64,000 nucleotides of DNA from Phaeobacter inhibens DSM 16374 (GTDB lineage Bacteria; Pseudomonadota; Alphaproteobacteria; Rhodobacterales; Rhodobacteraceae): positions 1,364,001 through 1,428,000 of the forward strand of contig NZ_KI421498.1 in NCBI RefSeq assembly GCF_000473105.1, given 5' to 3'. Of the stretch, positions 1 through 64,000 are shown piece after piece; positions within the stretch are counted from its first letter, which is position 1; each line of letters begins with the position of its first letter. The position numbers were made by a program, and so were the translations under genes. Below the pieces are notes generated by a model. It searched no databases and was not told the DNA's origin. It saw only the letters and a program-made list of their open reading frames with translations.

Positions 1-190
1 CGGCGCGGGCGCTCCCTCGCTAGAATCCGCAGGGTAAAAACTCGGATCTGTTGCGCAGCAGGCGCGCGCCGCCTTAGGCTCTAATCAGGAGAAACTTATA
101 TTTTACAAACGACTACGGCAGCGTTTTTGACCCAATGTTTCGCGTGCGAAACATTGGGTCAGCCCTGCTTACCGAAAAATCAGAGGGGCT
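1..190. other. Non-coding left edge of window
   Basis: No coding region could be supported in the first 190 bases. Downstream of the ABC-F gene, which ends at 191 on the minus strand, the stretch holds only the palindrome annotated at 129-160. The rest is an A+T-richer stretch around 85-115 with no recognisable RNA gene. Confidence 0.4.
129..160. repeat. 15-bp perfect inverted repeat after the ABC-F gene
   Basis: Bases 129-143 (GACCCAATGTTTCGC) are repeated perfectly inverted at 146-160, with only two bases between the arms. It lies just beyond the stop of the minus-strand ABC-F gene. A run of five T precedes it on the plus strand, so on the minus strand the stem is followed by A residues and not by the U-tract of a classical terminator. 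It could be a rho-independent-like barrier, a protein-binding palindrome or a REP-like unit. Confidence 0.55.
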
Positions 191-2002
191 TCAGCCTGCG
201 GATTTCTCTTCCAGCTCCAGCCATTCTTCCTCAGCGGCGGAGAGTTTCTCCTGCCGCTCCACCAGCGCATCGGTGGCCTTCTGGAACTTCACTGGCTCAC
301 GGGTGAACAGCTCCGGATCGGCCATCAGCTGCTGCAATTTGGCGATCTCCGCCTCCAGCCGCTCGATCTCTCCGGGCAGCGCTTCCAGCCGGTGTTTTTC
401 CTTAAAGCTCAGACCCTCCTTGGGCTGCGCTTCCTGTTTGGGTTTCGGCTTGGCGGCCTTGGCTTTCTCAGCCTTCTCTGCGGCACCTTCAACCGGGGCA
501 CGCTGGGCCAGATAGTCACTCCAGCCGCCAGCATAGGCCGTGGCCCCGCCGCCGCCTTCCATGGCGATGGTGGTGGTGGCAACGCGGTCCAGAAAATCCC
601 GGTCGTGACTCACCAGCAGAACCGTGCCATCGTAGCTGTCCAGGAGTTCCTGCAACAGATCCAGTGTTTCGACATCCAGATCATTGGTCGGTTCGTCCAG
701 CACCAGCAGGTTGCTCTGCCGCGCCATCAACCGCGCCAGCAGCAGACGCGCCTTCTCGCCCCCGGACAGGGACCGCACCGGCGCGCGGGCCTGCGCCTCG
801 TCGAACAGGAATTCCTTCAGATAGCCGACCACATGTTTCGGCTGCCCCCGGACCATCACCTGATCTGCCTTGCCGGAAATCCCCAGAAGCGGATCCGAGG
901 TCAGGTTTTCCCAGAGACTGGCATTGCCGTCCAGCTGGTCACGGGTCTGATCAAACAGCGCCAGCTCCAGATTGGTGCCCATCTGCACATGGCCCTCATC
1001 GGGCTGTTCCAGCCCCAGCAGCATCTTCAACAGCGTGGTCTTGCCTGCCCCATTCGGCCCGACAAAGGCAACGCGATCACCGCGCTGCACCTTGATTGAG
1101 AAGTCCCGCACAATCGCCTTATCGCCGTAGGATTTCATCAGCCCTTCGGCCTCAATCACCTTGCGGCCCGATTTCGGGCCTGCGTCCAGTGCCAGCTCAG
1201 CGGTACCCTGACGTTTGATCTGGCTGGACCGCTCAGATTTCAGATCCTGAAGCGCGCGCACCCGGCCCATATTGCGTTTGCGGCGGGCGGAAATCCCCTC
1301 CACCGCCCAGCGGCTTTCGGATTTGATCAGCCGGTTCAGCTTATGGCGCTGCTGATCCTCTTCCTCCCAGATCTTGTCGCGCCAGGCCTCAAAGGCATCA
1401 AACCCCTTTTCCTGACGGCGCACCTGCCCCCGGTCCACCCACAGCGTCGCGCGGGTCAGGGCCCGCAGGAACGCCCGGTCGTGCGAGATCAGCACAAAGG
1501 CGGCGCGGGTCGATTTCAGCTCATTCTCAAGCCAGGTGATCGCCTCGATATCCAGATGGTTGGTCGGCTCGTCCAACAGCATCAGATCCGGTGCCTCAGC
1601 CATCAGCTTGGCCAGCGCCGCGCGGCGTTTTTCCCCGCCGGAGGCCGTCGCCACAGGGCGGGCAGGGTCAAACTTCAGCCCCTCGCCTGCACGCTCCACC
1701 TTGTACATCTCGCCGGGATCCAGCTCGGATGCCGCAAAATCGCCCAGCGTGGCAAACCCGGTCATCTGCGGGTCCTGCTCCATATAGCCGACGGATTTAC
1801 CCGGCGGCACCACCAGTGAGCCTTTGTCGGCCTCGACCAGACCGGCCATCACCTTCATCAGGGTGGATTTGCCCGATCCGTTGCGCCCGACCAGCGCCAC
1901 CCGGTCGCCGGGTTGCACCACCAGATCAAGATCCGCGAACACCGGATCGCCCCCAAAGGTGAGGGAGATACCGGACATCTGTAAAAGAGGAATACGTGCC
2001 AT
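191..2002 (-). CDS. ABC-F family ATP-binding protein (Uup-like)
   Basis: Soluble twin-ATPase of the ABC-F family with no membrane segment. Such proteins act on ribosomes or, for Uup, in DNA and ribosome maintenance. Two nucleotide-binding domains are visible, with Walker A motifs GRNGSGKST near residue 40 and GPNGAGKTT near residue 318. Each has a signature (ASGGEKRR, LSGGEKAR) and Walker B followed by DEPTN. A charged inter-domain linker and a C-terminal helical, lysine- and glutamate-rich extension (about residues 520-603) resemble the Uup C-terminal coiled coil. The length of 603 residues is normal for the family. No transporter partner lies nearby. Assignment to Uup rather than EttA or another ABC-F class is inference. 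Confidence 0.85.
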   Translation of the reverse strand: MARIPLLQMSGISLTFGGDPVFADLDLVVQPGDRVALVGRNGSGKSTLMKVMAGLVEADKGSLVVPPGKSVGYMEQDPQMTGFATLGDFAASELDPGEMYKVERAGEGLKFDPARPVATASGGEKRRAALAKLMAEAPDLMLLDEPTNHLDIEAITWLENELKSTRAAFVLISHDRAFLRALTRATLWVDRGQVRRQEKGFDAFEAWRDKIWEEEDQQRHKLNRLIKSESRWAVEGISARRKRNMGRVRALQDLKSERSSQIKRQGTAELALDAGPKSGRKVIEAEGLMKSYGDKAIVRDFSIKVQRGDRVAFVGPNGAGKTTLLKMLLGLEQPDEGHVQMGTNLELALFDQTRDQLDGNASLWENLTSDPLLGISGKADQVMVRGQPKHVVGYLKEFLFDEAQARAPVRSLSGGEKARLLLARLMARQSNLLVLDEPTNDLDVETLDLLQELLDSYDGTVLLVSHDRDFLDRVATTTIAMEGGGGATAYAGGWSDYLAQRAPVEGAAEKAEKAKAAKPKPKQEAQPKEGLSFKEKHRLEALPGEIERLEAEIAKLQQLMADPELFTREPVKFQKATDALVERQEKLSAAEEEWLELEEKSAG

Positions 2003-2043
2003 AGGAGCCAGCTAAACCGGGGCGCGGGGCAGGTCAACGGCTG

Positions 2044-2868
2044 TCAGGCCCCATGACTGTCGAAGCCACCGGCAACAGCGCGCAACAGACGTTTGCGCGC
2101 GGCGGGAATGGCCGCGATCTCCACAGCGGTAAACAGATGCAGCGTGTCCAGATCGCGGTCGATCACCGCATGGTCGCTGACCCAGCCGCCCATCATCAGA
2201 TAAGTGCGCAGCAAGGGCGGCATCTGCTGCAACGCCTGTTTGCCGTCCACGCGAGGCAGATCCATCGCGGTCAGCTCCAGCACCTCTGCCGCACGCACTC
2301 CGACGCCCTGCCCCGGCGGGGCCTGATGACGCAGGCGCAGCAGGCCCAGTGCCTGAGAATAAGCCGCCGGATCAACCCCCTGAAAGGACGAGCAGCCAAA
2401 CAGCAGCTCCACCCGATGATCATCAACAAACGCAGTCAGCGCCCCCCACGCGAGCCGCAGGATATCCGCATCCTGCCAATCGGGGTGGATGCAAAACCGC
2501 CCCAGCTCCAGCAGCGGGTCAGTCCGGGACTGCAGCGGGGTCAGATCATAGCGCTGCGCTGCGTAGCTTACCCCGAGATGCGCACCATCCGGCAAGAGCA
2601 GCAACCGGCAGCAACAGACCAAGCGACCACTGGCCTGATCCTCCACCAGCAGATGCCGACAGCGCGTGTCCAGCGCCTCTGCATCCGGCCCTTGTCGTCC
2701 AAAACACAGGCCACGCAAGTGTTGTGCATGTTGCAGATCGGGATGGATAGATGCCCCCTCTGCCCCGTCGATAACGCGGACACGGTAGCGACCACGGCTC
2801 AGCACCGGTTCAGCCTCAGGCTCGGCACCGGCTGAGATCACGACTGGGCTCAAGACATCACGCAACAC
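2044..2868 (-). CDS. olsB: OlsB-like N-acyltransferase (ornithine lipid synthesis)
   Basis: GNAT-superfamily acyltransferase resembling L-ornithine N-alpha-acyltransferase, which transfers a 3-hydroxyacyl chain from acyl-ACP to ornithine in the first step of phosphorus-free ornithine lipid synthesis. Family hallmarks are the early 'RYRVRVI' strand, a conserved 'LRGLCFG' region, 'LELGRFCIHPDW' and 'LFGCSSFQG'. The reading frame is open from a GTG at 2895, but no ribosome site precedes it. A GTG at 2868 has GGAAG upstream and is preferred here; the exact start is uncertain. No OlsA partner is adjacent. Other hemolysin-type GNAT proteins are possible, so the gene symbol is tentative. Confidence 0.68.
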   Translation of the reverse strand: MLRDVLSPVVISAGAEPEAEPVLSRGRYRVRVIDGAEGASIHPDLQHAQHLRGLCFGRQGPDAEALDTRCRHLLVEDQASGRLVCCCRLLLLPDGAHLGVSYAAQRYDLTPLQSRTDPLLELGRFCIHPDWQDADILRLAWGALTAFVDDHRVELLFGCSSFQGVDPAAYSQALGLLRLRHQAPPGQGVGVRAAEVLELTAMDLPRVDGKQALQQMPPLLRTYLMMGGWVSDHAVIDRDLDTLHLFTAVEIAAIPAARKRLLRAVAGGFDSHGA

Positions 2869-2958
2869 AGATCTTCCACCAACCACAGACACCACGGGCT
2901 ATCGCGCCGCAAACAACTCGGGCCTGCCTACCATGGATCACATCTCAGCCAAATGACG

Positions 2959-2985
2959 AAAGCCACCCCGGATCGGGATGGCTTT
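2959..2985. terminator. Hairpin terminator between bamE and olsB
   Basis: A 12-bp stem (2959-2970 with 2974-2985) has a single A-C mismatch and a GAT loop. On the plus strand it is followed by a T-run (2983-2987), and on the minus strand by only three T. It sits between the bamE stop at 3024 and the olsB start, so it probably ends bamE transcription, perhaps inefficiently. Confidence 0.5.
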
Positions 2986-3023
2986 TTCAGAATGAGATAT
3001 GCAGGCCGATCAGGCCCGCCGCA

Positions 3024-3491
3024 TCATTCGATCAGACCACCGGGACCAAAGTTGCCGAGGCTGCCCAGAAGCTGGCGCAGGAATGTCTTGTCCTGCACGT
3101 TGGAGCTGGTCACGCGGCGCTGCAGGGGAATCACCCGGCCCTGCTCCAGACCGTAGCGTTCGATGCCTGTGACCACGCCCTGATCGTTGAAATTGATCGC
3201 CACCAATTCCCGTGAGACCGGCTTTGACGCCGATGGGCCGCGACGGCGCATCAGGGTAGAGACGTAGTAATATCCGCCATCGGTCAGCACGCCCTCTGCC
3301 GCCGGCACACCAACGGTTTCAGCCACGCTGTCCTTGGTATCAACGCCCACAACCACCTCGGAGAGCAGTTCCTCGCTGGGGACATATCCATGTTTGCGAT
3401 ACATCGCGCAGCCACTGACCGCGAGCCCCGCAACCAAGAGAACCGTGACCCTTGTCGCCGCCTTCAGCGACCTCATACATTTGGATGTCAT
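3024..3491 (-). CDS. bamE: Outer membrane assembly lipoprotein BamE (SmpA/OmlA)
   Basis: Small lipoprotein subunit of the Bam complex that inserts beta-barrel proteins into the outer membrane. From the ATG at 3491 it has a signal peptide (MTSKCMRSLKAATR plus a hydrophobic core) ending in the lipobox LAVSGC, then 'YRKHGYVPSEELL' and the BamE-type segment 'VGVDTKDSVAETVGVPA', followed by 'GYYYVSTLMRRR'. The frame extends upstream to 3578, but the signal peptide fixes the start near 3491, with AAGAGAG a few bases ahead. It is divergent from the yceD gene at 3579, a common alphaproteobacterial arrangement. The mature protein is about 134 residues, normal for the family. Confidence 0.9.
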   Translation of the reverse strand: MTSKCMRSLKAATRVTVLLVAGLAVSGCAMYRKHGYVPSEELLSEVVVGVDTKDSVAETVGVPAAEGVLTDGGYYYVSTLMRRRGPSASKPVSRELVAINFNDQGVVTGIERYGLEQGRVIPLQRRVTSSNVQDKTFLRQLLGSLGNFGPGGLIE

Positions 3492-3578
3492 GCTACTCTC
3501 TTGCCCCCCGGCTTGAATACGCCTTTGAACCGGATTACCTAAACCGAGCCTCCGGTTCAAGAAACGAAAGTCCCCCAA

Positions 3579-4124
3579 ATGTCTGAGAGCACCGCTTTTC
3601 GCGTCGCTGACCTACCCCAAAACCGCGCAACGACCTTTGAGCTGCGCCCTGAAGTCGATGTTCTGAAAGCTTTGGCGCAGGACCTTGGCATCGATGATCT
3701 GCGCAAACTGCGCTTTGCCGGAGAGATCCGTGCCCTGGGCAAACGCGACTGGGAACTGGTGGGTGATCTGGGGGCCACCGTGGTGCAGCCCTGCGTGGTG
3801 ACGCTGGATCCTGTCACCACCCGCATCGACCAGAAGGTGCGCCGCAGCTTCATCGCCGGGATGGTGCATCCCGACAGCGAGGAAGAGGTGGAAATGCCGG
3901 AAGATGACACCAGCGAACCACTTGGCAGCCATATCTCCCCGCAGGAGGTCATGGTGGAGGCGCTGGCACTGGCGCTGCCGCAATACCCCCGCAAAGACGG
4001 CGTCTCGCTGGGAGAATCGGTGCATGCCGAACCGGGTGTTGCCCCCATGCGGGACGAGGACACAAAGCCCTTTGCCGGACTGGCGGCCCTGCGCGATCAG
4101 CTTGACGGCGGCGGCGAAGACTGA
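3579..4124 (+). CDS. yceD: YceD/DUF177 family protein
   Basis: DUF177 (YceD) protein, 181 residues. The family is almost always encoded just upstream of rpmF, as here, and in plants and bacteria has been linked to 23S rRNA accumulation. Visible features are the 'VVQPCVVTLDPV' segment with the conserved cysteine and the acidic 'DPDSEEE'-like region ('HPDSEEEVEMPEDD'). There are no transmembrane segments. It is divergent from bamE with an 87-bp gap that must hold both promoters. The gap to rpmF is about 220 bp, longer than a tight operon, and a possible separate rpmF promoter lies within it. Confidence 0.85.
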   Translation: MSESTAFRVADLPQNRATTFELRPEVDVLKALAQDLGIDDLRKLRFAGEIRALGKRDWELVGDLGATVVQPCVVTLDPVTTRIDQKVRRSFIAGMVHPDSEEEVEMPEDDTSEPLGSHISPQEVMVEALALALPQYPRKDGVSLGESVHAEPGVAPMRDEDTKPFAGLAALRDQLDGGGED

Positions 4125-4183
4125 AAAGAGGACCACCAGACGATTCCGATTGGTGTTCCTGCGCTGACCGGCCAAAAAACCAC

Positions 4184-4211
4184 TTGCGCCAGCGTCAATT
4201 CGCAGTATTTT
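4184..4211 (+). promoter_or_regulatory. Possible sigma70 promoter for rpmF-plsX-fabH
   Basis: TTGCGC (4184-4189) and TATTTT (4206-4211) are separated by 16 bp and lie about 130 bp upstream of rpmF. The match is imperfect. It is offered because the 220-bp yceD-rpmF gap implies an independent start for the rpmF operon. Confidence 0.3.
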
Positions 4212-4343
4212 CGCGCGCTCATCGGAATTTTGGTTGGACATCGGCAAGGCTGCGGCCTAAACGCTCGGCAGACCGATCGAAACATTGAATGTGAAACGCG
4301 CCGCGGGGACAGCCCCAAGGCCCCAAGTGACAAAGGTTGAGAC

Positions 4344-4550
4344 ATGGCTGTCCAACAGAACAAAGTATCCAAGTCGCGTCGCAACAACCGCCGCGCGCAC
4401 GATGCACTGGTTGCTGCAAACCCGAACGAATGCGGCAATTGCGGCGAACTGAAGCGCCCGCACCACGTTTGCCCCTCCTGCGGCCACTACGACGAGAAAG
4501 AAATCGTCGCAGCCGCTGACGAGATCGACATGGACGAAGACGCGGCCTAA
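4344..4550 (+). CDS. rpmF: 50S ribosomal protein L32
   Basis: Ribosomal protein L32, 68 residues, a component of the large subunit. The N-terminus [19 protein letters not shown] is diagnostic. A zinc-ribbon pattern CGNC...CPSC is intact at about residues 30-46, so this is the zinc-binding (C+) form. The acidic C-terminal tail ([10 protein letters not shown]) is typical of alphaproteobacteria. It is followed 39 bp later by plsX, the widely conserved rpmF-plsX-fabH order linking ribosome and lipid synthesis. Confidence 0.98.
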
Positions 4551-4589
4551 GCCGCGTCTGACCCAGACTTATGTCAGGCAGGCCTTTTC

Positions 4590-5714
4590 ATGGCGGGTAA
4601 ACCCGATCAGATGCAGAAGAATGCCGGCCGCATAGTCATTTCGGTTGACGCCATGGGCGGAGATGCCGGCCCCGCAGTTGTGGTGGCCGGCATTGCCATG
4701 TCCGCCGACAAGAACCCCGATCTGGGGTTCATTCTGCATGGTCCCGAAGATCAGCTGAAACCGCTGGTCGCAAAGAAACGCATCCTTAACGGACGCGTGG
4801 AATTTCGCGACGCGCAGGATGTGGTCACCATGGAGGACAAGCCCTCCCAGGTGATGCGCAACGGCAAGGGCACCTCCATGTGGTCGGCCCTGGAATCGGT
4901 CAAACAGGGCGAAGCCGCCGGCGCCGTGTCCTGCGGCAACACCGGCGCGCTGATGGCGCTGTCGATGCTGCGCCTGCGCAAGCTGCCCGGCGTGAACCGT
5001 CCGGCCATTGCGATTCTCTGGCCCTCACGCAATCCGCAGGGGTTCAACGTGATGCTGGACGTCGGCGCCGATGTCCGCGCCGATGCGCAGGATCTGTTGC
5101 AATACGCCTTGATGGGCACTTCTTATGTGCGCAATTCGATGGATATCCCCCGCCCCCGCGTCGGTCTGCTGAATGTCGGCACCGAAGAGCACAAGGGCCA
5201 TGCCGATCTGAAAGAGGCCTATGGGCTGATCTCGGATCATTCCGAAAACGGCAGCTTTGATTTCGTCGGTTTCGTTGAAGGCAGCGATATCCCCGGCGAT
5301 ACCGCCGATGTGATTGTCACCGACGGGTTCACCGGCAATGTGGCGATCAAGACTGGCGAAGGCACCGCCAGCCTGATGCGCGTCGCGCTGCGTGAGGCGT
5401 TTGAATATTCCTTCCTGTCCAAGATTGCCGCACTGCTGGCGATGACCTCGCTGAAGCGGCTCTCCAAACGGCTGGATCCGCGCCGGGTCAATGGTGGCGT
5501 GTTCCTTGGTCTGAATGGCACCGTGGTGAAATCCCACGGCGGCGCGGATGCCACCGGAGTCTCGGCGGCGGTCAAACTGGCCTTCCGTCTTGCCCAGCAG
5601 GGGTTTGCAGAAAAACTGGCGGCACGGGTTGCATCCTCTGTGGCGCTTACCCAAGATAAACCAGCGCAAATGGACGAGACCCCAACCGACCAGGCGCCCA
5701 CCAAAAAAGACTAA
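4590..5714 (+). CDS. plsX: Phosphate acyltransferase PlsX
   Basis: Acyl-ACP:phosphate acyltransferase, a soluble membrane-associated enzyme that makes acyl-phosphate for PlsY in phosphatidic acid synthesis. Hallmarks are 'VISVDAMGGDAGP' near residue 17, 'AVSCGNTGALMA', 'GFVEGSDI' and 'DVIVTDGFTGNVAIKT'. Its 374 residues are slightly longer than usual because of a short basic N-terminal extension and a hydrophilic C-terminal tail. It precedes fabH by 15 bp, so the two are almost certainly cotranscribed. Confidence 0.96.
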   Translation: MAGKPDQMQKNAGRIVISVDAMGGDAGPAVVVAGIAMSADKNPDLGFILHGPEDQLKPLVAKKRILNGRVEFRDAQDVVTMEDKPSQVMRNGKGTSMWSALESVKQGEAAGAVSCGNTGALMALSMLRLRKLPGVNRPAIAILWPSRNPQGFNVMLDVGADVRADAQDLLQYALMGTSYVRNSMDIPRPRVGLLNVGTEEHKGHADLKEAYGLISDHSENGSFDFVGFVEGSDIPGDTADVIVTDGFTGNVAIKTGEGTASLMRVALREAFEYSFLSKIAALLAMTSLKRLSKRLDPRRVNGGVFLGLNGTVVKSHGGADATGVSAAVKLAFRLAQQGFAEKLAARVASSVALTQDKPAQMDETPTDQAPTKKD

Positions 5715-5729
5715 AAGGCAGGCCATAGA

Positions 5730-6701
5730 ATGACGCGACGCGCAGTAATTGTCGGGACCGGGCATTATCTCCCTGAACGCGTGGTCGAAAACGCGGAATT
5801 CGAAGCCACGCTAGACACCACAGACGAATGGATTCGCAGCCGCTCCGGGATTGAGCGCCGCCATTTCGCCGCCGAGGGTGAGACCACCTCCATGATGGCC
5901 ACCAAGGCCGCGCAAAATGCGCTCGCCGATGCGGGTATGACCGCCGAGGATATCGACGCCATCGTGGTGGCCACCTCTACCGCCGATCTCACCTTTCCCT
6001 CTGCTGCCACCATGGTGCAGGCCCAGCTGGGCATGACCCGCGGCTTTGCCTTTGATGTGCAGGCGGTCTGCGCCGGGTTTGTCTACGCGCTGAGCAATGC
6101 CAATGCGCTGGTCGCCTCCGGTCAGGCCAGCAAGGTGCTGGTGATCGGGGCCGAGACCTTCAGCAGGATCATGGACTGGACCGACCGCTCCACCTGCGTG
6201 CTGTTTGGCGACGGGGCCGGTGCCCTGGTGCTGGAAGCGCAGGACAGCGCGGGCACCAGCGATGATCGTGGCATTCTGGCAACCGATCTGAATTCGGACG
6301 GGCGCTACAAAGATCTGCTTTATGTGGACGGAGGTGTGTCGACCCAGAACACCGGCCATCTGCGGATGCAGGGCAATCAGGTGTTCCGCCATGCCGTCGA
6401 AAAACTGGCCTCTACCGCCCATACCGCGCTGGAACGTGCCGGCCTTGGCGCGAGTGACGTGGACTGGATCGTGCCGCATCAGGCCAATATCCGCATCATT
6501 CAGGGCACCGCCAAGAAGATGGGGCTGCCGATGGAGAAGGTCGTGGTGACCGTGCAGGATCACGGCAATACCTCCGCCGCATCGATCCCGCTGGCGCTTT
6601 CTGTGGGCAAAGCCCGTGGTCAGATCAAACAGGGCGATCTGGTGGTCACCGAGGCGATTGGTGGCGGTTTGGCCTGGGGATCGGTGGTGCTGCGCTGGTA
6701 A
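5730..6701 (+). CDS. fabH: Beta-ketoacyl-ACP synthase III
   Basis: KAS III condenses acetyl-CoA with malonyl-ACP to start fatty acid synthesis. The Cys-His-Asn triad is visible: cysteine in 'AVCAGFVYAL' near residue 113, histidine in 'IVPHQANIRI' and asparagine in 'HGNTSAASIP'. The glycine-rich C-terminus 'AIGGGLAWGSVVLRW' is typical, and 323 residues is standard. It lies immediately downstream of plsX and upstream of ihfA, as in many alphaproteobacteria. Confidence 0.97.
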   Translation: MTRRAVIVGTGHYLPERVVENAEFEATLDTTDEWIRSRSGIERRHFAAEGETTSMMATKAAQNALADAGMTAEDIDAIVVATSTADLTFPSAATMVQAQLGMTRGFAFDVQAVCAGFVYALSNANALVASGQASKVLVIGAETFSRIMDWTDRSTCVLFGDGAGALVLEAQDSAGTSDDRGILATDLNSDGRYKDLLYVDGGVSTQNTGHLRMQGNQVFRHAVEKLASTAHTALERAGLGASDVDWIVPHQANIRIIQGTAKKMGLPMEKVVVTVQDHGNTSAASIPLALSVGKARGQIKQGDLVVTEAIGGGLAWGSVVLRW

Positions 6702-6768
6702 GCGGCAAGGCATCGCTCAGAAGGTGTACGATTTTACCGGTCGAACTCCCCGATGCAATTCATTGATA

Positions 6769-6798
6769 TTGACAGGGAAATTCCCCCCGCCCTATGCT
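6769..6798 (+). promoter_or_regulatory. Sigma70-type promoter of ihfA
   Basis: A perfect -35 TTGACA (6769-6774) is followed after 18 bp by TATGCT (6793-6798). Transcription would start near 6805, about 15 bp before the ihfA ATG at 6821. The tight placement supports both the promoter and the choice of the downstream ATG over the one at 6794. Confidence 0.65.
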
Positions 6799-6820
6799 TC
6801 GACAAACAGCGGGGATAGTC

Positions 6821-7123
6821 ATGGGCGAAAAAACACTAACACGAATGGATTTGAGTGAAGCGGTCTTCCGCGAGGTTGGCCTGTCGCGCAACGAAAGCGC
6901 GCAGCTGGTGGAAAGCCTGCTTCAGCATATGTCTGACGCCCTGGTCCGTGGGGAACAGGTCAAAATTTCTTCCTTCGGGACGTTCAGCGTGCGCGATAAA
7001 TCCGCCCGCGTGGGGCGAAACCCGAAGACTGGCGAAGAGGTGCCCATTCAGCCTCGTCGCGTTTTGACCTTTCGACCATCGCATTTGATGAAGGACCGGG
7101 TGGCAGACGGGAACCGTAAATAA
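6821..7123 (+). CDS. ihfA: Integration host factor subunit alpha
   Basis: DNA-bending nucleoid protein, the IHF alpha subunit of the HU/IHF family, which partners with IhfB. The protein starts [16 protein letters not shown] and has 100 residues, the normal length. The DNA-intercalating beta-arm is seen in '[15 protein letters not shown]' with the key proline after GEEV, and '[13 protein letters not shown]' is typical of the alpha subunit. An in-frame ATG at 6794 overlaps the proposed promoter -10 and is unlikely to be used. A MerR-type gene follows after 29 bp, a conserved alphaproteobacterial pair. Confidence 0.95.
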
Positions 7124-7152
7124 CGGTCAGTAACCACGGGACACACCACGCG

Positions 7153-10100
7153 ATGTCAAAATCACCAGACGCCTTCCGCACCATCAGCGAAGTTGCGGAG
7201 TGGCTGGGGATCCAGGCGCATGTCTTGCGTTTCTGGGAAAGCAAGTTCACCCAGATCAAACCGGTCAAACGCGCAGGCGGACGCCGGTACTATCGGCCTG
7301 CCGATGTTGAATTGCTGGGCAGCATCAAGACTCTGCTGCACGACAAGGGGCTGTCCATCAAGGATGTGCAGGCGCTGTTGCGCGAGCATGGTCCCGCGCA
7401 TGTTGCCGCCATGGGTGCCGGAAATCCCCCCGCCGCAGAGCCCGAGGTCACCGATCCGGCTCCCTCCGATGGTGAGATGGTGATTGAGGCGGAGGTAAGC
7501 CCGTCTGAGGAGATCATCGCGGCCGAGGCCCCTGTCGAGGCGGATGTTCCGGCAGATGCAGCCCCGCAAGAGGCGCCCGCCGCCACCGAACCGCCGCTGG
7601 CCGCGCCTGCAGAATCCGCACCGACGTTAGAAACCCCGGCCCCGGCAGAGCTGTCACAGGCCGCGCCGACACCGATAGATCAGACACAAGCTGAGCCGGT
7701 AAATGTCGCGCCGTCCGAAAACGCAGGGGGCCCTGCTGCCTCCACCGTTGCGGCGGCACCGGCCGCCGCTGCTCCTGCGGCGCCTACTGCGGCTGCCCCT
7801 ACCGTTTCCGGTGTTTCCAGCGTCCCAAGCACTGCGCCCGCCTCGACGTCCCCGACATCTACCGCACCAGCCCCAACTGGCCTTGCACCGTCGGCTTCGC
7901 CGCAGGCAGAGGTACCCGTTGTGCCTCAGGACAGAATCTCCACGCCCGCCGCAACACCAACACCAACACCAACACCAACACCAGCCGCGCCCGCGCCAAC
8001 CATCGCTGACAAGCCGCAAGCCGACATTCCGCAGGACGAAATCCCACAGGAGCCGAGCACCGCAGCTCCGCAGCCGGGGTTTGATGCGCCCATGGCTGCC
8101 GATCCAATCGGCACTGCGGTGTCTCAGACCGGGTCACTTCACCCGCCAGCCTCGGCCACCAGCGAAACAGCAATACCTGCCACGTCAGTGCCAGCGGGCG
8201 GTATAATAGGTGAAACACCGGAGGGTGGCAGCACGGATGTTCCCCCCGGCGATGCGACGGCCGCATCTGCAACGCCACCAGCGGCGCCGATAGCAGCGCC
8301 TGTAACCGCCTCGCCTGAAACCGCCCCACCTGTGACCTCAGCCACGCCCCCCGCTCCAATGGGTGCCGCGATGGCCGATACGGCTACCCCAGAACCGGAG
8401 ACCCCGCCGGAGGGTCCCGCGATGGCAGCCCAGCCGGGTCTGCCCCTGGAGAACGCCGATCAAGCGCCAGATGCTAAGGCCACTGCAAGCGAGGGTGATG
8501 TCACCGCCCCGGTTGAGATCAGCCAAGACGTTGATATCGAAACAAACCTTGAGACTCCTGCTGCGGAACAAGGCCAGCTGTGGGACGCAGCACCTGATGT
8601 GCCCGAGGGAATATCCGAGACTGCGCCAGAAAGCAGTGAAACCGCAGCCCTGCCCGATGAAGCCGAGATCCTGATTCCGGCAGAGGACATCGATGTTGCC
8701 CCCGATGCGGCAGAGCTGATGACCCCTGCGACGGAGACCGTCGCCTCGGTCGCACCTTCGGAGGTCGACTCTATCGAAGTTGAGGCCGTGGAGGTTGGGG
8801 CTGAGCCGATTTCTGAGCCGAACCTCGACAGTGTGGCAGCGGTGGAGACAAGCGCAGAGACTGTGGCATCGGTCGAGGAGATCGACGTCGAGAGCGCCTC
8901 TCCCTGGAGCGATGAGGATGGCCCGGACGGGCCAGCCATGGATGAGCCGGTGATCGCTGCGGGGGCTGTTGCCCCCCAAACGCCGGATCTGATCGCAGAT
9001 CCTGAGACGGAGTCCGCACCAACTGCCGCCCTGCATGACGCGACCGAGACGGTCGAGGTGGCGATGCCGCAGGTTTCCGAACCGGAGACGTCGGCTCCTG
9101 ATGCCCCGAGATTTGACACCATCGACCCCGGTGCCGCATCCACAGGCAGCACACAGGACCCAGTGGTTTTTGATCAGGGCGACAGCCCTGCTCCGGTGGT
9201 TGAGGCGCTGGACAGTGACCCCGCCCTTGCCGATATGACGATGCCGGAGCAAGGTGTGGCGCCTCTGGGAGAGCCGCTGCCCGAATCGCTCTCCGATCCG
9301 GAAAATGACCCATTGGGGACGGCTGCTGAGGCGGCACCCGCAGCAGAGGATCTGCTGTCGGTTGCCCCGGAGGCCGCCGATGCCCATCCGGATGATCAGC
9401 TGGACAATGATCTGGCCGACGAGGATGAGGCCCCCTCACCCGAGGACAATCCGCTGGCTTTTGCCGATGTGGCCGCGATGCCGGAGCCACTGTCCGATGC
9501 GCCGATGCAGGCGGCAGAGACACCAGAGCCGCATGTTGATGAACCGGATCTGACTGAGGCAGCGGCGTTGCCGGAGATGGCTGACGTCAGCGCAGTGACA
9601 GCTGATGCCTTGGATCTGGATGCGCCGGCGCTGGACGAAACGATGGTCAGCGACCCGGTCATGTCTGCGCCTGCGGTCTCGGACGATCTTCTGGATACCC
9701 CAGTGACCGAAGAGACCCCGCTACCCGAGCCAGAGCCAGTGGAGCCGGAGCAGTCTGTGCCTGAGCCGTTGGTTCCGGATCTGGACGACGCGGCAGACGC
9801 CGCTCTGCCGGAGCCTTCTGCCGAACCAGTCGGCGAAGAGGCGACAGATGTCACGGCTGAGACGCTGGAGCTGTCAGCCCCTGCCGAACTGGGTGAACCG
9901 ATGGAGCTGGCGGAGCCGGCCGAGCTTGGAGCGCCTGCCGAACTGACAGAGACGGTTCCGACACCTGCCCCACTGCCACAGGCGGGCAGCCCAGAGGTCG
10001 CGGAGGAGGTCGCCGCCGAGGAGATGGTGGCCGCGCCACAAAGCGATCTGCCAGAGGTCGACTTGCCAGAGGTCGACTTGCCAGAAGCCGACTTGCCAGA

Positions 10101-10569
10101 GGCCGGCTTGCAAGAAACGGATCCCCCTGAGGTGGCCCCGGCGGCGGCATTTGAAATGCCCGAAACAGCGCAGGATATACCAGAACAGGATCTATCCGAA
10201 CTGGCAGACGTCGATCTGACTGAGCCTGCCCCGCTTGAGGCCGACGCCCATGATCAGAACACCGCTGACACGGATTTGGGCCTCCCAGATCTGGGAACCC
10301 CGGACCTCATCGACCCGGAGCTGGTCGCGGCGGATCCGGCGGAGGCGGAGCCCCCGGCGGAGTCCCCAGTCGCTGAGGAGGTCGGCGAAAGCGCGCCAGC
10401 AGATCCGAAACCGCTGGTGATTGAGATCCCAGATGAGGCGGAGCCGCAGGCCCCGCAGGCGTCAGGCGTACTGACGCGACTGGCGGGTGTAGAGCACCTG
10501 CCTGCCGATCACATGGCGGAGGTGCGGGCCTGCGTCGAGAGATTGCGCGCGCATCAGGGGGCGGCCTAG
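7153..10569 (+). CDS. MerR-family regulator with ~1000-residue acidic Pro/Ala tail
   Basis: The N-terminus is a MerR-type winged-helix DNA-binding domain (about residues 8-85: '[21 protein letters not shown]', '[17 protein letters not shown]', '[16 protein letters not shown]') like the small regulator usually found after ihfA. Instead of ending near 150-250 residues, the protein continues to 1138. The extension is low-complexity sequence rich in Ala, Pro, Glu, Asp, Thr and Ser, with a (PT)n microsatellite and a five-copy DLPEV-type repeat. A short ordered C-terminus ('[18 protein letters not shown]') resembles the end of short homologues. There is no signal peptide or membrane segment. The frame is intact, so the expansion appears real. 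Its target genes are unknown; the tail is probably intrinsically disordered. Confidence 0.8.
7952..7981 (+). repeat. (CAACAC)5 hexanucleotide microsatellite inside the merR-like gene
   Basis: Five uninterrupted copies of CAACAC encode an alternating Pro-Thr tract. Being a multiple of three, slippage would change length without shifting frame. Confidence 0.85.
10045..10119 (+). repeat. 15-bp tandem repeat, five copies, in the merR-like gene
   Basis: Units at 10045, 10060, 10075, 10090 and 10105 are near-identical 15-mers (type GACTTGCCAGAGGTC) encoding DLPEV-like pentapeptides. The first four differ by one to three bases and the fifth is more divergent, suggesting recent tandem duplication. 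Confidence 0.85.
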
Positions 10570-10644
10570 AAACTTGACAGCGGGGCGAAGTAAACTGGTT
10601 TTTTCGCTTGCCCCTGCCGGAAAAACGGGTAGAAACCAGCGCAA

Positions 10645-10721
10645 CGGGCTATAGCGCAGCCTGGTAGCGCGTCCGTCTGGGGGACGGAAGGTCGCAGGTT
10701 CGAGTCCTGCTAGCCCGACCA
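10645..10721 (+). tRNA. tRNA-Pro (anticodon GGG)
   Basis: A complete 77-base cloverleaf. Acceptor arms CGGGCTA and TAGCCCG are perfectly paired, the D arm contains AGCCTGGTAGC, and the anticodon stem TCCGT/ACGGA encloses the loop CTGGGGG with anticodon GGG. The T arm carries GGTTCGAGTCC and the 3' CCA is encoded. It reads proline CCC/CCU codons. It lies between the merR-like gene and dcd. Confidence 0.97.
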
Positions 10722-10749
10722 AAATACCCCGCCTCGCAAGGGGCTAAAA

Positions 10750-10781
10750 AACGCCCGCCCCTATCTGGGGTGGGTGTTTTT
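10750..10781 (+). terminator. Rho-independent terminator after tRNA-Pro
   Basis: A 12-bp stem (10750-10761 with 10767-10778, two G-T pairs), a five-base loop and a run of T (10777-10781) lie 29 bases beyond the tRNA CCA end. Confidence 0.75.
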
Positions 10782-10831
10782 GTATCTGCCTTTCGTGCAA
10801 GGTATTGATAATAAAGCGTTGGGAGGATGGG

Positions 10832-11941
10832 ATGACATCTGAGGGACAGACGAGCAGCAGCCTGACACAGGGTGTGCTGTCGGACCGGCAGATCCGGCAG
10901 ATGATCACCGGGGCTGCGATTGCGGCCTCCTCTCCGATACTCAACGATCAGATCCAGCCTGCGAGCCTTGATCTGCGGCTGAGTGACTGCGCCTACCGCG
11001 TTCGGGCCTCGTTTCTGCCCGGACTGGGACGCACGGTTGCAGAGCGGCTGGAGGATCTGACCATGCACCGGGTGGCGCTGACCGGCGGTGCGGTGCTGGA
11101 AAAAGGCTGCGTCTATGTGGTGCCGCTGATGGAACGCATTCGCCTGCCCGAGGGGATGACGGCCGCCGCCAGTGCCAAATCCTCCATCGGACGGCTGGAT
11201 GTGATGACGCGGGTGATCACCGATCAGGGAGTGGAGTTCGACCGGGTGCCGGATGGCTATGACGGGCCGCTTTATGCGGAAATCTGCCCGCAGAGCTTTT
11301 CTGTTGTGGTGCAGCCGGGGCAGTTGCTGACGCAGATCATCTTTCGTCAGGGGCGCACATTCCTCAGTGACGCAGACCTGCGCGCAGTCCATGAGGCGAC
11401 GCCGATTGTGTCTGGTGATCCGGTGATCTCCGACGGTCTGGGTTTCTCCGTCGATCTGCGGCCCGAGCGGGGCGATCTGGTGGGATACCGCGCCAAACAT
11501 CACACAGGTGTGGTCGATCTGTCGAAACTGGGCCATTACGATCCGGCGGAGTATTGGGAAGAGGTGCGCACCACCAAGGGTCAGATCATTCTGGATCCCG
11601 GTGCGTTCTACATTCTGGTGAGCCGCGAGGCGATTGCCATCCCGCCGGATTACGCTGCCGAAATGGCGCCCTATCTGGCGATGGTGGGCGAATTCCGGGT
11701 GCATTACGCGGGCTTCTTTGATCCCGGGTTTGGCTATGCTGCCGCTGGCGGGGCCGGATCGCGTGGAGTGCTGGAAGTGCGCTGCCATGATGCGCCTTTT
11801 GTGCTGGAGCATGGGCAGGTCGTGGGGCGGCTGGTCTATGAGCGGATGTCGGAAGTGCCAGAGCAGCTGTATGGTATTGATATTGCGTCGAACTATCAGG
11901 GTCAGGGGCTGAAGCTGTCAAAGCACTTCAAAACCAGCTGA
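10832..11941 (+). CDS. dcd: 2'-deoxycytidine 5'-triphosphate deaminase, long form
   Basis: Deaminates dCTP to dUTP, feeding dTMP synthesis. The trimeric dUTPase-like fold is visible in 'QIQPASLDLRL' (about residue 48), 'ASAKSSIGRLDVMTRVITD', 'LYAEICPQSFSVVVQPGQ' and a second half with related motifs ('GAFYILVSREAI', 'EVRCHDAPFVLEHGQ'). About 369 residues matches the two-domain form typical of alphaproteobacteria, roughly double the E. coli enzyme. The start at 10832 is chosen because GGGAGG sits five bases upstream; the frame also has an ATG at 10805 without a ribosome site. Confidence 0.9.
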   Translation: MTSEGQTSSSLTQGVLSDRQIRQMITGAAIAASSPILNDQIQPASLDLRLSDCAYRVRASFLPGLGRTVAERLEDLTMHRVALTGGAVLEKGCVYVVPLMERIRLPEGMTAAASAKSSIGRLDVMTRVITDQGVEFDRVPDGYDGPLYAEICPQSFSVVVQPGQLLTQIIFRQGRTFLSDADLRAVHEATPIVSGDPVISDGLGFSVDLRPERGDLVGYRAKHHTGVVDLSKLGHYDPAEYWEEVRTTKGQIILDPGAFYILVSREAIAIPPDYAAEMAPYLAMVGEFRVHYAGFFDPGFGYAAAGGAGSRGVLEVRCHDAPFVLEHGQVVGRLVYERMSEVPEQLYGIDIASNYQGQGLKLSKHFKTS

Positions 11942-11964
11942 TCCCTGCGTCTGAGGGATGGCTG

Positions 11965-12177
11965 TTAAAACCGGGGCGGTCGGGCATTGCGGCGCATCAG
12001 GCGGGCTTTCTGAGCTGCGGCCTCATCCTGAGGAAGCGGGCGCGAGTCCTGCCCCTTGCCTGCACCCTGCCCCTTGCCACGTTTTGAGACGGCCTTGATC
12101 CCGGCATTGACGCCTGCGTTCACCGCGCGGCCCACAAGACGGCGCAGGATCATGTTCAGTATCCGCTCGATGTTCAT
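11965..12177 (-). CDS. Small basic hypothetical protein
   Basis: A 70-residue protein, 'MNIERILNMILRRLVGRAV' followed by a Gly/Lys/Arg-rich linker and a basic C-terminus. The amphipathic N-terminal helix and glycine-alanine stretch suggest a membrane- or nucleic-acid-associated peptide, but no family is recognised. A purine-rich site (GGAGACAGGCAG) precedes the ATG. It lies convergent with dcd and downstream of scpB on the same strand, separated from scpB by about 100 bp. It is probably real. Confidence 0.6.
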   Translation of the reverse strand: MNIERILNMILRRLVGRAVNAGVNAGIKAVSKRGKGQGAGKGQDSRPLPQDEAAAQKARLMRRNARPPRF

Positions 12178-12280
12178 CTGCCTGTCTCCTTCGCACCAAA
12201 TCGGGATCGCCGGACCAGCCTGGCCGCGTTAGTGTCGCGCGTCTATGCGGCGGATTTAGGGCGTCTTTCCCCGGTGGCCC

Positions 12281-12943
12281 TCAATCGCCAAAGAGTTCGG
12301 GCTGTTCTTCCACCTCGTCGCTGTCGCTGCGTCCGCCCATGGGCAGGCTGCCCGGTGGCGGGCGGTTTTCCAACAGGCCCGCGGCGCGCAGTTCCTTGAG
12401 GCCGGGGAGATCACGCGCGCTTTCCAACCCGAAATGATCGAGGAACACCGGCGTCACCACAAAGGTCACCGGGCGTCCCGGTGTCATCTTGCGGCGGCCA
12501 AGGCGGATCCAGTCCATTTCCAGCAGCTGGTCGATGGTGCCCCGCGACACTGACACGCCGCGCACCTCTTCGATTTCGGCGCGGGTGACGGGCTGGTGAT
12601 AGGCAATGATCGCAAGGGTTTCGATGGCCGCGCGCGAGAGTTTGCGGGTCTCAACCGTTTCCTTCTGCATCAGAAAGCCGAGGTCAGAGGCGGTGCGCAG
12701 CGCCCAGGCATCGCCGACGCGCACGATATTGACGCCGCGTCCTTCGTACCGTTTGCGCAGGTGCTCCATCGCGGTGCCCGGCTCGCAGCCGTGCGGCATC
12801 CGCGCCTCAAGATCGCGGACAGTCACCGGTTCGGCGCTGGCAAACAGCACCGCCTCAACCATGCGTTCCTGTTCGGCCATCGGGGGCGCCTCAAACAGGG
12901 TCTGGGTTTCCTCCGCAACGGTGTTCTGGCTGTGGTCGTCCAT
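12281..12943 (-). CDS. scpB: Segregation and condensation protein ScpB
   Basis: Winged-helix kleisin-interacting subunit of the SMC-ScpAB condensin, acting in chromosome segregation. Seen: 'MVEAVLFASAEPVTVRDL' near residue 28, 'LSRAAIETLAIIAYHQPVTRAEIEEVRGV' as overlapping motifs (each under 20 residues), and 'LGRRKMTPGRPVTF'. Its start codon overlaps the scpA stop (TGATG), indicating translational coupling. The length of 220 residues is normal; the acidic C-terminal tail is species-variable. Confidence 0.94.
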   Translation of the reverse strand: MDDHSQNTVAEETQTLFEAPPMAEQERMVEAVLFASAEPVTVRDLEARMPHGCEPGTAMEHLRKRYEGRGVNIVRVGDAWALRTASDLGFLMQKETVETRKLSRAAIETLAIIAYHQPVTRAEIEEVRGVSVSRGTIDQLLEMDWIRLGRRKMTPGRPVTFVVTPVFLDHFGLESARDLPGLKELRAAGLLENRPPPGSLPMGGRSDSDEVEEQPELFGD

Positions 12944-13734
12944 CAGGTATCCTTGTCACGAATGCGCAGCTGAATGGGCGCATAGGTCTCGCTCTGGCGC
13001 AGCTCCAGATGGCCTTCTTTCACCAGCTGCAGCGAGGCGGCAAAGGTGGAGGCAGTGGCGGAGCGGCGTTTCATCGGGTCGGAGTGCCAGCCTTCGGGCA
13101 GATAGGTGAGCATATCAGTCCAGCTGCCGGTGTAGCCGATCAGGTGACGCATCCGGTCCAGCGCCGCCTCCATGGTGAAGATTGCCTCGCGGTCCAGCAC
13201 AAAGGGGCGGAAGTCGTCCCGCGTGCGGATGCGGGCATAGGCCTGCATCAGATCCAGCAGATTGGCCGAATAGCTAACGGTGCGGATGCGGGTCACATCC
13301 TCGCTCTGGCCCCGGGCAAAGAAGTTGCGGCCCAGCTGATCGCGGGCCATCAACCGCGCCGCGCTGTCGCGCATGGCCTGCAAACGCTCCAGCTGGAAGG
13401 CCAGATGCGCGGCCAGTTCCTCACCGGAGGGGCCTTCCTCCGTCGGGTCGGGCGGCAGCAGCAGGCGGGATTTCAGATAGGCGAGCCAGGCCGCCATCAC
13501 CAGATAATCCGCAGCCAGTTCAATGCGCAGCTCATGCGCCTTCTCCACAAAGCTGAGATACTGGCGGGCCAGTTCCAACACAGAAATGCGGCGCAGATCG
13601 ACCTTTTGCGTGCGCGACAGCGACAACAGCACGTCAAGCGGCCCCTCGTAGCCGTCAACGTCCACGATCAATGCTTCGGCCGCGAGCCGGTCCTCGACGC
13701 TGAGCGCGTCGTCGTCAAACAGAGTGTCAGCCAT
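12943..13734 (-). CDS. scpA: Segregation and condensation protein ScpA
   Basis: Kleisin subunit of the bacterial condensin that bridges SMC heads. The core 'VDGYEGPLDVLLSLSRTQKVDL' region (written here as a span) and 'LAADYLVMAAWLAYLKSRLLL' are hallmark kleisin segments. The frame is open from 13788, but the methionine at 13734 (MADTLFDDDAL) is the likely start. That gives 263 residues and only an 8-base overlap with the nagZ end. It is cotranscribed with nagZ upstream and scpB downstream. Confidence 0.92.
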   Translation of the reverse strand: MADTLFDDDALSVEDRLAAEALIVDVDGYEGPLDVLLSLSRTQKVDLRRISVLELARQYLSFVEKAHELRIELAADYLVMAAWLAYLKSRLLLPPDPTEEGPSGEELAAHLAFQLERLQAMRDSAARLMARDQLGRNFFARGQSEDVTRIRTVSYSANLLDLMQAYARIRTRDDFRPFVLDREAIFTMEAALDRMRHLIGYTGSWTDMLTYLPEGWHSDPMKRRSATASTFAASLQLVKEGHLELRQSETYAPIQLRIRDKDT

Positions 13735-14731
13735 ATACCTGTCCGCCCATGAGGGCTGATAGTTCGGCCTCGGCCGTGGGTATGTCAAGCGCGGCGGGCG
13801 TGCGGCGGGCGGCTTCGGCGCGCTCGGCGCGTGCCTGTGCGGCGTCGGTCATCTCGCCAGCGGCCTCCGCCACGGCGGCGCGGTCGTCCAGCGGGGCGTT
13901 ACAGAACAGGACCACATCGCAGCCGGCCGCGATGGTGTCGCGGGCAATGTCTGCGGCTGTGCCTTGCAGCGCCTTCATCGAGATATCGTCGCTCATAATC
14001 AACCCGTCAAAGCCGATGTCCGAACGGATCATCTGCATGATACGGGATGACAAAGTGGCGGGTTCGCTGTCGAGTGTCTCGTATACCAGATGGGCTGTCA
14101 TCCCCATCGGCAGATCGTTCAGCGCGGCAAAAGCGGCGAAATCCTCCCGCGCCAGATCGGCGAGAGAGGCGGTGATCCGGGGGAGATCATGGTGGCTATC
14201 CATGCTGGCACGACCATGGCCGGGGATGTGTTTCACCACCGGTACAACGCCGCCGTCCAACAGCCCTTCAGCCGTGGCGCGGGCGCGGGTGACGACGGTG
14301 GTCAGATCGGTGCCATAGCAGCGGTTTTTGAGGAAGGGATGCGTCCCCTCGCCCGCCACATCCGCCAGCGGCGCGCAGTTGCTGTCGATGCCGAGATCGC
14401 GCAATTCATCCGCAATCAACCGCGCGCGCAGATACATGGCGCGGGTTGCACCCGCCCCCGCAACAGACGCGTGATCCAGCGCTGGCTGCCATTGGCGCGC
14501 CAGCGGCGGGCGCAGACGCTGCACCCGGCCGCCCTCCTGGTCGATGGTGATCAGACAGTCACGTCCCACCGCCTCGCGCAGGTCATTGCAAAGCGCACGG
14601 GTCTGTTCGGCACTGTCGATATTGCGGGCAAACAGGATAAAGCCAAAAGGGTTGGCGCGGGCGAACAGCGCCTTTTCGGCGGCGCTGAGACGCAGGCCTT
14701 CGGCATCTAATATGGTGGCTCCGTAACGCAT
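13727..14731 (-). CDS. nagZ: Beta-N-acetylhexosaminidase NagZ
   Basis: Cytoplasmic glycoside hydrolase family 3 enzyme that removes GlcNAc from anhydromuropeptides in peptidoglycan recycling. The signature 'KHIPGHGRASMDSHHDLP' contains the catalytic His/Asp of the GH3 NagZ loop, and 'LIMSDDISMKAL' contains the aspartate nucleophile. The start is set at 14731 (MRYGATILDAEG), where AGAGGA lies seven bases upstream. The open frame up to 15088 is unrelated sequence. Length 334 residues, normal. Confidence 0.94.
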   Translation of the reverse strand: MRYGATILDAEGLRLSAAEKALFARANPFGFILFARNIDSAEQTRALCNDLREAVGRDCLITIDQEGGRVQRLRPPLARQWQPALDHASVAGAGATRAMYLRARLIADELRDLGIDSNCAPLADVAGEGTHPFLKNRCYGTDLTTVVTRARATAEGLLDGGVVPVVKHIPGHGRASMDSHHDLPRITASLADLAREDFAAFAALNDLPMGMTAHLVYETLDSEPATLSSRIMQMIRSDIGFDGLIMSDDISMKALQGTAADIARDTIAAGCDVVLFCNAPLDDRAAVAEAAGEMTDAAQARAERAEAARRTPAALDIPTAEAELSALMGGQVYG

Positions 14732-14834
14732 AGCGGTCCTCTTTGTGCTGGGGCGCTGATACACCAGTGTCGCGGGCGGCGCCATGGTCGGATGGGGCAA
14801 ACTGGCAGCAGTTTGCCGGATGGTAAACGACAAA

Positions 14835-14853
14835 CGCCCGGCTGGGCCGGGCG
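14835..14853 (-). terminator. Terminator-like hairpin after the SPOR gene
   Basis: CGCCCGGC (14835-14842) pairs perfectly with 14846-14853 across a three-base loop. On the minus strand it is followed by TTTGTCGTTT. It lies 43 bases past the SPOR-protein stop. Confidence 0.6.
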
Positions 14854-14895
14854 CAGAGGTGTCGGGGGAGGCCCCATGTCCTGACGGGTGGTGCC

Positions 14896-16278
14896 CTAGC
14901 GGGTGGTCACGGGGATACAGTCGGCGTTGCCTGCCACCAGAGCGGAGCAGAAACGGCGCGCATCGGAGAGGTCGGCAAAGCCCATCGCGCGCAGGCGATA
15001 GAAGGTGCGACCGCCGCTTTCGGCCTTCTGGATCACCCGTTTCTTGCCTTCCAGATAGTCGGCAAAACGACCGTGGATGCGATCCCATTCGGCGCGGGCG
15101 ACCTCAGCGCTTTCGTAGGCGCCAAGCTGGGCCAGCCGGGTGCCTGCGGGCAGACTGTCGGGCGAGACGTCCTGAGTGGTGCGCGCAGCAGGGGTCGCCG
15201 CGACCGAGCGGCTGGGAGAGAACCGCGCCGGGCGCGCTGCGGGACGCAGCGAAACACGCACACCGGGGGCGTTGCGCAGGGCCGCGTTCGGCGCCGGGGC
15301 GACGGCGGCGATGCTCACCGGTTGCAAGGGTTCCGGCTGCACAATCGCCGGGGCGGTGTTTGGCGCAGCAGCAGCGGCAGAGAGCTGTTCGGCCCCGTTG
15401 AGCGCATCCTGCCCCAATGGGGTGACACCGTCGGTCAGCTCTGCCACCAGTGCGTCGATGTCGCCGCCCTGATAGGCCGCCACCGCCTCAGTCGAGAGAT
15501 CGGAGGTGTCAGGCGCGGAAGGGCGTTCCCGCCCGGCGCCAGAGGTGTCTGTTGTGAGGGCCGCCTGCATGGGCTGATCATCCTCGGTCAGCGCCACATC
15601 TTCGGGTGCAAGCGTCAGACGGTCGGCGGGGCTTTCGACATTGCCGTTGGCAGCAACGGCATTGACCGCAAGGCCCTGATGATCGGCGGGCAGGCCACCC
15701 GGGTTATCGGGCTGCACCCGCAGCGGACCTTCGACAGCGCGCACCACGGGCACGCCGCTCACGTCGCGCGAAATCAGCTGATAGCCCCAGAGACCGATGC
15801 CTGCGACCAGCGCCAGCGACGCCACGGCGCCAAGGGCGCTAAACGCCTTCGCCAGCCCTGCGCGACCTGTGCCCGCGGGTTCGGGGGCAAATCCATAGTC
15901 GTCGTAGCGGTGCCCCTGATCGGTGCCCGGACCGCTATAGGCGTCCTCTGCGGGGTCACCATAGGTGGGGGCTGCCTGCTGATAGGGGCTATAACCCTGC
16001 GCTGGCGTCTGAGGCTGATGTTGTGCGAAATAGCCACCCGCTTGCGGCTGCTGCGCATACCCTGCTGCGGCCTGCGGGCGCGCGACCGGTGTCTGCGGAT
16101 CATGGCCGAAGGGGTGTTCCGGCTGCGGATAGGGGGATTGGGCAACGGGGTCCCGCAGATGCGCATCGGCGAAAGACGGCTCCTGCCGGATCCCTTGCGT
16201 TTCTGTGGCGGGGTCCGAAGAACGGTCCCCTCCATTGGAATACGACTGGCCGTGACCTGCCTGCGTAAAATACGCCAT
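14896..16278 (-). CDS. SPOR-domain membrane protein
   Basis: A 460-residue single-pass inner membrane protein. A Gln/Pro/Tyr-rich cytoplasmic N-terminus (1-145) is followed by one hydrophobic segment near 150-172 (ALGAVASLALVAGIGLWGY), a long acidic/Ala-rich periplasmic linker, and a C-terminal SPOR domain (about 380-460: 'GTRLAQLGAYESAEVARAEW', 'KAESGGRTFYRLRAMGFADL', 'CSALVAGNADCIPV'). SPOR domains bind denuded septal glycan, so a role at division sites next to nagZ and argS is likely. This position between argS and nagZ is a conserved alphaproteobacterial arrangement. Confidence 0.88.
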   Translation of the reverse strand: MAYFTQAGHGQSYSNGGDRSSDPATETQGIRQEPSFADAHLRDPVAQSPYPQPEHPFGHDPQTPVARPQAAAGYAQQPQAGGYFAQHQPQTPAQGYSPYQQAAPTYGDPAEDAYSGPGTDQGHRYDDYGFAPEPAGTGRAGLAKAFSALGAVASLALVAGIGLWGYQLISRDVSGVPVVRAVEGPLRVQPDNPGGLPADHQGLAVNAVAANGNVESPADRLTLAPEDVALTEDDQPMQAALTTDTSGAGRERPSAPDTSDLSTEAVAAYQGGDIDALVAELTDGVTPLGQDALNGAEQLSAAAAAPNTAPAIVQPEPLQPVSIAAVAPAPNAALRNAPGVRVSLRPAARPARFSPSRSVAATPAARTTQDVSPDSLPAGTRLAQLGAYESAEVARAEWDRIHGRFADYLEGKKRVIQKAESGGRTFYRLRAMGFADLSDARRFCSALVAGNADCIPVTTR

Positions 16279-16370
16279 TTCCGCCTCACTGCCCGCATAC
16301 GACGCGCGATGCGCCGCCCCGGGTTTCTACTTGATGATCTGCCTCGATCCGGCGGCCTGGGCGATTTTAG

Positions 16371-18116
16371 CTATCGCATCTCCTGCGCCGGTGTGACCCC
16401 AAGAATACCAAGACCGGCGGAAATGACAATGGAAACGGCCTTGGCCAGCGCCATTTTCGCATGTGTTGCAGATGGGTTGCTCTCGTTAACAAAACGTAAA
16501 CCTTCGTTGGTTTTGCCGAGGTGGTAGAGCCCGTGCAGTTCCGATGCGAGATCGTAGAGGTAGAAAGCCACGCGATGGGGTTCGTTGGTCCGGGCAGCGA
16601 TTTCCACCAGACGCGGCCATTCCGCGAGCTTTTTGGCGACGGTCAACTGGGCGTCATCCTGCAACAGCGTCAGGTCTGCGGCTGCGAGGGTTGCATCATC
16701 GGTGGTGATCCCCGCCTCTGCCGCCTTGCGCAGGGTCGAGCAGATCCGCGCATTGGCATATTGAACGTAGAACACCGGATTGTCCTTGGACTGCTCCAGC
16801 GCCTTATCAAGGTCGAAGTCGAAGCCCTGATCGTTTTTGCGGGTCAGCAGCATGAAACGGGTCACATCCGGGCCAACGGCATCCACTACGTCGCGCAGGG
16901 TAACAAAGGTCCCTGCACGTTTGGACATCTTGAATTCCTGACCGTCCTTGAACAGCTTCACCAGCTGGCACAGCTTGATATCCAGCGGCACACGGCCATC
17001 GGACAGCGCCGAAACCGCCGCCTTCATCCGCTTCACATAGCCGCCGTGATCGGCCCCGAAGATATCGATCAGCATGTCAAAGCCACGTTCGACCTTGTCG
17101 TAGTGATAGGCGATATCCGGCGCGAAATAGGTCCAGGCGCCATCGGATTTCTTCACCGGGCGGTCAACATCATCACCATGTTCGGTGGATTTGAACAGGG
17201 TCTGTTCGCGTGGCTCCCAGTCGTCGGGCTTCTTGCCCTTCGGCGGCTCCAGAACGCCTTCATAGATCAGCCCCTTGTCGTCCAGGCTCTTGAGCGCGGA
17301 TTCGATCAGGCCAGTGCCGTAGAGCGACTTTTCGGAGAAGAACTTGTCCATCTGGATGCCCAGCGAGGCCAGATCGGCGCGGATCAGATCCATCATCGCA
17401 TCGGTGGCAAAATTGCGGATCTCTTCCAGCCAGACATCCTCCGGCTGGTTCACATAGGCATCACCGACCTTGTCCTTCAGCGCCTGACCGACCGGGACGA
17501 GATAGTCACCGGGGTATGTGCCATCGACAAAGGCGACCTCCTGGCCGTGGGCCTCCAGGTAGCGCAGGTAGACAGAGCGCGCCAGCACATCAACCTGACC
17601 GCCACCATCGTTGATGTAATATTCACGGGTGACGTCATAGCCGACAAAATCCAAGAGGCTGGCCAGCGCGTCCCCAAAGACCGCACCACGGGTGTGGCCC
17701 ACGTGTAGGGGCCCGGTTGGGTTGGCGGAGACATATTCCACATTCACCCGTTTGCCCGCGCCAAGGTCGGAACGGCCGAATTTGATATCCTCCGCCAGAA
17801 CGGCCCCCAGCACCGACTGCCAGCTGCTGCGGTCCAGACGCAGGTTGAGGAAACCCGGGCCTGCCACCTCGGCAGAGGTGACGCGCGCGTCCGCGGCCAG
17901 TTTCCCTGCCAGCGCATCGGCAATATCACGGGGTTTCATCTTGGCGGGTTTGGCCAGCACCATGGCGGCGTTGGTCGCCATATCCCCATGCGCCGCATCG
18001 CGCGGCGGCTCTACCGCGACATTAGCAAAATCGAGCCCTTCGGGCAGCGTGCCCTCGTCCACCATTGCAGTAAGGCAGTCAAGCACGAGCGAGCGGATAT
18101 CGGTAAAGAGGTTCAT
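16371..18116 (-). CDS. argS: Arginyl-tRNA synthetase
   Basis: Class I aminoacyl-tRNA synthetase charging tRNA-Arg; 581 residues. The HIGH motif appears as HVGH in '[18 protein letters not shown]' near residue 130, and a KMSK loop in '[12 protein letters not shown]'. The N-terminal Add-1 domain and C-terminal anticodon-binding DALR domain ('[18 protein letters not shown]') are both present. It is 93 bp upstream of the SPOR gene on the same strand, so the two are probably cotranscribed. Confidence 0.97.
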
Positions 18117-18213
18117 GTCTGGCGTCCCATCTGTTCACCGTTGCGGATACCGAGGGCCAGCGGCAGGGTCAACAGGATTGCAGGCCCCATCACGATCAGC
18201 GGCGGAGGCGCCC

Positions 18214-18233
18214 CGGAAAATTTCAATTTTCCG
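18214..18233. repeat. 8-bp hairpin between the YciI-like gene and argS
   Basis: CGGAAAAT (18214-18221) is perfectly inverted at 18226-18233 around a four-base loop, 48 bases past the stop of the upstream YciI-like gene. No T-run follows, so it may be an RNA-stability element and not a terminator. Confidence 0.35.
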
Positions 18234-18281
18234 CGCAAGAGGGGGCAAGGTTACGCGATATGCGCGCCGAGGCGCGGCAGG

Positions 18282-18596
18282 TCAGGCCACCGGTACGTCA
18301 CGGGCCGGGAGACGGCCCCATCTGGTGATCTGATACCGGCGCAGCGAGGCGACATAGTAGGGATCACGCAGAATCAGACGCTCGACCTCATCGCGGCTTG
18401 CCGCCTCGACATTCCAGATCGCTCCCGGAAAGTCCTGCTCGGGCCGCATCGCCAATGCGCCGCCGATCTGCAATTCGGGATGGGCGCGTACAAAGGCGAT
18501 ATGAGCATCCCGGCGCGGGCGATCCGCGCGGATCCGCGCCATCTCCGGCGCATCCTGAAAGGTCACGGTCCAATGCGTCATGCCATTTCTTGCCAT
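18282..18596 (-). CDS. YciI-like protein
   Basis: Small ferredoxin-like-fold protein of the YciI family, 104 residues from the ATG at 18596 (GAGG five bases upstream; in-frame ATGs at 18611 and 18581 are alternatives). Motifs include 'HWTVTFQDAPEMARIRADR', the conserved 'RRDAHIAFVRA' with the family's histidine, 'GALAM' and 'ERLILRDPYYVASLRRYQI'. The family's reaction is not well defined. It sits between dgt and argS on the same strand. Confidence 0.82.
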   Translation of the reverse strand: MARNGMTHWTVTFQDAPEMARIRADRPRRDAHIAFVRAHPELQIGGALAMRPEQDFPGAIWNVEAASRDEVERLILRDPYYVASLRRYQITRWGRLPARDVPVA

Positions 18597-18717
18597 GGCG
18601 GCCTCTTGCATCTGCGATTGCGGTTCTGGGCGTCTGCCCCATGAAACCGCATCCGACCTGCCTCAGGATAGTGCCAGTTGGCGTCAGCGTTACCGCCAGT
18701 CGCAGCGCAGCCCGCGC

Positions 18718-19899
18718 CTATTGCCCGGCTTGCAGGTCGGCAGCAGCGGCGGCGGCCTCAGCCGGGTACAGGCGACGGTGTTCCTGCAATGCAAAACGGT
18801 CGGTCATGCCTGCGATATAGTCCGACACGATCCGGGCCAGCGCGGTTTCACCTGCGGCGGCGGCGATATCCCCCTGCCAGCGGGCGGGCATTTCCTCAGG
18901 GTGGTTGAGGAAATACGGAAACAGCGCCTCCACCACCTTGGAGACCTCGGCGCGTTTGCGCATCACGCTGGGCGCGCGGTACATGCGGGTGAAGAGAAAG
19001 GCGCGGATTTCCTTCAGGTCGGCCCAGAGCGCATCGGAGAACACCACCACTGGCGCCCCGAGGGAGCGCACATCCTCGACACTACGCGCACCACTGGCGG
19101 CAAGGCGCCGTCTGGCGCCGTCGATCACGTCGCTGACCATCACACCAAAGACCCGGCGCAGCGCCTCGTGCCGCCGACGTCGTCCATCAAGGCCCGGATA
19201 GCGGCTGTCCACCGCATGATAGGCGGCACCAATCACCGGCAGTTCCATGATATCCGCATCGGTGAACAATCCGGCGCGCAAGCCGTCGTGCAGATCGTGA
19301 TTGTTATAGGCGATGTCATCGGCCAAGGCTGCCACCTGTGCCTCGGCGCTGGCATGGGTGTGCAGTTCCAGATCCACCGCCGCGTTGCATTCGGCCAGCG
19401 CCCAAGGCAGATCGCCCACCACCGGGCCATTGTGTTTGGCGATGGCTTCCAGCGTTTCCCAGGTGAGGTTCAGCCCGTCAAATTCGGCATAATGCCGTTC
19501 CAGCGAGGTGACGATACGAATGGCCTGCGCATTGTGATCAAAGCCGCCGTAGGGGGCCATCAGCGCGTGCAGCGCATCCTCTCCGGTGTGACCAAAGGGC
19601 GTGTGCCCCAGATCATGCGCCAGCGCCACGGCCTCGGTCAGTTCCTGATTGAGACCAAGCGCGCCTGCAATGGTGCGGGCCACCTGCCCCACCTCGATCG
19701 AATGGGTCAGACGGGTGCGATAATTGTCGCCCTCATGTTCGACAAAAACCTGTGTCTTGTGCTTAAGCCTGCGAAAGGCGCTGGCGTGAATAATCCGGTC
19801 ACGGTCCCGCTGATAGGGCGAGCGGAAGCTGCTTTCTTCCTCGGGGATCTGACGACCACGGCTGCGGTCCGGCATGGTCGCGTAAGGCGCGTAGGTCAC
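18718..19899 (-). CDS. dgt: Deoxyguanosinetriphosphate triphosphohydrolase-like protein
   Basis: HD-domain dNTP triphosphohydrolase hydrolysing dNTPs to nucleoside and triphosphate. HD metal ligands are visible in 'RTRLTHSIEVGQVART' and 'AVALAHDLGHTPFGHTGE', with the later aspartate in 'ALADDIAYNNHDLHDGL'. Its 393 residues fit the shorter dGTPase-like class. The start is GTG at 19899 with GGGGAAAAG upstream. It is divergent from the erpA-type gene with a 99-bp promoter gap. Confidence 0.92.
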   Translation of the reverse strand: MTYAPYATMPDRSRGRQIPEEESSFRSPYQRDRDRIIHASAFRRLKHKTQVFVEHEGDNYRTRLTHSIEVGQVARTIAGALGLNQELTEAVALAHDLGHTPFGHTGEDALHALMAPYGGFDHNAQAIRIVTSLERHYAEFDGLNLTWETLEAIAKHNGPVVGDLPWALAECNAAVDLELHTHASAEAQVAALADDIAYNNHDLHDGLRAGLFTDADIMELPVIGAAYHAVDSRYPGLDGRRRRHEALRRVFGVMVSDVIDGARRRLAASGARSVEDVRSLGAPVVVFSDALWADLKEIRAFLFTRMYRAPSVMRKRAEVSKVVEALFPYFLNHPEEMPARWQGDIAAAAGETALARIVSDYIAGMTDRFALQEHRRLYPAEAAAAAADLQAGQ

Positions 19900-19998
19900 T
19901 AATCTTTTCCCCGGTCAATCTTGTCCCTGTGGCGTCACCTTTCTATATTATGATCTCTGCTGCAACACGGCAGTGATCACCGTATTGGGAGACCAGAG

Positions 19999-20322
19999 AT
20001 GCAATTGCCTCCAAAAGTGACCGAGCGTGCCTTTGCCCGGCTGGCCGAAATTGGTGCCGCCGATCAGGGTCAGGCCCTGCGCGTGGCGGTTGAAGGCGGC
20101 GGCTGTTCCGGCTTTCAGTATGAGATTGCGCTGGATGCCCCGCAGGCGGATGATCTGATCCTTGAGGGTCAGGGCCAGAAAGTGGTGGTCGATGAGGTTT
20201 CGCTGCCATTTCTGGAGAACGCGGTGATTGATTTCACCGAAGAGCTGATCGGCGCGCGGTTTGTGATCAACAACCCCAACGCCACCTCCAGCTGCGGTTG
20301 CGGCACCTCGTTTTCGATGTAG
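19999..20322 (+). CDS. erpA: Iron-sulfur cluster assembly/insertion protein (HesB/ErpA type)
   Basis: A-type carrier that delivers Fe-S clusters to apoproteins; 107 residues. The three invariant cysteines are present: 'EGGGCSGFQY' near residue 36 and 'SSCGCGTSFSM' at the C-terminus. GGGAGACCAGAG immediately precedes the ATG. It is divergent from dgt, as is usual in Rhodobacteraceae. ErpA versus IscA cannot be separated by motif alone; the genomic position favours the ErpA-like copy. Confidence 0.92.
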   Translation: MQLPPKVTERAFARLAEIGAADQGQALRVAVEGGGCSGFQYEIALDAPQADDLILEGQGQKVVVDEVSLPFLENAVIDFTEELIGARFVINNPNATSSCGCGTSFSM

Positions 20323-20526
20323 CCGCTGTTTGATCATGCGACACTGCGGCCTTGGTCGCACAGGCATTATACCGCTGCCAGACAGGAACTTTTTCTACAC
20401 AGCGCGCGTTCTGCCACTGAACGGGTGTTAGCCGACAGTATCCGCCAGAGATGGATCTGACCTCGCCGCTTCGCGATTTCAACGGGCGCGCCGACCAGAG
20501 TCCGACCCCAGCTATAGAGGTGCGCG

Positions 20527-21045
20527 GTGTTTGTCGAAAATATACTGACTGATTTTCTGTTAAGATCTGCAGTCCTGTCATCCATAGCGATCATCTGGGT
20601 GATCGTGGTGGTGCGGCTGGTGGGCCTGCGTGCCTTCTCAAAAATGACTGCATTTGATTTTGTTGTGACAGTGGCCATCGGTTCCCTTCTGGCCGGAGCG
20701 AGTCAGGCGACGTCTTGGACCTCTTTTGGGCAATCGGCGCTGTCCATCGCGATATTGCTTTGCGTACAGTACCTCGTGGCCCGGTTGCGACAATCCTCGG
20801 AGAAATTCAAAGCCGCCGTGCAGAACACGCCGGTCATGCTGATGCGTGACGGAGATATCCTGCAGAGCGCGCTTGCAGCGACACGGGTCTCTGAGGATGA
20901 TCTGCTGGCCAAGCTTCGCGAGGCAAATGTGCTGTCATTTTCGCAGGTGCGCGCTGTGGTACTGGAAACCACCGGCGACATTTCCGTGCTGCACGGTGAC
21001 AGCCTGGAAACCCGGCTGATTGTGGGGGTTGAGGTGCCCTCCTGA
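20527..21045 (+). CDS. DUF421 (YetF-like) membrane protein
   Basis: A 172-residue protein with three hydrophobic segments in the first about 85 residues ('AVLSSIAIIWVIVVVRLVGL', 'DFVVTVAIGSLLAGA', 'ALSIAILLCVQYLVARL') and a soluble C-terminal YetF-like domain ('PVMLMRDGDILQSAL', 'LREANVLSFSQVRAVVLE', 'TGDISVLH'). The family's function is unknown. The start is GTG at 20527. The 204-bp gap after the erpA-type gene shows no other feature, so it is probably transcribed on its own. Confidence 0.82.
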   Translation: MFVENILTDFLLRSAVLSSIAIIWVIVVVRLVGLRAFSKMTAFDFVVTVAIGSLLAGASQATSWTSFGQSALSIAILLCVQYLVARLRQSSEKFKAAVQNTPVMLMRDGDILQSALAATRVSEDDLLAKLREANVLSFSQVRAVVLETTGDISVLHGDSLETRLIVGVEVPS

Positions 21046-21061
21046 AAGACGCCCCCACTTA

Positions 21062-22321
21062 TTAGGTGTGACCCGTCAAGCTGATGCCATCGGACGTGAT
21101 GCGGCGGGTCTGGTGCAGGGCCTTACCCCGCCTGCTGAATATTTGCCAGAAATCCCCAAACTCAGGCGTGCTCAGCTTCAGTTTGAGCAACTGGTCTGCC
21201 GCCTCCTGACCTTGCCACTCGGTCAGATACGTAAGAGCTGCACGCCAATGGTCTGCAGCTGACCGCTGGGCATCGTCACCATCCTCCATCAACCAGAGCG
21301 ACAATGGGCGCAGCAGGCTATGCACGGGCGGGGCGGCGATATGGATTGCCCTCCCACCCCCGGCTTGTAAGCGGCCAGTATCCGCCCCCAGCAGCGGCTC
21401 CCCCGGTGCGCTTATCTGCTGCCACCATAGTGTGACGAAATACGCATGATAGCCGTCCACATGCCCGTCAAACCCGTCTGGCGTGATGACAAAGCCCCCT
21501 GCGGCGCGCGCCAGCGCCTGCTCCCACAGGGGCGGCGGCGTGACACCGCAGTAGCGCAGCGCGATGCAGATTTCAGACAGCAGATCCAGATCCTGATCAA
21601 GGCAGGCCAGAAGCCCCGCATAGGTCAGGCCGCGCTGTACCTCGCCGTCCAGCCCCGGATCGCGGCGACCGTAGTCTGAGAGGTAGAACACGATATGGGT
21701 CAGTTCATAAGCGGCCTTGCGATTGGGGATGGCGAAGGTCTGGCTGCGGCGGGCAAACCGGCGCAGCCTGTCATCAAGCCCCGGATCCACCGGCACCGCG
21801 ATGCCGCGTCGCGCCAAAAGCTGCCGTGCCTCGGCCCGTTGCAGGTCTGACATCTCCGCCTCGACCAGCCCCTGGTGGGCCACCCAATGCGCCAGCTCAG
21901 CCGCGCGGGTGTCGGAGCCAAGGCAACCGGTTCCGATCAGGTCCTCGTAATCGAGACAGATCGACAGGATAAACCGATAGTATTGTGGGAAAAACCGCAG
22001 CTGCCGTGCGGCGCGCTCGTAGAATGGGCGCAGGGGAGACAGGGCTGCCTCATCCCGAAAATCCCCTGCGCCCGCGCCTCCCCCAACCCGCTGCTGCATC
22101 ACCCGAAGGAGGCTCAGCAGCTCTGCGTTCTCCTTCAGCCAATAGACATCCTGAGGCGACCGCCGGTGGCGGGCAAAGCTCTCGACCCACGGGGCTACGG
22201 GACCAGCCACAGAGGACCCCGGTCCAGTCGGGGGCTGATGGCTGGACACCGTGCCGATGTCGGCGCGGCGGTCTTTGCGGTCGCCCGCTGCGGGACGTGT
22301 GAACGGCAGGATGACAGTCAT
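21062..22321 (-). CDS. Unrecognised 419-residue protein, partner of the LFSSGS-repeat peptide
   Basis: No confident family assignment; it may belong to a Rhodobacteraceae-restricted DUF. It is predicted to be soluble and mostly helical after a disordered first 40 residues. Notable segments are 'VYWLKENAELLSLLRVM' (59-75), 'SICLDYEDLIGTGCLG' (120-135), 'YELTHIVFYLSDYG' (205-218, containing His209), 'DLDLLSEICIALRYCG' (244-259) and 'DGYHAYFVTLWWQ' (289-301, containing His292). The invariant-looking His/Asp/Cys residues suggest an enzyme, but no known active-site signature was identified. It lies 71 bp downstream of the repeat-peptide gene on the same strand, so the two probably share an operon. 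It is convergent with the DUF421 gene, with a 16-bp gap. Confidence 0.7.
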   Translation of the reverse strand: MTVILPFTRPAAGDRKDRRADIGTVSSHQPPTGPGSSVAGPVAPWVESFARHRRSPQDVYWLKENAELLSLLRVMQQRVGGGAGAGDFRDEAALSPLRPFYERAARQLRFFPQYYRFILSICLDYEDLIGTGCLGSDTRAAELAHWVAHQGLVEAEMSDLQRAEARQLLARRGIAVPVDPGLDDRLRRFARRSQTFAIPNRKAAYELTHIVFYLSDYGRRDPGLDGEVQRGLTYAGLLACLDQDLDLLSEICIALRYCGVTPPPLWEQALARAAGGFVITPDGFDGHVDGYHAYFVTLWWQQISAPGEPLLGADTGRLQAGGGRAIHIAAPPVHSLLRPLSLWLMEDGDDAQRSAADHWRAALTYLTEWQGQEAADQLLKLKLSTPEFGDFWQIFSRRGKALHQTRRITSDGISLTGHT

Positions 22322-22342
22322 GGATCTTACACCAATGCGGGG

Positions 22343-22368
22343 TTTGCGCCCCGGTTGCAGGGCGCAAA
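22343..22368 (-). promoter_or_regulatory. Intercistronic hairpin between repeat-peptide and partner genes
   Basis: TTTGCGCCC (22343-22351) pairs perfectly with GGGCGCAAA (22360-22368) across an eight-base loop. It stands 24 bases past the peptide stop and 22 bases before the partner's start. No U-run follows on the minus strand, so it is more likely an RNA-stability or partial read-through element giving more of the upstream product than a full terminator. Confidence 0.6.
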
Positions 22369-22392
22369 TCTGGAAGGTCGGATCGCCGAAGC

Positions 22393-22629
22393 TCAGCTGC
22401 CGGAAGAGAACAGACCGGTTGCAGCACCGCTGACAGTGGCGCGGTCGGCGCGAGGCGCCGAGCCAGAGGAAAACAGCGAGGTTCCGGCGCCTTCGACCAT
22501 GTCGCCGCGGCTGTCGTGATTGAGCGAGCCGGAGGAGAACAGCTCGGCCCCATGGCCGCTGTGAAGGTCAGCTTCCGGCGTTGTCAATTGCGGTGCCACG
22601 GTCTGGCGGCGCTGTGTGGATGTGGTCAT
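22393..22629 (-). CDS. 78-residue repeat protein with three LFSSGS units (precursor-like)
   Basis: The first about 25 residues are leader-like (MTTSTQRRQTVAPQLTTPEA). The protein then carries LFSSGS at residues 30-35, 52-57 and 73-78, each preceded by a Gly/Ala-rich stretch (GHGAE, EGAGTS, SGAATG). The third copy is the exact C-terminus. Spacings are 22 and 21 residues. The codons for the three copies differ at synonymous positions, so the repeat appears maintained at protein level. GGGAGA lies six bases before the ATG. There is no signal peptide or membrane segment. A multi-core modified-peptide precursor is one reading; a small regulatory or scaffold protein is another. Confidence 0.72.
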   Translation of the reverse strand: MTTSTQRRQTVAPQLTTPEADLHSGHGAELFSSGSLNHDSRGDMVEGAGTSLFSSGSAPRADRATVSGAATGLFSSGS

Positions 22630-23015
22630 GGATCGTCTCCCGTTTCAGGTGAAAAACACCCATCGACGATTGACACGGAATGCCTGCCCGACAACACGAA
22701 AGCACGCCTTTTGGTTGTTTTTACGATGGTACAACCGATGAGCTTTGCGCGGCAGTCTTCTGTTCAGCCAGCAAATAAGCGGCTTCTGCACAGGATAACC
22801 ACAGAGCTGTCCACACCCCCAGCCATACAAAGCCCGAACAGATCGCCCGCCTGCCCCCTTGCAGCGCTGCAAATCGGGTGTCGCACGGCTTTGCGATATG
22901 CCGCTTTTTCGATGGCGATGATTCGGCACTGCGCCGCCGGCGCCCTTGCCCCCTCGCCCGGATTGAGCGATAGATCAAGCGCCCCACCCCGGGCCACAGA
23001 GGCAGGAGACCGGAT
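22630..23015. other. 386-bp intergenic region upstream of xth and the repeat-peptide gene
   Basis: Divergent promoter region. It is A+T-richer near 22650-22800. It contains two sequences resembling DnaA-box variants around 22788-22825 (ATAACCACA and CTGTCCACA). No convincing coding sequence was found; the long minus-strand frame here (22645-22929) lacks a ribosome site and resembles nothing known. Confidence 0.4.
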
Positions 23016-23822
23016 ATGAAAATCGCCACGTTCAACATCAATGGCATCAAGGCCCGTATCAACGCGTTGCCCGAATGGCTGGATGAGGCGCAGCCCGATG
23101 TGGTGGTGCTGCAGGAGATCAAATCCGTCGACGAGGCCTTCCCGCGCGAGCTGTTCGAGGACCGGGGCTACAATGTCGAAACCCATGGCCAGAAGAGCTT
23201 TAACGGGGTGGCGATCCTGTCGAAATTGCCGCTGGAGGACGTGCGCCGCGGCCTGCCGGGGGATGACAGCGACGAACAGGCGCGCTGGATCGAGGCGACA
23301 GTGGTGGGCAAACAGGCGATCCGCATCTGCGGGCTGTATCTGCCCAATGGCAATCCGGTTGAGCTGGACGCGGAGGGCCGGCCGGTCGAAGGCGGCAAAT
23401 ACGCCTATAAGCTGGCTTGGATGGAGCGGCTGCGGCAGCGGGCAAAAGATCTGCTGGCCGAGGAAATGCCCGCCCTGATGGCCGGGGATTACAATATCAT
23501 TCCGCAAGCCGAAGATGCCAAGACGCCTGACGCCTGGAAAGACGACGCGCTGCACCGCCCCGAAAGCCGGGCGGCGTTTCAGCGGATCGTGGCGCTTGGC
23601 TTTACCGAAGCGTTCCGCGCCCGCCATCAGGGGCCGGGACATTATTCGTTCTGGGATTATCAGGCAGGTGCCTGGAACCGCAACAATGGCATCCGCATCG
23701 ACCATTTCCTGCTGAGCCCACAAGCCGCCGACCTGCTGCGTGATTGCCAGATCGACAAGGATGTGCGCGGCCGCGACAAGCCGTCCGATCACGTGCCGGT
23801 CTGGGTTGATCTGGACCTATAG
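23016..23822 (+). CDS. xth: Exodeoxyribonuclease III
   Basis: AP endonuclease / 3'-5' exonuclease of the EEP fold acting in base-excision repair; 268 residues. Motifs: 'MKIATFNINGIKARI', 'VVLQEIKSVDEAFP' (catalytic Glu), 'FNGVAILSK', 'MAGDYNIIP' (Asp/Asn), 'NNGIRIDHFLLS' and 'KPSDHVPVWVDL' (catalytic Asp-His). It starts with ATG at 23016 preceded by GGCAGGAGAC. It is a monocistronic unit divergent from the repeat-peptide operon. Confidence 0.96.
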   Translation: MKIATFNINGIKARINALPEWLDEAQPDVVVLQEIKSVDEAFPRELFEDRGYNVETHGQKSFNGVAILSKLPLEDVRRGLPGDDSDEQARWIEATVVGKQAIRICGLYLPNGNPVELDAEGRPVEGGKYAYKLAWMERLRQRAKDLLAEEMPALMAGDYNIIPQAEDAKTPDAWKDDALHRPESRAAFQRIVALGFTEAFRARHQGPGHYSFWDYQAGAWNRNNGIRIDHFLLSPQAADLLRDCQIDKDVRGRDKPSDHVPVWVDLDL

Positions 23823-23965
23823 GCGGATAAGGCCGGTGTCTGAGCGCCGGGTCCTAGTGGATCGGATCCAGCCGCGCTGGCGCACGGGCGGCTGATATCA
23901 GCCGGACCCCTTCAGGTCCGCAACAATATCATCTCTGCACAAACAACCTGTGCACAAACAACAAA

Positions 23966-23989
23966 GGGCGCATCGTTTCCGATGCGCCC
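23966..23989 (-). terminator. Terminator of the cold-shock gene
   Basis: A 10-bp perfect stem GGGCGCATCG/CGATGCGCCC (23966-23975, 23980-23989) with a four-base loop is followed on the minus strand by TTTGTTGTTTG. It lies 40 bases past the csp stop. Confidence 0.8.
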
Positions 23990-24028
23990 GAATATCATCT
24001 CAGCAGATACCCCCGAAGGGGCAAAAGC

Positions 24029-24235
24029 TTATGCGAGAGCCAGGTTGGCTGCGCTTTCGCGGCCATCACGACCGGCTTCGATGTCGAATGTGACTTTCTG
24101 GTCGTCATTCAATGTGGTCAGGCCTGCGCGCTCAAGCGCTGAGATATGCACGAACACATCTCTGCTACCACCCTCGGGGGCGATAAAACCAAAACCTTTA
24201 GTAGAGTTGAACCATTTTACGGTGCCATTAGCCAT
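24029..24235 (-). CDS. cspA: Cold-shock domain protein
   Basis: A 68-residue single-stranded nucleic-acid-binding protein (RNA chaperone). It begins [20 protein letters not shown] with the RNP1 motif KGFGFI and RNP2-like VFVHIS, followed by '[19 protein letters not shown]'. A purine-rich site (AAGGAGACTTACG) precedes the ATG. The roughly 220-bp non-coding stretch upstream, before the monooxygenase end, would allow the long 5' leader often seen for cold-shock genes. The exact Csp paralogue (A/C/E) cannot be named. Confidence 0.93.
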
Positions 24236-24460
24236 CGTAAGTCTCCTTGATTATGCCACCCGCGGAATGCGGCAGCTCGGCCAGTCAGTGCAAGATCGCA
24301 TCGCTGAGCCGTTAGGAGCAGAAAAGTCGATAGAGATAACGTAACTCGATACCCTTAGCCATCTTTGACCAACTAAGCAAGCGCCAACTGTTGCTCATCG
24401 AGTGAACAAGTCGGTGACAAGGCACACATCCGCCCAAAGCGCGACCTTGCGCGGCGCTGC

Positions 24461-25687
24461 TTAGGCCAGCGTGGTGATGGGACCGCCTGCGCCGGGATCG
24501 TTGCCGGTCGGGGCCGGGGTGCCGCCGGTGACGTCGTGGCCATAGATCCAGTCGAATTGTTGCACCATGCGCTGTGGGGCGAGCCGCCCGCCGAGGCGCA
24601 GGATCTGATGCGCGGGCCAGGCGAGCGGCTGGCGCAGGTGGTATTTCCAGGCATTTCCGGTGGCGGCATCCACCACTTTGGCGGCGCGGCTGCGGCGGCG
24701 CTGCTGATAGGCGGCAAGCCCCTCTTCGTCACTGCTGGCGGTGCGCAGGGCATCAACCAGAACCCAGGCGTCCTCAAGCGCGAGATTTGCCCCCTGCGCC
24801 ATGAACGGCAGGGTGGGATGCGCGGCATCGCCCATAATCGCGAGGCTGCCCTGATGCCAGACCTCCGCAACCGGATGGCGAAACAGCCCCCAGAGGGCCA
24901 CCTGATCGACCTGCGCCAACAGATCGGCGGCGGCGCCACCAAACCCCGTGAAGGCGCTGCGCAGCGCCTCCGGGTCATCGCGGTGATGCCAGCCTTCCTC
25001 CGCCCAGGTCTTGCGTTCCTGCACAGCGACAATATTCATCAGGCTGCTGTCCCGTAGCGGATAGGTGACCAGATGGCGGCCCGGCCCCATGAAGACCTGC
25101 GCCTCGGCCGGGTGATTGTGCAGATTGGCCACGGTGGCGCGCCAGGCCACCTGCCCGGTGAAACGAGGCGTCGCAACGCCATTCAGCGCCGCCCGCGCCT
25201 TGGAATGCAGCCCGTCGGCACCAATCACCAGATCACCGCTACATTGTGCGCCATTGGCCAGATGCACCACCGGGCGGGCACCGCTGGTGATGCGGTCGAC
25301 CTTTTGCAGCAGGCGGACCTTGACCCCGGCTTGACGCGCGGCATCGGCAAGGAGGTTGATCAGATCAGCGCGGTGCGCGAAGTAGAAATTCTGCCCCGGC
25401 GCATATTGGTCGAGATCGAGGCGCAGAACCTCGCGGCCCCGCCGGTGGCTGCGCAGGACCACAGCGCGGGCGCGCGGCGCGCTCCAGGCCAGATCATCCG
25501 CCAGCCCCAGCGCCCGCAGAACCGCAACACCGTTGGGACTGATTTGCAGACCGGCGCCCACCTCGGTGATCGCCTCTGCCTGTTCGAGAACCGTGACTTT
25601 TGCGCCCTGCCGACTGAAGGCCAGCGCTGCCGCCAGCCCGCCAATGCCCGCACCGATGATGGTGATTTTTCGGTCTGTCAGTCTCAT
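24461..25687 (-). CDS. FAD-dependent aromatic-ring monooxygenase (salicylate hydroxylase-like)
   Basis: A 408-residue flavoprotein hydroxylase of the PHBH/UbiH class. The dinucleotide-binding motif 'ITIIGAGIGGLAAALAF' is at residues 8-24, followed by the second FAD motif 'LVIGADGLHSKARAAL' and the C-terminal 'AIMGDAAHPTLPFMAQGANL' with the GD signature. It likely uses NAD(P)H and O2 to hydroxylate a benzoate-like substrate, resembling salicylate 1- or 3-hydroxybenzoate 6-hydroxylases. There are no catabolic neighbours, so the substrate is not inferable from context. Confidence 0.85.
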   Translation of the reverse strand: MRLTDRKITIIGAGIGGLAAALAFSRQGAKVTVLEQAEAITEVGAGLQISPNGVAVLRALGLADDLAWSAPRARAVVLRSHRRGREVLRLDLDQYAPGQNFYFAHRADLINLLADAARQAGVKVRLLQKVDRITSGARPVVHLANGAQCSGDLVIGADGLHSKARAALNGVATPRFTGQVAWRATVANLHNHPAEAQVFMGPGRHLVTYPLRDSSLMNIVAVQERKTWAEEGWHHRDDPEALRSAFTGFGGAAADLLAQVDQVALWGLFRHPVAEVWHQGSLAIMGDAAHPTLPFMAQGANLALEDAWVLVDALRTASSDEEGLAAYQQRRRSRAAKVVDAATGNAWKYHLRQPLAWPAHQILRLGGRLAPQRMVQQFDWIYGHDVTGGTPAPTGNDPGAGGPITTLA

Positions 25688-25752
25688 CTTGTCCCGCTAT
25701 CTGCACACAGGCCGGTCCGTTCTGGCCGCGCGATACCCCCAGATAAACGAAA

Positions 25753-25779
25753 AACGCCGGAGCAACAGGCCCCGGCGTT
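25753..25779 (-). terminator. Terminator of dksA
   Basis: AACGCCGG (25753-25760) pairs with 25772-25779 around an 11-base loop. On the minus strand it is followed by TTTTTCGTTT. It lies 27 bases beyond the dksA stop, and an A-run (from the plus-strand T-run at 25784-25791) precedes the stem. Confidence 0.8.
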
Positions 25780-25806
25780 ATGATTTTTTTTACAAATGCA
25801 AGAAAA

Positions 25807-26229
25807 TCAGTCGTCGCGGTGGACTTTTTCCCGGCGCTCGTGGCGTTCCTGCGCCTCAAGGCTCATCGTGGCGATGGGTCGGGCATCCAGACGTTTGAGA
25901 GAGATCGGCTCACCGGTGACTTCGCAGTAGCCGTATTCCCCTTCGTCGATGCGGCGGATCGCCGAGTCGATCTTGGCAACCAGCTTGCGCTGGCGGTCCC
26001 GGGTGCGCAGCTCAAGCGCGCGATCTGTTTCTTCACTGGCGCGGTCAGCAACATCGGGGATATTGCGGGTGTTGTCCTGCAACCCCTCGATCGTGTCGCG
26101 ACTCTCGGCCAGGAGTTCTTGCTTCCATTCATGCAGCTTGCGACGGAAATATTCCTGCTGCCGGTCATTCATGAAGGGTTCATCTTCAGCTGGACGATAA
26201 TCATCCGGCAGAAACACTTCTTGCTTCAT
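25807..26229 (-). CDS. dksA: RNA polymerase-binding transcription factor DksA
   Basis: Secondary-channel regulator that works with ppGpp in the stringent response. The coiled coil with the tip 'NIPDVADRASEE' retains the equivalents of the E. coli acidic tip residues (Asp, Asp, Ala of DxxDxA). The C-terminal zinc-finger region 'YGYCEVTGEPISLKRLDARP' keeps only the first of four cysteines, a degenerate form found in Rhodobacteraceae. The start at 26229 (MKQEVFLPDDYRP, AAAGG upstream) gives 140 residues. An upstream ATG at 26253 preceded by GAGGAAG is also possible. Confidence 0.92.
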   Translation of the reverse strand: MKQEVFLPDDYRPAEDEPFMNDRQQEYFRRKLHEWKQELLAESRDTIEGLQDNTRNIPDVADRASEETDRALELRTRDRQRKLVAKIDSAIRRIDEGEYGYCEVTGEPISLKRLDARPIATMSLEAQERHERREKVHRDD

Positions 26230-26422
26230 TTCGGTACCTTTGGTTTGCCCCATACTGCCGGTCTTCCTCGGTATTGTTTACAAACTCAGCGGCTCCCCCC
26301 GCATGCCGCAGCGTTTATCCCCTGCGTCAGCGATTGTCACTACACAATAGTACGCACAAAGGGTTAAAACCTGCATAAGAGCGCCCCCAGGGGTTGCACA
26401 GAGGCAACGAGGCAGGAAAGAG

Positions 26423-27262
26423 ATGCAGTTTCAGGGCACTAAGGATTACGTCGCGACCGAAGATCTGAAAATCGCGGTCAACGCCGCGGTTACGCTGGAA
26501 CGGCCGCTGCTGGTGAAGGGTGAGCCGGGCACAGGCAAGACCGAGCTGGCGCGGCAGGTGGCCGATGCGCTGGGGCTGCGGATGATCGAGTGGAATGTGA
26601 AATCCACCACCCGCGCGCAGCAGGGGCTGTATGAATATGATGCCGTCAGCCGGTTGCGTGACAGCCAGCTGGGCGATGAGCGGGTGCATGACGTCAAAAA
26701 CTACATCAAGCGCGGCAAGCTCTGGGAGGCGTTTGACGCTGACGAGAAGGTTGTTCTGCTGATTGATGAGATCGACAAGGCCGATATCGAGTTCCCGAAT
26801 GACCTGTTGCAGGAACTCGATAAGATGGAGTTCCACGTCTATGAAACCGGTGAGACGATCCGGGCCAAACAGCGCCCGATCATGATCATCACCTCCAACA
26901 ATGAAAAGGAACTGCCGGATGCGTTTCTGCGCCGCTGTTTCTTTCACTACATCCAGTTTCCCGATGCCGAGACCATGCGCAAGATCGTCGAGGTGCATCA
27001 TCCCGGCATTAAGGACAGCCTGCTGACCACCGCGTTGACGCAGTTCTACGAGATCCGTGATACAGCCGGGTTGAAGAAAAAGCCGTCGACGTCAGAGGTG
27101 CTGGACTGGCTGAAGCTGCTGCTGGCCGAGGATCTGACGGCGGAAGATCTGAAACGTGATGGCGCAGACGCGTTGCCGAAACTGCACGGCGCGTTGTTGA
27201 AGAACGAGCAGGATGTGCATCTGTTCGAACGGCTTGCCTTCATGGCGCGGGGGCGTCGCTGA
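26423..27262 (+). CDS. MoxR-family AAA+ ATPase
   Basis: AAA+ chaperone-like ATPase, 279 residues. Walker A 'VKGEPGTGKTELARQVA' is near residue 30, Walker B 'VVLLIDEIDKADIEF' near 111, and sensor 1 'RPIMIITSNNEKELPDAFL'. MoxR proteins typically work with a von Willebrand factor A (VWA) protein to insert metals or remodel complexes. The VWA gene at 30764 is the likely partner, 3.5 kb downstream in the same orientation. GGAAAGAG precedes the ATG. The protein that this pair matures is unknown. Confidence 0.9.
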   Translation: MQFQGTKDYVATEDLKIAVNAAVTLERPLLVKGEPGTGKTELARQVADALGLRMIEWNVKSTTRAQQGLYEYDAVSRLRDSQLGDERVHDVKNYIKRGKLWEAFDADEKVVLLIDEIDKADIEFPNDLLQELDKMEFHVYETGETIRAKQRPIMIITSNNEKELPDAFLRRCFFHYIQFPDAETMRKIVEVHHPGIKDSLLTTALTQFYEIRDTAGLKKKPSTSEVLDWLKLLLAEDLTAEDLKRDGADALPKLHGALLKNEQDVHLFERLAFMARGRR

Positions 27263-27395
27263 AGAGACGGCCCAACGAGACAGATGGCCTGCGCGTAACA
27301 CCGTATATGATGGCTTGCGGCTGACGTATCTGGTGCTCTCTTCTTATGCGATCTGGGCGGTCCGATCTTTTGCAGTGCAGTGAAGGGAGCAAGAT

Positions 27396-28028
27396 TTGCG
27401 GTCAGGACCACTGCGTGACACCGCGTCATGGGCGCTGATTGCCCTGCCCGTGATCAGCGGGCTTTGGCTGGCCATTGGCGTGGGTGTACTTGCAGCGCTC
27501 AGCCCCGGTTATTCTCATGTCAGCCATTTTATGAGCGTGCTGGGAGCAGCCGGGGCGCCATATGCCGCCTGGACCAACTATGCGGTGTTCATCCCGACTG
27601 AACTGTGGGTCCTCGTCTTTCTGGCGCTGCTCAATGCGCGCCTGCCGGACCGACGGTTGACACGGGTCTCACTGATCCTGCTGGCGACCTATGCGGGCCT
27701 GCTTATGCTGGCCGCCGGGTTGCCCTGCGACGCGGGATGTAACGGCGGAGACGACGGGCAGAGTACGGTCCATATCGCGCATATGATTGCCGCAGCCGTG
27801 GCCTACCCGCTGGCGCTGATCGGCGTGTTCCTGCTGGTGCTGACCCTCCCGAAACCTTCGCTTTTGCGGCGCCTTGCGCTGCCGTCTTTGGCTGTCGGGG
27901 GTGGTCTGTTCGGCGCCATCATTGCTGTTCCGGAGGCACAGGGCCTGTTCCAAAGGCTGCTTGAGGCGTGGATCTACGCGCAGTTCATTGCACTGGGGGT
28001 CCACGCCGCCTTGTGCCTGCGCCCTTAG
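27396..28028 (+). CDS. DUF998 membrane protein
   Basis: A 210-residue integral membrane protein with about six hydrophobic segments (e.g. 'WALIALPVISGLWLAIGVGV', 'LWVLVFLALL', 'LILLATYAGLLMLAAGL', 'LALIGVFLLVLTL'). The family signature 'SPGYSHVSHFMSVLGAAGAP' is near residue 38. Starts at TTG 27396 with GAAGGGAG upstream. The DUF998 function is unknown. It overlaps the convergent antitoxin-like gene by four bases at its 3' end. Confidence 0.75.
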   Translation: MRSGPLRDTASWALIALPVISGLWLAIGVGVLAALSPGYSHVSHFMSVLGAAGAPYAAWTNYAVFIPTELWVLVFLALLNARLPDRRLTRVSLILLATYAGLLMLAAGLPCDAGCNGGDDGQSTVHIAHMIAAAVAYPLALIGVFLLVLTLPKPSLLRRLALPSLAVGGGLFGAIIAVPEAQGLFQRLLEAWIYAQFIALGVHAALCLRP

Positions 28029-28375
28029 TAAGCCTCGCGCAGGAAGCGTTCGACGCGCTCTGGATCATCCTCAATCATGCGCAGCAGGATGCGGGCCGGG
28101 CGTTCCGGCAGGCGGCGGCCCTGCTCCCAGTTGCGCACCGAGCCGAGGCGAAAGCCGAAGTGGCTGCAAAACCGTTCCTGGGACATGCCAAGGGTTTTGC
28201 GTAGGCGTACAACGTCCACCATCGGCACCTCGCGGCTGGCCATGGTCTCCAAGGGCGTTTTACCGGAGATATCGTCCTGCATCTGCTGCAGCGCCATGGC
28301 ATCACGGTCCGCCTCGCTTTGCTGGCGGATACGGCCGGTGCCTCTGGCCTGATGGTTTGCCTTATGCTCTGCCAT
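28025..28375 (-). CDS. HigA-like helix-turn-helix antitoxin/regulator
   Basis: A 116-residue XRE-family HTH protein. The HTH is C-terminal: 'VRLRKTLGMSQERFCSHFGF' then 'GSVRNWEQGRRLPERPARIL', a pattern typical of HigA/NadS-type antitoxins that bind their own operator. It is preceded by a strong ribosome site (AGGAGGATAATTGAT) and follows the 28377-28754 gene with a one-base gap, so it is cotranscribed as gene two. Toxin-first order matches HigBA-type modules. Experimental function is unknown. Confidence 0.78.
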   Translation of the reverse strand: MAEHKANHQARGTGRIRQQSEADRDAMALQQMQDDISGKTPLETMASREVPMVDVVRLRKTLGMSQERFCSHFGFRLGSVRNWEQGRRLPERPARILLRMIEDDPERVERFLREAY

Positions 28376-28376
28376 A

Positions 28377-28754
28377 TCAATTATCCTCCTTCAGCAGCGC
28401 CTTGATGCGGGATTTCACCACATCCAGCGCCAGATTGCCCACCGCCCGCGCGCCCTGCGCCATCAATCCCGACAGGCGCGGATCCCGCTGTCGGCGGTGA
28501 ATTCTGAGCACATAGACCATCATCAGATCAGGACTGGCCTGATGGATGCGGTAGCGCAGCGTCAGATCCCCGGCGACATGGTGGTAATCTTCATCCGTCT
28601 TGCGCCCGATGGTGGGGTCGCGCACCAAGGTGGCGATCAGCCGGGCCAGCTCATCCTCGTCCAGATAGGCGTGGATGGCGTCCTCGATCGCGACCGGGGT
28701 GATGCGGTAATCCACCCGCAGGCATTTCTGTGTCTCTTTGCGTATATACGCCAT
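28377..28754 (-). CDS. Putative RelE/HigB-superfamily-like toxin partner
   Basis: A 125-residue protein upstream of and coupled to the HTH gene. The central 'GDLTLRYRIHQASPDLMMVYVLRIHRR' span looks like the paired beta-strands with basic residues of RelE-fold RNases, but it lacks a canonical HigB signature. Its assignment rests mainly on operon context. The C-terminal helix is basic ('DVVKSRIKALLKEDN'). Alternatives are an uncharacterised DUF or a non-toxic regulator. Confidence 0.5.
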   Translation of the reverse strand: MAYIRKETQKCLRVDYRITPVAIEDAIHAYLDEDELARLIATLVRDPTIGRKTDEDYHHVAGDLTLRYRIHQASPDLMMVYVLRIHRRQRDPRLSGLMAQGARAVGNLALDVVKSRIKALLKEDN

Positions 28755-28999
28755 TGGCGTAGCCTTTTCAACCTGTCTCTGCGTTTACCCCTGATTAGGG
28801 GCAGATGATCCTGCCTCACACCGCAGCGCGAGCCCCTGCATTTCCGCCCTGATGCCCAAGGGTCGGCGGACCCTTGCAGTAGAGGTGTTGCCGGGGTGCC
28901 CTTCTCTTTGCGGCTCTGCTGCGCTATGGCCAGCCATAACATTGATTTTTAACCCTGTCTTGGCACAAGCTGGGGCTGTCCTGTCGCAGGAGAGATCGC

Positions 29000-30448
29000 T
29001 TGTTCACATTCCGGCCCCGTATGCTGCCCGTTGGTCCTTCTGCCGATCCTCTTGCAGGGCGGCCCTCCCCCCTGCGGTGCTGGCGCGGGTTTGCGGTGCT
29101 GGCGATGGTGGCGGCGCTGGCTGCATGCGGGGTTGAGACACGATATGCGCCCCCGAGCCGCACCGCTACGGCAGTGGCACCGCTGGCCCCGGCCAAGAGC
29201 TTTGCCCGCGCGCATCCGGTGGCGCCGCTACGGGCCAACAGCGATATCGCACGGGATTTCCTCGACCTGCATTTCCAGCTGGAAAGCGGCACCGCCCTGC
29301 CCGTCTTTACCCGGTTTGAACATCCCATCACCCTGCGCCTCATCGGTCAGCCCACCAAGAGCCTGAACCGGGATCTGGCAGCCTTGCTGCAACGATTGCA
29401 GCGCGAGGCGGGGCTGGATCTTCGGCTGTTGGGCGAGGATACCGCAGGCCTCGCAGCCAATATCACCATCGAGGCAGTGCCGCGCAAAGAAATCCGCCGC
29501 GCCTCGCCGCGTGCGGCATGTTTCGTGGTGCCCAATGTCAGCTCGCTGGCGGAATACCGTCGTTCCAAGCGCAAGCCCGGGACCAATTGGGCCAATCTGC
29601 GCGCGCGCCAGAGACTGGCGATTTTTGTGCCCAATGATGTCAGCCCGCAGGAAACCCGCGACTGCCTGCATGAGGAGCTGGCACAGGCCATCGGGCCGCT
29701 TAACGATCTCTACCGGCTGTCGGATTCGGTGTTCAATGACGACAATGTGCACACGGTGCTGACCGGATTCGATATGCTGATCCTGCGGGTGGGCTATGCG
29801 CCCGACCTGCGCAGCGGCATGACGCGGGCTGAGGTCGCCGCCCGTCTGCCAGCCATTCTGGCGCGGCTGAACCCCGGCGGGGCTGGTCGGGCTACCCAGC
29901 CGCTGCCCGCCACCTCACGCGACTGGATTCAGGCGACTGAGGCGGCGCTGACACCGGGCACCAGCCGTGCCAATCGCCTCAGAGCGGCGCATCGCGGGGC
30001 GGCGATCGCCCGTGATCTGGGGTGGCAGGATCACCGGCGGGCCTTCAACCACTATGTGCTGGGGCGCATTCTGCAACGGGACGATCCGGAGCTGGCGCAG
30101 CAGCATTTCGAGACCGCGCTGATCTATCTGCAGGGGCGGTATGACAGCCCGCTGCTGCGCGCCCAGATCGCAAGCCGCATGGCCGCCTTTGATATTATCC
30201 GCGGAGATGGCGAGACCGCACTGGCGCGGATCCGGCCTGCCCTTCCGGTCGCGGCGCGGGGCGAAAACGCGGTGCTATTATCTAGTCTGATGCTGCTGGA
30301 GGCCGAGGCGCTGTTGTTGCAAGGCCAAACTGACGCGGCCTATGCCGTGAGACTGGACAGCCAGGGATGGGCACGATACGGGTTTGGCCCAGATTGGGCG
30401 GTGCGCAGCGCGATGACCGAAATTGCGGCCCTGGCGCCGCCGCGCTGA
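29000..30448 (+). CDS. DUF2927 lipoprotein
   Basis: A 482-residue protein with an N-terminal signal peptide ending in a lipobox ('VLAMVAALAACGVETRY', Cys near residue 43), followed by a DUF2927 domain (about 95-290). The latter includes 'CFVVPNVSSLAEYRRSK', 'AIFVPNDVSPQETRDCLHEE', 'LYRLSDSVFNDDNVHTVL' and 'DMLILRVGYAPDLRSGMT', with a metalloprotease-like HEE. The C-terminal third (about 310-480) is helical and TPR-like. The start is taken as TTG 29000 because GGAGAG sits just upstream; the signal peptide would also fit an ATG at 29021. This family is common in Rhodobacteraceae; its role is unknown. Confidence 0.78.
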   Translation: MFTFRPRMLPVGPSADPLAGRPSPLRCWRGFAVLAMVAALAACGVETRYAPPSRTATAVAPLAPAKSFARAHPVAPLRANSDIARDFLDLHFQLESGTALPVFTRFEHPITLRLIGQPTKSLNRDLAALLQRLQREAGLDLRLLGEDTAGLAANITIEAVPRKEIRRASPRAACFVVPNVSSLAEYRRSKRKPGTNWANLRARQRLAIFVPNDVSPQETRDCLHEELAQAIGPLNDLYRLSDSVFNDDNVHTVLTGFDMLILRVGYAPDLRSGMTRAEVAARLPAILARLNPGGAGRATQPLPATSRDWIQATEAALTPGTSRANRLRAAHRGAAIARDLGWQDHRRAFNHYVLGRILQRDDPELAQQHFETALIYLQGRYDSPLLRAQIASRMAAFDIIRGDGETALARIRPALPVAARGENAVLLSSLMLLEAEALLLQGQTDAAYAVRLDSQGWARYGFGPDWAVRSAMTEIAALAPPR

Positions 30449-30543
30449 TCTACGGCCTGCGCAGGGCCAGCAGCGTCACGGCTTGACCCGGAACTGAGCG
30501 GCCCCACCTGAGACATGAACATTCTTAATATACGGACATCAAC

Positions 30544-30711
30544 ATGATCGTAATCGGCGCATTGCTTCTTGGCGCACTTCTGGGGGCCCGCACGGCCCAA
30601 AAACGCGGCGGCAGCCTGGCAGATAAGCTGCAATATGGCGCTGCATACGCCATGGTTTTTGCTATTCTGGGACTGTTTGCGACCATTCTCGCCGACCGCA
30701 TGCTGCTCTGA
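30544..30711 (+). CDS. Small two-helix membrane protein
   Basis: A 55-residue protein beginning MIVIGALLLGALLGARTAQK, with a second hydrophobic helix (YAMVFAILGLFATILADRML) separated by a basic loop. Two transmembrane helices are clear. Similar tiny proteins occur just upstream of this VWA gene in other roseobacters, sometimes annotated as apolipoprotein acyltransferase without good reason. It lies 52 bp before the VWA gene and is probably cotranscribed with it. Confidence 0.72.
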   Translation: MIVIGALLLGALLGARTAQKRGGSLADKLQYGAAYAMVFAILGLFATILADRMLL

Positions 30712-30763
30712 CGCAGCGCGCGGGGTGCGAGATGCCCCCTGACCAGCCCTGACGGAGACCCAG

Positions 30764-31948
30764 ATGTTTCAGCCCTTCTTTGAAAACCTGCGCAAGGCGG
30801 CGGTTCCGGTGTCCTTGCGGGAATATCTGACCCTTCTCGAAGGGATGAAGGCGGGGCTTGCGACCTACGATATCGACGCCTTTTACTATCTGGCGCGCGC
30901 CGCCATGGTGAAGGATGAGCGCAATATCGACAAATTCGACCGCGCCTTTGCCACGACATTCTCCGGGTTGGAGGCGATCCCCGCCGAGGCGGTGATGGAG
31001 GCCGTGGACATTCCCGAAGAGTGGATCCGCAAGATGGCGGAAAAGCACCTGAGCGAGGAAGAGCGCCGCGAAATCGAGGCGCTCGGCGGGTTTGAAAAAC
31101 TGATGGAAACCCTGAAAGAGCGGCTGAAGGATCAGGAAAGCCGCCATCAGGGCGGCAACAAATGGATCGGCACGGCGGGCACCTCGCCGTTTGGGGCCTA
31201 TGGCTACAACCCCGAGGGCGTGCGCATCGGCCAGAAGGAAAGCCGCCACCAGCGCGCGGTCAAGGTCTGGGACAAGCGCGAGTTCAAGAACCTTGATGGT
31301 GATGTCGAACTGGGCACCCGCAACATCAAGGTGGCGCTGAAACGTCTGCGCCGCTGGGTGCGCGAGGGCGCGTCCGAGGAGCTGGACCTCTCAGGCACCA
31401 TCCGCGCCACCGCCGAACACGGCTATCTGGACGTGAAAACCCGCCCTGAACGCCACAATGCGGTGAAGGTGCTGCTGTTTCTCGATGTCGGCGGATCGAT
31501 GGATCCGCATATCAAAGTGGTGGAAGAGCTGTTCTCGGCGGCGCGCAGCGAGTTCAAGCATCTGGAGTATTTCTACTTCCACAACTGCCTCTATGAAGGG
31601 GTCTGGCGCGACAACCGCCGCCGCTGGGATGCGCAGATCCCCACCCATGAGGTACTGCGCACCTATGGGCCGGACTATAAGTGCATTTTTGTCGGAGATG
31701 CCTCGATGTCGCCCTATGAGATCGCCTATCCGGGCGGCGCCAATGAACATTGGAACCCGGAGGCCGGTCAGATCTGGCTGGAGCGGGCGCGGGCGCAATG
31801 GGCCTCACACCTCTGGATCAACCCGGTGCCGGAGGCCTATTGGGGGCATACCCATTCAATCCAGATGATCCGCGAGATCTTTGCGGATCAGATGGTGCCG
31901 ATGACACTGGCGGGGCTGGAGCGTGGGATGCGGGAGCTGACGCGCTAG
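30764..31948 (+). CDS. VWA-domain protein (CoxE-like), MoxR partner
   Basis: A 394-residue protein. A helical N-terminus (1-230) is followed by a von Willebrand A domain whose metal site is 'LLFLDVGGSMDPHIK' (Asp241-Ser245). The usual DxSxS is DxGGS here, so one serine ligand is a glycine. Later features are 'FHNCLYEGVWRD', 'CIFVGDASMSPYEI' and 'HLWINPVPEAYWGH'. GGAGACCCAG precedes the ATG. It is the probable partner of the MoxR ATPase at 26423; such pairs act in cofactor insertion or complex maturation. Confidence 0.85.
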   Translation: MFQPFFENLRKAAVPVSLREYLTLLEGMKAGLATYDIDAFYYLARAAMVKDERNIDKFDRAFATTFSGLEAIPAEAVMEAVDIPEEWIRKMAEKHLSEEERREIEALGGFEKLMETLKERLKDQESRHQGGNKWIGTAGTSPFGAYGYNPEGVRIGQKESRHQRAVKVWDKREFKNLDGDVELGTRNIKVALKRLRRWVREGASEELDLSGTIRATAEHGYLDVKTRPERHNAVKVLLFLDVGGSMDPHIKVVEELFSAARSEFKHLEYFYFHNCLYEGVWRDNRRRWDAQIPTHEVLRTYGPDYKCIFVGDASMSPYEIAYPGGANEHWNPEAGQIWLERARAQWASHLWINPVPEAYWGHTHSIQMIREIFADQMVPMTLAGLERGMRELTR

Positions 31949-32200
31949 GCCCGGCAGCCTGCACAGGGCACGCGCGGCGAAAGCTTGCCAAGTCACCCTG
32001 CCTCGGGTAGACCAAGCGCCAGAGAATTGGAGAGTTTATGTCCTGGTGAAGAAGGGGCGGCAGAGGCCACCCCGGTTTGCAGATTGCCCCGGAGAATGCC
32101 GCCTGCCCCTATCGGCAGGTGTCAGGGAAAATTTGCGCGACATTCATCAGACATACAGATCCGGGCCGACCCCGCGATCACACCAAGAAAGACATTCCCA

Positions 32201-33292
32201 ATGACAAGGGACTATTCCCAATTCCTGAGCCCCGCCTCCGCTGACAGATCTGCCGATACCGCGCGGCCGCTGAGCCCGCTGGAGCATCTGGGCTGGCAGG
32301 GGTTCTTCTCTCAACAGACTGATCTGGACGAGATGGCCAGCCACCCGCCCGTGCGCATCACCGAAGTGAACCGCAGCGGCCTGCGCGCCATGGGCGACGG
32401 CATCGACATGGTGATCCCCCCCGGCCCCGAGGCCACGGTGGGGGATTGGCTGATGCTGGACGCCGAGCTGCCGACCCACAGTCGGGTGCTGGAGCGCAAG
32501 AGCCTGATCCGCCGCCGCGCGCCGGGCAAGGATCGCAAGGTCCAGCTGATCGCGGCCAATATCGACACGATGTTCGTGGTCACCTCCTGCAACGCGGATT
32601 TCAATGTCGCGCGGCTGGAACGGTTTATCGCCATGGCCTTTGACGCGGAGGTGACGCCGGTGATCGTGCTGACGAAGATCGACCTCTGCGACGATCTTGA
32701 GCCCTATGTCACCCAGGCAAAGGCGATTTCCGATCTGGTTGAGGTGGTTCCGCTGAATGCCAAGAGCGAAACCGCGCGCGAGGCGCTGGCGCCCTGGGTC
32801 CGGGCCGGGCAGACGATTGCCTTTCTCGGCACCTCCGGCGTGGGCAAATCCACGCTGACCAAGGCGCTCGGCGAGGATCTCGATATCGCAACCCAAGGCA
32901 TTCGCGAAGATGACGCGCGCGGGCGCCACACCACAACCCGTCGGCAGCTTTACTTCATCGCAAACGGCTGTGGCGTGCTGGATACACCGGGGATGCGGGA
33001 GTTGCAGCTGACCGATGCGGCCAGCGGTGTCGGCGATGTCTTTGCAGATCTGGAAGAGCTGGCGACGCAGTGCCGATTTCGCAACTGCGCCCATGAAGGG
33101 GAGCCGGGCTGCGCGGTGCAGGCGGGCATTGCCGCTGGTGAGGTTGACGCCGGCCGGTTGGACCGCTGGCGCAAGCTGGCTGCGGAAGAAGCCTTCAATT
33201 CAGCCTCTCTGGCGCAGAAACGGGCCAAGGACAAGAGCTTTGGCAAGATGGTGAAGACGGCGAAAACCATCAAGAAGCGCAGCCGCAAATAG
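32201..33292 (+). CDS. rsgA: Ribosome small-subunit GTPase RsgA
   Basis: Circularly permuted GTPase that checks 30S subunit maturation; 363 residues. The order G4 ('VIVLTKIDLCDD') before G1 ('FLGTSGVGKSTLTKALG') and G3 ('VLDTPGMREL') shows the permutation. A zinc knuckle follows ('CRFRNCAHEGEPGCAV'). An N-terminal OB-fold precedes the GTPase. The open frame begins at 31985, but the ATG at 32201 gives the family's normal length. It is not adjacent to the orn gene it often accompanies. Confidence 0.93.
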   Translation: MTRDYSQFLSPASADRSADTARPLSPLEHLGWQGFFSQQTDLDEMASHPPVRITEVNRSGLRAMGDGIDMVIPPGPEATVGDWLMLDAELPTHSRVLERKSLIRRRAPGKDRKVQLIAANIDTMFVVTSCNADFNVARLERFIAMAFDAEVTPVIVLTKIDLCDDLEPYVTQAKAISDLVEVVPLNAKSETAREALAPWVRAGQTIAFLGTSGVGKSTLTKALGEDLDIATQGIREDDARGRHTTTRRQLYFIANGCGVLDTPGMRELQLTDAASGVGDVFADLEELATQCRFRNCAHEGEPGCAVQAGIAAGEVDAGRLDRWRKLAAEEAFNSASLAQKRAKDKSFGKMVKTAKTIKKRSRK

Positions 33293-33320
33293 CCGCTAGC
33301 ACAGGTGTCAGACACGACAG

Positions 33321-33345
33321 AAGGGCGCCCGATGTGGGCGCCCTT
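33321..33345. terminator. Bidirectional terminator between rsgA and the OmpA-like gene
   Basis: AAGGGCGCCC (33321-33330) pairs perfectly with 33336-33345 around GATGT. It lies 29 bases past rsgA and 39 bases past the convergent OmpA-like gene. The T-runs on each side are short. Confidence 0.65.
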
Positions 33346-33384
33346 TGATGTGGCGGCTAAGGCTTGGCCCCACAAGAAGGCCGG

Positions 33385-35259
33385 TCAGCTGCCGCCCTGT
33401 AGCAGCGGCGTGATCCGGCGTACGGCAGCGCGGCGGTTGGCGCGCTCGGCGCGTTGGGTCACCACCGCCAGATCGGTCTCACCATAGCCCTGCACCACCA
33501 TATTTTCAGGCGGCACTTTAAAATACTCGGTCAGAGCCAATGCGACACTTTCGGCGCGGCGGTCTGACAGCGCGAGGTTAAAGGGCGCGGCACCGACCGC
33601 ATCGGTGTGGCCTTCGATCAGAAACACCTCCTGCGGGTTCTGCGCGATCATGTCGCGCAGCGCATTGCCCAGCGCAGCCAGTTCTTCGGCCTCCGCTGCC
33701 CGGATCACCGCAGACCCGGTTTCAAAGTTGATGGATTGCACGGTGATTTCCGGCACCAGACGGCGGACCGCGTCGATATTGCGGATCTGGCGCAGGGAAA
33801 AGCGACGGCTCACGGCGGGGGCTTCCTTCGCGGCGAGCACCAGCGCCAGCTCATCTGCGTCAATCGTATCGCTGCTGAAGGCTGATTTGCGCGGGGCGGC
33901 TGTGGGCAGTTCGGAGACCACCACGTTGTCGGCGCGCTGGGTGTCATCGAACAGCACGACACTGCTGCCATCCGTCAGCGTGCGGGTGCGGCGCAGGACG
34001 CGACCATCGCGGGCGCGGATGGTTTCAACCTCCGCCCCATCCTCACGCACGACAACGGTGCGGGTGGAACCGTCCTTGAACTTATAGGTGGTGACATTGC
34101 TGCCGGGCTGGCGCAGCAGAGCGTCGTCGTTCTTGATCACCCGGTACTGGCCGTTCTGTTCCACCACCGCGCGGTCGCCGGAATTACTGACAACGGTTTC
34201 GCCCTGTTTCAGGAGCTGGCCGATGGCCACGGCCCCCAGTCCAAGCAGAGCGGCCTTCTGCAGCTTGCTGAGACCGTCATCGTCGTTGTCTGCTGTGGCA
34301 GCGGCGCTGTTGCTGTCAGTTTCAGCGTTTGCAGAAGTTTCGGCAGTGGCCTCGGCCTCAGCCGCCGGGGTGTTCACGGCTGTTTCAAATTCCTCATCCG
34401 AACTGCGCGCGGTGTCTTCCGTCACGGTTTCCTCGACAACCTCTGCCTGTTCGGTGGTGGCGGCGCTGGCCGCTGCTGCGGCGGCGCTGTCATCTGCCTC
34501 CTCGGTCTGGGCAAGGGCGTCGGCCTGCGCCTGACTGTCGAGCGGCTCAACCTCGGGTTCGGGTTCAGGCTCGGACGTGGGTGCAGGGTCGGTCCCGGCC
34601 TCCGCCTCTGCCAGCGCTGCGGCCAGTTCGGTAGCGGCGGTGGTTTCGGCCTCAGCCGTAGCCTCGGGCGCGGCGGCGGCGCCTGCCTCTGTGTTGGCGG
34701 CTGTATTCACCCCGTCATTGGCTGCCGGCTCCACCGGAGTCTCTGCCTCTGCGGTGGTTTCACCTGCGTTCTGTTCAGCGGCTGTCTCTTCCGTCTCGGC
34801 CGGAGCTTCGGTCTGCACGGTCTGAGATGGGGCAGCGTCTGTGGCGGGTTCTGGGACAGGTTCAACCGGAGCGGCAGCGGCCTGCTCTGCCTCGGACGGG
34901 GCTGCTGGCTCGGCCTGTTCGCCTGCCTCAGGTGTGGCCTCAGCCTGATCAGCGCCCGCCATCAGGGTAGTTGACGCAAGAGCAGGGTCCAAACCAGTGT
35001 CCAATTCGCCGGTAACATAGGCCTGACAGAATTTGGCTTTGGCCCCCTTGCCCTTGCCTTTCAGGATCTCCCCTTCGGGACTGATCCGACCGTTTTGCAG
35101 CCAACGCAGACAGCGCTGCACGGCCTCGGTGATCTGCTCCGCCGTCATCTGGCTGAGGTCGGTCGGATCCGATTTAGACTGCGCGGGCGCGGCGACCGGA
35201 AGACTGAGAGAGACGATGACCGCCAACGCGGTCGAGGATCTGAGAAGCTGCGAAACCAT
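33385..35259 (-). CDS. OmpA-family protein with long acidic Ala/Glu linker
   Basis: A 624-residue secreted or outer-membrane protein. It has a signal peptide (to about residue 26, VAAPAQ), then a short conserved region ('QRCLRWLQNGRISPEGEIL', 'FCQAYVTGELDTGLDP'). A low-complexity Ala/Glu/Thr/Pro linker runs through about residues 95-320, followed by a hydrophobic patch 'LQKAALLGLGAVAIGQLL'. The protein ends in a C-terminal OmpA-like peptidoglycan-binding domain (about 505-615: 'INFETGSAVIR', 'FLIEGHTDAVGAAPFNLALS', 'GYGETDLAV'). It is transcribed alone. A periplasmic linker or tether role is likely; its specific partner is unknown. Confidence 0.85.
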   Translation of the reverse strand: MVSQLLRSSTALAVIVSLSLPVAAPAQSKSDPTDLSQMTAEQITEAVQRCLRWLQNGRISPEGEILKGKGKGAKAKFCQAYVTGELDTGLDPALASTTLMAGADQAEATPEAGEQAEPAAPSEAEQAAAAPVEPVPEPATDAAPSQTVQTEAPAETEETAAEQNAGETTAEAETPVEPAANDGVNTAANTEAGAAAAPEATAEAETTAATELAAALAEAEAGTDPAPTSEPEPEPEVEPLDSQAQADALAQTEEADDSAAAAAASAATTEQAEVVEETVTEDTARSSDEEFETAVNTPAAEAEATAETSANAETDSNSAAATADNDDDGLSKLQKAALLGLGAVAIGQLLKQGETVVSNSGDRAVVEQNGQYRVIKNDDALLRQPGSNVTTYKFKDGSTRTVVVREDGAEVETIRARDGRVLRRTRTLTDGSSVVLFDDTQRADNVVVSELPTAAPRKSAFSSDTIDADELALVLAAKEAPAVSRRFSLRQIRNIDAVRRLVPEITVQSINFETGSAVIRAAEAEELAALGNALRDMIAQNPQEVFLIEGHTDAVGAAPFNLALSDRRAESVALALTEYFKVPPENMVVQGYGETDLAVVTQRAERANRRAAVRRITPLLQGGS

Positions 35260-35382
35260 GCGGTGTTCCTTTCGCTGTGCGATGCAAAGCCTAGAAACAT
35301 AACGCGCGCCGGGGCAAATAAGTTGCTTGTGAGTGACGGTTTTCGGCCAGAGCCTGCCGATCAGATGTGGCCCTCGCGTCTG

Positions 35383-36648
35383 TTATTCGGCCGTCAACAT
35401 CTGCATCAGTCGCTGTTTTTCGCCGCTGTCCTCCGCCCGGGTGAGGACATCAGCGAGATCCTGAAGCGCCGCAATAGAATGACCTGCGCGAAAGCTGTCG
35501 ACATGAGGCAACATGGCGCGAATGCCGCGGGCCTTGGGGGCGAACCCGTCAAAGCGCAGTAAGGGGTTCAGCCAGATCAGGCGGCGCGCAGACAGATGCA
35601 GCCGCTGCATTTCGGCGCTCAGCTGATCGGTGTCGTCGCGGTCCAGCCCGTCAGTAATCAGCAGGACCACGGCCCCCTGCCCCATGACGCGGCGCGACCA
35701 GTCTCGGTTGAAATCATGCAGACAGGCGCCAATCCTTGTACCGCCCTCCCAGTCCTGCGCCTCGGCCCCGGCTGCAGCCAGGGCGGCATCCACATCGCGC
35801 TGCGCCAGATGGCGGGTGATATTGGTAAGCCGTGTGCCGAAGGTAAAACCATGCACCCTCGCCCAGCCCGGCCCCTTGCGGTTGGCGACCGCATGCAGGA
35901 AATGCAGGATCAGACGGGAGTATTGGCTCATGGAGCCGGAGATATCGCAGATCACGACGAGATTGGGCCAGCGCACCCGACGTTGGGCGCGTGAAAGGGT
36001 TGTAATCTCGCCGCCCTGACGCGCAGCCTGCGCCATTGTGCGTCGCCAGTCGATGCGGGGACCTGTTGGTGACGCCATCAGACGGCGCGATTGAATGGGG
36101 CGGATTGGCAGCTGCATCTTGGCGAGCATCCGCTTGGCCTCGGCCACCTCGGCGGTGCTCATCTGCTCAAAGTCGAGCTGCCGCAGCCGTTCCTCGCGCG
36201 ACATGGTGAGTTCGGCGCTTAGTTCCAGCTGCTCCGGTGGCTCCTCCCCCTCCGGCGGGTCAGGGCGATCCGGCGCCTCAGCCCCATCCAGCAATGCCTC
36301 GGCGGCGCGTTTCTGGGCGGGCTTGGCGGCTTTCTCCTCCTGCGTGCCCCGGATCGCGGGCAGCATCGCCGCCATCATATGCTCCAGAAAGCGCGGATCC
36401 CGCCAGTAGAGACGAAAGATCTGCGCAAAGACCTGACGGTGTTCGGGTTTGGAGACAAAGCAGGCGTGCAGCGTCCAGTAGAAATCCTGCTTCGAGGTAA
36501 AGCCGGCCGTGGCCACAGCCTCGACGGCCTCGCTCACCCGGCCGGGACCGATAGGCAGTCCAGCGCGGCGCAAAGCCCGCGCAAAATGGGTAACATTCTG
36601 CGCCAGCCGTGGCGTCTCCGGCAGCGGCAGCGGCGGGTATTCAGGCAT
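35383..36648 (-). CDS. VWA-domain protein (CoxE family)
   Basis: A 421-residue VWA protein with an N-terminal CoxE-like region ('FARALRRAGLPIGPGRVSEA') and a Pro/Glu-rich middle. The VWA domain begins 'LVVICDISGSMSQYSRLI', with an intact DxSxS metal site (Asp235-Ser239), followed by 'GGTRIGACLHDFNRDW' and 'VLLITDGLDRDD'. It begins 18 bp after the MoxR gene on the same strand and is clearly its partner. In CO dehydrogenase clusters such pairs (CoxD/CoxE) mature a Mo-Cu enzyme, but no dehydrogenase genes are present here. Confidence 0.9.
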   Translation of the reverse strand: MPEYPPLPLPETPRLAQNVTHFARALRRAGLPIGPGRVSEAVEAVATAGFTSKQDFYWTLHACFVSKPEHRQVFAQIFRLYWRDPRFLEHMMAAMLPAIRGTQEEKAAKPAQKRAAEALLDGAEAPDRPDPPEGEEPPEQLELSAELTMSREERLRQLDFEQMSTAEVAEAKRMLAKMQLPIRPIQSRRLMASPTGPRIDWRRTMAQAARQGGEITTLSRAQRRVRWPNLVVICDISGSMSQYSRLILHFLHAVANRKGPGWARVHGFTFGTRLTNITRHLAQRDVDAALAAAGAEAQDWEGGTRIGACLHDFNRDWSRRVMGQGAVVLLITDGLDRDDTDQLSAEMQRLHLSARRLIWLNPLLRFDGFAPKARGIRAMLPHVDSFRAGHSIAALQDLADVLTRAEDSGEKQRLMQMLTAE

Positions 36649-36666
36649 CAGCGCAGGCCCGCAGCA

Positions 36667-37653
36667 TCACGCCGGACCCAGCGTCGCGCGCGCCTGATCG
36701 AGAATGCGTTTGGCCTCTGATCCATGCAGACGGCTGATATCATCCTGATATTTCAGGATTGCCCCCAATGTGTCGGCAATCACCTCTGGCGACAGATCAA
36801 TGACATCCAGCGCCAAGAGGCAATTGGCCCAGTCAATTGTCTCGGCAATGCCGGGATGTTTGAACAGATCCTCGGTGCGCAGCGCCTGCACGAAGGCCAC
36901 GACCTCCCGCGACAGGCGCGGCGCCAAACCCGGGGAGCGGGCTGTCAGGATCTCCATCTCGCGGTCGAAATCGGGGTAATCCACCCAATGATAGAGACAG
37001 CGCCGTTTCAGCGCGTCATGCACCTCGCGGGTCCGGTTGGAGGTGAGGATCACGATGGGCGGCTCTGGCGCCTTAATGGTACCAAGTTCGGGGATGGTGA
37101 CCTGAAAATCGCTGAGTGCCTCCAGCAGGAAGGCTTCGAATGGCTCATCGGTGCGGTCGAGTTCGTCGATCAGCAGCACCGGAGCACCTGCCGGATCCGG
37201 TTGCATCGCCTCCAGCAGCGGGCGGCGGATGAGATAGTCATCGCTAAACAGCTCTGCCTGAAGCCCTGCCCGATCCGATCCGGCCCCTGCGGCCTCGGCC
37301 GTGCGAATGGCCATCATCTGGGCGGCAAAGTTCCATTCATAGACCGCGCTGGAGGCATCCAGCCCTTCGTAGCATTGCAGCCGGATCAAGCGGCGGCCCA
37401 GCGCTGCGGCGAGGGTCTTGGCGATCTCGGTCTTGCCCACCCCGGCCTCGCCCTCCAGAAACAACGGCCGACCAAGGCGCAGCGACAGAAACACCACCGT
37501 TGCCAATCCCCTGTCGGCGACATACCCCGCCTCCGTCAGTAGTGTTTCCACCGCATCTATGGAGCCAGGTAGTCCGCGCGTGCCTTCCGGCGCAGGAGGA
37601 CTGGAAGGCTGACTGGTGGTCTCCGGTTGGCTCGTCTTCGTCTGCTGCGACAT
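36667..37653 (-). CDS. MoxR-family AAA+ ATPase (CoxD-like)
   Basis: A 328-residue ATPase with Walker A 'FLEGEAGVGKTEIAKTLA', Walker B 'VLLIDELDRTDEPFEAF' and sensor 1 'IVILTSNRTREVHDALKRR'. The hydrophilic N-terminus (to about residue 35) is low complexity. The start at 37653 is chosen because GGGGAG sits a few bases upstream; the frame is open to 37686. It is cotranscribed with the VWA gene at 35383. This is the second MoxR-VWA pair in the window. Confidence 0.9.
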   Translation of the reverse strand: MSQQTKTSQPETTSQPSSPPAPEGTRGLPGSIDAVETLLTEAGYVADRGLATVVFLSLRLGRPLFLEGEAGVGKTEIAKTLAAALGRRLIRLQCYEGLDASSAVYEWNFAAQMMAIRTAEAAGAGSDRAGLQAELFSDDYLIRRPLLEAMQPDPAGAPVLLIDELDRTDEPFEAFLLEALSDFQVTIPELGTIKAPEPPIVILTSNRTREVHDALKRRCLYHWVDYPDFDREMEILTARSPGLAPRLSREVVAFVQALRTEDLFKHPGIAETIDWANCLLALDVIDLSPEVIADTLGAILKYQDDISRLHGSEAKRILDQARATLGPA

Positions 37654-37856
37654 CTCGCTCCCCTTCGGCTCTGCCCAAGAGGCCACGGCGATGTGGGCGG
37701 GTCAAGCGGCTGGTCATGCCACTTTGGTCCCATAGGCCATCCGTGAATGATACTGCGCCCTGTTTCCGGACACATTGACCGGCCTGCCCTGCAATGCGAT
37801 GACAGAGACACGCCATCGGCCCACGCGGGTCCGGCACAGACGTGGCAGGAGACAGC

Positions 37857-38924
37857 ATGCGAACACTGGCCGTGACATGTGTAAAGAACGAAGGCGCTTT
37901 TCTGCTGGAATGGATTGCCCATCATAAGGCTGTGGGCTTCAGCGATATCCTCGTCCTCTCCAACGACTGCGCGGATGGCACGGACCGGATGCTGGACCGG
38001 CTGGATGAACTGGGCCATGTCACCCACCTGCGCAACGATGGCCCCTATGACAAGGGCGGCATTCAGTTCACCGGGTTGAAGAAGGCGGATAAACACCGCC
38101 TGATGCGTAAGGCCGACTGGGTGATGGCGTTGGATGTGGACGAATTTGTCAATATCCATGCAGGGGAAGGCCGACTGGCGGATCTTCACGCGGCGCTGCC
38201 CGATGCGGATGCCATAACCTTGACCTGGCGGCTGTTCGGCAATGGCGAGACGGTGCGCTATCAGGACCAGCCGGTGACCGACAGCTTCACCCGCTGCGCG
38301 CCGGAGGTGATCCACTGGCCGTGGCGGGCGGCGATGTTCAAGACGCTCTATCGGAACGATGGCACCTATCGCAAACTCGGGGTGCATCGTCCGCGCAGCC
38401 CGGAAGACGGCGCTACCCTAGAGGGGGTTCGATGGTTCGATGGCTCAGGACGGGAACTGGATCAGGGGTTCAAGACGCAACGGATCTATTCCGACTATGG
38501 GCAGCCGAATTTCGATCTGGTGCAGCTCAACCATTATCCGCTCGGGTCAATGGAAAGCTACGTGCTGAAAGCCGAGCGCGGGCGGGTCAACCGTCCGGGC
38601 GATCTGGGCATGGACTATTGGGTCGAGCGCAATTTCAACACGGATGAGGATGATAGCATCGCCCGCTATCGCCCCGCCCGTGAGGCCATTGCCGATCTGC
38701 TGCGCGAGGACGCCAAGCTGCAAAAGCTGCACGCCCGCGCAGTGCAGTGGCGCCACGAGCAGTTTCGCACACTGATGCAGCAGGAGGCTTATCGGACGCT
38801 GTTTTCGCGACTGCTGATGACACCGCCCTCGCGGCTGATCAGCCCCGGCACCGCACGCACGCTCACCGGCTTTGCCACGCTGGGCCGCCATGGCGCACCG
38901 CAGGGCGGCGACAAGAGCGACTGA
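37857..38924 (+). CDS. Glycosyltransferase family 2-like protein
   Basis: A 355-residue GT-A-fold protein of the Glyco_tranf_2_4 type. It begins 'MRTLAVTCVKNEGAFLLEW' and contains 'DILVLSNDCADGTDRML' and the divalent-metal motif in 'WVMALDVDEFVNIHAG' (DVDEF). There is no signal peptide. The family transfers sugars to surface polysaccharides or proteins, but the acceptor is not inferable. The start at 37857 has GGAG upstream; a GTG at 37842 is in frame without a ribosome site. Confidence 0.85.
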   Translation: MRTLAVTCVKNEGAFLLEWIAHHKAVGFSDILVLSNDCADGTDRMLDRLDELGHVTHLRNDGPYDKGGIQFTGLKKADKHRLMRKADWVMALDVDEFVNIHAGEGRLADLHAALPDADAITLTWRLFGNGETVRYQDQPVTDSFTRCAPEVIHWPWRAAMFKTLYRNDGTYRKLGVHRPRSPEDGATLEGVRWFDGSGRELDQGFKTQRIYSDYGQPNFDLVQLNHYPLGSMESYVLKAERGRVNRPGDLGMDYWVERNFNTDEDDSIARYRPAREAIADLLREDAKLQKLHARAVQWRHEQFRTLMQQEAYRTLFSRLLMTPPSRLISPGTARTLTGFATLGRHGAPQGGDKSD

Positions 38925-39159
38925 TCCGGCGCCATATCAAGATCGGCCCTACAGACCAGCCGGTCAGAAGGCAGGACATGGCGCAGACACAGGCCAGCCA
39001 CTGGCCGAAAACTGGCCGAAAACTGGCATCTTTTTCAACGAAACCCGCGCCGATGGCCGATAAACCGGCCTTACAATTTCCAATTTTAGCCTTATTTCGC
39101 CCTTAGACGTTGCCAGACGCAAACCCGTCCAAACGAGGGCGGGACAAGAGGACGACGCA

Positions 39160-40119
39160 ATGCAGCAGGATACATTGGACACGCTGGACGAGGACCTGTC
39201 CGGGCTGAAGCCCGCGCAGTGGCAGGCCCGTATGGCCGCCCTGGCCGAAGAAAACGGCATGTATCAGCCGCTGGGCAACCGTCACTTTGCCAGTTTCATT
39301 GATCAGGGCAATACGCTGCTGGTCAGTTTTGAGACCATCCAAGGGATCCACAACCTGTCGGATGTGGCGCAACCGCTGGGGTTTGATCTGGTGAAGAACC
39401 TCGGCTGGTCACATCTGTGCATCATCTCCAATGGCGACACCTGGTTCCGCAATGAGCGGATCTACGGATTCTTCGACCAGCTGATTGACGACGGGTTCTT
39501 TGATGAATTCGACAAGGTCGTGTTCTATGGGGCAGGCCCCTGCGGCTATGCGGCTGCCGCCTTCTCCGTGGCGGCCCCCGGTGCCACCGTTGTCGCGGTG
39601 CAACCACAGGCGACGCTGGATCCGCGTCTCACCGATTGGGACGACCGGTTCAGCGAGATGCGCCGCGTTGATTTCACCGATCGTTACGGCTTTGCCCCGG
39701 ATATGATGGATGCGGCCAAGCAGGGTTTTGTGATTTACGACCCGCGTGAGCGGCTGGATTCGATGCATGCCGCCCTGTTTGCGCGCAAGAATGTGCTGCG
39801 GCTGCGCACGCCGCATCTGGGCGACACCGTTCAGACACGGCTGATCGAGATGGAAATTCTCTATAATATCCTCGCGCTGGCCGGTGCAGACCGGCTGACC
39901 GAGCGGCAGTTCTACAAGCTCTACCGTGCCCGCCGTAGCAATGGCCCCTACCTGCGCAAGCTGATGGCTCGTCTGGAACAGGATGAACGTCCCTATCTGA
40001 TGGCCCTGCTGTGCCGCAATGTGACCAGCAGGCTGCGCGCGCCTCGCTTCCGCCGCCGTCTGGAGGCATTGCGCAAAAGCGCCGCAGAAGACCAGATCAA
40101 ACTCCCCCCCGAACGGTAA
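39160..40119 (+). CDS. Conserved roseobacter protein, alpha/beta-fold-like, function unknown
   Basis: A 319-residue soluble protein. The N-terminal part (HFASFIDQGNTLLVSFETIQ) reads like the first strands of an alpha/beta hydrolase. 'VFYGAGPCGYAAAAFSVAAP' (about residues 123-142) resembles a nucleophile-elbow or nucleotide-binding turn, with Gly-Pro-Cys-Gly in place of the usual G-x-S-x-G. The C-terminal 80 residues are helical and basic. Homologues are sometimes labelled phosphoadenosine phosphosulfate reductase, but no PAPS-reductase signature (KRT, ECG-H) is present. It lies between the glycosyltransferase and pyrC. Confidence 0.6.
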   Translation: MQQDTLDTLDEDLSGLKPAQWQARMAALAEENGMYQPLGNRHFASFIDQGNTLLVSFETIQGIHNLSDVAQPLGFDLVKNLGWSHLCIISNGDTWFRNERIYGFFDQLIDDGFFDEFDKVVFYGAGPCGYAAAAFSVAAPGATVVAVQPQATLDPRLTDWDDRFSEMRRVDFTDRYGFAPDMMDAAKQGFVIYDPRERLDSMHAALFARKNVLRLRTPHLGDTVQTRLIEMEILYNILALAGADRLTERQFYKLYRARRSNGPYLRKLMARLEQDERPYLMALLCRNVTSRLRAPRFRRRLEALRKSAAEDQIKLPPER

Positions 40120-40221
40120 GAGCAGTGCGGCGCCGGATGGCGCAAAAGGCGGGGCGGCCAATAGCTTTCGCATGTGATGCCGTCGCTTCCCCTGCGCGCG
40201 CCCCTGTGCTAGGCGGGCGCC

Positions 40222-41262
40222 ATGACCGTTCAGCTCACCATCCCCCGCCCCGATGACTGGCATCTGCATCTGCGCGACGGCGCAATGCTGGCGGCCGTTC
40301 TCCCTGAAACTGCCCGCGATTTTGCCCGCGCGATCATCATGCCGAATCTGGTGCCGCCGGTGGTGACAGGGGATCAGGCCGCGGCCTACCGCGACCGTAT
40401 TTTGGCCGCCCTGCCCGACGGCATGGCATTTGAGCCGCTAATGACGCTCTACCTGACCGAGGACACCGATCCGGCGGATGTGGCGGCAGCTCATGCCAGC
40501 GGGTTGGTCAAAGCCGTGAAGCTCTACCCGGCCGGGGCCACCACCAATTCCGCCTCTGGCGTCAGCGATTTCGACAAGGTGCGCGGCGTGCTGGAGACCA
40601 TGGCCGACATCGGCCTGCCGCTTTGCACCCATGGCGAGGTGACCGACCACGACATCGACATTTTCGACCGCGAGGCGGTGTTCATCGACCGGGTGCTGGA
40701 CCCCATCCGCAAATCCACCCCCGGCCTGCGCGTGGTGATGGAACATATCACCACCAAAAACGCTGCCGACTATGTGACCAGTCAGGACAGCGATCTGGGG
40801 GCCACAATCACCACGCATCACCTGATCATCAACCGCAACCACATTCTGGCAGGCGGCATCAAACCGCATTATTATTGCCTGCCGGTGGCGAAGCGCGAAG
40901 AACATCGTTTGGCCCTGCGCGCAGCGGCGACCTCTGGCGACAGGCGGTTCTTCCTCGGAACAGATTCGGCCCCGCACACCGACCCCAACAAGCTCAGCGC
41001 CTGCGGCTGTGCCGGCTGTTTCACCGCCCCCAACACCATGCCGTTGTTGGCCCATGTGTTCGAAGAAGAAAACGCACTGGACAAGCTGGCCGGATTTGCA
41101 TCCGAGAATGGGCCAGCCTTCTACGGCCTGCCGGTAAACGCTGAAAAGCTGACTCTGGAAAAGCAGGCCAGCCCGGTCACCTTCCCCGAACAGATCAGCA
41201 CCGAAGATGGCCCGGTTACCGTCTTTGACCCCGGTTTTGATGTATTCTGGAAGGTTGCCTGA
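40222..41262 (+). CDS. pyrC: Dihydroorotase
   Basis: Zinc amidohydrolase that cyclises carbamoyl-aspartate to dihydroorotate in pyrimidine synthesis; 346 residues, the class II (E. coli-type) length. Metal motif '[13 protein letters not shown]' is near residue 12, with '[13 protein letters not shown]' carrying the carboxylated lysine, '[17 protein letters not shown]', and the late '[14 protein letters not shown]' aspartate. It is followed 72 bp later by pyrE, giving a pyrimidine gene pair. Confidence 0.95.
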
Positions 41263-41334
41263 TCTTCTGGCCCCACATATCCCCGCCGAAGGCTTCTGCC
41301 ACCGGCGGCTCGCGCCGACCAAAAGGATGATAGC

Positions 41335-42015
41335 ATGATCCCCTCCTCCTACCCCTCCCGCGAAGAAATCGCCCGCCTTTCTGCCCGCATGCTGCTGGAA
41401 ATCGGCGCGGTGAATTTCAACACCGACACGCCTTACACGCTGGCGTCTGGCCTGCCCTCGCCCAGCTATATTGATTGCCGCAAGCTGATCTCCTTTCCGC
41501 GGATCCGCACCACGCTGATGGATTTCCTCACCGTCACGGTGATGCGCAATGCAGGCTTTGAGGCGTTTGACAATATCGCGGGCGGCGAAACGGCAGGCAT
41601 CCCCTTTGGCGCCTTGGTGGCCGAACGCATGGCGCTGCCGATGACCTATGTGCGCAAGAAGCCCAAGGGTTATGGCCGCAATGCCCGCATCGAAGGGGTC
41701 ATGACTGAAGACCAGCGCGTGCTGCTGGTGGAGGACATGACCACCGATGGCGGCTCGAAACTGTCTTTTGTGGATGCGATCCGCGAGACCGGCGCCACCT
41801 GCGGCCATACCGCAGTGATTTTCTATTACGACATCTTCCCTGAAACCACCCAACGCCTGGGAGATCACGGTGTTGAGCTGCATTATCTCTGCACCTGGTG
41901 GGATGTTCTGGCCGAAGCCAAGGCGCAAAAGAGCTTCAGCGACGAGACACTGGATGAGGTAGAGCGCTTCCTGAAAGATCCGCGCGCCTGGCAGGAGGCG
42001 CATAAATCCGCCTGA
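41335..42015 (+). CDS. pyrE: Orotate phosphoribosyltransferase
   Basis: Transfers PRPP ribose-phosphate to orotate to make OMP; 226 residues. The PRPP-binding motif is '[20 protein letters not shown]', with '[20 protein letters not shown]' and '[17 protein letters not shown]' as the substrate loop. It is downstream of pyrC in the same direction. The 262-bp region before dnaB contains the DnaA-box-like sites described below. Confidence 0.94.
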
Positions 42016-42053
42016 TCACCCTCTATCTGACACGCATCTTATCTGGGGCGACC

Positions 42054-42226
42054 TGTGGACAGGGCCGCCCCGAATCGACTTGGGAGCACGCGCATCAGCG
42101 CAGATATAGACAGCTTCCCAGAATGCACCGCATCATATAGACTACACACACCTCAACCCGGCTTCTGTAAAAACGACACACAGGTCAGCCTGCGGATATC
42201 CACAGGCTGTTCACAGCTCATCCACA
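42054..42226. promoter_or_regulatory. Cluster of DnaA-box-like nonamers upstream of dnaB
   Basis: TGTGGACAG (42054-42062, the reverse of CTGTCCACA), ATATCCACA (42196-42204), CTGTTCACA (42207-42215) and TCATCCACA (42218-42226) all lie within 240 bp of the dnaB start. Each differs from TTATCCACA by one to three bases, and three are packed in 31 bp. They may mediate DnaA control of the replicative helicase gene. Confidence 0.45.
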
Positions 42227-42292
42227 GAGTTTTCCAGATAGCCAGACCGGGGTTCGCCCCCCTATAACGCGGGGCCAATGACGAGAGCAGCG

Positions 42293-43813
42293 ATGAACGA
42301 TATTACGCCATTTGACCCCAATCTGCCCGCCGCCCCGGAGCCTGCTGCCAATGGCGAGGCAACCGGAGACGACGCTCATATCCTGCCGCATTCCGTCGAG
42401 GCCGAACAGCAGCTGCTGGGCGCGATCCTGACCAACAATGACGTCTACGACCGGATCGCCTCAATCATCACATCCGCGCATTTCTACGACCCGGTCCACA
42501 CCCGCATCTATGAGATTGCCGCCGCCCGGATCTCCAAGAACGCGCTGGCCTCGCCGGTGACGCTGAAGGCCTTTATGGAGGATGACGAAGGCCTGAAGGA
42601 ATTGGGTGGCCCGGCCTATCTGGCGAAACTCGCCGGGGCGTCCATCTCGGCCTTTGCGGTACGCGACTATGCCCAGATGATCTATGATCTGGCGATCCGG
42701 CGCGAACTGATCGCCCTGGGGCGCAGCATCGCGGACAAGGCGCGCCGTGTCGATGTCGCCTCTGAACCCAAGGAACAGATCGTCGAGGCGGAACAGTCGC
42801 TATATAAGCTAGCCGAACAGGGCCAGACCGAAAGTGGTTTCAAATCCTTCCTCAAGGCAGTCACCGAAGCGGTCAATGTCACCAATGAGGCCTATCAGCG
42901 CGGCGGCGGCATGGCGGGGATCTCCACCGGGCTGGCCGATCTCGACAAACAGCTGGGCGGTCTGCACCCGTCGGACCTTTTGATCCTGGCGGGGCGTCCC
43001 TCGATGGGGAAAACCTCGCTCGCGACCAATATCGCCTTCAACGTCGCCAAAGCCTACAAACGCGGCCAGAAACCGGATGGAACCGAAGGCGCCGTGGATG
43101 GCGGCGTCGTTGGCTTTTTCTCACTGGAGATGTCGGCAGAGCAGCTGGCGGGGCGTATTCTGGCCGAAGCCTCAGAAATCTCCTCACATAAGATCCGTCA
43201 GGGTGACATGACCGAGGAAGAGTTCCGCCGCTTTGTGCAGGCGGCCAAAGATCTGGAAAGCTGCCCGCTGTTCATTGATGACACGCCTGCCCTGCCGATT
43301 TCACAGCTGGCTGCCCGTGCGCGCCGTCTGAAACGGACCCATGGGCTGGATCTGCTGGTGATCGACTATCTGCAGCTCTGCCGGGGCATGGCCGAAAACC
43401 GGGTCAATGAAATCGCGGAAATCTCCATGGGCATGAAGGCCATCGCCAAGGAGTTGAACATCCCGGTGGTCGCCCTCTCCCAGCTGTCACGTCAGGTCGA
43501 AAGCCGCGAAGACAAACGCCCGCAGCTGTCGGATCTGCGGGAATCGGGCTCGATCGAGCAGGACGCCGACGTCGTCATGTTCGTGTTCCGCGAAGAATAT
43601 TACAAGGAACGCGAAAAACCCGGCGATCACGAATTGGACAAGATGGAAGAGTGGAAGCAGGCGATGGAACGCTTGCACGCCAAGGCCGAGGTTATCGTCG
43701 GCAAACAGCGTCACGGCCCGATTGGCACGGTTGAACTGGCCTTTGAGGCGCAGTTCACCCGCTTTGGCAACCTCGCCAAGGCATGGCAGCAGGATCACGC
43801 GCCAGAGTATTGA
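42293..43813 (+). CDS. dnaB: Replicative DNA helicase DnaB
   Basis: Hexameric 5'-3' helicase at the replication fork; 506 residues. The N-terminal domain includes 'PHSVEAEQQLLGAIL', the RecA-like domain Walker A 'LAGRPSMGKTSLATNIAF', Walker B 'DLLVIDYLQLCRG', and 'ALSQLSRQVESREDKRPQLS' with the arginine finger region. The start is taken as MNDITPF at 42293; an in-frame ATG 15 bases earlier (42278) is nearly as good. No intein is present. Confidence 0.96.
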   Translation: MNDITPFDPNLPAAPEPAANGEATGDDAHILPHSVEAEQQLLGAILTNNDVYDRIASIITSAHFYDPVHTRIYEIAAARISKNALASPVTLKAFMEDDEGLKELGGPAYLAKLAGASISAFAVRDYAQMIYDLAIRRELIALGRSIADKARRVDVASEPKEQIVEAEQSLYKLAEQGQTESGFKSFLKAVTEAVNVTNEAYQRGGGMAGISTGLADLDKQLGGLHPSDLLILAGRPSMGKTSLATNIAFNVAKAYKRGQKPDGTEGAVDGGVVGFFSLEMSAEQLAGRILAEASEISSHKIRQGDMTEEEFRRFVQAAKDLESCPLFIDDTPALPISQLAARARRLKRTHGLDLLVIDYLQLCRGMAENRVNEIAEISMGMKAIAKELNIPVVALSQLSRQVESREDKRPQLSDLRESGSIEQDADVVMFVFREEYYKEREKPGDHELDKMEEWKQAMERLHAKAEVIVGKQRHGPIGTVELAFEAQFTRFGNLAKAWQQDHAPEY

Positions 43814-43840
43814 TCCGCGCCACAAAATGCTGAACACAAC

Positions 43841-43866
43841 GCGCCGCCAGCCAGCCCCGGCGGCGC
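43841..43866 (+). terminator. Hairpin terminator after dnaB
   Basis: GCGCCGCC (43841-43848) pairs with GGCGGCGC (43859-43866) around a 10-base loop, 28 bases beyond the dnaB stop. A short T-run follows after GCC. The remaining 206 bp up to alr contains no gene. Confidence 0.5.
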
Positions 43867-44072
43867 GCCTTTGGACGCTCCCCGGCGCCTGTCACCTTTC
43901 CCTAAATACTCAAAAAACCAACAATTGCCCCGCAGACTCCCGCTTGCAGGGGTAGCCCACGCCGCCCGCCGCAACAGCAAGCCAGGGCGCGGAATCCGCC
44001 AACCACCTCGTCGGCGGGGCCGGAATGCGGTTTCCCCCTTGACCCCTGTGCCCCCCGTGTCATGAACAGCGC

Positions 44073-45110
44073 ATGACGACTGCTAGACTGACACTCAATC
44101 TGGATGCGCTGGTGACCAACTGGCGCAACCTCGATGCGCTGACCAATTGCGAGACCGCCGCAGTGGTCAAGGCCAATGGCTATGGACTGGACGCAGGCCG
44201 CGTCGGCAAGGCGCTGGCCAATGCCGGTGCGCGCAACTTCTTCGTGGCAATGGCAGAGGAAGGCGTGGCCCTGCGCCGCGCCATCGGCCCCGGCCCCGGC
44301 ATTTCGGTTTTTGCCGGCCATATGGAGGGCGACGCGAAACTGCTGCGCGACTTCCAACTGACGCCGATGCTGAATTCACTCGACCAGATGCTGCGCCATT
44401 TTGAGAGCCTGCCGGGCCATCCCTTTGGCGTGCAGCTTGATACCGGTATGAACCGACTTGGCATGGAGGCCGCCGAATGGGCCGCCGTCCGCGACATTGC
44501 TCTCAGTCAGGGGCCTGTGCTCCTGATGTCGCATCTGGCTTGTGCAGATGAGACGACCCATCCGATGAACAGCCACCAGCTGCAAAACTTCCTTGACCTG
44601 ACTGAAGGTCTGGATCTCCCCCGCTCCCTCGCCGCGACCGGGGGCCTGCTGCTGGGGCGCAACTACCACTTTGACCTCTGTCGTCCGGGCATCGGGCTTT
44701 ATGGCGGGCAGCCTTATGGCGATGCGCTGCCCGTGGCGCAGCTTGACCTGCCGGTGATCCAGATCCGCAGCCTCGATCCGGGCGAAACCGTGGGCTATGG
44801 CAACAGCTGGACGGCGCAGCGCCCCAGCCGCATCGCCACGGTCGCAGCCGGGTATGCCGATGGTCTGCACCGCGCATTAGGCGGCGGCCAGATCCAGGTC
44901 TACGCAGGCGACACGCCCTGCCCGGTGGTCGGCCGCGTTTCCATGGATCTGATCACTGTCGATGTCAGCGACCTTGGCGACGATCCCAGCCACCTCAGCA
45001 TCCTCAACGAGCGCCAGACCGTGGATACGCTGGCACAGGCTGCGGGCACCATCGGTTATGAAATCCTCACCTCTCTCGGCAGCCGCTACGCACGGAGCTA
45101 TACTGGATGA
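44073..45110 (+). CDS. alr: Alanine racemase
   Basis: PLP-dependent racemase that makes D-alanine for peptidoglycan; 345 residues. The PLP-lysine motif is '[16 protein letters not shown]' near residue 30. The C-terminal catalytic tyrosine lies in the '[24 protein letters not shown]' span and the metal/substrate region in '[15 protein letters not shown]'. Four-base overlap (ATGA) with mlaE downstream indicates cotranscription. Confidence 0.94.
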
Positions 45111-45907
45111 GCACATCTTCGCGTCTTTCACCCCTCAGCCTGATTGCGCGGCTGGGGCAGTTGGTCCTTGCCGGTCTGGGCGCTGTGGGGCGGGTGACGC
45201 TCTTTGGTCTGTCCACGTTCAGCCATATGCTGCGGCCGCCCTACTACCCGCGCGAGCTGCTGAATGCGCTGTTGCAGGTGGGCTGGCTGTCGCTGCCGGT
45301 GGTGGGCCTCACGGCGATTTTCACCGGGGCGGCGCTGGCCTTGCAGATCTATGCGGGCGGCGCGCGGTTCAATGCCGAGGCCGTGGTTCCGCAGATCGTT
45401 GCCATCGGCATGGTGCGCGAGCTTGGCCCCGTTCTGGTTGGACTGATGATTGCTGCGCGCGTCACCTCCTCCATCGCGGCGGAGATCGCCACCATGAAGG
45501 TCACCGAACAAATTGACGCGCTGGTCACACTCTCCACCCATCCGATGAAATACCTGGTGGCGCCGCGTGTGCTGGCCGCGCTGATCACAGTGCCGGTGCT
45601 GGTGGGCGTTGGCGATATCATCGGCATCATGGGCGGCTATGTGGTCGCGACGCAGAACTTGGGCTTCAATCCAGCGGCCTATCTGAAAAACACTGTCGAT
45701 TTCCTTGAGCTGCGCGATATCGTCTCCAGCCTTGTGAAAGGCGCTGCTTTTGGCACCATTGCCGCAACCATGGGCTGCTATTACGGCATGCAGTCAGGCC
45801 GCGGGGCGCAGGGCGTCGGTCGCGCCACCAAAGGGTCGGTTGAGGCCGCTGCGGTGCTGATCCTTGCCGCCAATTTTGTCCTCACAGGGATTTTCTTCTC
45901 GCTATGA
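45107..45907 (+). CDS. mlaE: MlaE-family ABC transporter permease
   Basis: Inner-membrane permease of the Mla/Ttg2 phospholipid-transport family; 266 residues with about five to six hydrophobic segments. The family signature '[20 protein letters not shown]' is followed by '[20 protein letters not shown]', '[16 protein letters not shown]' and '[19 protein letters not shown]'. It overlaps both alr and mlaF by four bases. The periplasmic MlaD-type and MlaC components are not in this window. Confidence 0.92.
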
Positions 45908-46650
45908 TCCAGATGAAAGACGTCCATAAGGCCTTTGGCGACAACAAGGTTCTGCAAGGCATGACGCTTGAGATCCCCAAAAGCAGCTCCATGGTGATCA
46001 TCGGCGGATCCGGCACCGGAAAATCTGTCGCGCTGAAATCTGTTCTGGGGCTGATCACACCGGATCAAGGGCAGATTCTGGTCGATGGCAAACCCGCAGC
46101 CAGCGGCGACCGCGACGCCTTTCTGGCGCGTTTTGGTATGTTGTTTCAGGGGGCGGCGCTATTTGACTCCCTGCCGGTCTGGCAGAATGTCGCCTTCCGT
46201 CTGCTGCGCGGAACCCTCAAGCGCCCGGTGGATGAGGCGCGCGAGATCGCCATTGAAAAACTGCGCCGGGTGGGCCTGAAAGCTGATGTGGCGGACCGGC
46301 TGCCCGCAGAACTGTCGGGCGGCATGCAGAAGCGTGTGGGTCTTGCCCGCGCCATCGCCGCGGAACCCGAAATCATCTTCTTTGACGAGCCAACCACCGG
46401 CCTTGACCCGATCATGTCCGGCGTGATCAACGACCTGATCCGCGAAATCGTGGTCGAGATGGGCGCCACCGCGATGACCATCACCCACGACATGACCTCC
46501 GTCCGCGCGATCGCCGACAATGTGGCGATGCTGCATGCAGGCGTGATCCAGTGGACTGGACCGGTAAGCGAGATGGACCAGTCGGGTGATCCCTATATGG
46601 AGCAGTTCATTCACGGCCGCGCGGAAGGGCCGATTGAGGCGGTGAGGTAA
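45904..46650 (+). CDS. mlaF: MlaF-family ABC transporter ATP-binding protein
   Basis: ATPase partner of MlaE; 248 residues. Walker A 'IIGGSGTGKSVALKSVL' is near residue 35, signature 'LSGGMQKRVGLARAIA', Walker B 'IIFFDEPTTGLDPIMS' and switch His in 'MTITHDMTS'. It starts within the mlaE stop region. The operon would naturally continue into the PqiA-like gene, but a DUF2971 gene intervenes. Confidence 0.92.
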   Translation: MIQMKDVHKAFGDNKVLQGMTLEIPKSSSMVIIGGSGTGKSVALKSVLGLITPDQGQILVDGKPAASGDRDAFLARFGMLFQGAALFDSLPVWQNVAFRLLRGTLKRPVDEAREIAIEKLRRVGLKADVADRLPAELSGGMQKRVGLARAIAAEPEIIFFDEPTTGLDPIMSGVINDLIREIVVEMGATAMTITHDMTSVRAIADNVAMLHAGVIQWTGPVSEMDQSGDPYMEQFIHGRAEGPIEAVR

Positions 46651-46666
46651 ACAAAAGGATATTGTT

Positions 46667-47635
46667 TTGCCATCAGAATTCGAGCAGAAAATTTTCAAAC
46701 TCCTATTTCCTTACGCCAGCAAGCAAATCGATACTATCGAAAATAGCGGTGCCAAATTCGCCCACTATACCAGTGCGGAAGCCGCTGTCAGCATCATTCG
46801 CAACCATACCGTTTGGATGCGCAGTGCCGCTACTATGAATGACTTCTCAGAAATGAGATACGGTCAAAATCTCATCGACTATGCGTACCGTCGCACATCA
46901 AACGGCCAGAGGCTCAAAGCATTTCTAGACCTTTGTCACCAAGGGCTAGCAGACGAGTTCGAGGACGTATTTGAAAAACACAAAGACAATAGATTAACAC
47001 AGAGTTATCTCATCTCCGTTTCAAGGCACGGTGACGAAAATGGTGCAGAAGACCAGTTCGGAAGATTGTCCATGTGGCGGGCATACGGTGGGGACACCAA
47101 CGTAGCCTTCGTATTCAACAACGAGCCCTTCTTTTCACCGAGTAGCGCCGTCAACGCATTCACATCACCGGTTTTCTACTGCACAGAAGCTGAGTTTTTT
47201 GAAGAATTTCAAAGTGTGGTTCAGAACCTGGAAGATAACTTCTCTCTTTTTTCTCAGCTATCCCGTCAGGAACTCAGGGAGCGTCTTTTCAACGCATTTC
47301 ATTTCGCCGTATTGTCAACAAAACACCCGGGTTTCGCCGAGGAAAAAGAGTGGAGAGTGATCCATTCACCAAGAGTGCACCCCTCAAAACATATCCAACC
47401 AAGTGTCCGCTGTGTCAGTGGGGTTCCTCAGAAAGTCTACGATTTAAAGATTCGAAACTACCCAGACGAAGACATCAAAGGCGCGACGTTTCCAGAGTTC
47501 CTGCACAAGATAATTATTGGACCGACTCAATATCCTTACCCAATTTATGATGCGCTAGTCAGCGAACTCGAAGCGGCAGGCGTAGCCGCCCCCCAAAGCA
47601 AAGTATGCTTTTCCGGTATTCCTCTCCGAAGGTAG
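46667..47635 (+). CDS. DUF2971 domain protein (likely horizontally acquired)
   Basis: A 322-residue soluble protein with the three DUF2971 hallmarks: 'FAHYTSAEAAVSIIRNHTVW' then 'MNDFSEMRYG' near residues 23-62, 'LSMWRAYGGDTNVAFVF' near 135, and 'EEKEWRVIHSP' near 227. Starts at TTG 46667 with AAAGGA upstream. Base composition is clearly lower in GC than its neighbours; two 60-base lines counted by eye gave about 40% and 53%. It follows mlaF by 16 bp. The family's function is not established; it is sporadic in bacterial genomes and in mobile or defence-related contexts, but that role here is inference. Confidence 0.8.
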   Translation: MPSEFEQKIFKLLFPYASKQIDTIENSGAKFAHYTSAEAAVSIIRNHTVWMRSAATMNDFSEMRYGQNLIDYAYRRTSNGQRLKAFLDLCHQGLADEFEDVFEKHKDNRLTQSYLISVSRHGDENGAEDQFGRLSMWRAYGGDTNVAFVFNNEPFFSPSSAVNAFTSPVFYCTEAEFFEEFQSVVQNLEDNFSLFSQLSRQELRERLFNAFHFAVLSTKHPGFAEEKEWRVIHSPRVHPSKHIQPSVRCVSGVPQKVYDLKIRNYPDEDIKGATFPEFLHKIIIGPTQYPYPIYDALVSELEAAGVAAPQSKVCFSGIPLRR

Positions 47636-47642
47636 AGCCACC

Positions 47643-48089
47643 ATGACCCTCCGCCTCCTCACCCTGTCGCTCCTGATCCTCTACCCTATCGCTTGGTTCG
47701 CGCCGCTGATGCGGGCGGGGCTGCTGCCGATCTTTGGCCTCAGCGAGATCTCGGTGATCACCGGATTGCAGAGCCTTTGGGGCAGCGACGTCATTTTGGC
47801 GCTGACGGTCACGGCTTTCGCGATCTTCGCGCCCTATTTCAAAACCATCGGTCTGGCGCTGGTGCAATGGGGCCTGCTGGATACGCGCGCCCAACCGGTT
47901 CTGCATGTCTTGGGCAAGCTGGCGATGGCGGATGTGTTTCTGATCGCGCTTTATATCACGTTGGCCAAGGGGATTGGCTATGCAACGATTGAGACCGCCT
48001 GGGGGCTTTATTTGTTTACGGGCTGTATTCTGGCGTCAATTGTCCTGTCTCTTCTGACCGCGCACCAGGTTAGCCAGCAAGACGACTAG
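47643..48089 (+). CDS. PqiA-like (paraquat-inducible protein A) membrane protein
   Basis: A 148-residue integral membrane protein with four hydrophobic segments. 'VLHVLGKLAMADVFLIALYI' near residue 92 resembles the PqiA signature, and the second half 'IETAWGLYLFTGCILASIVL' fits the PqiA fold, although it is a single half-domain with no zinc-ribbon cysteines. PqiA proteins work with MlaE/MCE lipid-transport systems, which fits its position just after mlaEF, separated only by the inserted DUF2971 gene. Confidence 0.68.
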   Translation: MTLRLLTLSLLILYPIAWFAPLMRAGLLPIFGLSEISVITGLQSLWGSDVILALTVTAFAIFAPYFKTIGLALVQWGLLDTRAQPVLHVLGKLAMADVFLIALYITLAKGIGYATIETAWGLYLFTGCILASIVLSLLTAHQVSQQDD

Positions 48090-48121
48090 AAACGGGACGC
48101 TGCCCCGGCCTTCGGCCTCCC

Positions 48122-48184
48122 CCGGGATATTTAGGGCCAGAAGATGTTCTGTGCGCCCCCATCTTCTGGCCCTAAATATCCCGG
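48122..48184. repeat. 25-bp perfect inverted repeat (terminator or REP-like)
   Basis: Bases 48122-48146 are perfectly inverted at 48160-48184 with a 13-base loop. The arm runs CCGGGATATTTAGGGCCAG and continues AAGATG. It lies between the PqiA-like gene and radA. The motif CCCGGGATAT recurs at 58221-58230 within another intergenic hairpin, and CCCTAAATA recurs near 43900. That suggests a dispersed palindromic element as well as a possible transcription stop. Confidence 0.75.
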
Positions 48185-48265
48185 AGCGCGAGGCAGAGCC
48201 TCGCATGCCCCGTCTGAGGCTCCGCAACACTTGAACAAACCGGAAACATCTGCCAGATCTACTGC

Positions 48266-49630
48266 ATGGCAAAAACAACATATTCCTGCTCTGCCTGCGG
48301 AGCATCTTTCTCAAAATGGTCCGGGCGCTGCGATGGTTGCGGCGAGTGGAATTCCATCACCGAAGACAAGGGCCTGTCCAAGGGCGGACCGGCGTCGAAA
48401 TCGCTGGGCATGCGGCGTGGCAAGACAATCCCCTTGAGCGATCTTGCGACGGAGGAAGCGCCACCACCGCGCACCTGTTGCGGTGTGGGGGAGCTAGACC
48501 GGGTGTTGGGCGGTGGGTTGGTGCCTGCCTCTGCCATTCTGGTCGGCGGGGATCCCGGGATCGGGAAGTCGACACTGCTGTTGCAGGCGGCGGCGCAGTT
48601 TGCCCAGTCAGGCCTCAAGACGATCTATGTCAGCGGTGAGGAAGCCAGCGCCCAGGTACGCATGCGCGCGCAGCGGCTGGGATTGGCGGAAGCACCGGTC
48701 AAGCTGGCGGCGGAGACCAACCTGCGCGATATTCTGACCACGCTGGAGGCAGAGCGACCACAGCTTGCGATCATCGACTCGATTCAGACCATGTGGGCTG
48801 ATCACGTGGACAGCGCGCCTGGGTCTGTCAGCCAGGTGCGCGCTGCCGCGCATGAGCTGACGACATTTGCCAAAACCAATGGCGTATCTATCATCATGGT
48901 CGGCCATGTCACCAAAGAGGGGCAGATTGCCGGTCCACGGGTGGTCGAACATATGGTCGATACCGTGCTGTATTTCGAAGGCGAGCGCGGGCATCAGTTC
49001 CGCATTCTGCGCGCGGTCAAGAACCGCTTTGGCCCGGCGGATGAGATCGGCGTCTTTGAGATGACCGGCGGCGGGCTGAGTGAAGTCCGCAACCCCTCGG
49101 CGCTATTTCTGTCAGAGCGTGGCACCCCGTCGCCCGGGTCGGTGGTGTTTTCCGGCATCGAAGGCACCCGCCCGGTTCTGGTGGAGATGCAGGCGCTGGT
49201 CGCGCCTTCGCCCCATTCGCAGCCGCGCCGGGCGGTGGTGGGCTGGGACTCTTCGCGTCTGGCCATGATCCTGGCCGTGTTGGAGGCGCGCTGCGGCATC
49301 CCATTTGCCGGGCTTGATGTCTATCTCAACGTTGCCGGAGGGATGAAGATCTCAGAACCTGCGGCGGATCTGGCAGTGGCTGCGGCGCTGCTGAGCGCGC
49401 GCGAAGACACCGCGCTGCCCGCAGATACAGTCGTATTCGGAGAAATATCGCTCTCTGGTGCCCTGCGACCCGCCCCTCAGACCGAAAACCGGTTGAAAGA
49501 AGCGCAAAAACTTGGTTTCACCGCAGCGATAGCTCCAAGTGGTGGCAAATCCGTCGCGGTCCCCGGACTTGCGGTGCGACAGGCCTCTGATCTCGCCGGT
49601 TTTGTTGGCGATTACTTTGGGGCTGGCTAA
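48266..49630 (+). CDS. radA: DNA repair protein RadA
   Basis: RecA-like helicase that processes recombination intermediates; 454 residues. It has an N-terminal zinc finger 'CSACGASFSKWSGRCDGCGEW', Walker A 'LVGGDPGIGKSTLLLQAA', the RadA-specific 'KNRFG' ('AVKNRFGPADEIG') and a C-terminal Lon-like domain ('CGIPFAGLDVYLNVAGGMKI'). It is followed 40 bp later by cvpA, a conserved order. Confidence 0.95.
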   Translation: MAKTTYSCSACGASFSKWSGRCDGCGEWNSITEDKGLSKGGPASKSLGMRRGKTIPLSDLATEEAPPPRTCCGVGELDRVLGGGLVPASAILVGGDPGIGKSTLLLQAAAQFAQSGLKTIYVSGEEASAQVRMRAQRLGLAEAPVKLAAETNLRDILTTLEAERPQLAIIDSIQTMWADHVDSAPGSVSQVRAAAHELTTFAKTNGVSIIMVGHVTKEGQIAGPRVVEHMVDTVLYFEGERGHQFRILRAVKNRFGPADEIGVFEMTGGGLSEVRNPSALFLSERGTPSPGSVVFSGIEGTRPVLVEMQALVAPSPHSQPRRAVVGWDSSRLAMILAVLEARCGIPFAGLDVYLNVAGGMKISEPAADLAVAAALLSAREDTALPADTVVFGEISLSGALRPAPQTENRLKEAQKLGFTAAIAPSGGKSVAVPGLAVRQASDLAGFVGDYFGAG

Positions 49631-49670
49631 AGTCGCAAGAATTCTAATCGCAGGTTAACGGGCGAGGGAC

Positions 49671-50225
49671 ATGGAAGGTTTCACCATTATCGACGGGGTC
49701 GTGGCCCTTGTCATTGTTGTATCAGCGTTGCTGGCCTATTCGCGCGGGTTCGTGCGTGAGGCGATGGCCATCGCTGGTTGGATCGCCGCCGCCATCTTGG
49801 CCTTTCTGTTTGCGCCGCAGGTCGAGCCGCTGATGGCAGAAATCCCGGTGATCGGAGAGTTCATCGCGGACAGCTGCGAATTGTCGATTATCGCCGCCTT
49901 TGCTGCGGTGTTTGCATTGGCGCTGATTGTCGTGTCTTTCTTCACGCCACTGTTCTCCTCACTGGTGCAACGGTCAGCGCTTGGCGGGTTGGATCAGGGC
50001 ATCGGCTTCTTCTTTGGGGTGCTACGTGGCATCCTGTTGGTGGCGATTGCCTTCTTCCTCTACAATGTCGTGATGACCGGTCAGAGCTTCACCATGGTTG
50101 ATGAGAGCCGCTCTGCCGTTGTGTTTGAGCGGATGATCGGCAAGATTGAGGACCGCAACCCCGAGCAGGCGCTTGGCTGGGTCACCACGCAGTATGAAAG
50201 CCTGATCGGCTCCTGCGAGAAGTAA
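49671..50225 (+). CDS. cvpA: CvpA family membrane protein
   Basis: A 184-residue inner-membrane protein with about four hydrophobic segments, beginning 'MEGFTIIDGVVALVIVVSAL' with the CvpA 'AYSRGFVREAMAIAGWIAA' motif. The family is linked to colicin V production and purF in other bacteria; purF lies 1.5 kb downstream here with the Hint gene in between. Its biochemical role is unclear. Confidence 0.9.
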   Translation: MEGFTIIDGVVALVIVVSALLAYSRGFVREAMAIAGWIAAAILAFLFAPQVEPLMAEIPVIGEFIADSCELSIIAAFAAVFALALIVVSFFTPLFSSLVQRSALGGLDQGIGFFFGVLRGILLVAIAFFLYNVVMTGQSFTMVDESRSAVVFERMIGKIEDRNPEQALGWVTTQYESLIGSCEK

Positions 50226-50292
50226 GCGCCTATCGTTGCTGCCACCGCGCATCGCGGACCTGTGGCAGCGGCACATATTAGGGGATTGGAAC

Positions 50293-50315
50293 AGGGCGCC
50301 TCAGGCGCCCTTTTT
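50293..50315 (+). terminator. Terminator after cvpA
   Basis: AGGGCGCC (50293-50300) pairs perfectly with GGCGCCCT (50304-50311) across TCA and is followed by a T-run to 50315. It lies 67 bases after the cvpA stop. Confidence 0.85.
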
Positions 50316-50509
50316 CGTGGCCGGATGGAACCGGTTGAGATTTGGCCGGCTTGCACGGTCTGGCATAGACCACCGGGCCCATCGCAATGCGACCGCCGCT
50401 TGGCTGGTTCATGGCTTGTGAACGACGGTGATGCCGCAAGGATCACTTGTCCAATGATGATATTTAGAGATGCAGGCGCGTTTACCTTTCCTAACATCAA
50501 AAACACTCA

Positions 50510-50525
50510 TTAACACTCTGTTAAC
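50510..50525. promoter_or_regulatory. Perfect CtrA-type binding site
   Basis: The sequence TTAA-N7-TTAAC (TTAACACTCTGTTAAC) exactly matches the full alphaproteobacterial CtrA consensus. It lies about 270 bp upstream of the Hint-domain gene, in the only A+T-rich part of this gap. A further TTAAC half-site is at 50602-50606. Function is inferred from consensus only. Confidence 0.5.
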
Positions 50526-50792
50526 CAATTAGAATCGCTGTATCAGGGCATTGAATCGGACGCCAAGCGTGGGGTGGCGTGTGAAAGCAGACGGATAAAA
50601 GTTAACAAATCCTGTGATCCGAGGTGTTTTCGGGCAACAATTCGGTGAATGAGGCAGGATTAGCGGCCAAAACCCCTCAGTTGTCCCAATCGGCCCGATC
50701 CTTGCCCCATTTCCGTCCAATTTCGCAGCGCACATTGGTGTCACCAAGACGCCAGACAGAACGTCAGGCACACCGCTCAGAAGGACGACACC

Positions 50793-51497
50793 ATGCTGCT
50801 GGATCACTCGACATCGTTTGCTGACTGTCAGCCCGTTGGTCTTCTGCTGGATTTCCCGGCGGCTGTCTCCCCTTCGGCTCCCAGCCGTGCCCGGCCCCGG
50901 CCACGCACCGGTGGTCTGCTGCCGCATGTGATGGTGGAAACGGATCGCGGCTTTGTTCAGGCTCGCAATGTGAAGCCGGGCGACAAAATCTACACTCTGG
51001 ATGGTGGCGCGCAGGAAGTGACCGGCGTCAAACATGCCGTACCGCGCCTGACCTCGCTGGTGCATGTGCCTGCCGGTGCGCTGGGGAACGATGACGATCT
51101 GATGTTGCCGGCGGATCAGAAGGTTGGTCTGGAACTGTCCGCAGTGGAGCGCCTGTTCGATGTGCCCACCGCGATCACCAAGGTGGTTTCGCTGATCGGC
51201 TACAACGGTATCTCTGCCGCCATGCCGGAGAAGATGGCACGCATCTATCTCTCCTTTGCGGAGGAAGAAATGATCTGGGCCGAATGTGGCATGCTTGTGC
51301 ATGTGGCAGGCGATACCAGCTCAGAAGATGACGGCGCCTTTCGCATGCTGACACTGACCGAGACCAGACAGATTCTGGCCAGTGAAGACGGCCGCGCACT
51401 CGCCGATGCGGGTAAGGACGATGCGGATGACCGCGATGAGGAGAGCGATGACGTGCTCTCCGCCTTTGATATGCTGCGCGGTCTGCTGGCGGCCTGA
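50793..51497 (+). CDS. Hint-domain protein with missing catalytic residues
   Basis: A 234-residue protein with a Hedgehog/intein-type Hint fold at about residues 41-155 ('GLLPHVMVETDRGFVQARNV', 'KPGDKIYTLDGGAQEVTGV', 'HVPAGALGNDDDLMLP', 'IWAECGMLVHVAG'). The splicing Cys/Ser normally at the start of the Hint domain is absent (Gly-Leu-Leu-Pro instead), and the block with the conserved His is PADQKV, so self-cleavage is unlikely. The N-terminus is a short hydrophobic/Pro-Arg region and the C-terminal tail is acidic. Roseobacters carry many Hint proteins, often linked to secreted proteins. Confidence 0.75.
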   Translation: MLLDHSTSFADCQPVGLLLDFPAAVSPSAPSRARPRPRTGGLLPHVMVETDRGFVQARNVKPGDKIYTLDGGAQEVTGVKHAVPRLTSLVHVPAGALGNDDDLMLPADQKVGLELSAVERLFDVPTAITKVVSLIGYNGISAAMPEKMARIYLSFAEEEMIWAECGMLVHVAGDTSSEDDGAFRMLTLTETRQILASEDGRALADAGKDDADDRDEESDDVLSAFDMLRGLLAA

Positions 51498-51568
51498 GGG
51501 CGCGATCACCGCCCACCTCTGCCAGGCTGAAACCCTGCGATACCGACCCGCTGCCCTGCTGAGACACC

Positions 51569-51600
51569 CGACCTGCGACCGCTCGCAGGTCGTTGTCGTT
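51569..51600 (+). terminator. Terminator after the Hint gene
   Basis: CGACCTGCGA (51569-51578) pairs perfectly with TCGCAGGTCG (51583-51592) around a four-base loop and is followed by TTGTCGTT. It lies 71 bases beyond the Hint stop. Confidence 0.75.
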
Positions 51601-51737
51601 CTGGAGCGCGCGAGCAGCTAGACGCGGTTTTTCACCCCAACTGTCGTGAAACCGTGATCCTTTGGTGACATGGGCGGGCGGACCCTCTATGTGGGGGGCA
51701 TCCTGACAACCGGATTCGGAGCCACACCGCCTTGCCG

Positions 51738-53204
51738 ATGCCGCAGATGCCCCCCGCCCACCCGTTTGACGATGACAAGCTGCGCGAAGAGTGCGGCATC
51801 TTTGGCGTCGTCGGCGTCCAGGACGCCTCCAATTTCGTTGCTCTTGGCTTGCACGCCCTGCAACACCGAGGACAGGAGGCCGGCGGCATTGTCACCCATG
51901 ATCCTGTCGAAGGGTTCCAGAGTGCCCGTCGTTTTGGCTATGTCCGCGACAACTTCACTTCGCAAGATGTGATGTCCACCCTGCCCGGCCCGATCGGAAT
52001 TGGCCATGTGCGCTACTCCACCGCCGGGACCAAAGGTCAGACCGCAATCCGTGACGTGCAGCCTTTCTTTGGCGAATTCGCCATGGGTGGGGCCGCAATT
52101 GCCCACAATGGCAACATCACCAACGCCAATGCACTGCGCAAAGAGCTGATCGAGCGCGGTTCGATCTTTCAAAGTTCTTCCGACAGTGAATGTATCATCC
52201 ACCTGATGGCACGGTCGCTGCAGCGCAACATCCCTGAGCGGATGGAAGATGCGCTGCGCCGGGTCGAAGGCGCCTTTTCCGTTGTGGCGATGACCCGCAC
52301 CAAGCTGATCGGCGTGCGGGATCCGCTTGGCGTGCGTCCGCTGGTCCTGGGCAAAATCGGCGACGGCTATGCCCTCAGCTCGGAGACCTGCGCACTGGAT
52401 ATCATTGGCGCGGAGTTCCTGCGCGAGATTGAACCCGGCGAGATGGTGGTGATCACCGACAAGGGCGTCGAGAGCCATTTCCCGTTCCGCCGTCAGCCCT
52501 CCAAGTTCTGCATCTTTGAGCATGTCTATTTCTCCCGCCCTGATTCGATCCTGGGCGGGCGTTCTGTATATGAAACCCGCGAAGCCATCGGTCGCGAGCT
52601 GGCCAAGGAAAACCCGGTTGAGGCCGATCTGGTCTGCCCGGTGCCTGACAGTGGCACCCCGGCCGCCATTGGCTATTCGCTGCAATCTGGCATTCCCTAT
52701 GCGATGGGGATCATCCGCAACCAGTACATGGGCCGGACCTTCATTGAGCCCACCGAGCAGATCCGCAACATGGGCGTGCGCCTGAAGCTGAACGTGAACC
52801 GTGCGTTGATTCAAGGCAAACGGGTTATTCTAGTAGACGATTCTGTTGTGCGGGGCACAACATCGCGTAAAATCAAGGAGATGATCCTTGATGCCGGGGC
52901 CAGTGAGGTGCATTTCCGCATTGCCTCGCCGCCCACTGCTTGGCCTTGTTTCTATGGTGTGGACACGCCTGAACGTGACAAGCTGTTGGCAGCAACCATG
53001 ACCGAAGATGAAATGGCCAAACACCTTGCCGTGGACAGCCTGAAGTTCATCTCATTGGATGGGCTTTATCGTGCTGTCGGTCAGGATCAGGGCCGCAACA
53101 GCGCCTGTCCGCAGTATTGCGACGCCTGTTTCTCGGGCGAATATCCCGTTGTTCCCACCGATATGGTGGAACGGGGGTTTGAAATGAAACCCGCAGCAGA
53201 GTAA
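51738..53204 (+). CDS. purF: Amidophosphoribosyltransferase
   Basis: Commits PRPP to purine synthesis by forming phosphoribosylamine with glutamine as amine donor. The N-terminal glutaminase begins with the catalytic cysteine in 'EECGIFGVVGVQDASNFV' (Cys19 from the ATG at 51738), after a short propeptide. The C-terminal PRPP motif is 'RVILVDDSVVRGTTSRKI'. Cysteines in 'CPQYCDACFSGEYPV' near the C-terminus suggest an Fe-S cluster form. A TTG six bases upstream (51732) could also start the protein. Length about 488 residues. Confidence 0.95.
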   Translation: MPQMPPAHPFDDDKLREECGIFGVVGVQDASNFVALGLHALQHRGQEAGGIVTHDPVEGFQSARRFGYVRDNFTSQDVMSTLPGPIGIGHVRYSTAGTKGQTAIRDVQPFFGEFAMGGAAIAHNGNITNANALRKELIERGSIFQSSSDSECIIHLMARSLQRNIPERMEDALRRVEGAFSVVAMTRTKLIGVRDPLGVRPLVLGKIGDGYALSSETCALDIIGAEFLREIEPGEMVVITDKGVESHFPFRRQPSKFCIFEHVYFSRPDSILGGRSVYETREAIGRELAKENPVEADLVCPVPDSGTPAAIGYSLQSGIPYAMGIIRNQYMGRTFIEPTEQIRNMGVRLKLNVNRALIQGKRVILVDDSVVRGTTSRKIKEMILDAGASEVHFRIASPPTAWPCFYGVDTPERDKLLAATMTEDEMAKHLAVDSLKFISLDGLYRAVGQDQGRNSACPQYCDACFSGEYPVVPTDMVERGFEMKPAAE

Positions 53205-53229
53205 GAGCGCAGCCGACATCAGTTCGACT

Positions 53230-53263
53230 CATGAGGCGCTGATCAACGGATCGGCGCCTCATG
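53230..53263 (+). terminator. Terminator after purF
   Basis: CATGAGGCGC (53230-53239) pairs perfectly with GCGCCTCATG (53254-53263) around a 14-base loop, followed by CCGTTTTT. It stands 26 bases past the purF stop and before the DUF2199 gene. Confidence 0.8.
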
Positions 53264-53307
53264 CCGTTTTTGCGACCACCACCGCCTGCCACCGAAAGGC
53301 CGACCCT

Positions 53308-53871
53308 TTGGATCCACATCTCGCCCGCATGCTTGGCTCGCAGCGCCAGTGCCGCTGTTGCGGGGCGACCTTTGCCCAACTGCTGAGCCTCAGCTGTGAC
53401 CGGCCCGATGTCTGCCCGGAAGATATGTTCGTGCACGACAACACCGCCATCTCCGCACAGGCAGGCGATGTGCTGACCGAGGATTTCTGCCGCCTTGGCA
53501 AACTGCGCTTCGTGCGTGCGGTTCTGGCAGTGCCTCTGGCGGATACCCGTGGTGAGGAGTTCATTCTGGGCACCTGGGCGCGGCTGAGCCAAGAGGATTT
53601 CGAGGCCTATCTTGATCGGTTTGAGATGCAGGAGACCGAGGATCTGGGCAGCAAGCGCGCCTGGTTGGCCAATGCCATCCCTCCGGATGGCAGCGAGTCG
53701 GTTGAGGCTATGCTGCATATGCGGCCAGAAGGGCAATATCCGGAGCTGCAAATCTCCGAGCCGGATCATCCGCTCTACAATTTGCAGATGGTAGGCGCGC
53801 AGCTGGAGGAGCTGCTGGGCCTGCTTTATGCCTATGGTCACGATCTGCCGTCGTTGATCTACGACGCCTGA
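53308..53871 (+). CDS. DUF2199 domain protein
   Basis: A 187-residue soluble protein with a metal-binding-like CRCCG motif near residue 16 and the DUF2199 pattern 'SCDRPDVCPEDMFVHDNTA', 'EDFCRLGKLRFVRAVLAVPL', 'LGTWARLSQEDFEAYLDRF' and 'LYNLQMVGAQLEELLGLLYA'. The function is unknown. Starts at TTG 53308 with GAAAGGC upstream; an ATG at 53329 is an alternative. Confidence 0.8.
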   Translation: MDPHLARMLGSQRQCRCCGATFAQLLSLSCDRPDVCPEDMFVHDNTAISAQAGDVLTEDFCRLGKLRFVRAVLAVPLADTRGEEFILGTWARLSQEDFEAYLDRFEMQETEDLGSKRAWLANAIPPDGSESVEAMLHMRPEGQYPELQISEPDHPLYNLQMVGAQLEELLGLLYAYGHDLPSLIYDA

Positions 53872-54103
53872 TCCCACTTAAGGCCCTCCCCGTCTTAGCC
53901 TGTTTTCCGCCGCAGGAGTTCAAGGGCCTGCGCGCAATTGCGCAGCGTCGCGCAGGGTAATGCGCAACGGCTTGCGCACCAGGGAGCGGCCTACCGGCAG
54001 TCGCTTGCCACCGCCCATCGCCCCCTCTGTTCGGCGGAAAGTGAAGCTGATAGCCGACCGGCATCCGCCCTGAGCGCTCCTGAGAAAGAACCAAGTTACC
54101 AGA

Positions 54104-54373
54104 ATGGCAAATCGTGATAGCGGCAAGACCCCGGCAAATGTTGCAGGTCATGCCACCCAGAAAGACGCCTTGCGCCGCAACCGGCTCAGCCTGTTGGGAT
54201 TGTTTGGTGCCAGCAACAACCTCAGCGCCATGGTGCGTATGCCCAGCGGGCGCACACAGGTGGTGACCCGTGGCAGCCGGCTGTCCGGCGGCGAGGTCAT
54301 TGCCATCGATGCCGACGGTCTGATCCTGCAGAAAAACGGCAAAGCTGCGCGGATCGAGATGCCGGGCAGCTGA
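54104..54373 (+). CDS. Small PilP/GspC-like hypothetical protein
   Basis: An 89-residue protein. After a polar N-terminus comes 'RNRLSLLGLFGASNNLSAMV' and a beta-rich C-terminus 'RTQVVTRGSRLSGGEVIAID', 'ADGLILQKNGKAARIEMP'. This resembles the small periplasmic homology-region fold of PilP/GspC pilus or secretion proteins, but there is no signal peptide or membrane helix and no pilus genes nearby. The assignment is tentative. The coding region is supported by the codon pattern and the SDR gene that follows 88 bp later. Confidence 0.6.
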   Translation: MANRDSGKTPANVAGHATQKDALRRNRLSLLGLFGASNNLSAMVRMPSGRTQVVTRGSRLSGGEVIAIDADGLILQKNGKAARIEMPGS

Positions 54374-54461
54374 TCCGCCTTGGTGCCTGCCGGGGGCCCC
54401 GAAGGCGGCTGCGCCGCTTTGGCCCCTTGACCCGCGCCACGCAGCGCCGCACAAGGCGCGC

Positions 54462-55115
54462 ATGACACAGAAACTTGCTCTCATCACCGGGGCCTCACGG
54501 GGTCTGGGCGCCGCCCTCGCAGAGGCACTGGCGCCGACGCATCACATCGTTGCCGTGGCCCGCACCACTGGCGCGCTGGAAGAGCTGGACGACCGGATCA
54601 AATCCGTCGGCGGTTCTGCCACATTGGCGCCGATGGACATCACTGTCCCCGATGCTATGGCGACGCTCTGCCGCGGCATCCACGACCGTTGGGGACAGCT
54701 GGACCTCTGGCTGCACACCGCGATCCACGCCGCACCGCTGAGCCCGGCCAATTTCGTCGCCGCGAAGGATTGGCAGAAATCCATGGCGATCAATGCCACC
54801 GCGACCTCCGTGTTGATCCCCTATGTGGCCCCGCTGCTGGGGCAGACCGGTCAGGCTGTGTTCTTTGAGGATCCACGCGCGGGCGAGAAATTCTTTGGGG
54901 CCTATGGCGCCACCAAAGCGGCCCAGATGTCACTGGCCAACAGCTGGCAGATTGAGACCGCCAAGACCGGCCCCAAGGTGCAGGTGCTGACTCCGCAGCC
55001 CATGGCCACCGCCGTGCGGGCACGGTTTTTCCCCGGCGAAGACCGCGACGCCTTGGCCACTCCGCAGCAGGAAGCGACCCGGCTGTTGCCCCAGATTCTG
55101 AGCGCTGCCGACTGA
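54462..55115 (+). CDS. SDR family oxidoreductase
   Basis: Short-chain dehydrogenase/reductase, 217 residues. The cofactor motif TGASRGLG is at residues 8-15 (LALITGASRGLGAALAEAL). The catalytic Tyr-x3-Lys is in 'FGAYGATKAAQMSLAN', and the usual NNAG strand is 'LWLHTAIHAAPLSP'. It probably uses NADP(H), but the substrate is unknown. It is the second gene after the small PilP-like protein. The 281-bp gap to surE holds GC-rich hairpins (around 55178-55206 and 55258-55281) but no gene. Confidence 0.85.
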   Translation: MTQKLALITGASRGLGAALAEALAPTHHIVAVARTTGALEELDDRIKSVGGSATLAPMDITVPDAMATLCRGIHDRWGQLDLWLHTAIHAAPLSPANFVAAKDWQKSMAINATATSVLIPYVAPLLGQTGQAVFFEDPRAGEKFFGAYGATKAAQMSLANSWQIETAKTGPKVQVLTPQPMATAVRARFFPGEDRDALATPQQEATRLLPQILSAAD

Positions 55116-55396
55116 CCACCGATTGCCCATCGGCTGCATGACGCCTAACGGCGGCGCAAACGCGCAACATTCCGCCGACCGGTGCCCGACAGGGGTGCCG
55201 GTCGCGTTGGTTTCAAGGTCAGGCAACAAACCTGTGACCTCTGTGCCGCAGGGGCCGTCACCGCGCAGCTTGCGCGCGGTCACAGTGGGGAAAGTCTTGC
55301 CCCCTTTTGCCCCACATCTTATTCAGGTCGGACATGCGGATCGGCGTGACCGCACCCGAGATACAGCCCGCCAGAGCCAGACGAGAGGCCCAGTTC

Positions 55397-56179
55397 ATGC
55401 GAATTCTGATCACCAATGACGATGGCATCAGCGCCCCCGGTCTGGCTGTTCTGGAACAGATCGCCCGCGATGTCGCGGGCCCCGACGGCGAGGTCTGGAC
55501 CGTGGCGCCTGCGTTTGAACAATCAGGCGTCGGTCATTGTATCAGCTATACCCGCCCCTTCATGCTGAGCCAGCTGGGCGAGCGCCGCTTTGCCGCCGAA
55601 GGATCCCCTGCCGACTGTGTGCTGGCCGGGCTGCATGTGGTGATGAAGGACCACCTTCCGGATCTGGTGTTGTCGGGCGTAAACCGGGGCAACAATTCGG
55701 CTGAAAACGCGCTCTATTCCGGTACATTGGGCGGCGCAATGGAGGCAGCATTGCAGGGCATCCCTGCGATGGGGCTGTCGCAGTACTTCGGGCCAGAAAA
55801 CAACCAGCTGGACAACCCGTTTGAAGCTGCCGCCGACCACGGCGCTGATCTCATCCGCTCAATCCTTGACACCCAACCCAACGAGGACGCGGATTACCGG
55901 TTGTTTTACAATATAAATTTCCCGCCCGTTCCCGCAGCAGATGTTAAAGGGCGACGGATCGCACCGCAGGGGTTTCGGCGTGGTAGCCATTTCTCCGCTG
56001 AGGAACAGACCTCCCCCAACGGGCGGCGTTACCTGTGGATCCGTGGCGGCAATCAGCATATCGCGACCGCCGAGGGTACGGATGCGGCGCAGAACCTGGC
56101 AGGCTATATCTCGGTCACACCGATGCGGGCAGATCTTACGGCGACGGACGCGCTGGAGCGCCTGAAGGGCATTGAATGA
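55397..56179 (+). CDS. surE: 5'/3'-nucleotidase SurE
   Basis: Survival protein and metal-dependent nucleotide phosphatase; 260 residues. It starts at 55397 with '[16 protein letters not shown]' (metal-binding Asp-Asp). Hallmarks include '[20 protein letters not shown]' and '[11 protein letters not shown]'. The open frame reaches back to 55307, but the metal motif must be at the very N-terminus. It overlaps pcm by four bases (ATGA). Confidence 0.95.
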
Positions 56180-56823
56180 GCGAGCCGACTGCCGAAACCA
56201 AGATGCAGTTTCTGTTTGCCCTACGTTCGCGCGGGGTGACGGATGCGCAGGTACTGGACGCGATGGAGCAGATCGATCGCGGCCCCTTTGTGCGGGGGTT
56301 GTTCTCGGCGCGCGCCTATGAGGACATGCCGCTGCCGATAGCCTGCGGCCAGACCATTTCGCAGCCTTCGGTCGTCGGGCTTATGACCCAGGCTTTGCAG
56401 ATTTCCCCCCGCGATACGGTTCTGGAAGTGGGCACCGGGTCCGGCTATCAGGCTGCGATCCTGAGCAAGCTGGCGCGGCGGGTCTATACCGTGGACCGCC
56501 ATGCCCGGCTGGTGCGGGAGGCGCGGCAGATCTTTGACCAGCTGCATCTGTCCAATATCACCTCGCTGGTGGGAGACGGCAGTCACGGGTTGCCGGAGCA
56601 GGCTCCCTTTGATCGAATCATCGTGACCGCTGCCGCCGAGGATCCGCCCGGCCCACTCTTGGCGCAGCTGAAGACCGGCGGTATCATGGTTGTGCCCGTG
56701 GGGCAGTCGGACACCGTACAGACCCTGATCCGTGTTCAAAAAACCGCCAGCGGTCTCGAATACGACGAATTGCGCCCGGTGCGTTTTGTTCCCCTGCTTG
56801 AGGGGATCGGCAAAGACACGTAA
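56176..56823 (+). CDS. pcm: Protein-L-isoaspartate O-methyltransferase
   Basis: SAM-dependent repair of isoaspartyl residues in aged proteins; 215 residues. SAM motif I is '[18 protein letters not shown]', with '[14 protein letters not shown]' before it and '[17 protein letters not shown]' after. It forms the classic surE-pcm-nlpD order of proteobacteria with its neighbours. Confidence 0.95.
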
Positions 56824-56959
56824 GGGAGAGGCAAGACCTGCCCACCCCAAGGTTCGGGAACATCCCGAGCTGGATCACGTGGCTGGCCGACGGACTATTG
56901 GCAAGCCCCAGGGATAATGGGGGCCCGCAAGACGGGAACGGCGTTCTGAGGAGAGCGAA

Positions 56960-58186
56960 ATGACAGTGACTGACCCCACCCGCCGCGATCGCGCGACAGG
57001 CCGCAAGGTGCTGATGGCGTTGCCTCTGGTGGCCGTGCTGGCCGCTTGCGAGGCGCCGCTTGACTACGATCTGCGCGGCCAGATCGGTGCTTTCAACACC
57101 ACCAAGGCGGCCCAAACCGCCACTACCAGCCGTCCGAAACCGGATTCCAGTGGTCTGATCACCTATCCGTCCTACCAGGTGGCCGTGGCCCGGCGCGGCG
57201 ATACGCTGAATGATGTGGCTGGCCGCATTGGTCTGCCCGCCAGCGAATTGGCCCGTTTCAACGGCATGAAGACGGACGATCCGCTGCGCCAGGGCGAAAT
57301 CATCGCCCTACCCCGCCGGGCACCTGGCACCGCTTCAAACAGCACAGGCGGTGTGGATATCGCCTCGCTGGCGGGGGATGCGATCGACCGTGCGCCCGCC
57401 ACCACGCCAAGTGCGGCAAGCACCGTCAACACCACGCCGCTGGCCCCGCAGCCCTCTGCGAGCAAGCCGCAAGTGCAGAGCGGACCGGAGCCGGTGCGCC
57501 ACAAGGTGAAACGCGGCGAGACCGCCTATACCGTGTCGCGGCTTTATCAGGTGCCAGTAAAAGCGCTGGCGGAATGGAACGGTCTGGGCAGCGATTTTGC
57601 CATTCGCGAAGGGCAGTTCCTGCTGATCCCGCTGAAGGATCGCCCCGCACCGCGCAAGGAAGCCTCTGCAGCAGCCGTGCCTGCGGTTGCAACCGTCACC
57701 GCCCCTGGTGAGGGCACCAGCACACCCACCCCACCCAGCGCGACCAAGCCGCTGCCACAGGAAACCGTGGCCCCGGCAGCCGAAGCCCCCAAAGATCTTC
57801 CGAAAGTGGAAGTTCCCGCCCCCACCCGCAGCTCCAGCAGCGCGATGAGTTACCCGGTCAAGGGGAAGATCACCCGCACCTATTCCAAGGGCAAGAACGA
57901 CGGCATTGATATCGCGGGGGCTGCGGGCGCACCGGTGCAGGCCGCCGATGGCGGCACCGTCGCGGCGATCACCAAGGATTCCAACAATATCCCGATCATC
58001 GTGATCCGCCACGATGCCAAGCTGCTGACGGTCTACGCCAACGTCGACAAGATCGCCGTGAACAAGGGCGATACGGTATCACGCGGCCAGACGATTGCTG
58101 CACTGCGTGATGGGCCGTCGGCCTATGTGCATTTCGAGGTTCGCAACGGCTTCGAAAGCGTCGATCCGCTGCCCTATCTGCAGTAA
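56960..58186 (+). CDS. NlpD-like LysM/M23 protein (amidase activator type)
   Basis: A 408-residue envelope protein. An N-terminal signal peptide with lipobox-like 'VLAACEAPLDYD' is followed by two LysM domains ('VAVARRGDTLNDVAGRIGLP', 'HKVKRGETAYTVSRLYQVPV'), a Pro/Thr/Ala linker, and a C-terminal M23 peptidase fold ('GIDIAGAAGAPVQAADGGTV', 'IVIRHDAKLLTVYANVDKI', 'VHFEVRNGFESVDPLPYL'). The catalytic HxxxD and first HxH histidines are lacking, as in NlpD/EnvC, so it probably activates peptidoglycan amidases during division and does not cut itself. Confidence 0.88.
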   Translation: MTVTDPTRRDRATGRKVLMALPLVAVLAACEAPLDYDLRGQIGAFNTTKAAQTATTSRPKPDSSGLITYPSYQVAVARRGDTLNDVAGRIGLPASELARFNGMKTDDPLRQGEIIALPRRAPGTASNSTGGVDIASLAGDAIDRAPATTPSAASTVNTTPLAPQPSASKPQVQSGPEPVRHKVKRGETAYTVSRLYQVPVKALAEWNGLGSDFAIREGQFLLIPLKDRPAPRKEASAAAVPAVATVTAPGEGTSTPTPPSATKPLPQETVAPAAEAPKDLPKVEVPAPTRSSSSAMSYPVKGKITRTYSKGKNDGIDIAGAAGAPVQAADGGTVAAITKDSNNIPIIVIRHDAKLLTVYANVDKIAVNKGDTVSRGQTIAALRDGPSAYVHFEVRNGFESVDPLPYLQ

Positions 58187-58211
58187 CGTCGCCCCGGCAT
58201 AACCACACCGA

Positions 58212-58246
58212 AAAACGGCGCCCGGGATATCCCTGAGCGCCGTTTT
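58212..58246. terminator. Terminator after the NlpD-like gene
   Basis: AAAACGGCGC (58212-58221) pairs perfectly with GCGCCGTTTT (58237-58246) around a 15-base loop containing CCGGGATAT. It lies 26 bases after the stop of the plus-strand gene and before the convergent DUF815 gene, so it may serve both. Confidence 0.8.
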
Positions 58247-58294
58247 CTGTGTGATGTGCCGGTGGGGTGTCCCGAAGCCTCCTACGCGATCAGC

Positions 58295-59137
58295 TCAGGT
58301 GACTTTTACACCGTGCCGACCCGCGAGATCGGTGAAGAACTGCCACGCAACGCGCCCCGATCGCGCACCGCGTGTGGCTTGCCATTCTATCGCCTCAGCG
58401 CGCAGCTCCTGCTCCATAACCTCTACGCCATAGGCGGCGCAATAGCCTGATATCATGGACAGATATTCATCCTGATCACAGGGGTGGAAGCCGAGCCACA
58501 GCCCGAACCGATCCGAGAGCGAGACCTTTTCCTCAACCGCTTCGGAGGGGTTGATGGCGCTGGAGCGCTCATTTTCGATCATATCGCGCGGCATCAGGTG
58601 GCGGCGGTTAGAGGTGGCGTAGAACAGCACATTGTCAGGCCGCCCTTCGATGCCGCCATCCAACACCGCTTTCAGGCTTTTGTAGTGCTGATCATCATGG
58701 CCAAAGGACAGATCATCACAGAACAGGATGAAGCGTTCAGGCGCTGCCCGCAGATGGTTCAGCAGACGCGCGACCGATGGCAGATCCTCGCGCTGCAGCT
58801 CCACCAGTTTGAGTGCTGGAAACTCCGGTGACAGCTCGCCATGGATCGCCTTCACCAGGCTGGATTTCCCCATCCCACGGGCGCCCCACAGAAGCGCATT
58901 ATTCGCTCCAAACCCAGCGGCAAAACGGCGGGTGTTGTCCAGCAAGGTGTCCCGTGCCCGGTCGATCCCCAAGAGCAGCTCCAGCTCAACACGGGTGACG
59001 CGGTTCACAGGCTCCAGACGGTCCGGCGCCACATGCCAGACAAAGGCAGACGCGGCACCAAAATCCGGTGCCTTCAGCGGGGCCGGTACCATCCGCTCAA
59101 GCGCATCGGCGATGCGAGTCAGGCTTGTCTCATCCAT
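58295..59137 (-). CDS. DUF815 AAA+ ATPase
   Basis: A 280-residue ATP-binding protein of the DUF815 family. Walker A is 'LLWGARGMGKSSLVKAIH' near residue 82, Walker B 'ERFILFCDDLSFGHDD' near 136, followed by 'VLFYATSNRRHLMPRDMI'. The protein is cytosolic and its function is unknown. It lies near surE and tatC in this genome and follows rpiB on the same strand with a 48-bp gap. Confidence 0.85.
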   Translation of the reverse strand: MDETSLTRIADALERMVPAPLKAPDFGAASAFVWHVAPDRLEPVNRVTRVELELLLGIDRARDTLLDNTRRFAAGFGANNALLWGARGMGKSSLVKAIHGELSPEFPALKLVELQREDLPSVARLLNHLRAAPERFILFCDDLSFGHDDQHYKSLKAVLDGGIEGRPDNVLFYATSNRRHLMPRDMIENERSSAINPSEAVEEKVSLSDRFGLWLGFHPCDQDEYLSMISGYCAAYGVEVMEQELRAEAIEWQATRGARSGRVAWQFFTDLAGRHGVKVT

Positions 59138-59185
59138 ACTGTGGGCCTCCGGTTCAATGTCTGGAATATGTGAACCTGCGCGGGA

Positions 59186-59641
59186 TCAGCTGTCCTGCGG
59201 CTCAATCATGTCAACACGGGTGGCGTGGCGACCGCCCTCGAATTCCGCATTGAGGAAGGCATCAACAATCTCAATCGCCAGGCTGTCGCCAACCACGCGC
59301 GCCCCAATCGAGAGCATATTTGCGTTGTTGTGCTGGCGGATCATCTTCGCCGAGAACGTTTCGGAGCAGACACCGCAGCGGACGCCCTTCACCTTGTTTG
59401 CAGCCATCATGATGCCCTGACCCGTCCCGCAAAGGATGATCCCGAGATCACAATCGCCTGAGGCCACGCGCTCCGCCGCAGCAGCACCGTGCTTGGGATA
59501 GTGGGTGCTCTCCGGGGTGGTGGGGCCAATATCGACGACCTCCCAGCCGTTTGCGGTGATATGGTCCGCGATGGCCTGACGCAGCTCAATCGCGGCGTGG
59601 TCGCTGGAAAGCACAACGCGGGTTGGTTTTTTCTGGTCCAT
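59186..59641 (-). CDS. rpiB: Ribose 5-phosphate isomerase B
   Basis: Interconverts ribose 5-phosphate and ribulose 5-phosphate (or related sugars in LacAB-like paralogues); 151 residues. Visible motifs are 'VVLSSDHAAIELRQAIADH', 'YPKHGAAAAERVASGDCDLG' and 'IILCGTGQGIMMAANKVKGV' with the catalytic cysteine, then 'RCGVCSETFSAKMIRQHNNA'. It is probably cotranscribed with the DUF815 ATPase downstream. Confidence 0.92.
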   Translation of the reverse strand: MDQKKPTRVVLSSDHAAIELRQAIADHITANGWEVVDIGPTTPESTHYPKHGAAAAERVASGDCDLGIILCGTGQGIMMAANKVKGVRCGVCSETFSAKMIRQHNNANMLSIGARVVGDSLAIEIVDAFLNAEFEGGRHATRVDMIEPQDS

Positions 59642-59716
59642 GGGAGTCTCCGTCGGTGAATTACCGGGGTCAAAGCATGTTCGGGCACCGCGGGCAAGAG
59701 GCCAGCCAACAAAGGA

Positions 59717-59746
59717 AAAAGGCGCGCCGTTGCCAGCGCGCCTTTT
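59717..59746 (-). terminator. Terminator after tatC
   Basis: AAAAGGCGCGC (59717-59727) pairs with GCGCGCCTTTT (59736-59746) around an eight-base loop. On the minus strand it is followed by TCC after the TTTT of the stem. It lies 22 bases beyond the tatC stop. Confidence 0.75.
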
Positions 59747-59767
59747 GGTTATCGATTCTGGCTGTGA

Positions 59768-60736
59768 TTACTTGACCTTACCGTCATCCTGATCGTCGTC
59801 GTCAAACTCAGCCATCAGGGGGTCATCTTCGGGATGCATATCCATCTCGTCATCGAGGTCCTCCTCGTCGTCATAGTAACCTTCGGCGCGCAACTTTGCC
59901 TCGCGGGTTTTCTCAACCCGGCGCACCAAGAGGATCGACAGTTCATAAAGACCGTAAACGACCGAGAACAGGATCCCTTGGGTGATCACATCCGGCGGGG
60001 TCACAAGCGCGGCCAGCACAAGGATCGCGACAACCGCATATTTGCGGACGCTGCCCAACCCGTCGGCGCTGACCAGACCGGCCTTGCCCATCAGGGTCAG
60101 AAGCACCGGCAGCTGGAAGCACAGGCCAAAGGCCATGATGAACTTCAGCGTGATATCCAGTGACTCGTTCACCTTACCAAAGAAGGTGATCCGCACCCCT
60201 TCGGTGGTTTCCGGCACCACGGCGGCATCGGCTGGCAGGCTGCTCACCGCGCCAGACATCAGATTGGCAAAGATCGATGACACATCGGCAAAGCCAAGGA
60301 AGAAAGCCATCGCCAGCGGTGTCACCACGAAATGGGCAAAGCTGGCCCCCAAGAGGAACATCATCGGCGAGGCGATGAGGAAGGGCAGAAACGCATTCTT
60401 CTCCGTCTTGTAGAGCCCCGGTGCCACAAAGCGCCAGAGCTGGAAGCCAATCACCGGAAACGACAGTGCAAAGCCAAACACCATGGAGATGCGGAACAGC
60501 GTGAACAGATACTCCTGCGGGCTGGTGTATTGCAGAGTCGGCGACGGGTCGCCGAGGTTCCGCAGGGTTTCCTCAATCGGGCCAAGCAGGAACTGCAGGA
60601 TCGGTTCTGCAACAGTGAAGGCCAGCACAATGCCGACGATGAACGCGCCCACCGCCCGGATCAGGCGGGTGCGCAATTCGGCAAGATGCTCAATCAGCGG
60701 CGCTGTGCTGTCGTCGATATCTTCAGACGCGCTCAT
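59768..60736 (-). CDS. tatC: Twin-arginine translocase subunit TatC
   Basis: Polytopic receptor of the Tat folded-protein export system; 322 residues with about six hydrophobic segments. The N-terminal '[19 protein letters not shown]' holds the conserved HLxELR recognition motif, and '[20 protein letters not shown]' and '[13 protein letters not shown]'-type loop ('[17 protein letters not shown]') are typical. An acidic C-terminal extension (about 285-322) is longer than in E. coli. Its start overlaps the tatB stop by four bases. Confidence 0.94.
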
Positions 60737-61218
60737 GTCTTGGTCTCACTTTCCGGCGTTGTCGGCGTGTCCGGGGCTGCCAAAGCCGCCTCCGCCTCAG
60801 CCGCCTTGGCCTGCGCCTCGGCTGCCTCGCGTGCCTTTCGGTCTGCCGCAGCACGGGCCGTGGCAGCTTGGATTTTCTTCGCGTCTTCCGCCCGTTCAGC
60901 AGCCAGTTTCCCGGTTTCGCTGTCGGGGTCGAATTTGGTCGGGTCAATCGACTTGGCCATATCCTGTGCCGCTTGTTTGACCCCATCCATAGCGGTGTTC
61001 ATCGGATTGGCTGCCGCCTTCAAACCCTTGGCCATGTCGTTGACGCCAGCCTCGTCTGCCGCGTCGTTCATGGCTCGGCTGAATTCACGCGCCATGCCCT
61101 TCGCCTTACCCACGAACCGTCCGACATTGCGGAACAAAACCGGCAGGTCCTTGGGCCCGACAACAATCAGCGCCACAACGCCGATAACCATGAGTTCGGT
61201 CCACCCAAGATCAAACAT
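60733..61218 (-). CDS. tatB: Twin-arginine translocase subunit TatB
   Basis: A 161-residue Tat receptor subunit with one N-terminal transmembrane helix ('[20 protein letters not shown]'), the hinge Gly-Pro in '[15 protein letters not shown]', and an amphipathic helix followed by a long Ala/Glu/Lys-rich tail. It binds TatC to form the signal-peptide receptor. It lies six bp downstream of tatA. Confidence 0.93.
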
Positions 61219-61224
61219 CGCGGC

Positions 61225-61443
61225 TTAGACCTTGTCTTTTTCGGTCTCGGGGGTCACGTCGCGCGCGGCCTCTGCGGTGTTCTCTTCTTCCAGTTCCTTG
61301 GTACTGTCGTTGACGCCTTTCTTGAAGGCGGTGATGCCTTTGCCGACTTCGCCCATCAGCGACGAAATCTTGCCGCGGCCAAACAGGACCAGCACGACAA
61401 CAGCGATGAGCAGCAGGCCCGGAAGGCCGATATTGTTAAGCAT
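61225..61443 (-). CDS. tatA: Twin-arginine translocase subunit TatA
   Basis: A 72-residue pore-forming subunit of the Tat system. The single helix '[20 protein letters not shown]' with the FGRGK hinge is diagnostic, followed by an amphipathic helix ('[17 protein letters not shown]') and a Glu-rich tail. Start at 61443 with GAAGGA upstream; the frame extends to 61530 but the upstream part is not TatA-like. It heads the tatABC operon. Confidence 0.94.
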
Positions 61444-61593
61444 GAGAATGTTTCCTTCTGCGTGCGGACCCGGTGATGGACCGCAGATGTCATTTGATGA
61501 CGGTTTTACGCCCCCGCCCCGGCGCGGCAAAGATCTGAGCCCTTACGTGATGGGCGAAATCTACTCAAAAACGCGTTTTCTTGGCAGGGCGCG

Positions 61594-61625
61594 TATCCAA
61601 CTGACAGGTTTATGTCAGTTGGATA
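61594..61625. promoter_or_regulatory. 13-bp palindromic operator-like site
   Basis: TATCCAACTGACA (61594-61606) is perfectly inverted at 61613-61625 around GGTTTA. It ends 40 bases before the ATG of the 103-residue protein and 425 bases upstream of the WYL regulator. The symmetric TGACA-N6-TGTCA core resembles a repressor operator. It is proposed as the autoregulatory site of the adjacent YafY-type regulator. Confidence 0.55.
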
Positions 61626-61665
61626 GCGGTATTGCCAGTACATCACAGCGAATAGGAGACAAGTG

Positions 61666-61974
61666 ATGGATAAACATGTGGCAGAGATCGTGACCTTTCA
61701 TCTAGCCGAGGGCATCAAGGCAGCTGATTTCGTGGCGCTGATGCAGCGCACCGAGGGTTTTGTGCGCGCTCAATCCGGCTTTTTGCATCGTCAGCTGACC
61801 AAGGGCGCAGATGGCAGCTGGACTGACTACGTGGTGTGGAAGGACATGGCCACAGCGCAGGAGGTGGCCAAGAGTTTCATGACGCAGGATTTCTCGGCGG
61901 AGGTGATGGCGGCGATTGCGCCTGACACGGCCAAGATGCGGCATGAGGACGTGCTCTGGTCGATGGCCAGCTAG
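61666..61974 (+). CDS. Small dabb-like hypothetical protein
   Basis: A 102-residue protein, 'MDKHVAEIVTFHLAEGIKAA' then 'FVALMQRTEGFVRAQSGFLH' and 'GSWTDYVVWKDMATAQEVAK'. The pattern of two ferredoxin-like halves resembles antibiotic-biosynthesis monooxygenase/dabb-fold proteins. Catalytic residues are not evident. AGGAG precedes the start; GTG 61663 or ATG 61666 could be used. It is the first gene of a two-gene run with the WYL regulator. Confidence 0.75.
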   Translation: MDKHVAEIVTFHLAEGIKAADFVALMQRTEGFVRAQSGFLHRQLTKGADGSWTDYVVWKDMATAQEVAKSFMTQDFSAEVMAAIAPDTAKMRHEDVLWSMAS

Positions 61975-62050
61975 GCTCAGGCAACTTTGAGGCTCCTGGG
62001 GCTGGGCGGGTGGTCTTGACCTCCTGCCCTGCCCGTATCAAGGCTAGGCC

Positions 62051-62740
62051 ATGCGCCGTACTGACCGCCTTTTTGATATTATCCAGATCCTGCGCGACGG
62101 CAATTTGCACCGCGCGCAGGACATTGCTGAACGGCTGGAGGTATCCACCCGAACAATCTACCGCGACATGGATACGCTGGTGGCCAGCGGTGTGCCGGTC
62201 GAAGGCGCGCGCGGGGTCGGCTATATGGTGCGCGAGGCAATCACCCTGCCGCCCCTCACACTCACCAGCGAGGAGTTGGAGGCGCTGAACCTTGGCATGG
62301 CGATTGTTGCCGAGGCTGCCGACCCGGATCTGAAGGCTGCCGCCGAAAGGCTCGCTGCCAAGGTGGATGCGGTATTGCCAGAGCGCACTATCGCCGAAGC
62401 CGATGCCTGGAAATTTGCAGTCTACCCCTTTGCCAATGTGGCGCGGGGATTTACCCAGATGCCCACACTGCGCGCAGCGATCAAGGCGCGCCAGAAGCTG
62501 CATCTGACCTACAGACGCATTGATGACGCGCTGACCGAACGGGTCATCCGCCCGCTGCATATGGAATATTGGGGGCGGGTCTGGACCCTCACTGCCTGGT
62601 GCGAGACACGGGAGGATTTCAGGGTATTTCGGGTTGATCTGATTGAGGCGGCCACGCCCTTACCGGAACTCTTCGTGGATGAACCGGGCAAGCGGTTGAT
62701 GGATTATCAGCCCTATGCCGACACGTCCGCGCCGGGCTGA
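62051..62740 (+). CDS. YafY-type HTH and WYL-domain transcriptional regulator
   Basis: A 229-residue regulator. The N-terminal winged helix-turn-helix of HTH_11 type is 'MRRTDRLFDIIQILRDG' and 'AERLEVSTRTIYRDMDTLV'. A linker helix region follows, then a WYL domain (about 135-225: 'IKARQKLHLTYRRIDDAL', 'LHMEYWGRVWTLTAWCETR', 'FRVFRVDLIEAA'). WYL domains sense ligands, often nucleic acids or small molecules. It lies 77 bp downstream of the dabb-like gene and probably controls it through the palindrome at 61594. Confidence 0.9.
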   Translation: MRRTDRLFDIIQILRDGNLHRAQDIAERLEVSTRTIYRDMDTLVASGVPVEGARGVGYMVREAITLPPLTLTSEELEALNLGMAIVAEAADPDLKAAAERLAAKVDAVLPERTIAEADAWKFAVYPFANVARGFTQMPTLRAAIKARQKLHLTYRRIDDALTERVIRPLHMEYWGRVWTLTAWCETREDFRVFRVDLIEAATPLPELFVDEPGKRLMDYQPYADTSAPG

Positions 62741-62749
62741 TCCGCCGCG

Positions 62750-63877
62750 TCAGCTGCCAGTCGGGAAAACGAAACAGCGGTTGCGGCGCACAGTCAGCCA
62801 CATCACCCGTCCGGCATCCGGCAAGAAGACATTCGGTACCGTCGCCTTCAACACGCTGCCGTCAAAATCCATGCAAAACTCAACCAGGCTCTCATGTCCG
62901 AGGAAGCGGGCCCGCTTGACCACGCCGCGCGCTGCAACCCCATCGCTGGGCGTCGGATGCGGACCGCGCCCGTTGCGGTCAAAATCAATGCGCAGATGCT
63001 GCGGGCGGAACACGATGTCTACCTTGGTGCCATCCGGCACGCCGGGAGCCAGAAACTGGCCAAATGGGGTTTCGGCAAGCGCCCCGTTCACCTCGGCATG
63101 CAGGACATTGGTATCGCTGAAAAACCCCACTGCCGCGCGGTCCGCCGGCCGGGTATAGACATTATAGGGCGCGCCCTGCTGTACAATTTTTCCGGATCGC
63201 ATCAGCGCGATCTCATCAGCCATCCGCATCGCCTCTTCCGGTTCATGAGTGACCAGCAAGACGGCGGCGTCCTCTTCCTTTAGCAGTGTCAGAGTTTCGT
63301 CACGAATGCCGTCGCGCAGGCGATTGTCCAACCCGGAAAACGGCTCATCCATCAGCATGATCCGCGGCTTGGGCGCCAGCGCGCGGGCCAGCGCCACGCG
63401 CTGCTGTTCACCGCCGGACAGCTGATGCGGGAATTCATCAATATACTGAGAGAGAGAGACCTTTCGCAGCAACTCTTCGACGCGGGCGCGTTTTTCGTCC
63501 TTGCTGCCCTTTAGGCCGAAGGCAACATTGTCGGCAACGCTCAGATGCGGAAACAGCGCAAAGTCCTGAAACATCAAACCGATCTCACGACGCTCCGGCG
63601 GCACGCGAAACACGGTATCGCAGATCAGCTTGCCATCGACATAGATCTCGCCGCTGTCCTGCATCTCCACCCCGGCGATCATCCGCAACGTGGTGGATTT
63701 TCCGCATCCCGACGGACCAAGCAGGCAGGTCACCTGCCCGGCCTGTATCTGCAACGACACATCATCCACCACCGCGCGCCCATCAAAGAACCGCCGCAGA
63801 TTGCGAATTTCGAGACGTGGCGCAGGGGCAGACGCGCTGTTGGTGCCAAGCATCGGATCAGGGGGAGAGGATGTCAT
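62750..63877 (-). CDS. ABC transporter ATP-binding protein (FbpC/PotA-like)
   Basis: A 375-residue ATPase for an import system of the ferric iron, spermidine or thiamine class. Walker A 'LLGPSGCGKSTTLRMIAGV' is near residue 52, signature 'LSGGEQQRVALARALA', Walker B 'IMLMDEPFSGLDNRLRD' and switch His in 'LLVTHEPEEAMRMA'. The C-terminal TOBE-like regulatory domain ('VFRPQHLRIDFDRNGRG', 'HESLVEFCMDFDGSVLKA') is longest like FbpC. The permease and binding-protein genes presumably lie beyond the window edge, so the substrate is unresolved. Start ATG 63877, GAGGT upstream. Confidence 0.85.
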   Translation of the reverse strand: MTSSPPDPMLGTNSASAPAPRLEIRNLRRFFDGRAVVDDVSLQIQAGQVTCLLGPSGCGKSTTLRMIAGVEMQDSGEIYVDGKLICDTVFRVPPERREIGLMFQDFALFPHLSVADNVAFGLKGSKDEKRARVEELLRKVSLSQYIDEFPHQLSGGEQQRVALARALAPKPRIMLMDEPFSGLDNRLRDGIRDETLTLLKEEDAAVLLVTHEPEEAMRMADEIALMRSGKIVQQGAPYNVYTRPADRAAVGFFSDTNVLHAEVNGALAETPFGQFLAPGVPDGTKVDIVFRPQHLRIDFDRNGRGPHPTPSDGVAARGVVKRARFLGHESLVEFCMDFDGSVLKATVPNVFLPDAGRVMWLTVRRNRCFVFPTGS

Positions 63878-64000
63878 GCGACCTCGTTATTCATGTCCGA
63901 CCTAAATGATCGGGCTTAGCCCGCAGATATCAACCCCACTGTTCCCATGCAAGAGAGCGGGATACCGCGCAACAGCCAGAGCGGCCCCCATATGTCATGA
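63878..64000. other. Right edge of window
   Basis: Region upstream of the ABC transporter ATPase. No complete gene is visible; a short CGGGCT-TAG-CCCG inverted repeat lies near 63911-63923. A gene of the same transport operon may continue outside. Confidence 0.3.

Follow-up and report, generated by a model that had tools for sequence, protein, structure and literature searches.

The window, a stretch of 64,000 nucleotides from Phaeobacter inhibens DSM 16374, carries two adjacent genes on its reverse strand. The first (22393..22629) encodes a 78-residue repeat protein, a candidate precursor with homologous arrays in the same position in relatives, and the second, which starts 71 bp downstream (21062..22321), encodes a protein of 419 residues. 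Translation of the small open reading frame (ORF) gave a short N-terminal stretch followed by three LFSSGS units at residues 30 to 35 (22525..22542, reverse strand), 52 to 57 (22459..22476, reverse strand) and 73 to 78 (22396..22413, reverse strand), in agreement with an earlier note on this DNA, which had spaced the units 22 and 21 residues apart and placed the last one at the exact C terminus. The FSSGS pentapeptide is encoded as TTC TCC TCC GGC TCG, TTT TCC TCT GGC TCG, and TTC TCT TCC GGC AGC in the three units, and the differences are all silent, as the same note had observed. When the 78 residues were shuffled 200,000 times, 18 shuffles contained a pentamer that occurred three times. About 30 residues precede the first core, with poor conservation there and strong conservation in the cores. 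A genome of the same genus (G075) kept 15 of 15 FSSGS core residues and 42 of 63 residues elsewhere, with four synonymous and no nonsynonymous codon differences in the cores.

An intergenic region (22630..23015, no strand assigned) separates the precursor gene from an xthA-like exonuclease III gene (23016..23822, forward strand; Pfam Exo_endo_phos). On the other side lies an erpA/HesB-like Fe-S assembly gene (19999..20322, forward strand; Pfam Fe-S_biosyn), and between it and the 419-residue protein gene is a DUF421/YetF-like gene (20527-21045) on the opposite strand to the latter. The xthA-like gene borders what we describe below as a cassette, the erpA-like gene is its other border in relatives, and both lie outside it.

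The 419-residue protein had been described as belonging to no recognised family, which our hmmscan search corrects: it matches Pfam DUF6902 (PF21843) over residues 45 to 397 at E = 7e-106 (354.5 bits; cut-off, 27). It also matches the separate Pfam family DUF6895 (PF21836) over residues 51 to 273 at 9.5e-23 (81.4 bits; cut-off, 23.8), and no other Pfam family matched it at E ≤ 1. Seven residues are invariant in 13 DUF6902 and DUF6895 proteins (E67, H209, G218, D246, E250, Y291, and H292 in the window numbering), and the His, Cys, and Asp residues that had earlier looked conserved are invariant in the protein's family alignment. The AlphaFold model of the window protein (pLDDT 82.8, pTM 0.83) is helical except for two short strands, which bears out the helical character first ascribed to it, and the model of the homologue from locus L074 (pLDDT 92.8, pTM 0.91) is helical except for short strands. 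Fold comparison gave a best Z of 10.9 for the window model and Z values of up to 12.1 for the L074 model (4.0 to 4.8 Å over 229 residues), values that, by the tool's own warning, may reflect a common helical arrangement. The best structures matched, which include the lanthipeptide synthetase CuvL, are mostly what we take to be alpha/alpha toroids or barrels. These models suggest that the DUF6902 fold is an alpha/alpha toroid, and a relation may extend to toroid families beyond those in the fold comparison, such as the N-acylglucosamine 2-epimerases. In the model, consecutive helical hairpins carry all the invariant residues except G218 on their second helix, with hairpin placement taken from helix order alone and the short helix 193-197 left out. 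In a toroid, the second hairpin helices are those that line the cavity. Foldseek found no PDB or viral match to the DUF6902 models at E ≤ 0.001, and searches of PDB chain sequences gave none at E ≤ 1, one antibody chain at E = 1.2, and none at E ≤ 5. Judged by these searches, DUF6902 is without a credible sequence relative of solved structure. Together, the Pfam matches, invariant residues, AlphaFold models, and fold comparison are the basis on which we assign the protein as a predicted alpha/alpha-toroid-like enzyme related to DUF6895.

Scanning the GTDB species genomes yielded 346 relatives, from which we kept the best-scoring 80 loci. Among these, a repeat array lies just upstream of DUF6902 in all 79 evaluable loci (77 repeat ORFs were found by script and those of L144 and L147 by inspection); L151 was not evaluable, as its contig extends no more than 85 bp upstream from the enzyme gene. 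A first, strict pattern had found arrays in 22 of 80 loci, as it required FSSG-like cores. Array statistics were drawn from 78 arrays, including that of the window and leaving out L144 and L147 (enzyme missed by the pattern) and L151; six pentamer strings judged to be chance matches or out of register were also dropped. Arrays have 3 to 20 units with a median of 8 (pattern based, with some counts approximate), the spacing is mainly 20 or 21 residues, with 50 cases of 8 residues, and a core forms the exact end of 71 of the 78 arrays. The array consensus is G-[DE]-[AG]-[VT]-x-[ML]-F-[TS]-S-G-[SL]-A-P, and the core context in most relatives is G-[DE]-x-[VT]-x-[MLA]-core-A-P.

Taking the commonest pentapeptide of each array, we counted 22 main core types in the 78 arrays, among them FSSGS, FTSGS, FTSGL, FTSSM, FSTSC, FTCGL, IMSAS, and FISWS. 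Further loci gave MMCCS (L176), YIAGL (L177), and STSSF-like units (L182 and L183). The core is near-uniform within an array and differs between species; of the earlier idea that the number of units varies around an invariant unit, the variation in number stands, and near-invariance applies solely inside each array. In each of the 78 arrays counted, core position 3 is Ser, Thr, or Cys, and across all arrays inspected it is Ser, Thr, Cys, or Ala; YIAGL, from one lineage (G041), contains no Ser, Thr, or Cys at all. The enzyme tree (72 rows, of which two had no core state) implies at least 26 changes of core type, and enzymes 75 to 82% identical carry different cores (L127, L129, L137, and L150). 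Mixed core types occurred in 5 of 69 arrays, and L140, outside those 69, mixes two. Arrays in which two core types were seen mixed include L083, where the types partly alternate, and L123, L132, and L145, which carry FSSGS at both ends.

We compared codons between units within arrays, restricting the comparison to units preceded by 10 or more residues and with a spacer identity of 40% or less. Cores were identical in 88.6% of 1,400 such within-array pairs versus 12.6% of 3,003 between-array pairs, the pairs not being independent. Over the same 1,400 nonindependent pairs, core codon differences were 3,391 synonymous and 238 nonsynonymous, and spacer codon differences were 1,699 synonymous and 10,316 nonsynonymous. 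Because changes in core codons are mostly silent and those in spacers mostly nonsynonymous, these comparisons indicate that the core peptide itself is under selection, as had been proposed from the window alone. Gene conversion or recent copying as the sole cause of core uniformity was rejected, since spacer sequences diverge and core codons show silent differences.

DUF6902 was present in 55 of 198 genomes of the window's family, the repeat model matched 53 (E ≤ 0.01), and 52 had both. Whether the two homologues always co-occur had been posed as a check; they do so in these 52 genomes, and the exceptions are three genomes with DUF6902 only and one marginal repeat-only genome (G050, E = 0.008). 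The first DUF6902-only genome (G099) has another core, with two MMCCS units (L176), and in the second (G139) the match begins at a contig end. The third (G039, locus L175) has a diverged protein without the Y-x-L-T-H motif, and we found no repeat ORF there; this gene sits between xthA and erpA and is apparently a decayed or repurposed copy. In the class-level sample, DUF6902 exceeded the cut-off in 3 of 289 genomes, all from the window's family, and the plasmid search gave no DUF6902 match at E ≤ 1e-5. One genome of another family (G589) had a DUF6902 match below the cut-off and a DUF6895 match above it.

The genes that flank the 80 loci are xthA (75 loci, on the precursor side of DUF6902), erpA (72, on the other side), and dgt (71), on constant sides and strands, with some of the missing counts due to short contigs. 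For comparison, we took the 30 best-scoring of 116 genomes with an xthA match, of which 21 were DUF6902 positive and 9 negative. In eight of the nine negative genomes, xthA adjoins erpA, with gaps of 36 to 285 bp and once 508 bp. By this gene order, the array and DUF6902 genes are a cassette between xthA and erpA that is absent from other family members.

We located erpA in 72 of the 80 loci. In 61 of these, an EamA-like gene immediately follows DUF6902, on its strand and ahead of erpA (for example, L080:8089-9006); five further loci without erpA in reach also have it. Its product is about 300 residues long and 49 to 100% identical to that of L080 (the query itself included). Three representatives, including one from the 80 loci, matched Pfam EamA, and NCBIfam amino acid exporter models matched the EamA-like proteins far below their cut-offs. 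The gene is absent in 11 of the 72 loci, including seven of one clade (L127, L129, L136, L137, L150, L152, and L153). In a search of 12 genomes, four DUF6902-positive genomes had a copy 67 to 77% identical beside DUF6902, and in six DUF6902-negative and two window-genus genomes the best match was 33% and elsewhere. The EamA-like gene is a likely third member of the cassette, and a transporter speaks for the export of a small product in most relatives. The earlier statement that no transporter adjoins the pair holds for the window and fails for most relatives; likewise, no protease had been seen nearby, and none was noticed in the cassette. In the window genus, the DUF421/YetF-like gene fills the place of the EamA-like gene; it was also seen in L179 and in none of the 80 related loci.

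For 75 of the 78 arrays, we counted DnaA boxes in the 400 bp preceding the precursor gene; these regions contain 72 TTATNCACA boxes spread over 47 loci, mostly near positions -186 and -110. The remaining 1.01 Mb of locus DNA contains three such 9-mers, and the controls gave one (reversed pattern) and a mean of 0.68 (first-order Markov). Paired same-strand boxes (TGTGGATAA) lie upstream of the repeat gene in, for example, L074, L088, and L124 and are absent in the window; in 19 loci the two are exactly 76 bp apart. Across the 198 genomes, 17 have such double boxes, at 18 places, 13 of them at the cassette by coordinates and 5 elsewhere. A box within 500 bp upstream of xthA was present in 15 of 21 DUF6902-positive and 0 of 9 negative genomes, a comparison that partly amounts to having any intergenic region since the xthA gap in the negatives is mostly short. 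The intergenic region of the window contains no exact TTATNCACA, nor has its congener an exact box, and a replication origin at the window was not supported, there being no clear skew switch and no exact box near the peptide. Any DnaA link is therefore a putative property of many relatives, with no sign of it in the sequence of the window.

Among titles and abstract openings, we found nothing on DUF6902 or on such repeat arrays, and DUF6895 appeared in the literature searched solely within the reference list of a 2026 review (PMC13352647). The entry there (Shi et al. 2026, ACS Catal.) describes a DUF6895 protein, in its title, as an epimerase whose substrate is a lasso peptide. We inspected ten DUF6895 loci over the cut-off (three genome-scan loci, six plasmid loci, and G589), and eight have a small precursor-like peptide gene directly upstream, which was not seen in L161 and L162. 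The encoded peptides have a leader-like L-x-x-L-x-K-S-G-I ... T-x-x-Q-L part followed by an aromatic core-like part with the consensus GPWYVY, sometimes present twice. Loci L154 to L160 and L215 place DUF6895 beside such leader-plus-core-like peptide genes in Actinomycetota, Bacillota, and other proteobacteria. Weak DUF6895 matches below the cut-off were found in G274 and G285.

The DUF6902 locus resembles the DUF6895 lasso peptide epimerase system (the title cited in PMC13352647) in the sequence relationship of the enzymes, with the same invariant E/H/D/E/Y-H set, and in the precursor-like gene directly upstream. It differs in that the DUF6902 precursors combine a small leader part with numerous short cores. 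None of the 10 window proteins scanned is a lasso protein, and the cassettes of relatives contain the array, DUF6902, and mostly the EamA-like gene. Multicore microviridins (PMC5934393) and fungal KEX2-processed repeat proteins (PMC7329392), according to their abstracts, likewise carry many near-identical cores and variable spacers on a single precursor, which one modifying or processing system serves. DUF6902 differs from both in belonging to another enzyme family and having an array without a clear leader, and we identified no ATP-grasp ligase or Kex2 system here. The window precursor shares the C-terminal F-x-S-x-x letters (FSSGS-COOH) with the FxSxx-COOH/FxsB peptides (PMC7159879) but has internal repeats and a different partner. 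Membership of that group was rejected, with no NCBIfam FxSxx family match at E ≤ 1, and so was an FxsB radical SAM maturase in the genome, where the best score was 21.9 bits against a cut-off of 370 and 13 of 14 control genomes also match below the cut-off. The lasso peptide epimerase MslH (PMC10406935) shares the proposed reaction type, peptide epimerisation; it is metal dependent by its title, whereas DUF6902 has no credible PDB chain sequence match. Known anti-phage defence families gave no match at E ≤ 0.1.

The best-supported reading of these results is a precursor gene with a partner enzyme gene. As a genetic pair it is strongly supported by the 79 evaluable loci, and the partner would act by modifying the peptide. 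The earlier note had arrived at a precursor and a dedicated partner, and this part of its reading survives; its unit invariance and its unrecognised family do not. We propose that the locus is a multicore RiPP-like peptide-modification system with epimerisation as the likeliest chemistry, a proposal we hold with as much confidence as doubt. The small gene would encode a precursor that has a small leader part and repeats a single pentapeptide core (FSSGS in the window) several times in a fixed context, and DUF6902, as a toroid-like helical enzyme, would take the units in turn and modify each core. The likeliest chemistry would be inversion of one core residue from L to D, with core position 3 as our guess at the site. 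Epimerisation is favoured by the title that names the DUF6895 relative an epimerase and by the wide variation in core side chains, which suits chemistry at the alpha carbon. The lineage whose core lacks Ser, Thr, and Cys favours it too, and we count for peptide modification the genome (G039) in which the T-H motif and the peptide have disappeared together. In most relatives, the small product would then be cut out by unlinked proteases and probably exported through the EamA-like transporter; in the window, which has no transporter gene, export would be done otherwise or be absent.

A reaction other than epimerisation is unlikely but merits real attention. DUF6902 might dehydrate, cyclise, hydroxylate, or acylate Ser, Thr, or Cys, and the cores are rich in these residues, which occupy position 3 in 78 of 78 arrays; CuvL, a lanthipeptide synthetase, is among the matched folds. 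Against such chemistry stand the YIAGL core, the restriction of Pfam matches to DUF6902 and DUF6895 (E ≤ 1), and the epimerase name that the title gives to the single studied relative. There might instead be no covalent change, the array serving as a structural or scaffold repeat protein with mutually pairing cores and DUF6902 as its chaperone or binding partner. Whole arrays of close relatives differ in core while spacers diverge, as homotypic pairing demands, the window has no transporter, and the FTSGS and FSSGS cores presumably resemble low-complexity aromatic segments. However, the acid/His/Tyr set common to DUF6902 and DUF6895 looks catalytic, the neighbours of DUF6895 are short peptides with a leader-like part, and the presence of an EamA-like transporter at 61 of 72 loci suggests that a small product is exported, which makes a scaffold less likely. 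We therefore consider this possibility rather improbable.

The concentration of boxes (72 in 75 upstream regions versus 3 in 1.01 Mb) would fit a locus that is chiefly a DnaA-binding site between xthA and erpA, with the peptide and DUF6902 secondary. Protein-level selection is nevertheless very strong, 28 of 75 upstream regions, including that of the window, have no exact box, and genomes without DUF6902 have boxes by xthA in none of nine cases, so that we find this very hard to believe. A chance repeat next to a housekeeping protein deserves practically no credence: the shortness of the window array speaks for it, and we found nothing else that does, while the rarity of such repeats among shuffles (18 of 200,000) and the conserved, length-variable arrays of relatives speak against it.

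The precursor-enzyme reading suggests a kind of modified bacterial peptide not previously described. If DUF6902 modifies the arrays, it would define a peptide system in a common bacterial family, with the enzyme in 55 of 198 genomes, and would extend a little-studied peptide-modifying superfamily from single-core to multicore substrates, with one enzyme acting up to 20 times per chain. It would also become testable why the core stays uniform inside an array yet changes between species. The transporter gene suggests a small product that might be sought in culture medium, and a connection with the cell cycle is suggested by the upstream DnaA boxes of relatives. A far-reaching and quite doubtful extension is that many copies of a lineage-specific D-residue peptide, exported by the transporter in most species, with letters kept uniform for recognition and production tied to DnaA and replication, would form a replication-linked peptide code that differs among marine Rhodobacteraceae. 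Upstream of the repeat gene there is also a conserved TGCAAGCGT-like motif, about 25 to 50 bp before the start codon in L074 to L153, and an exact GCAAGCGT is present in 32 of 75 loci.
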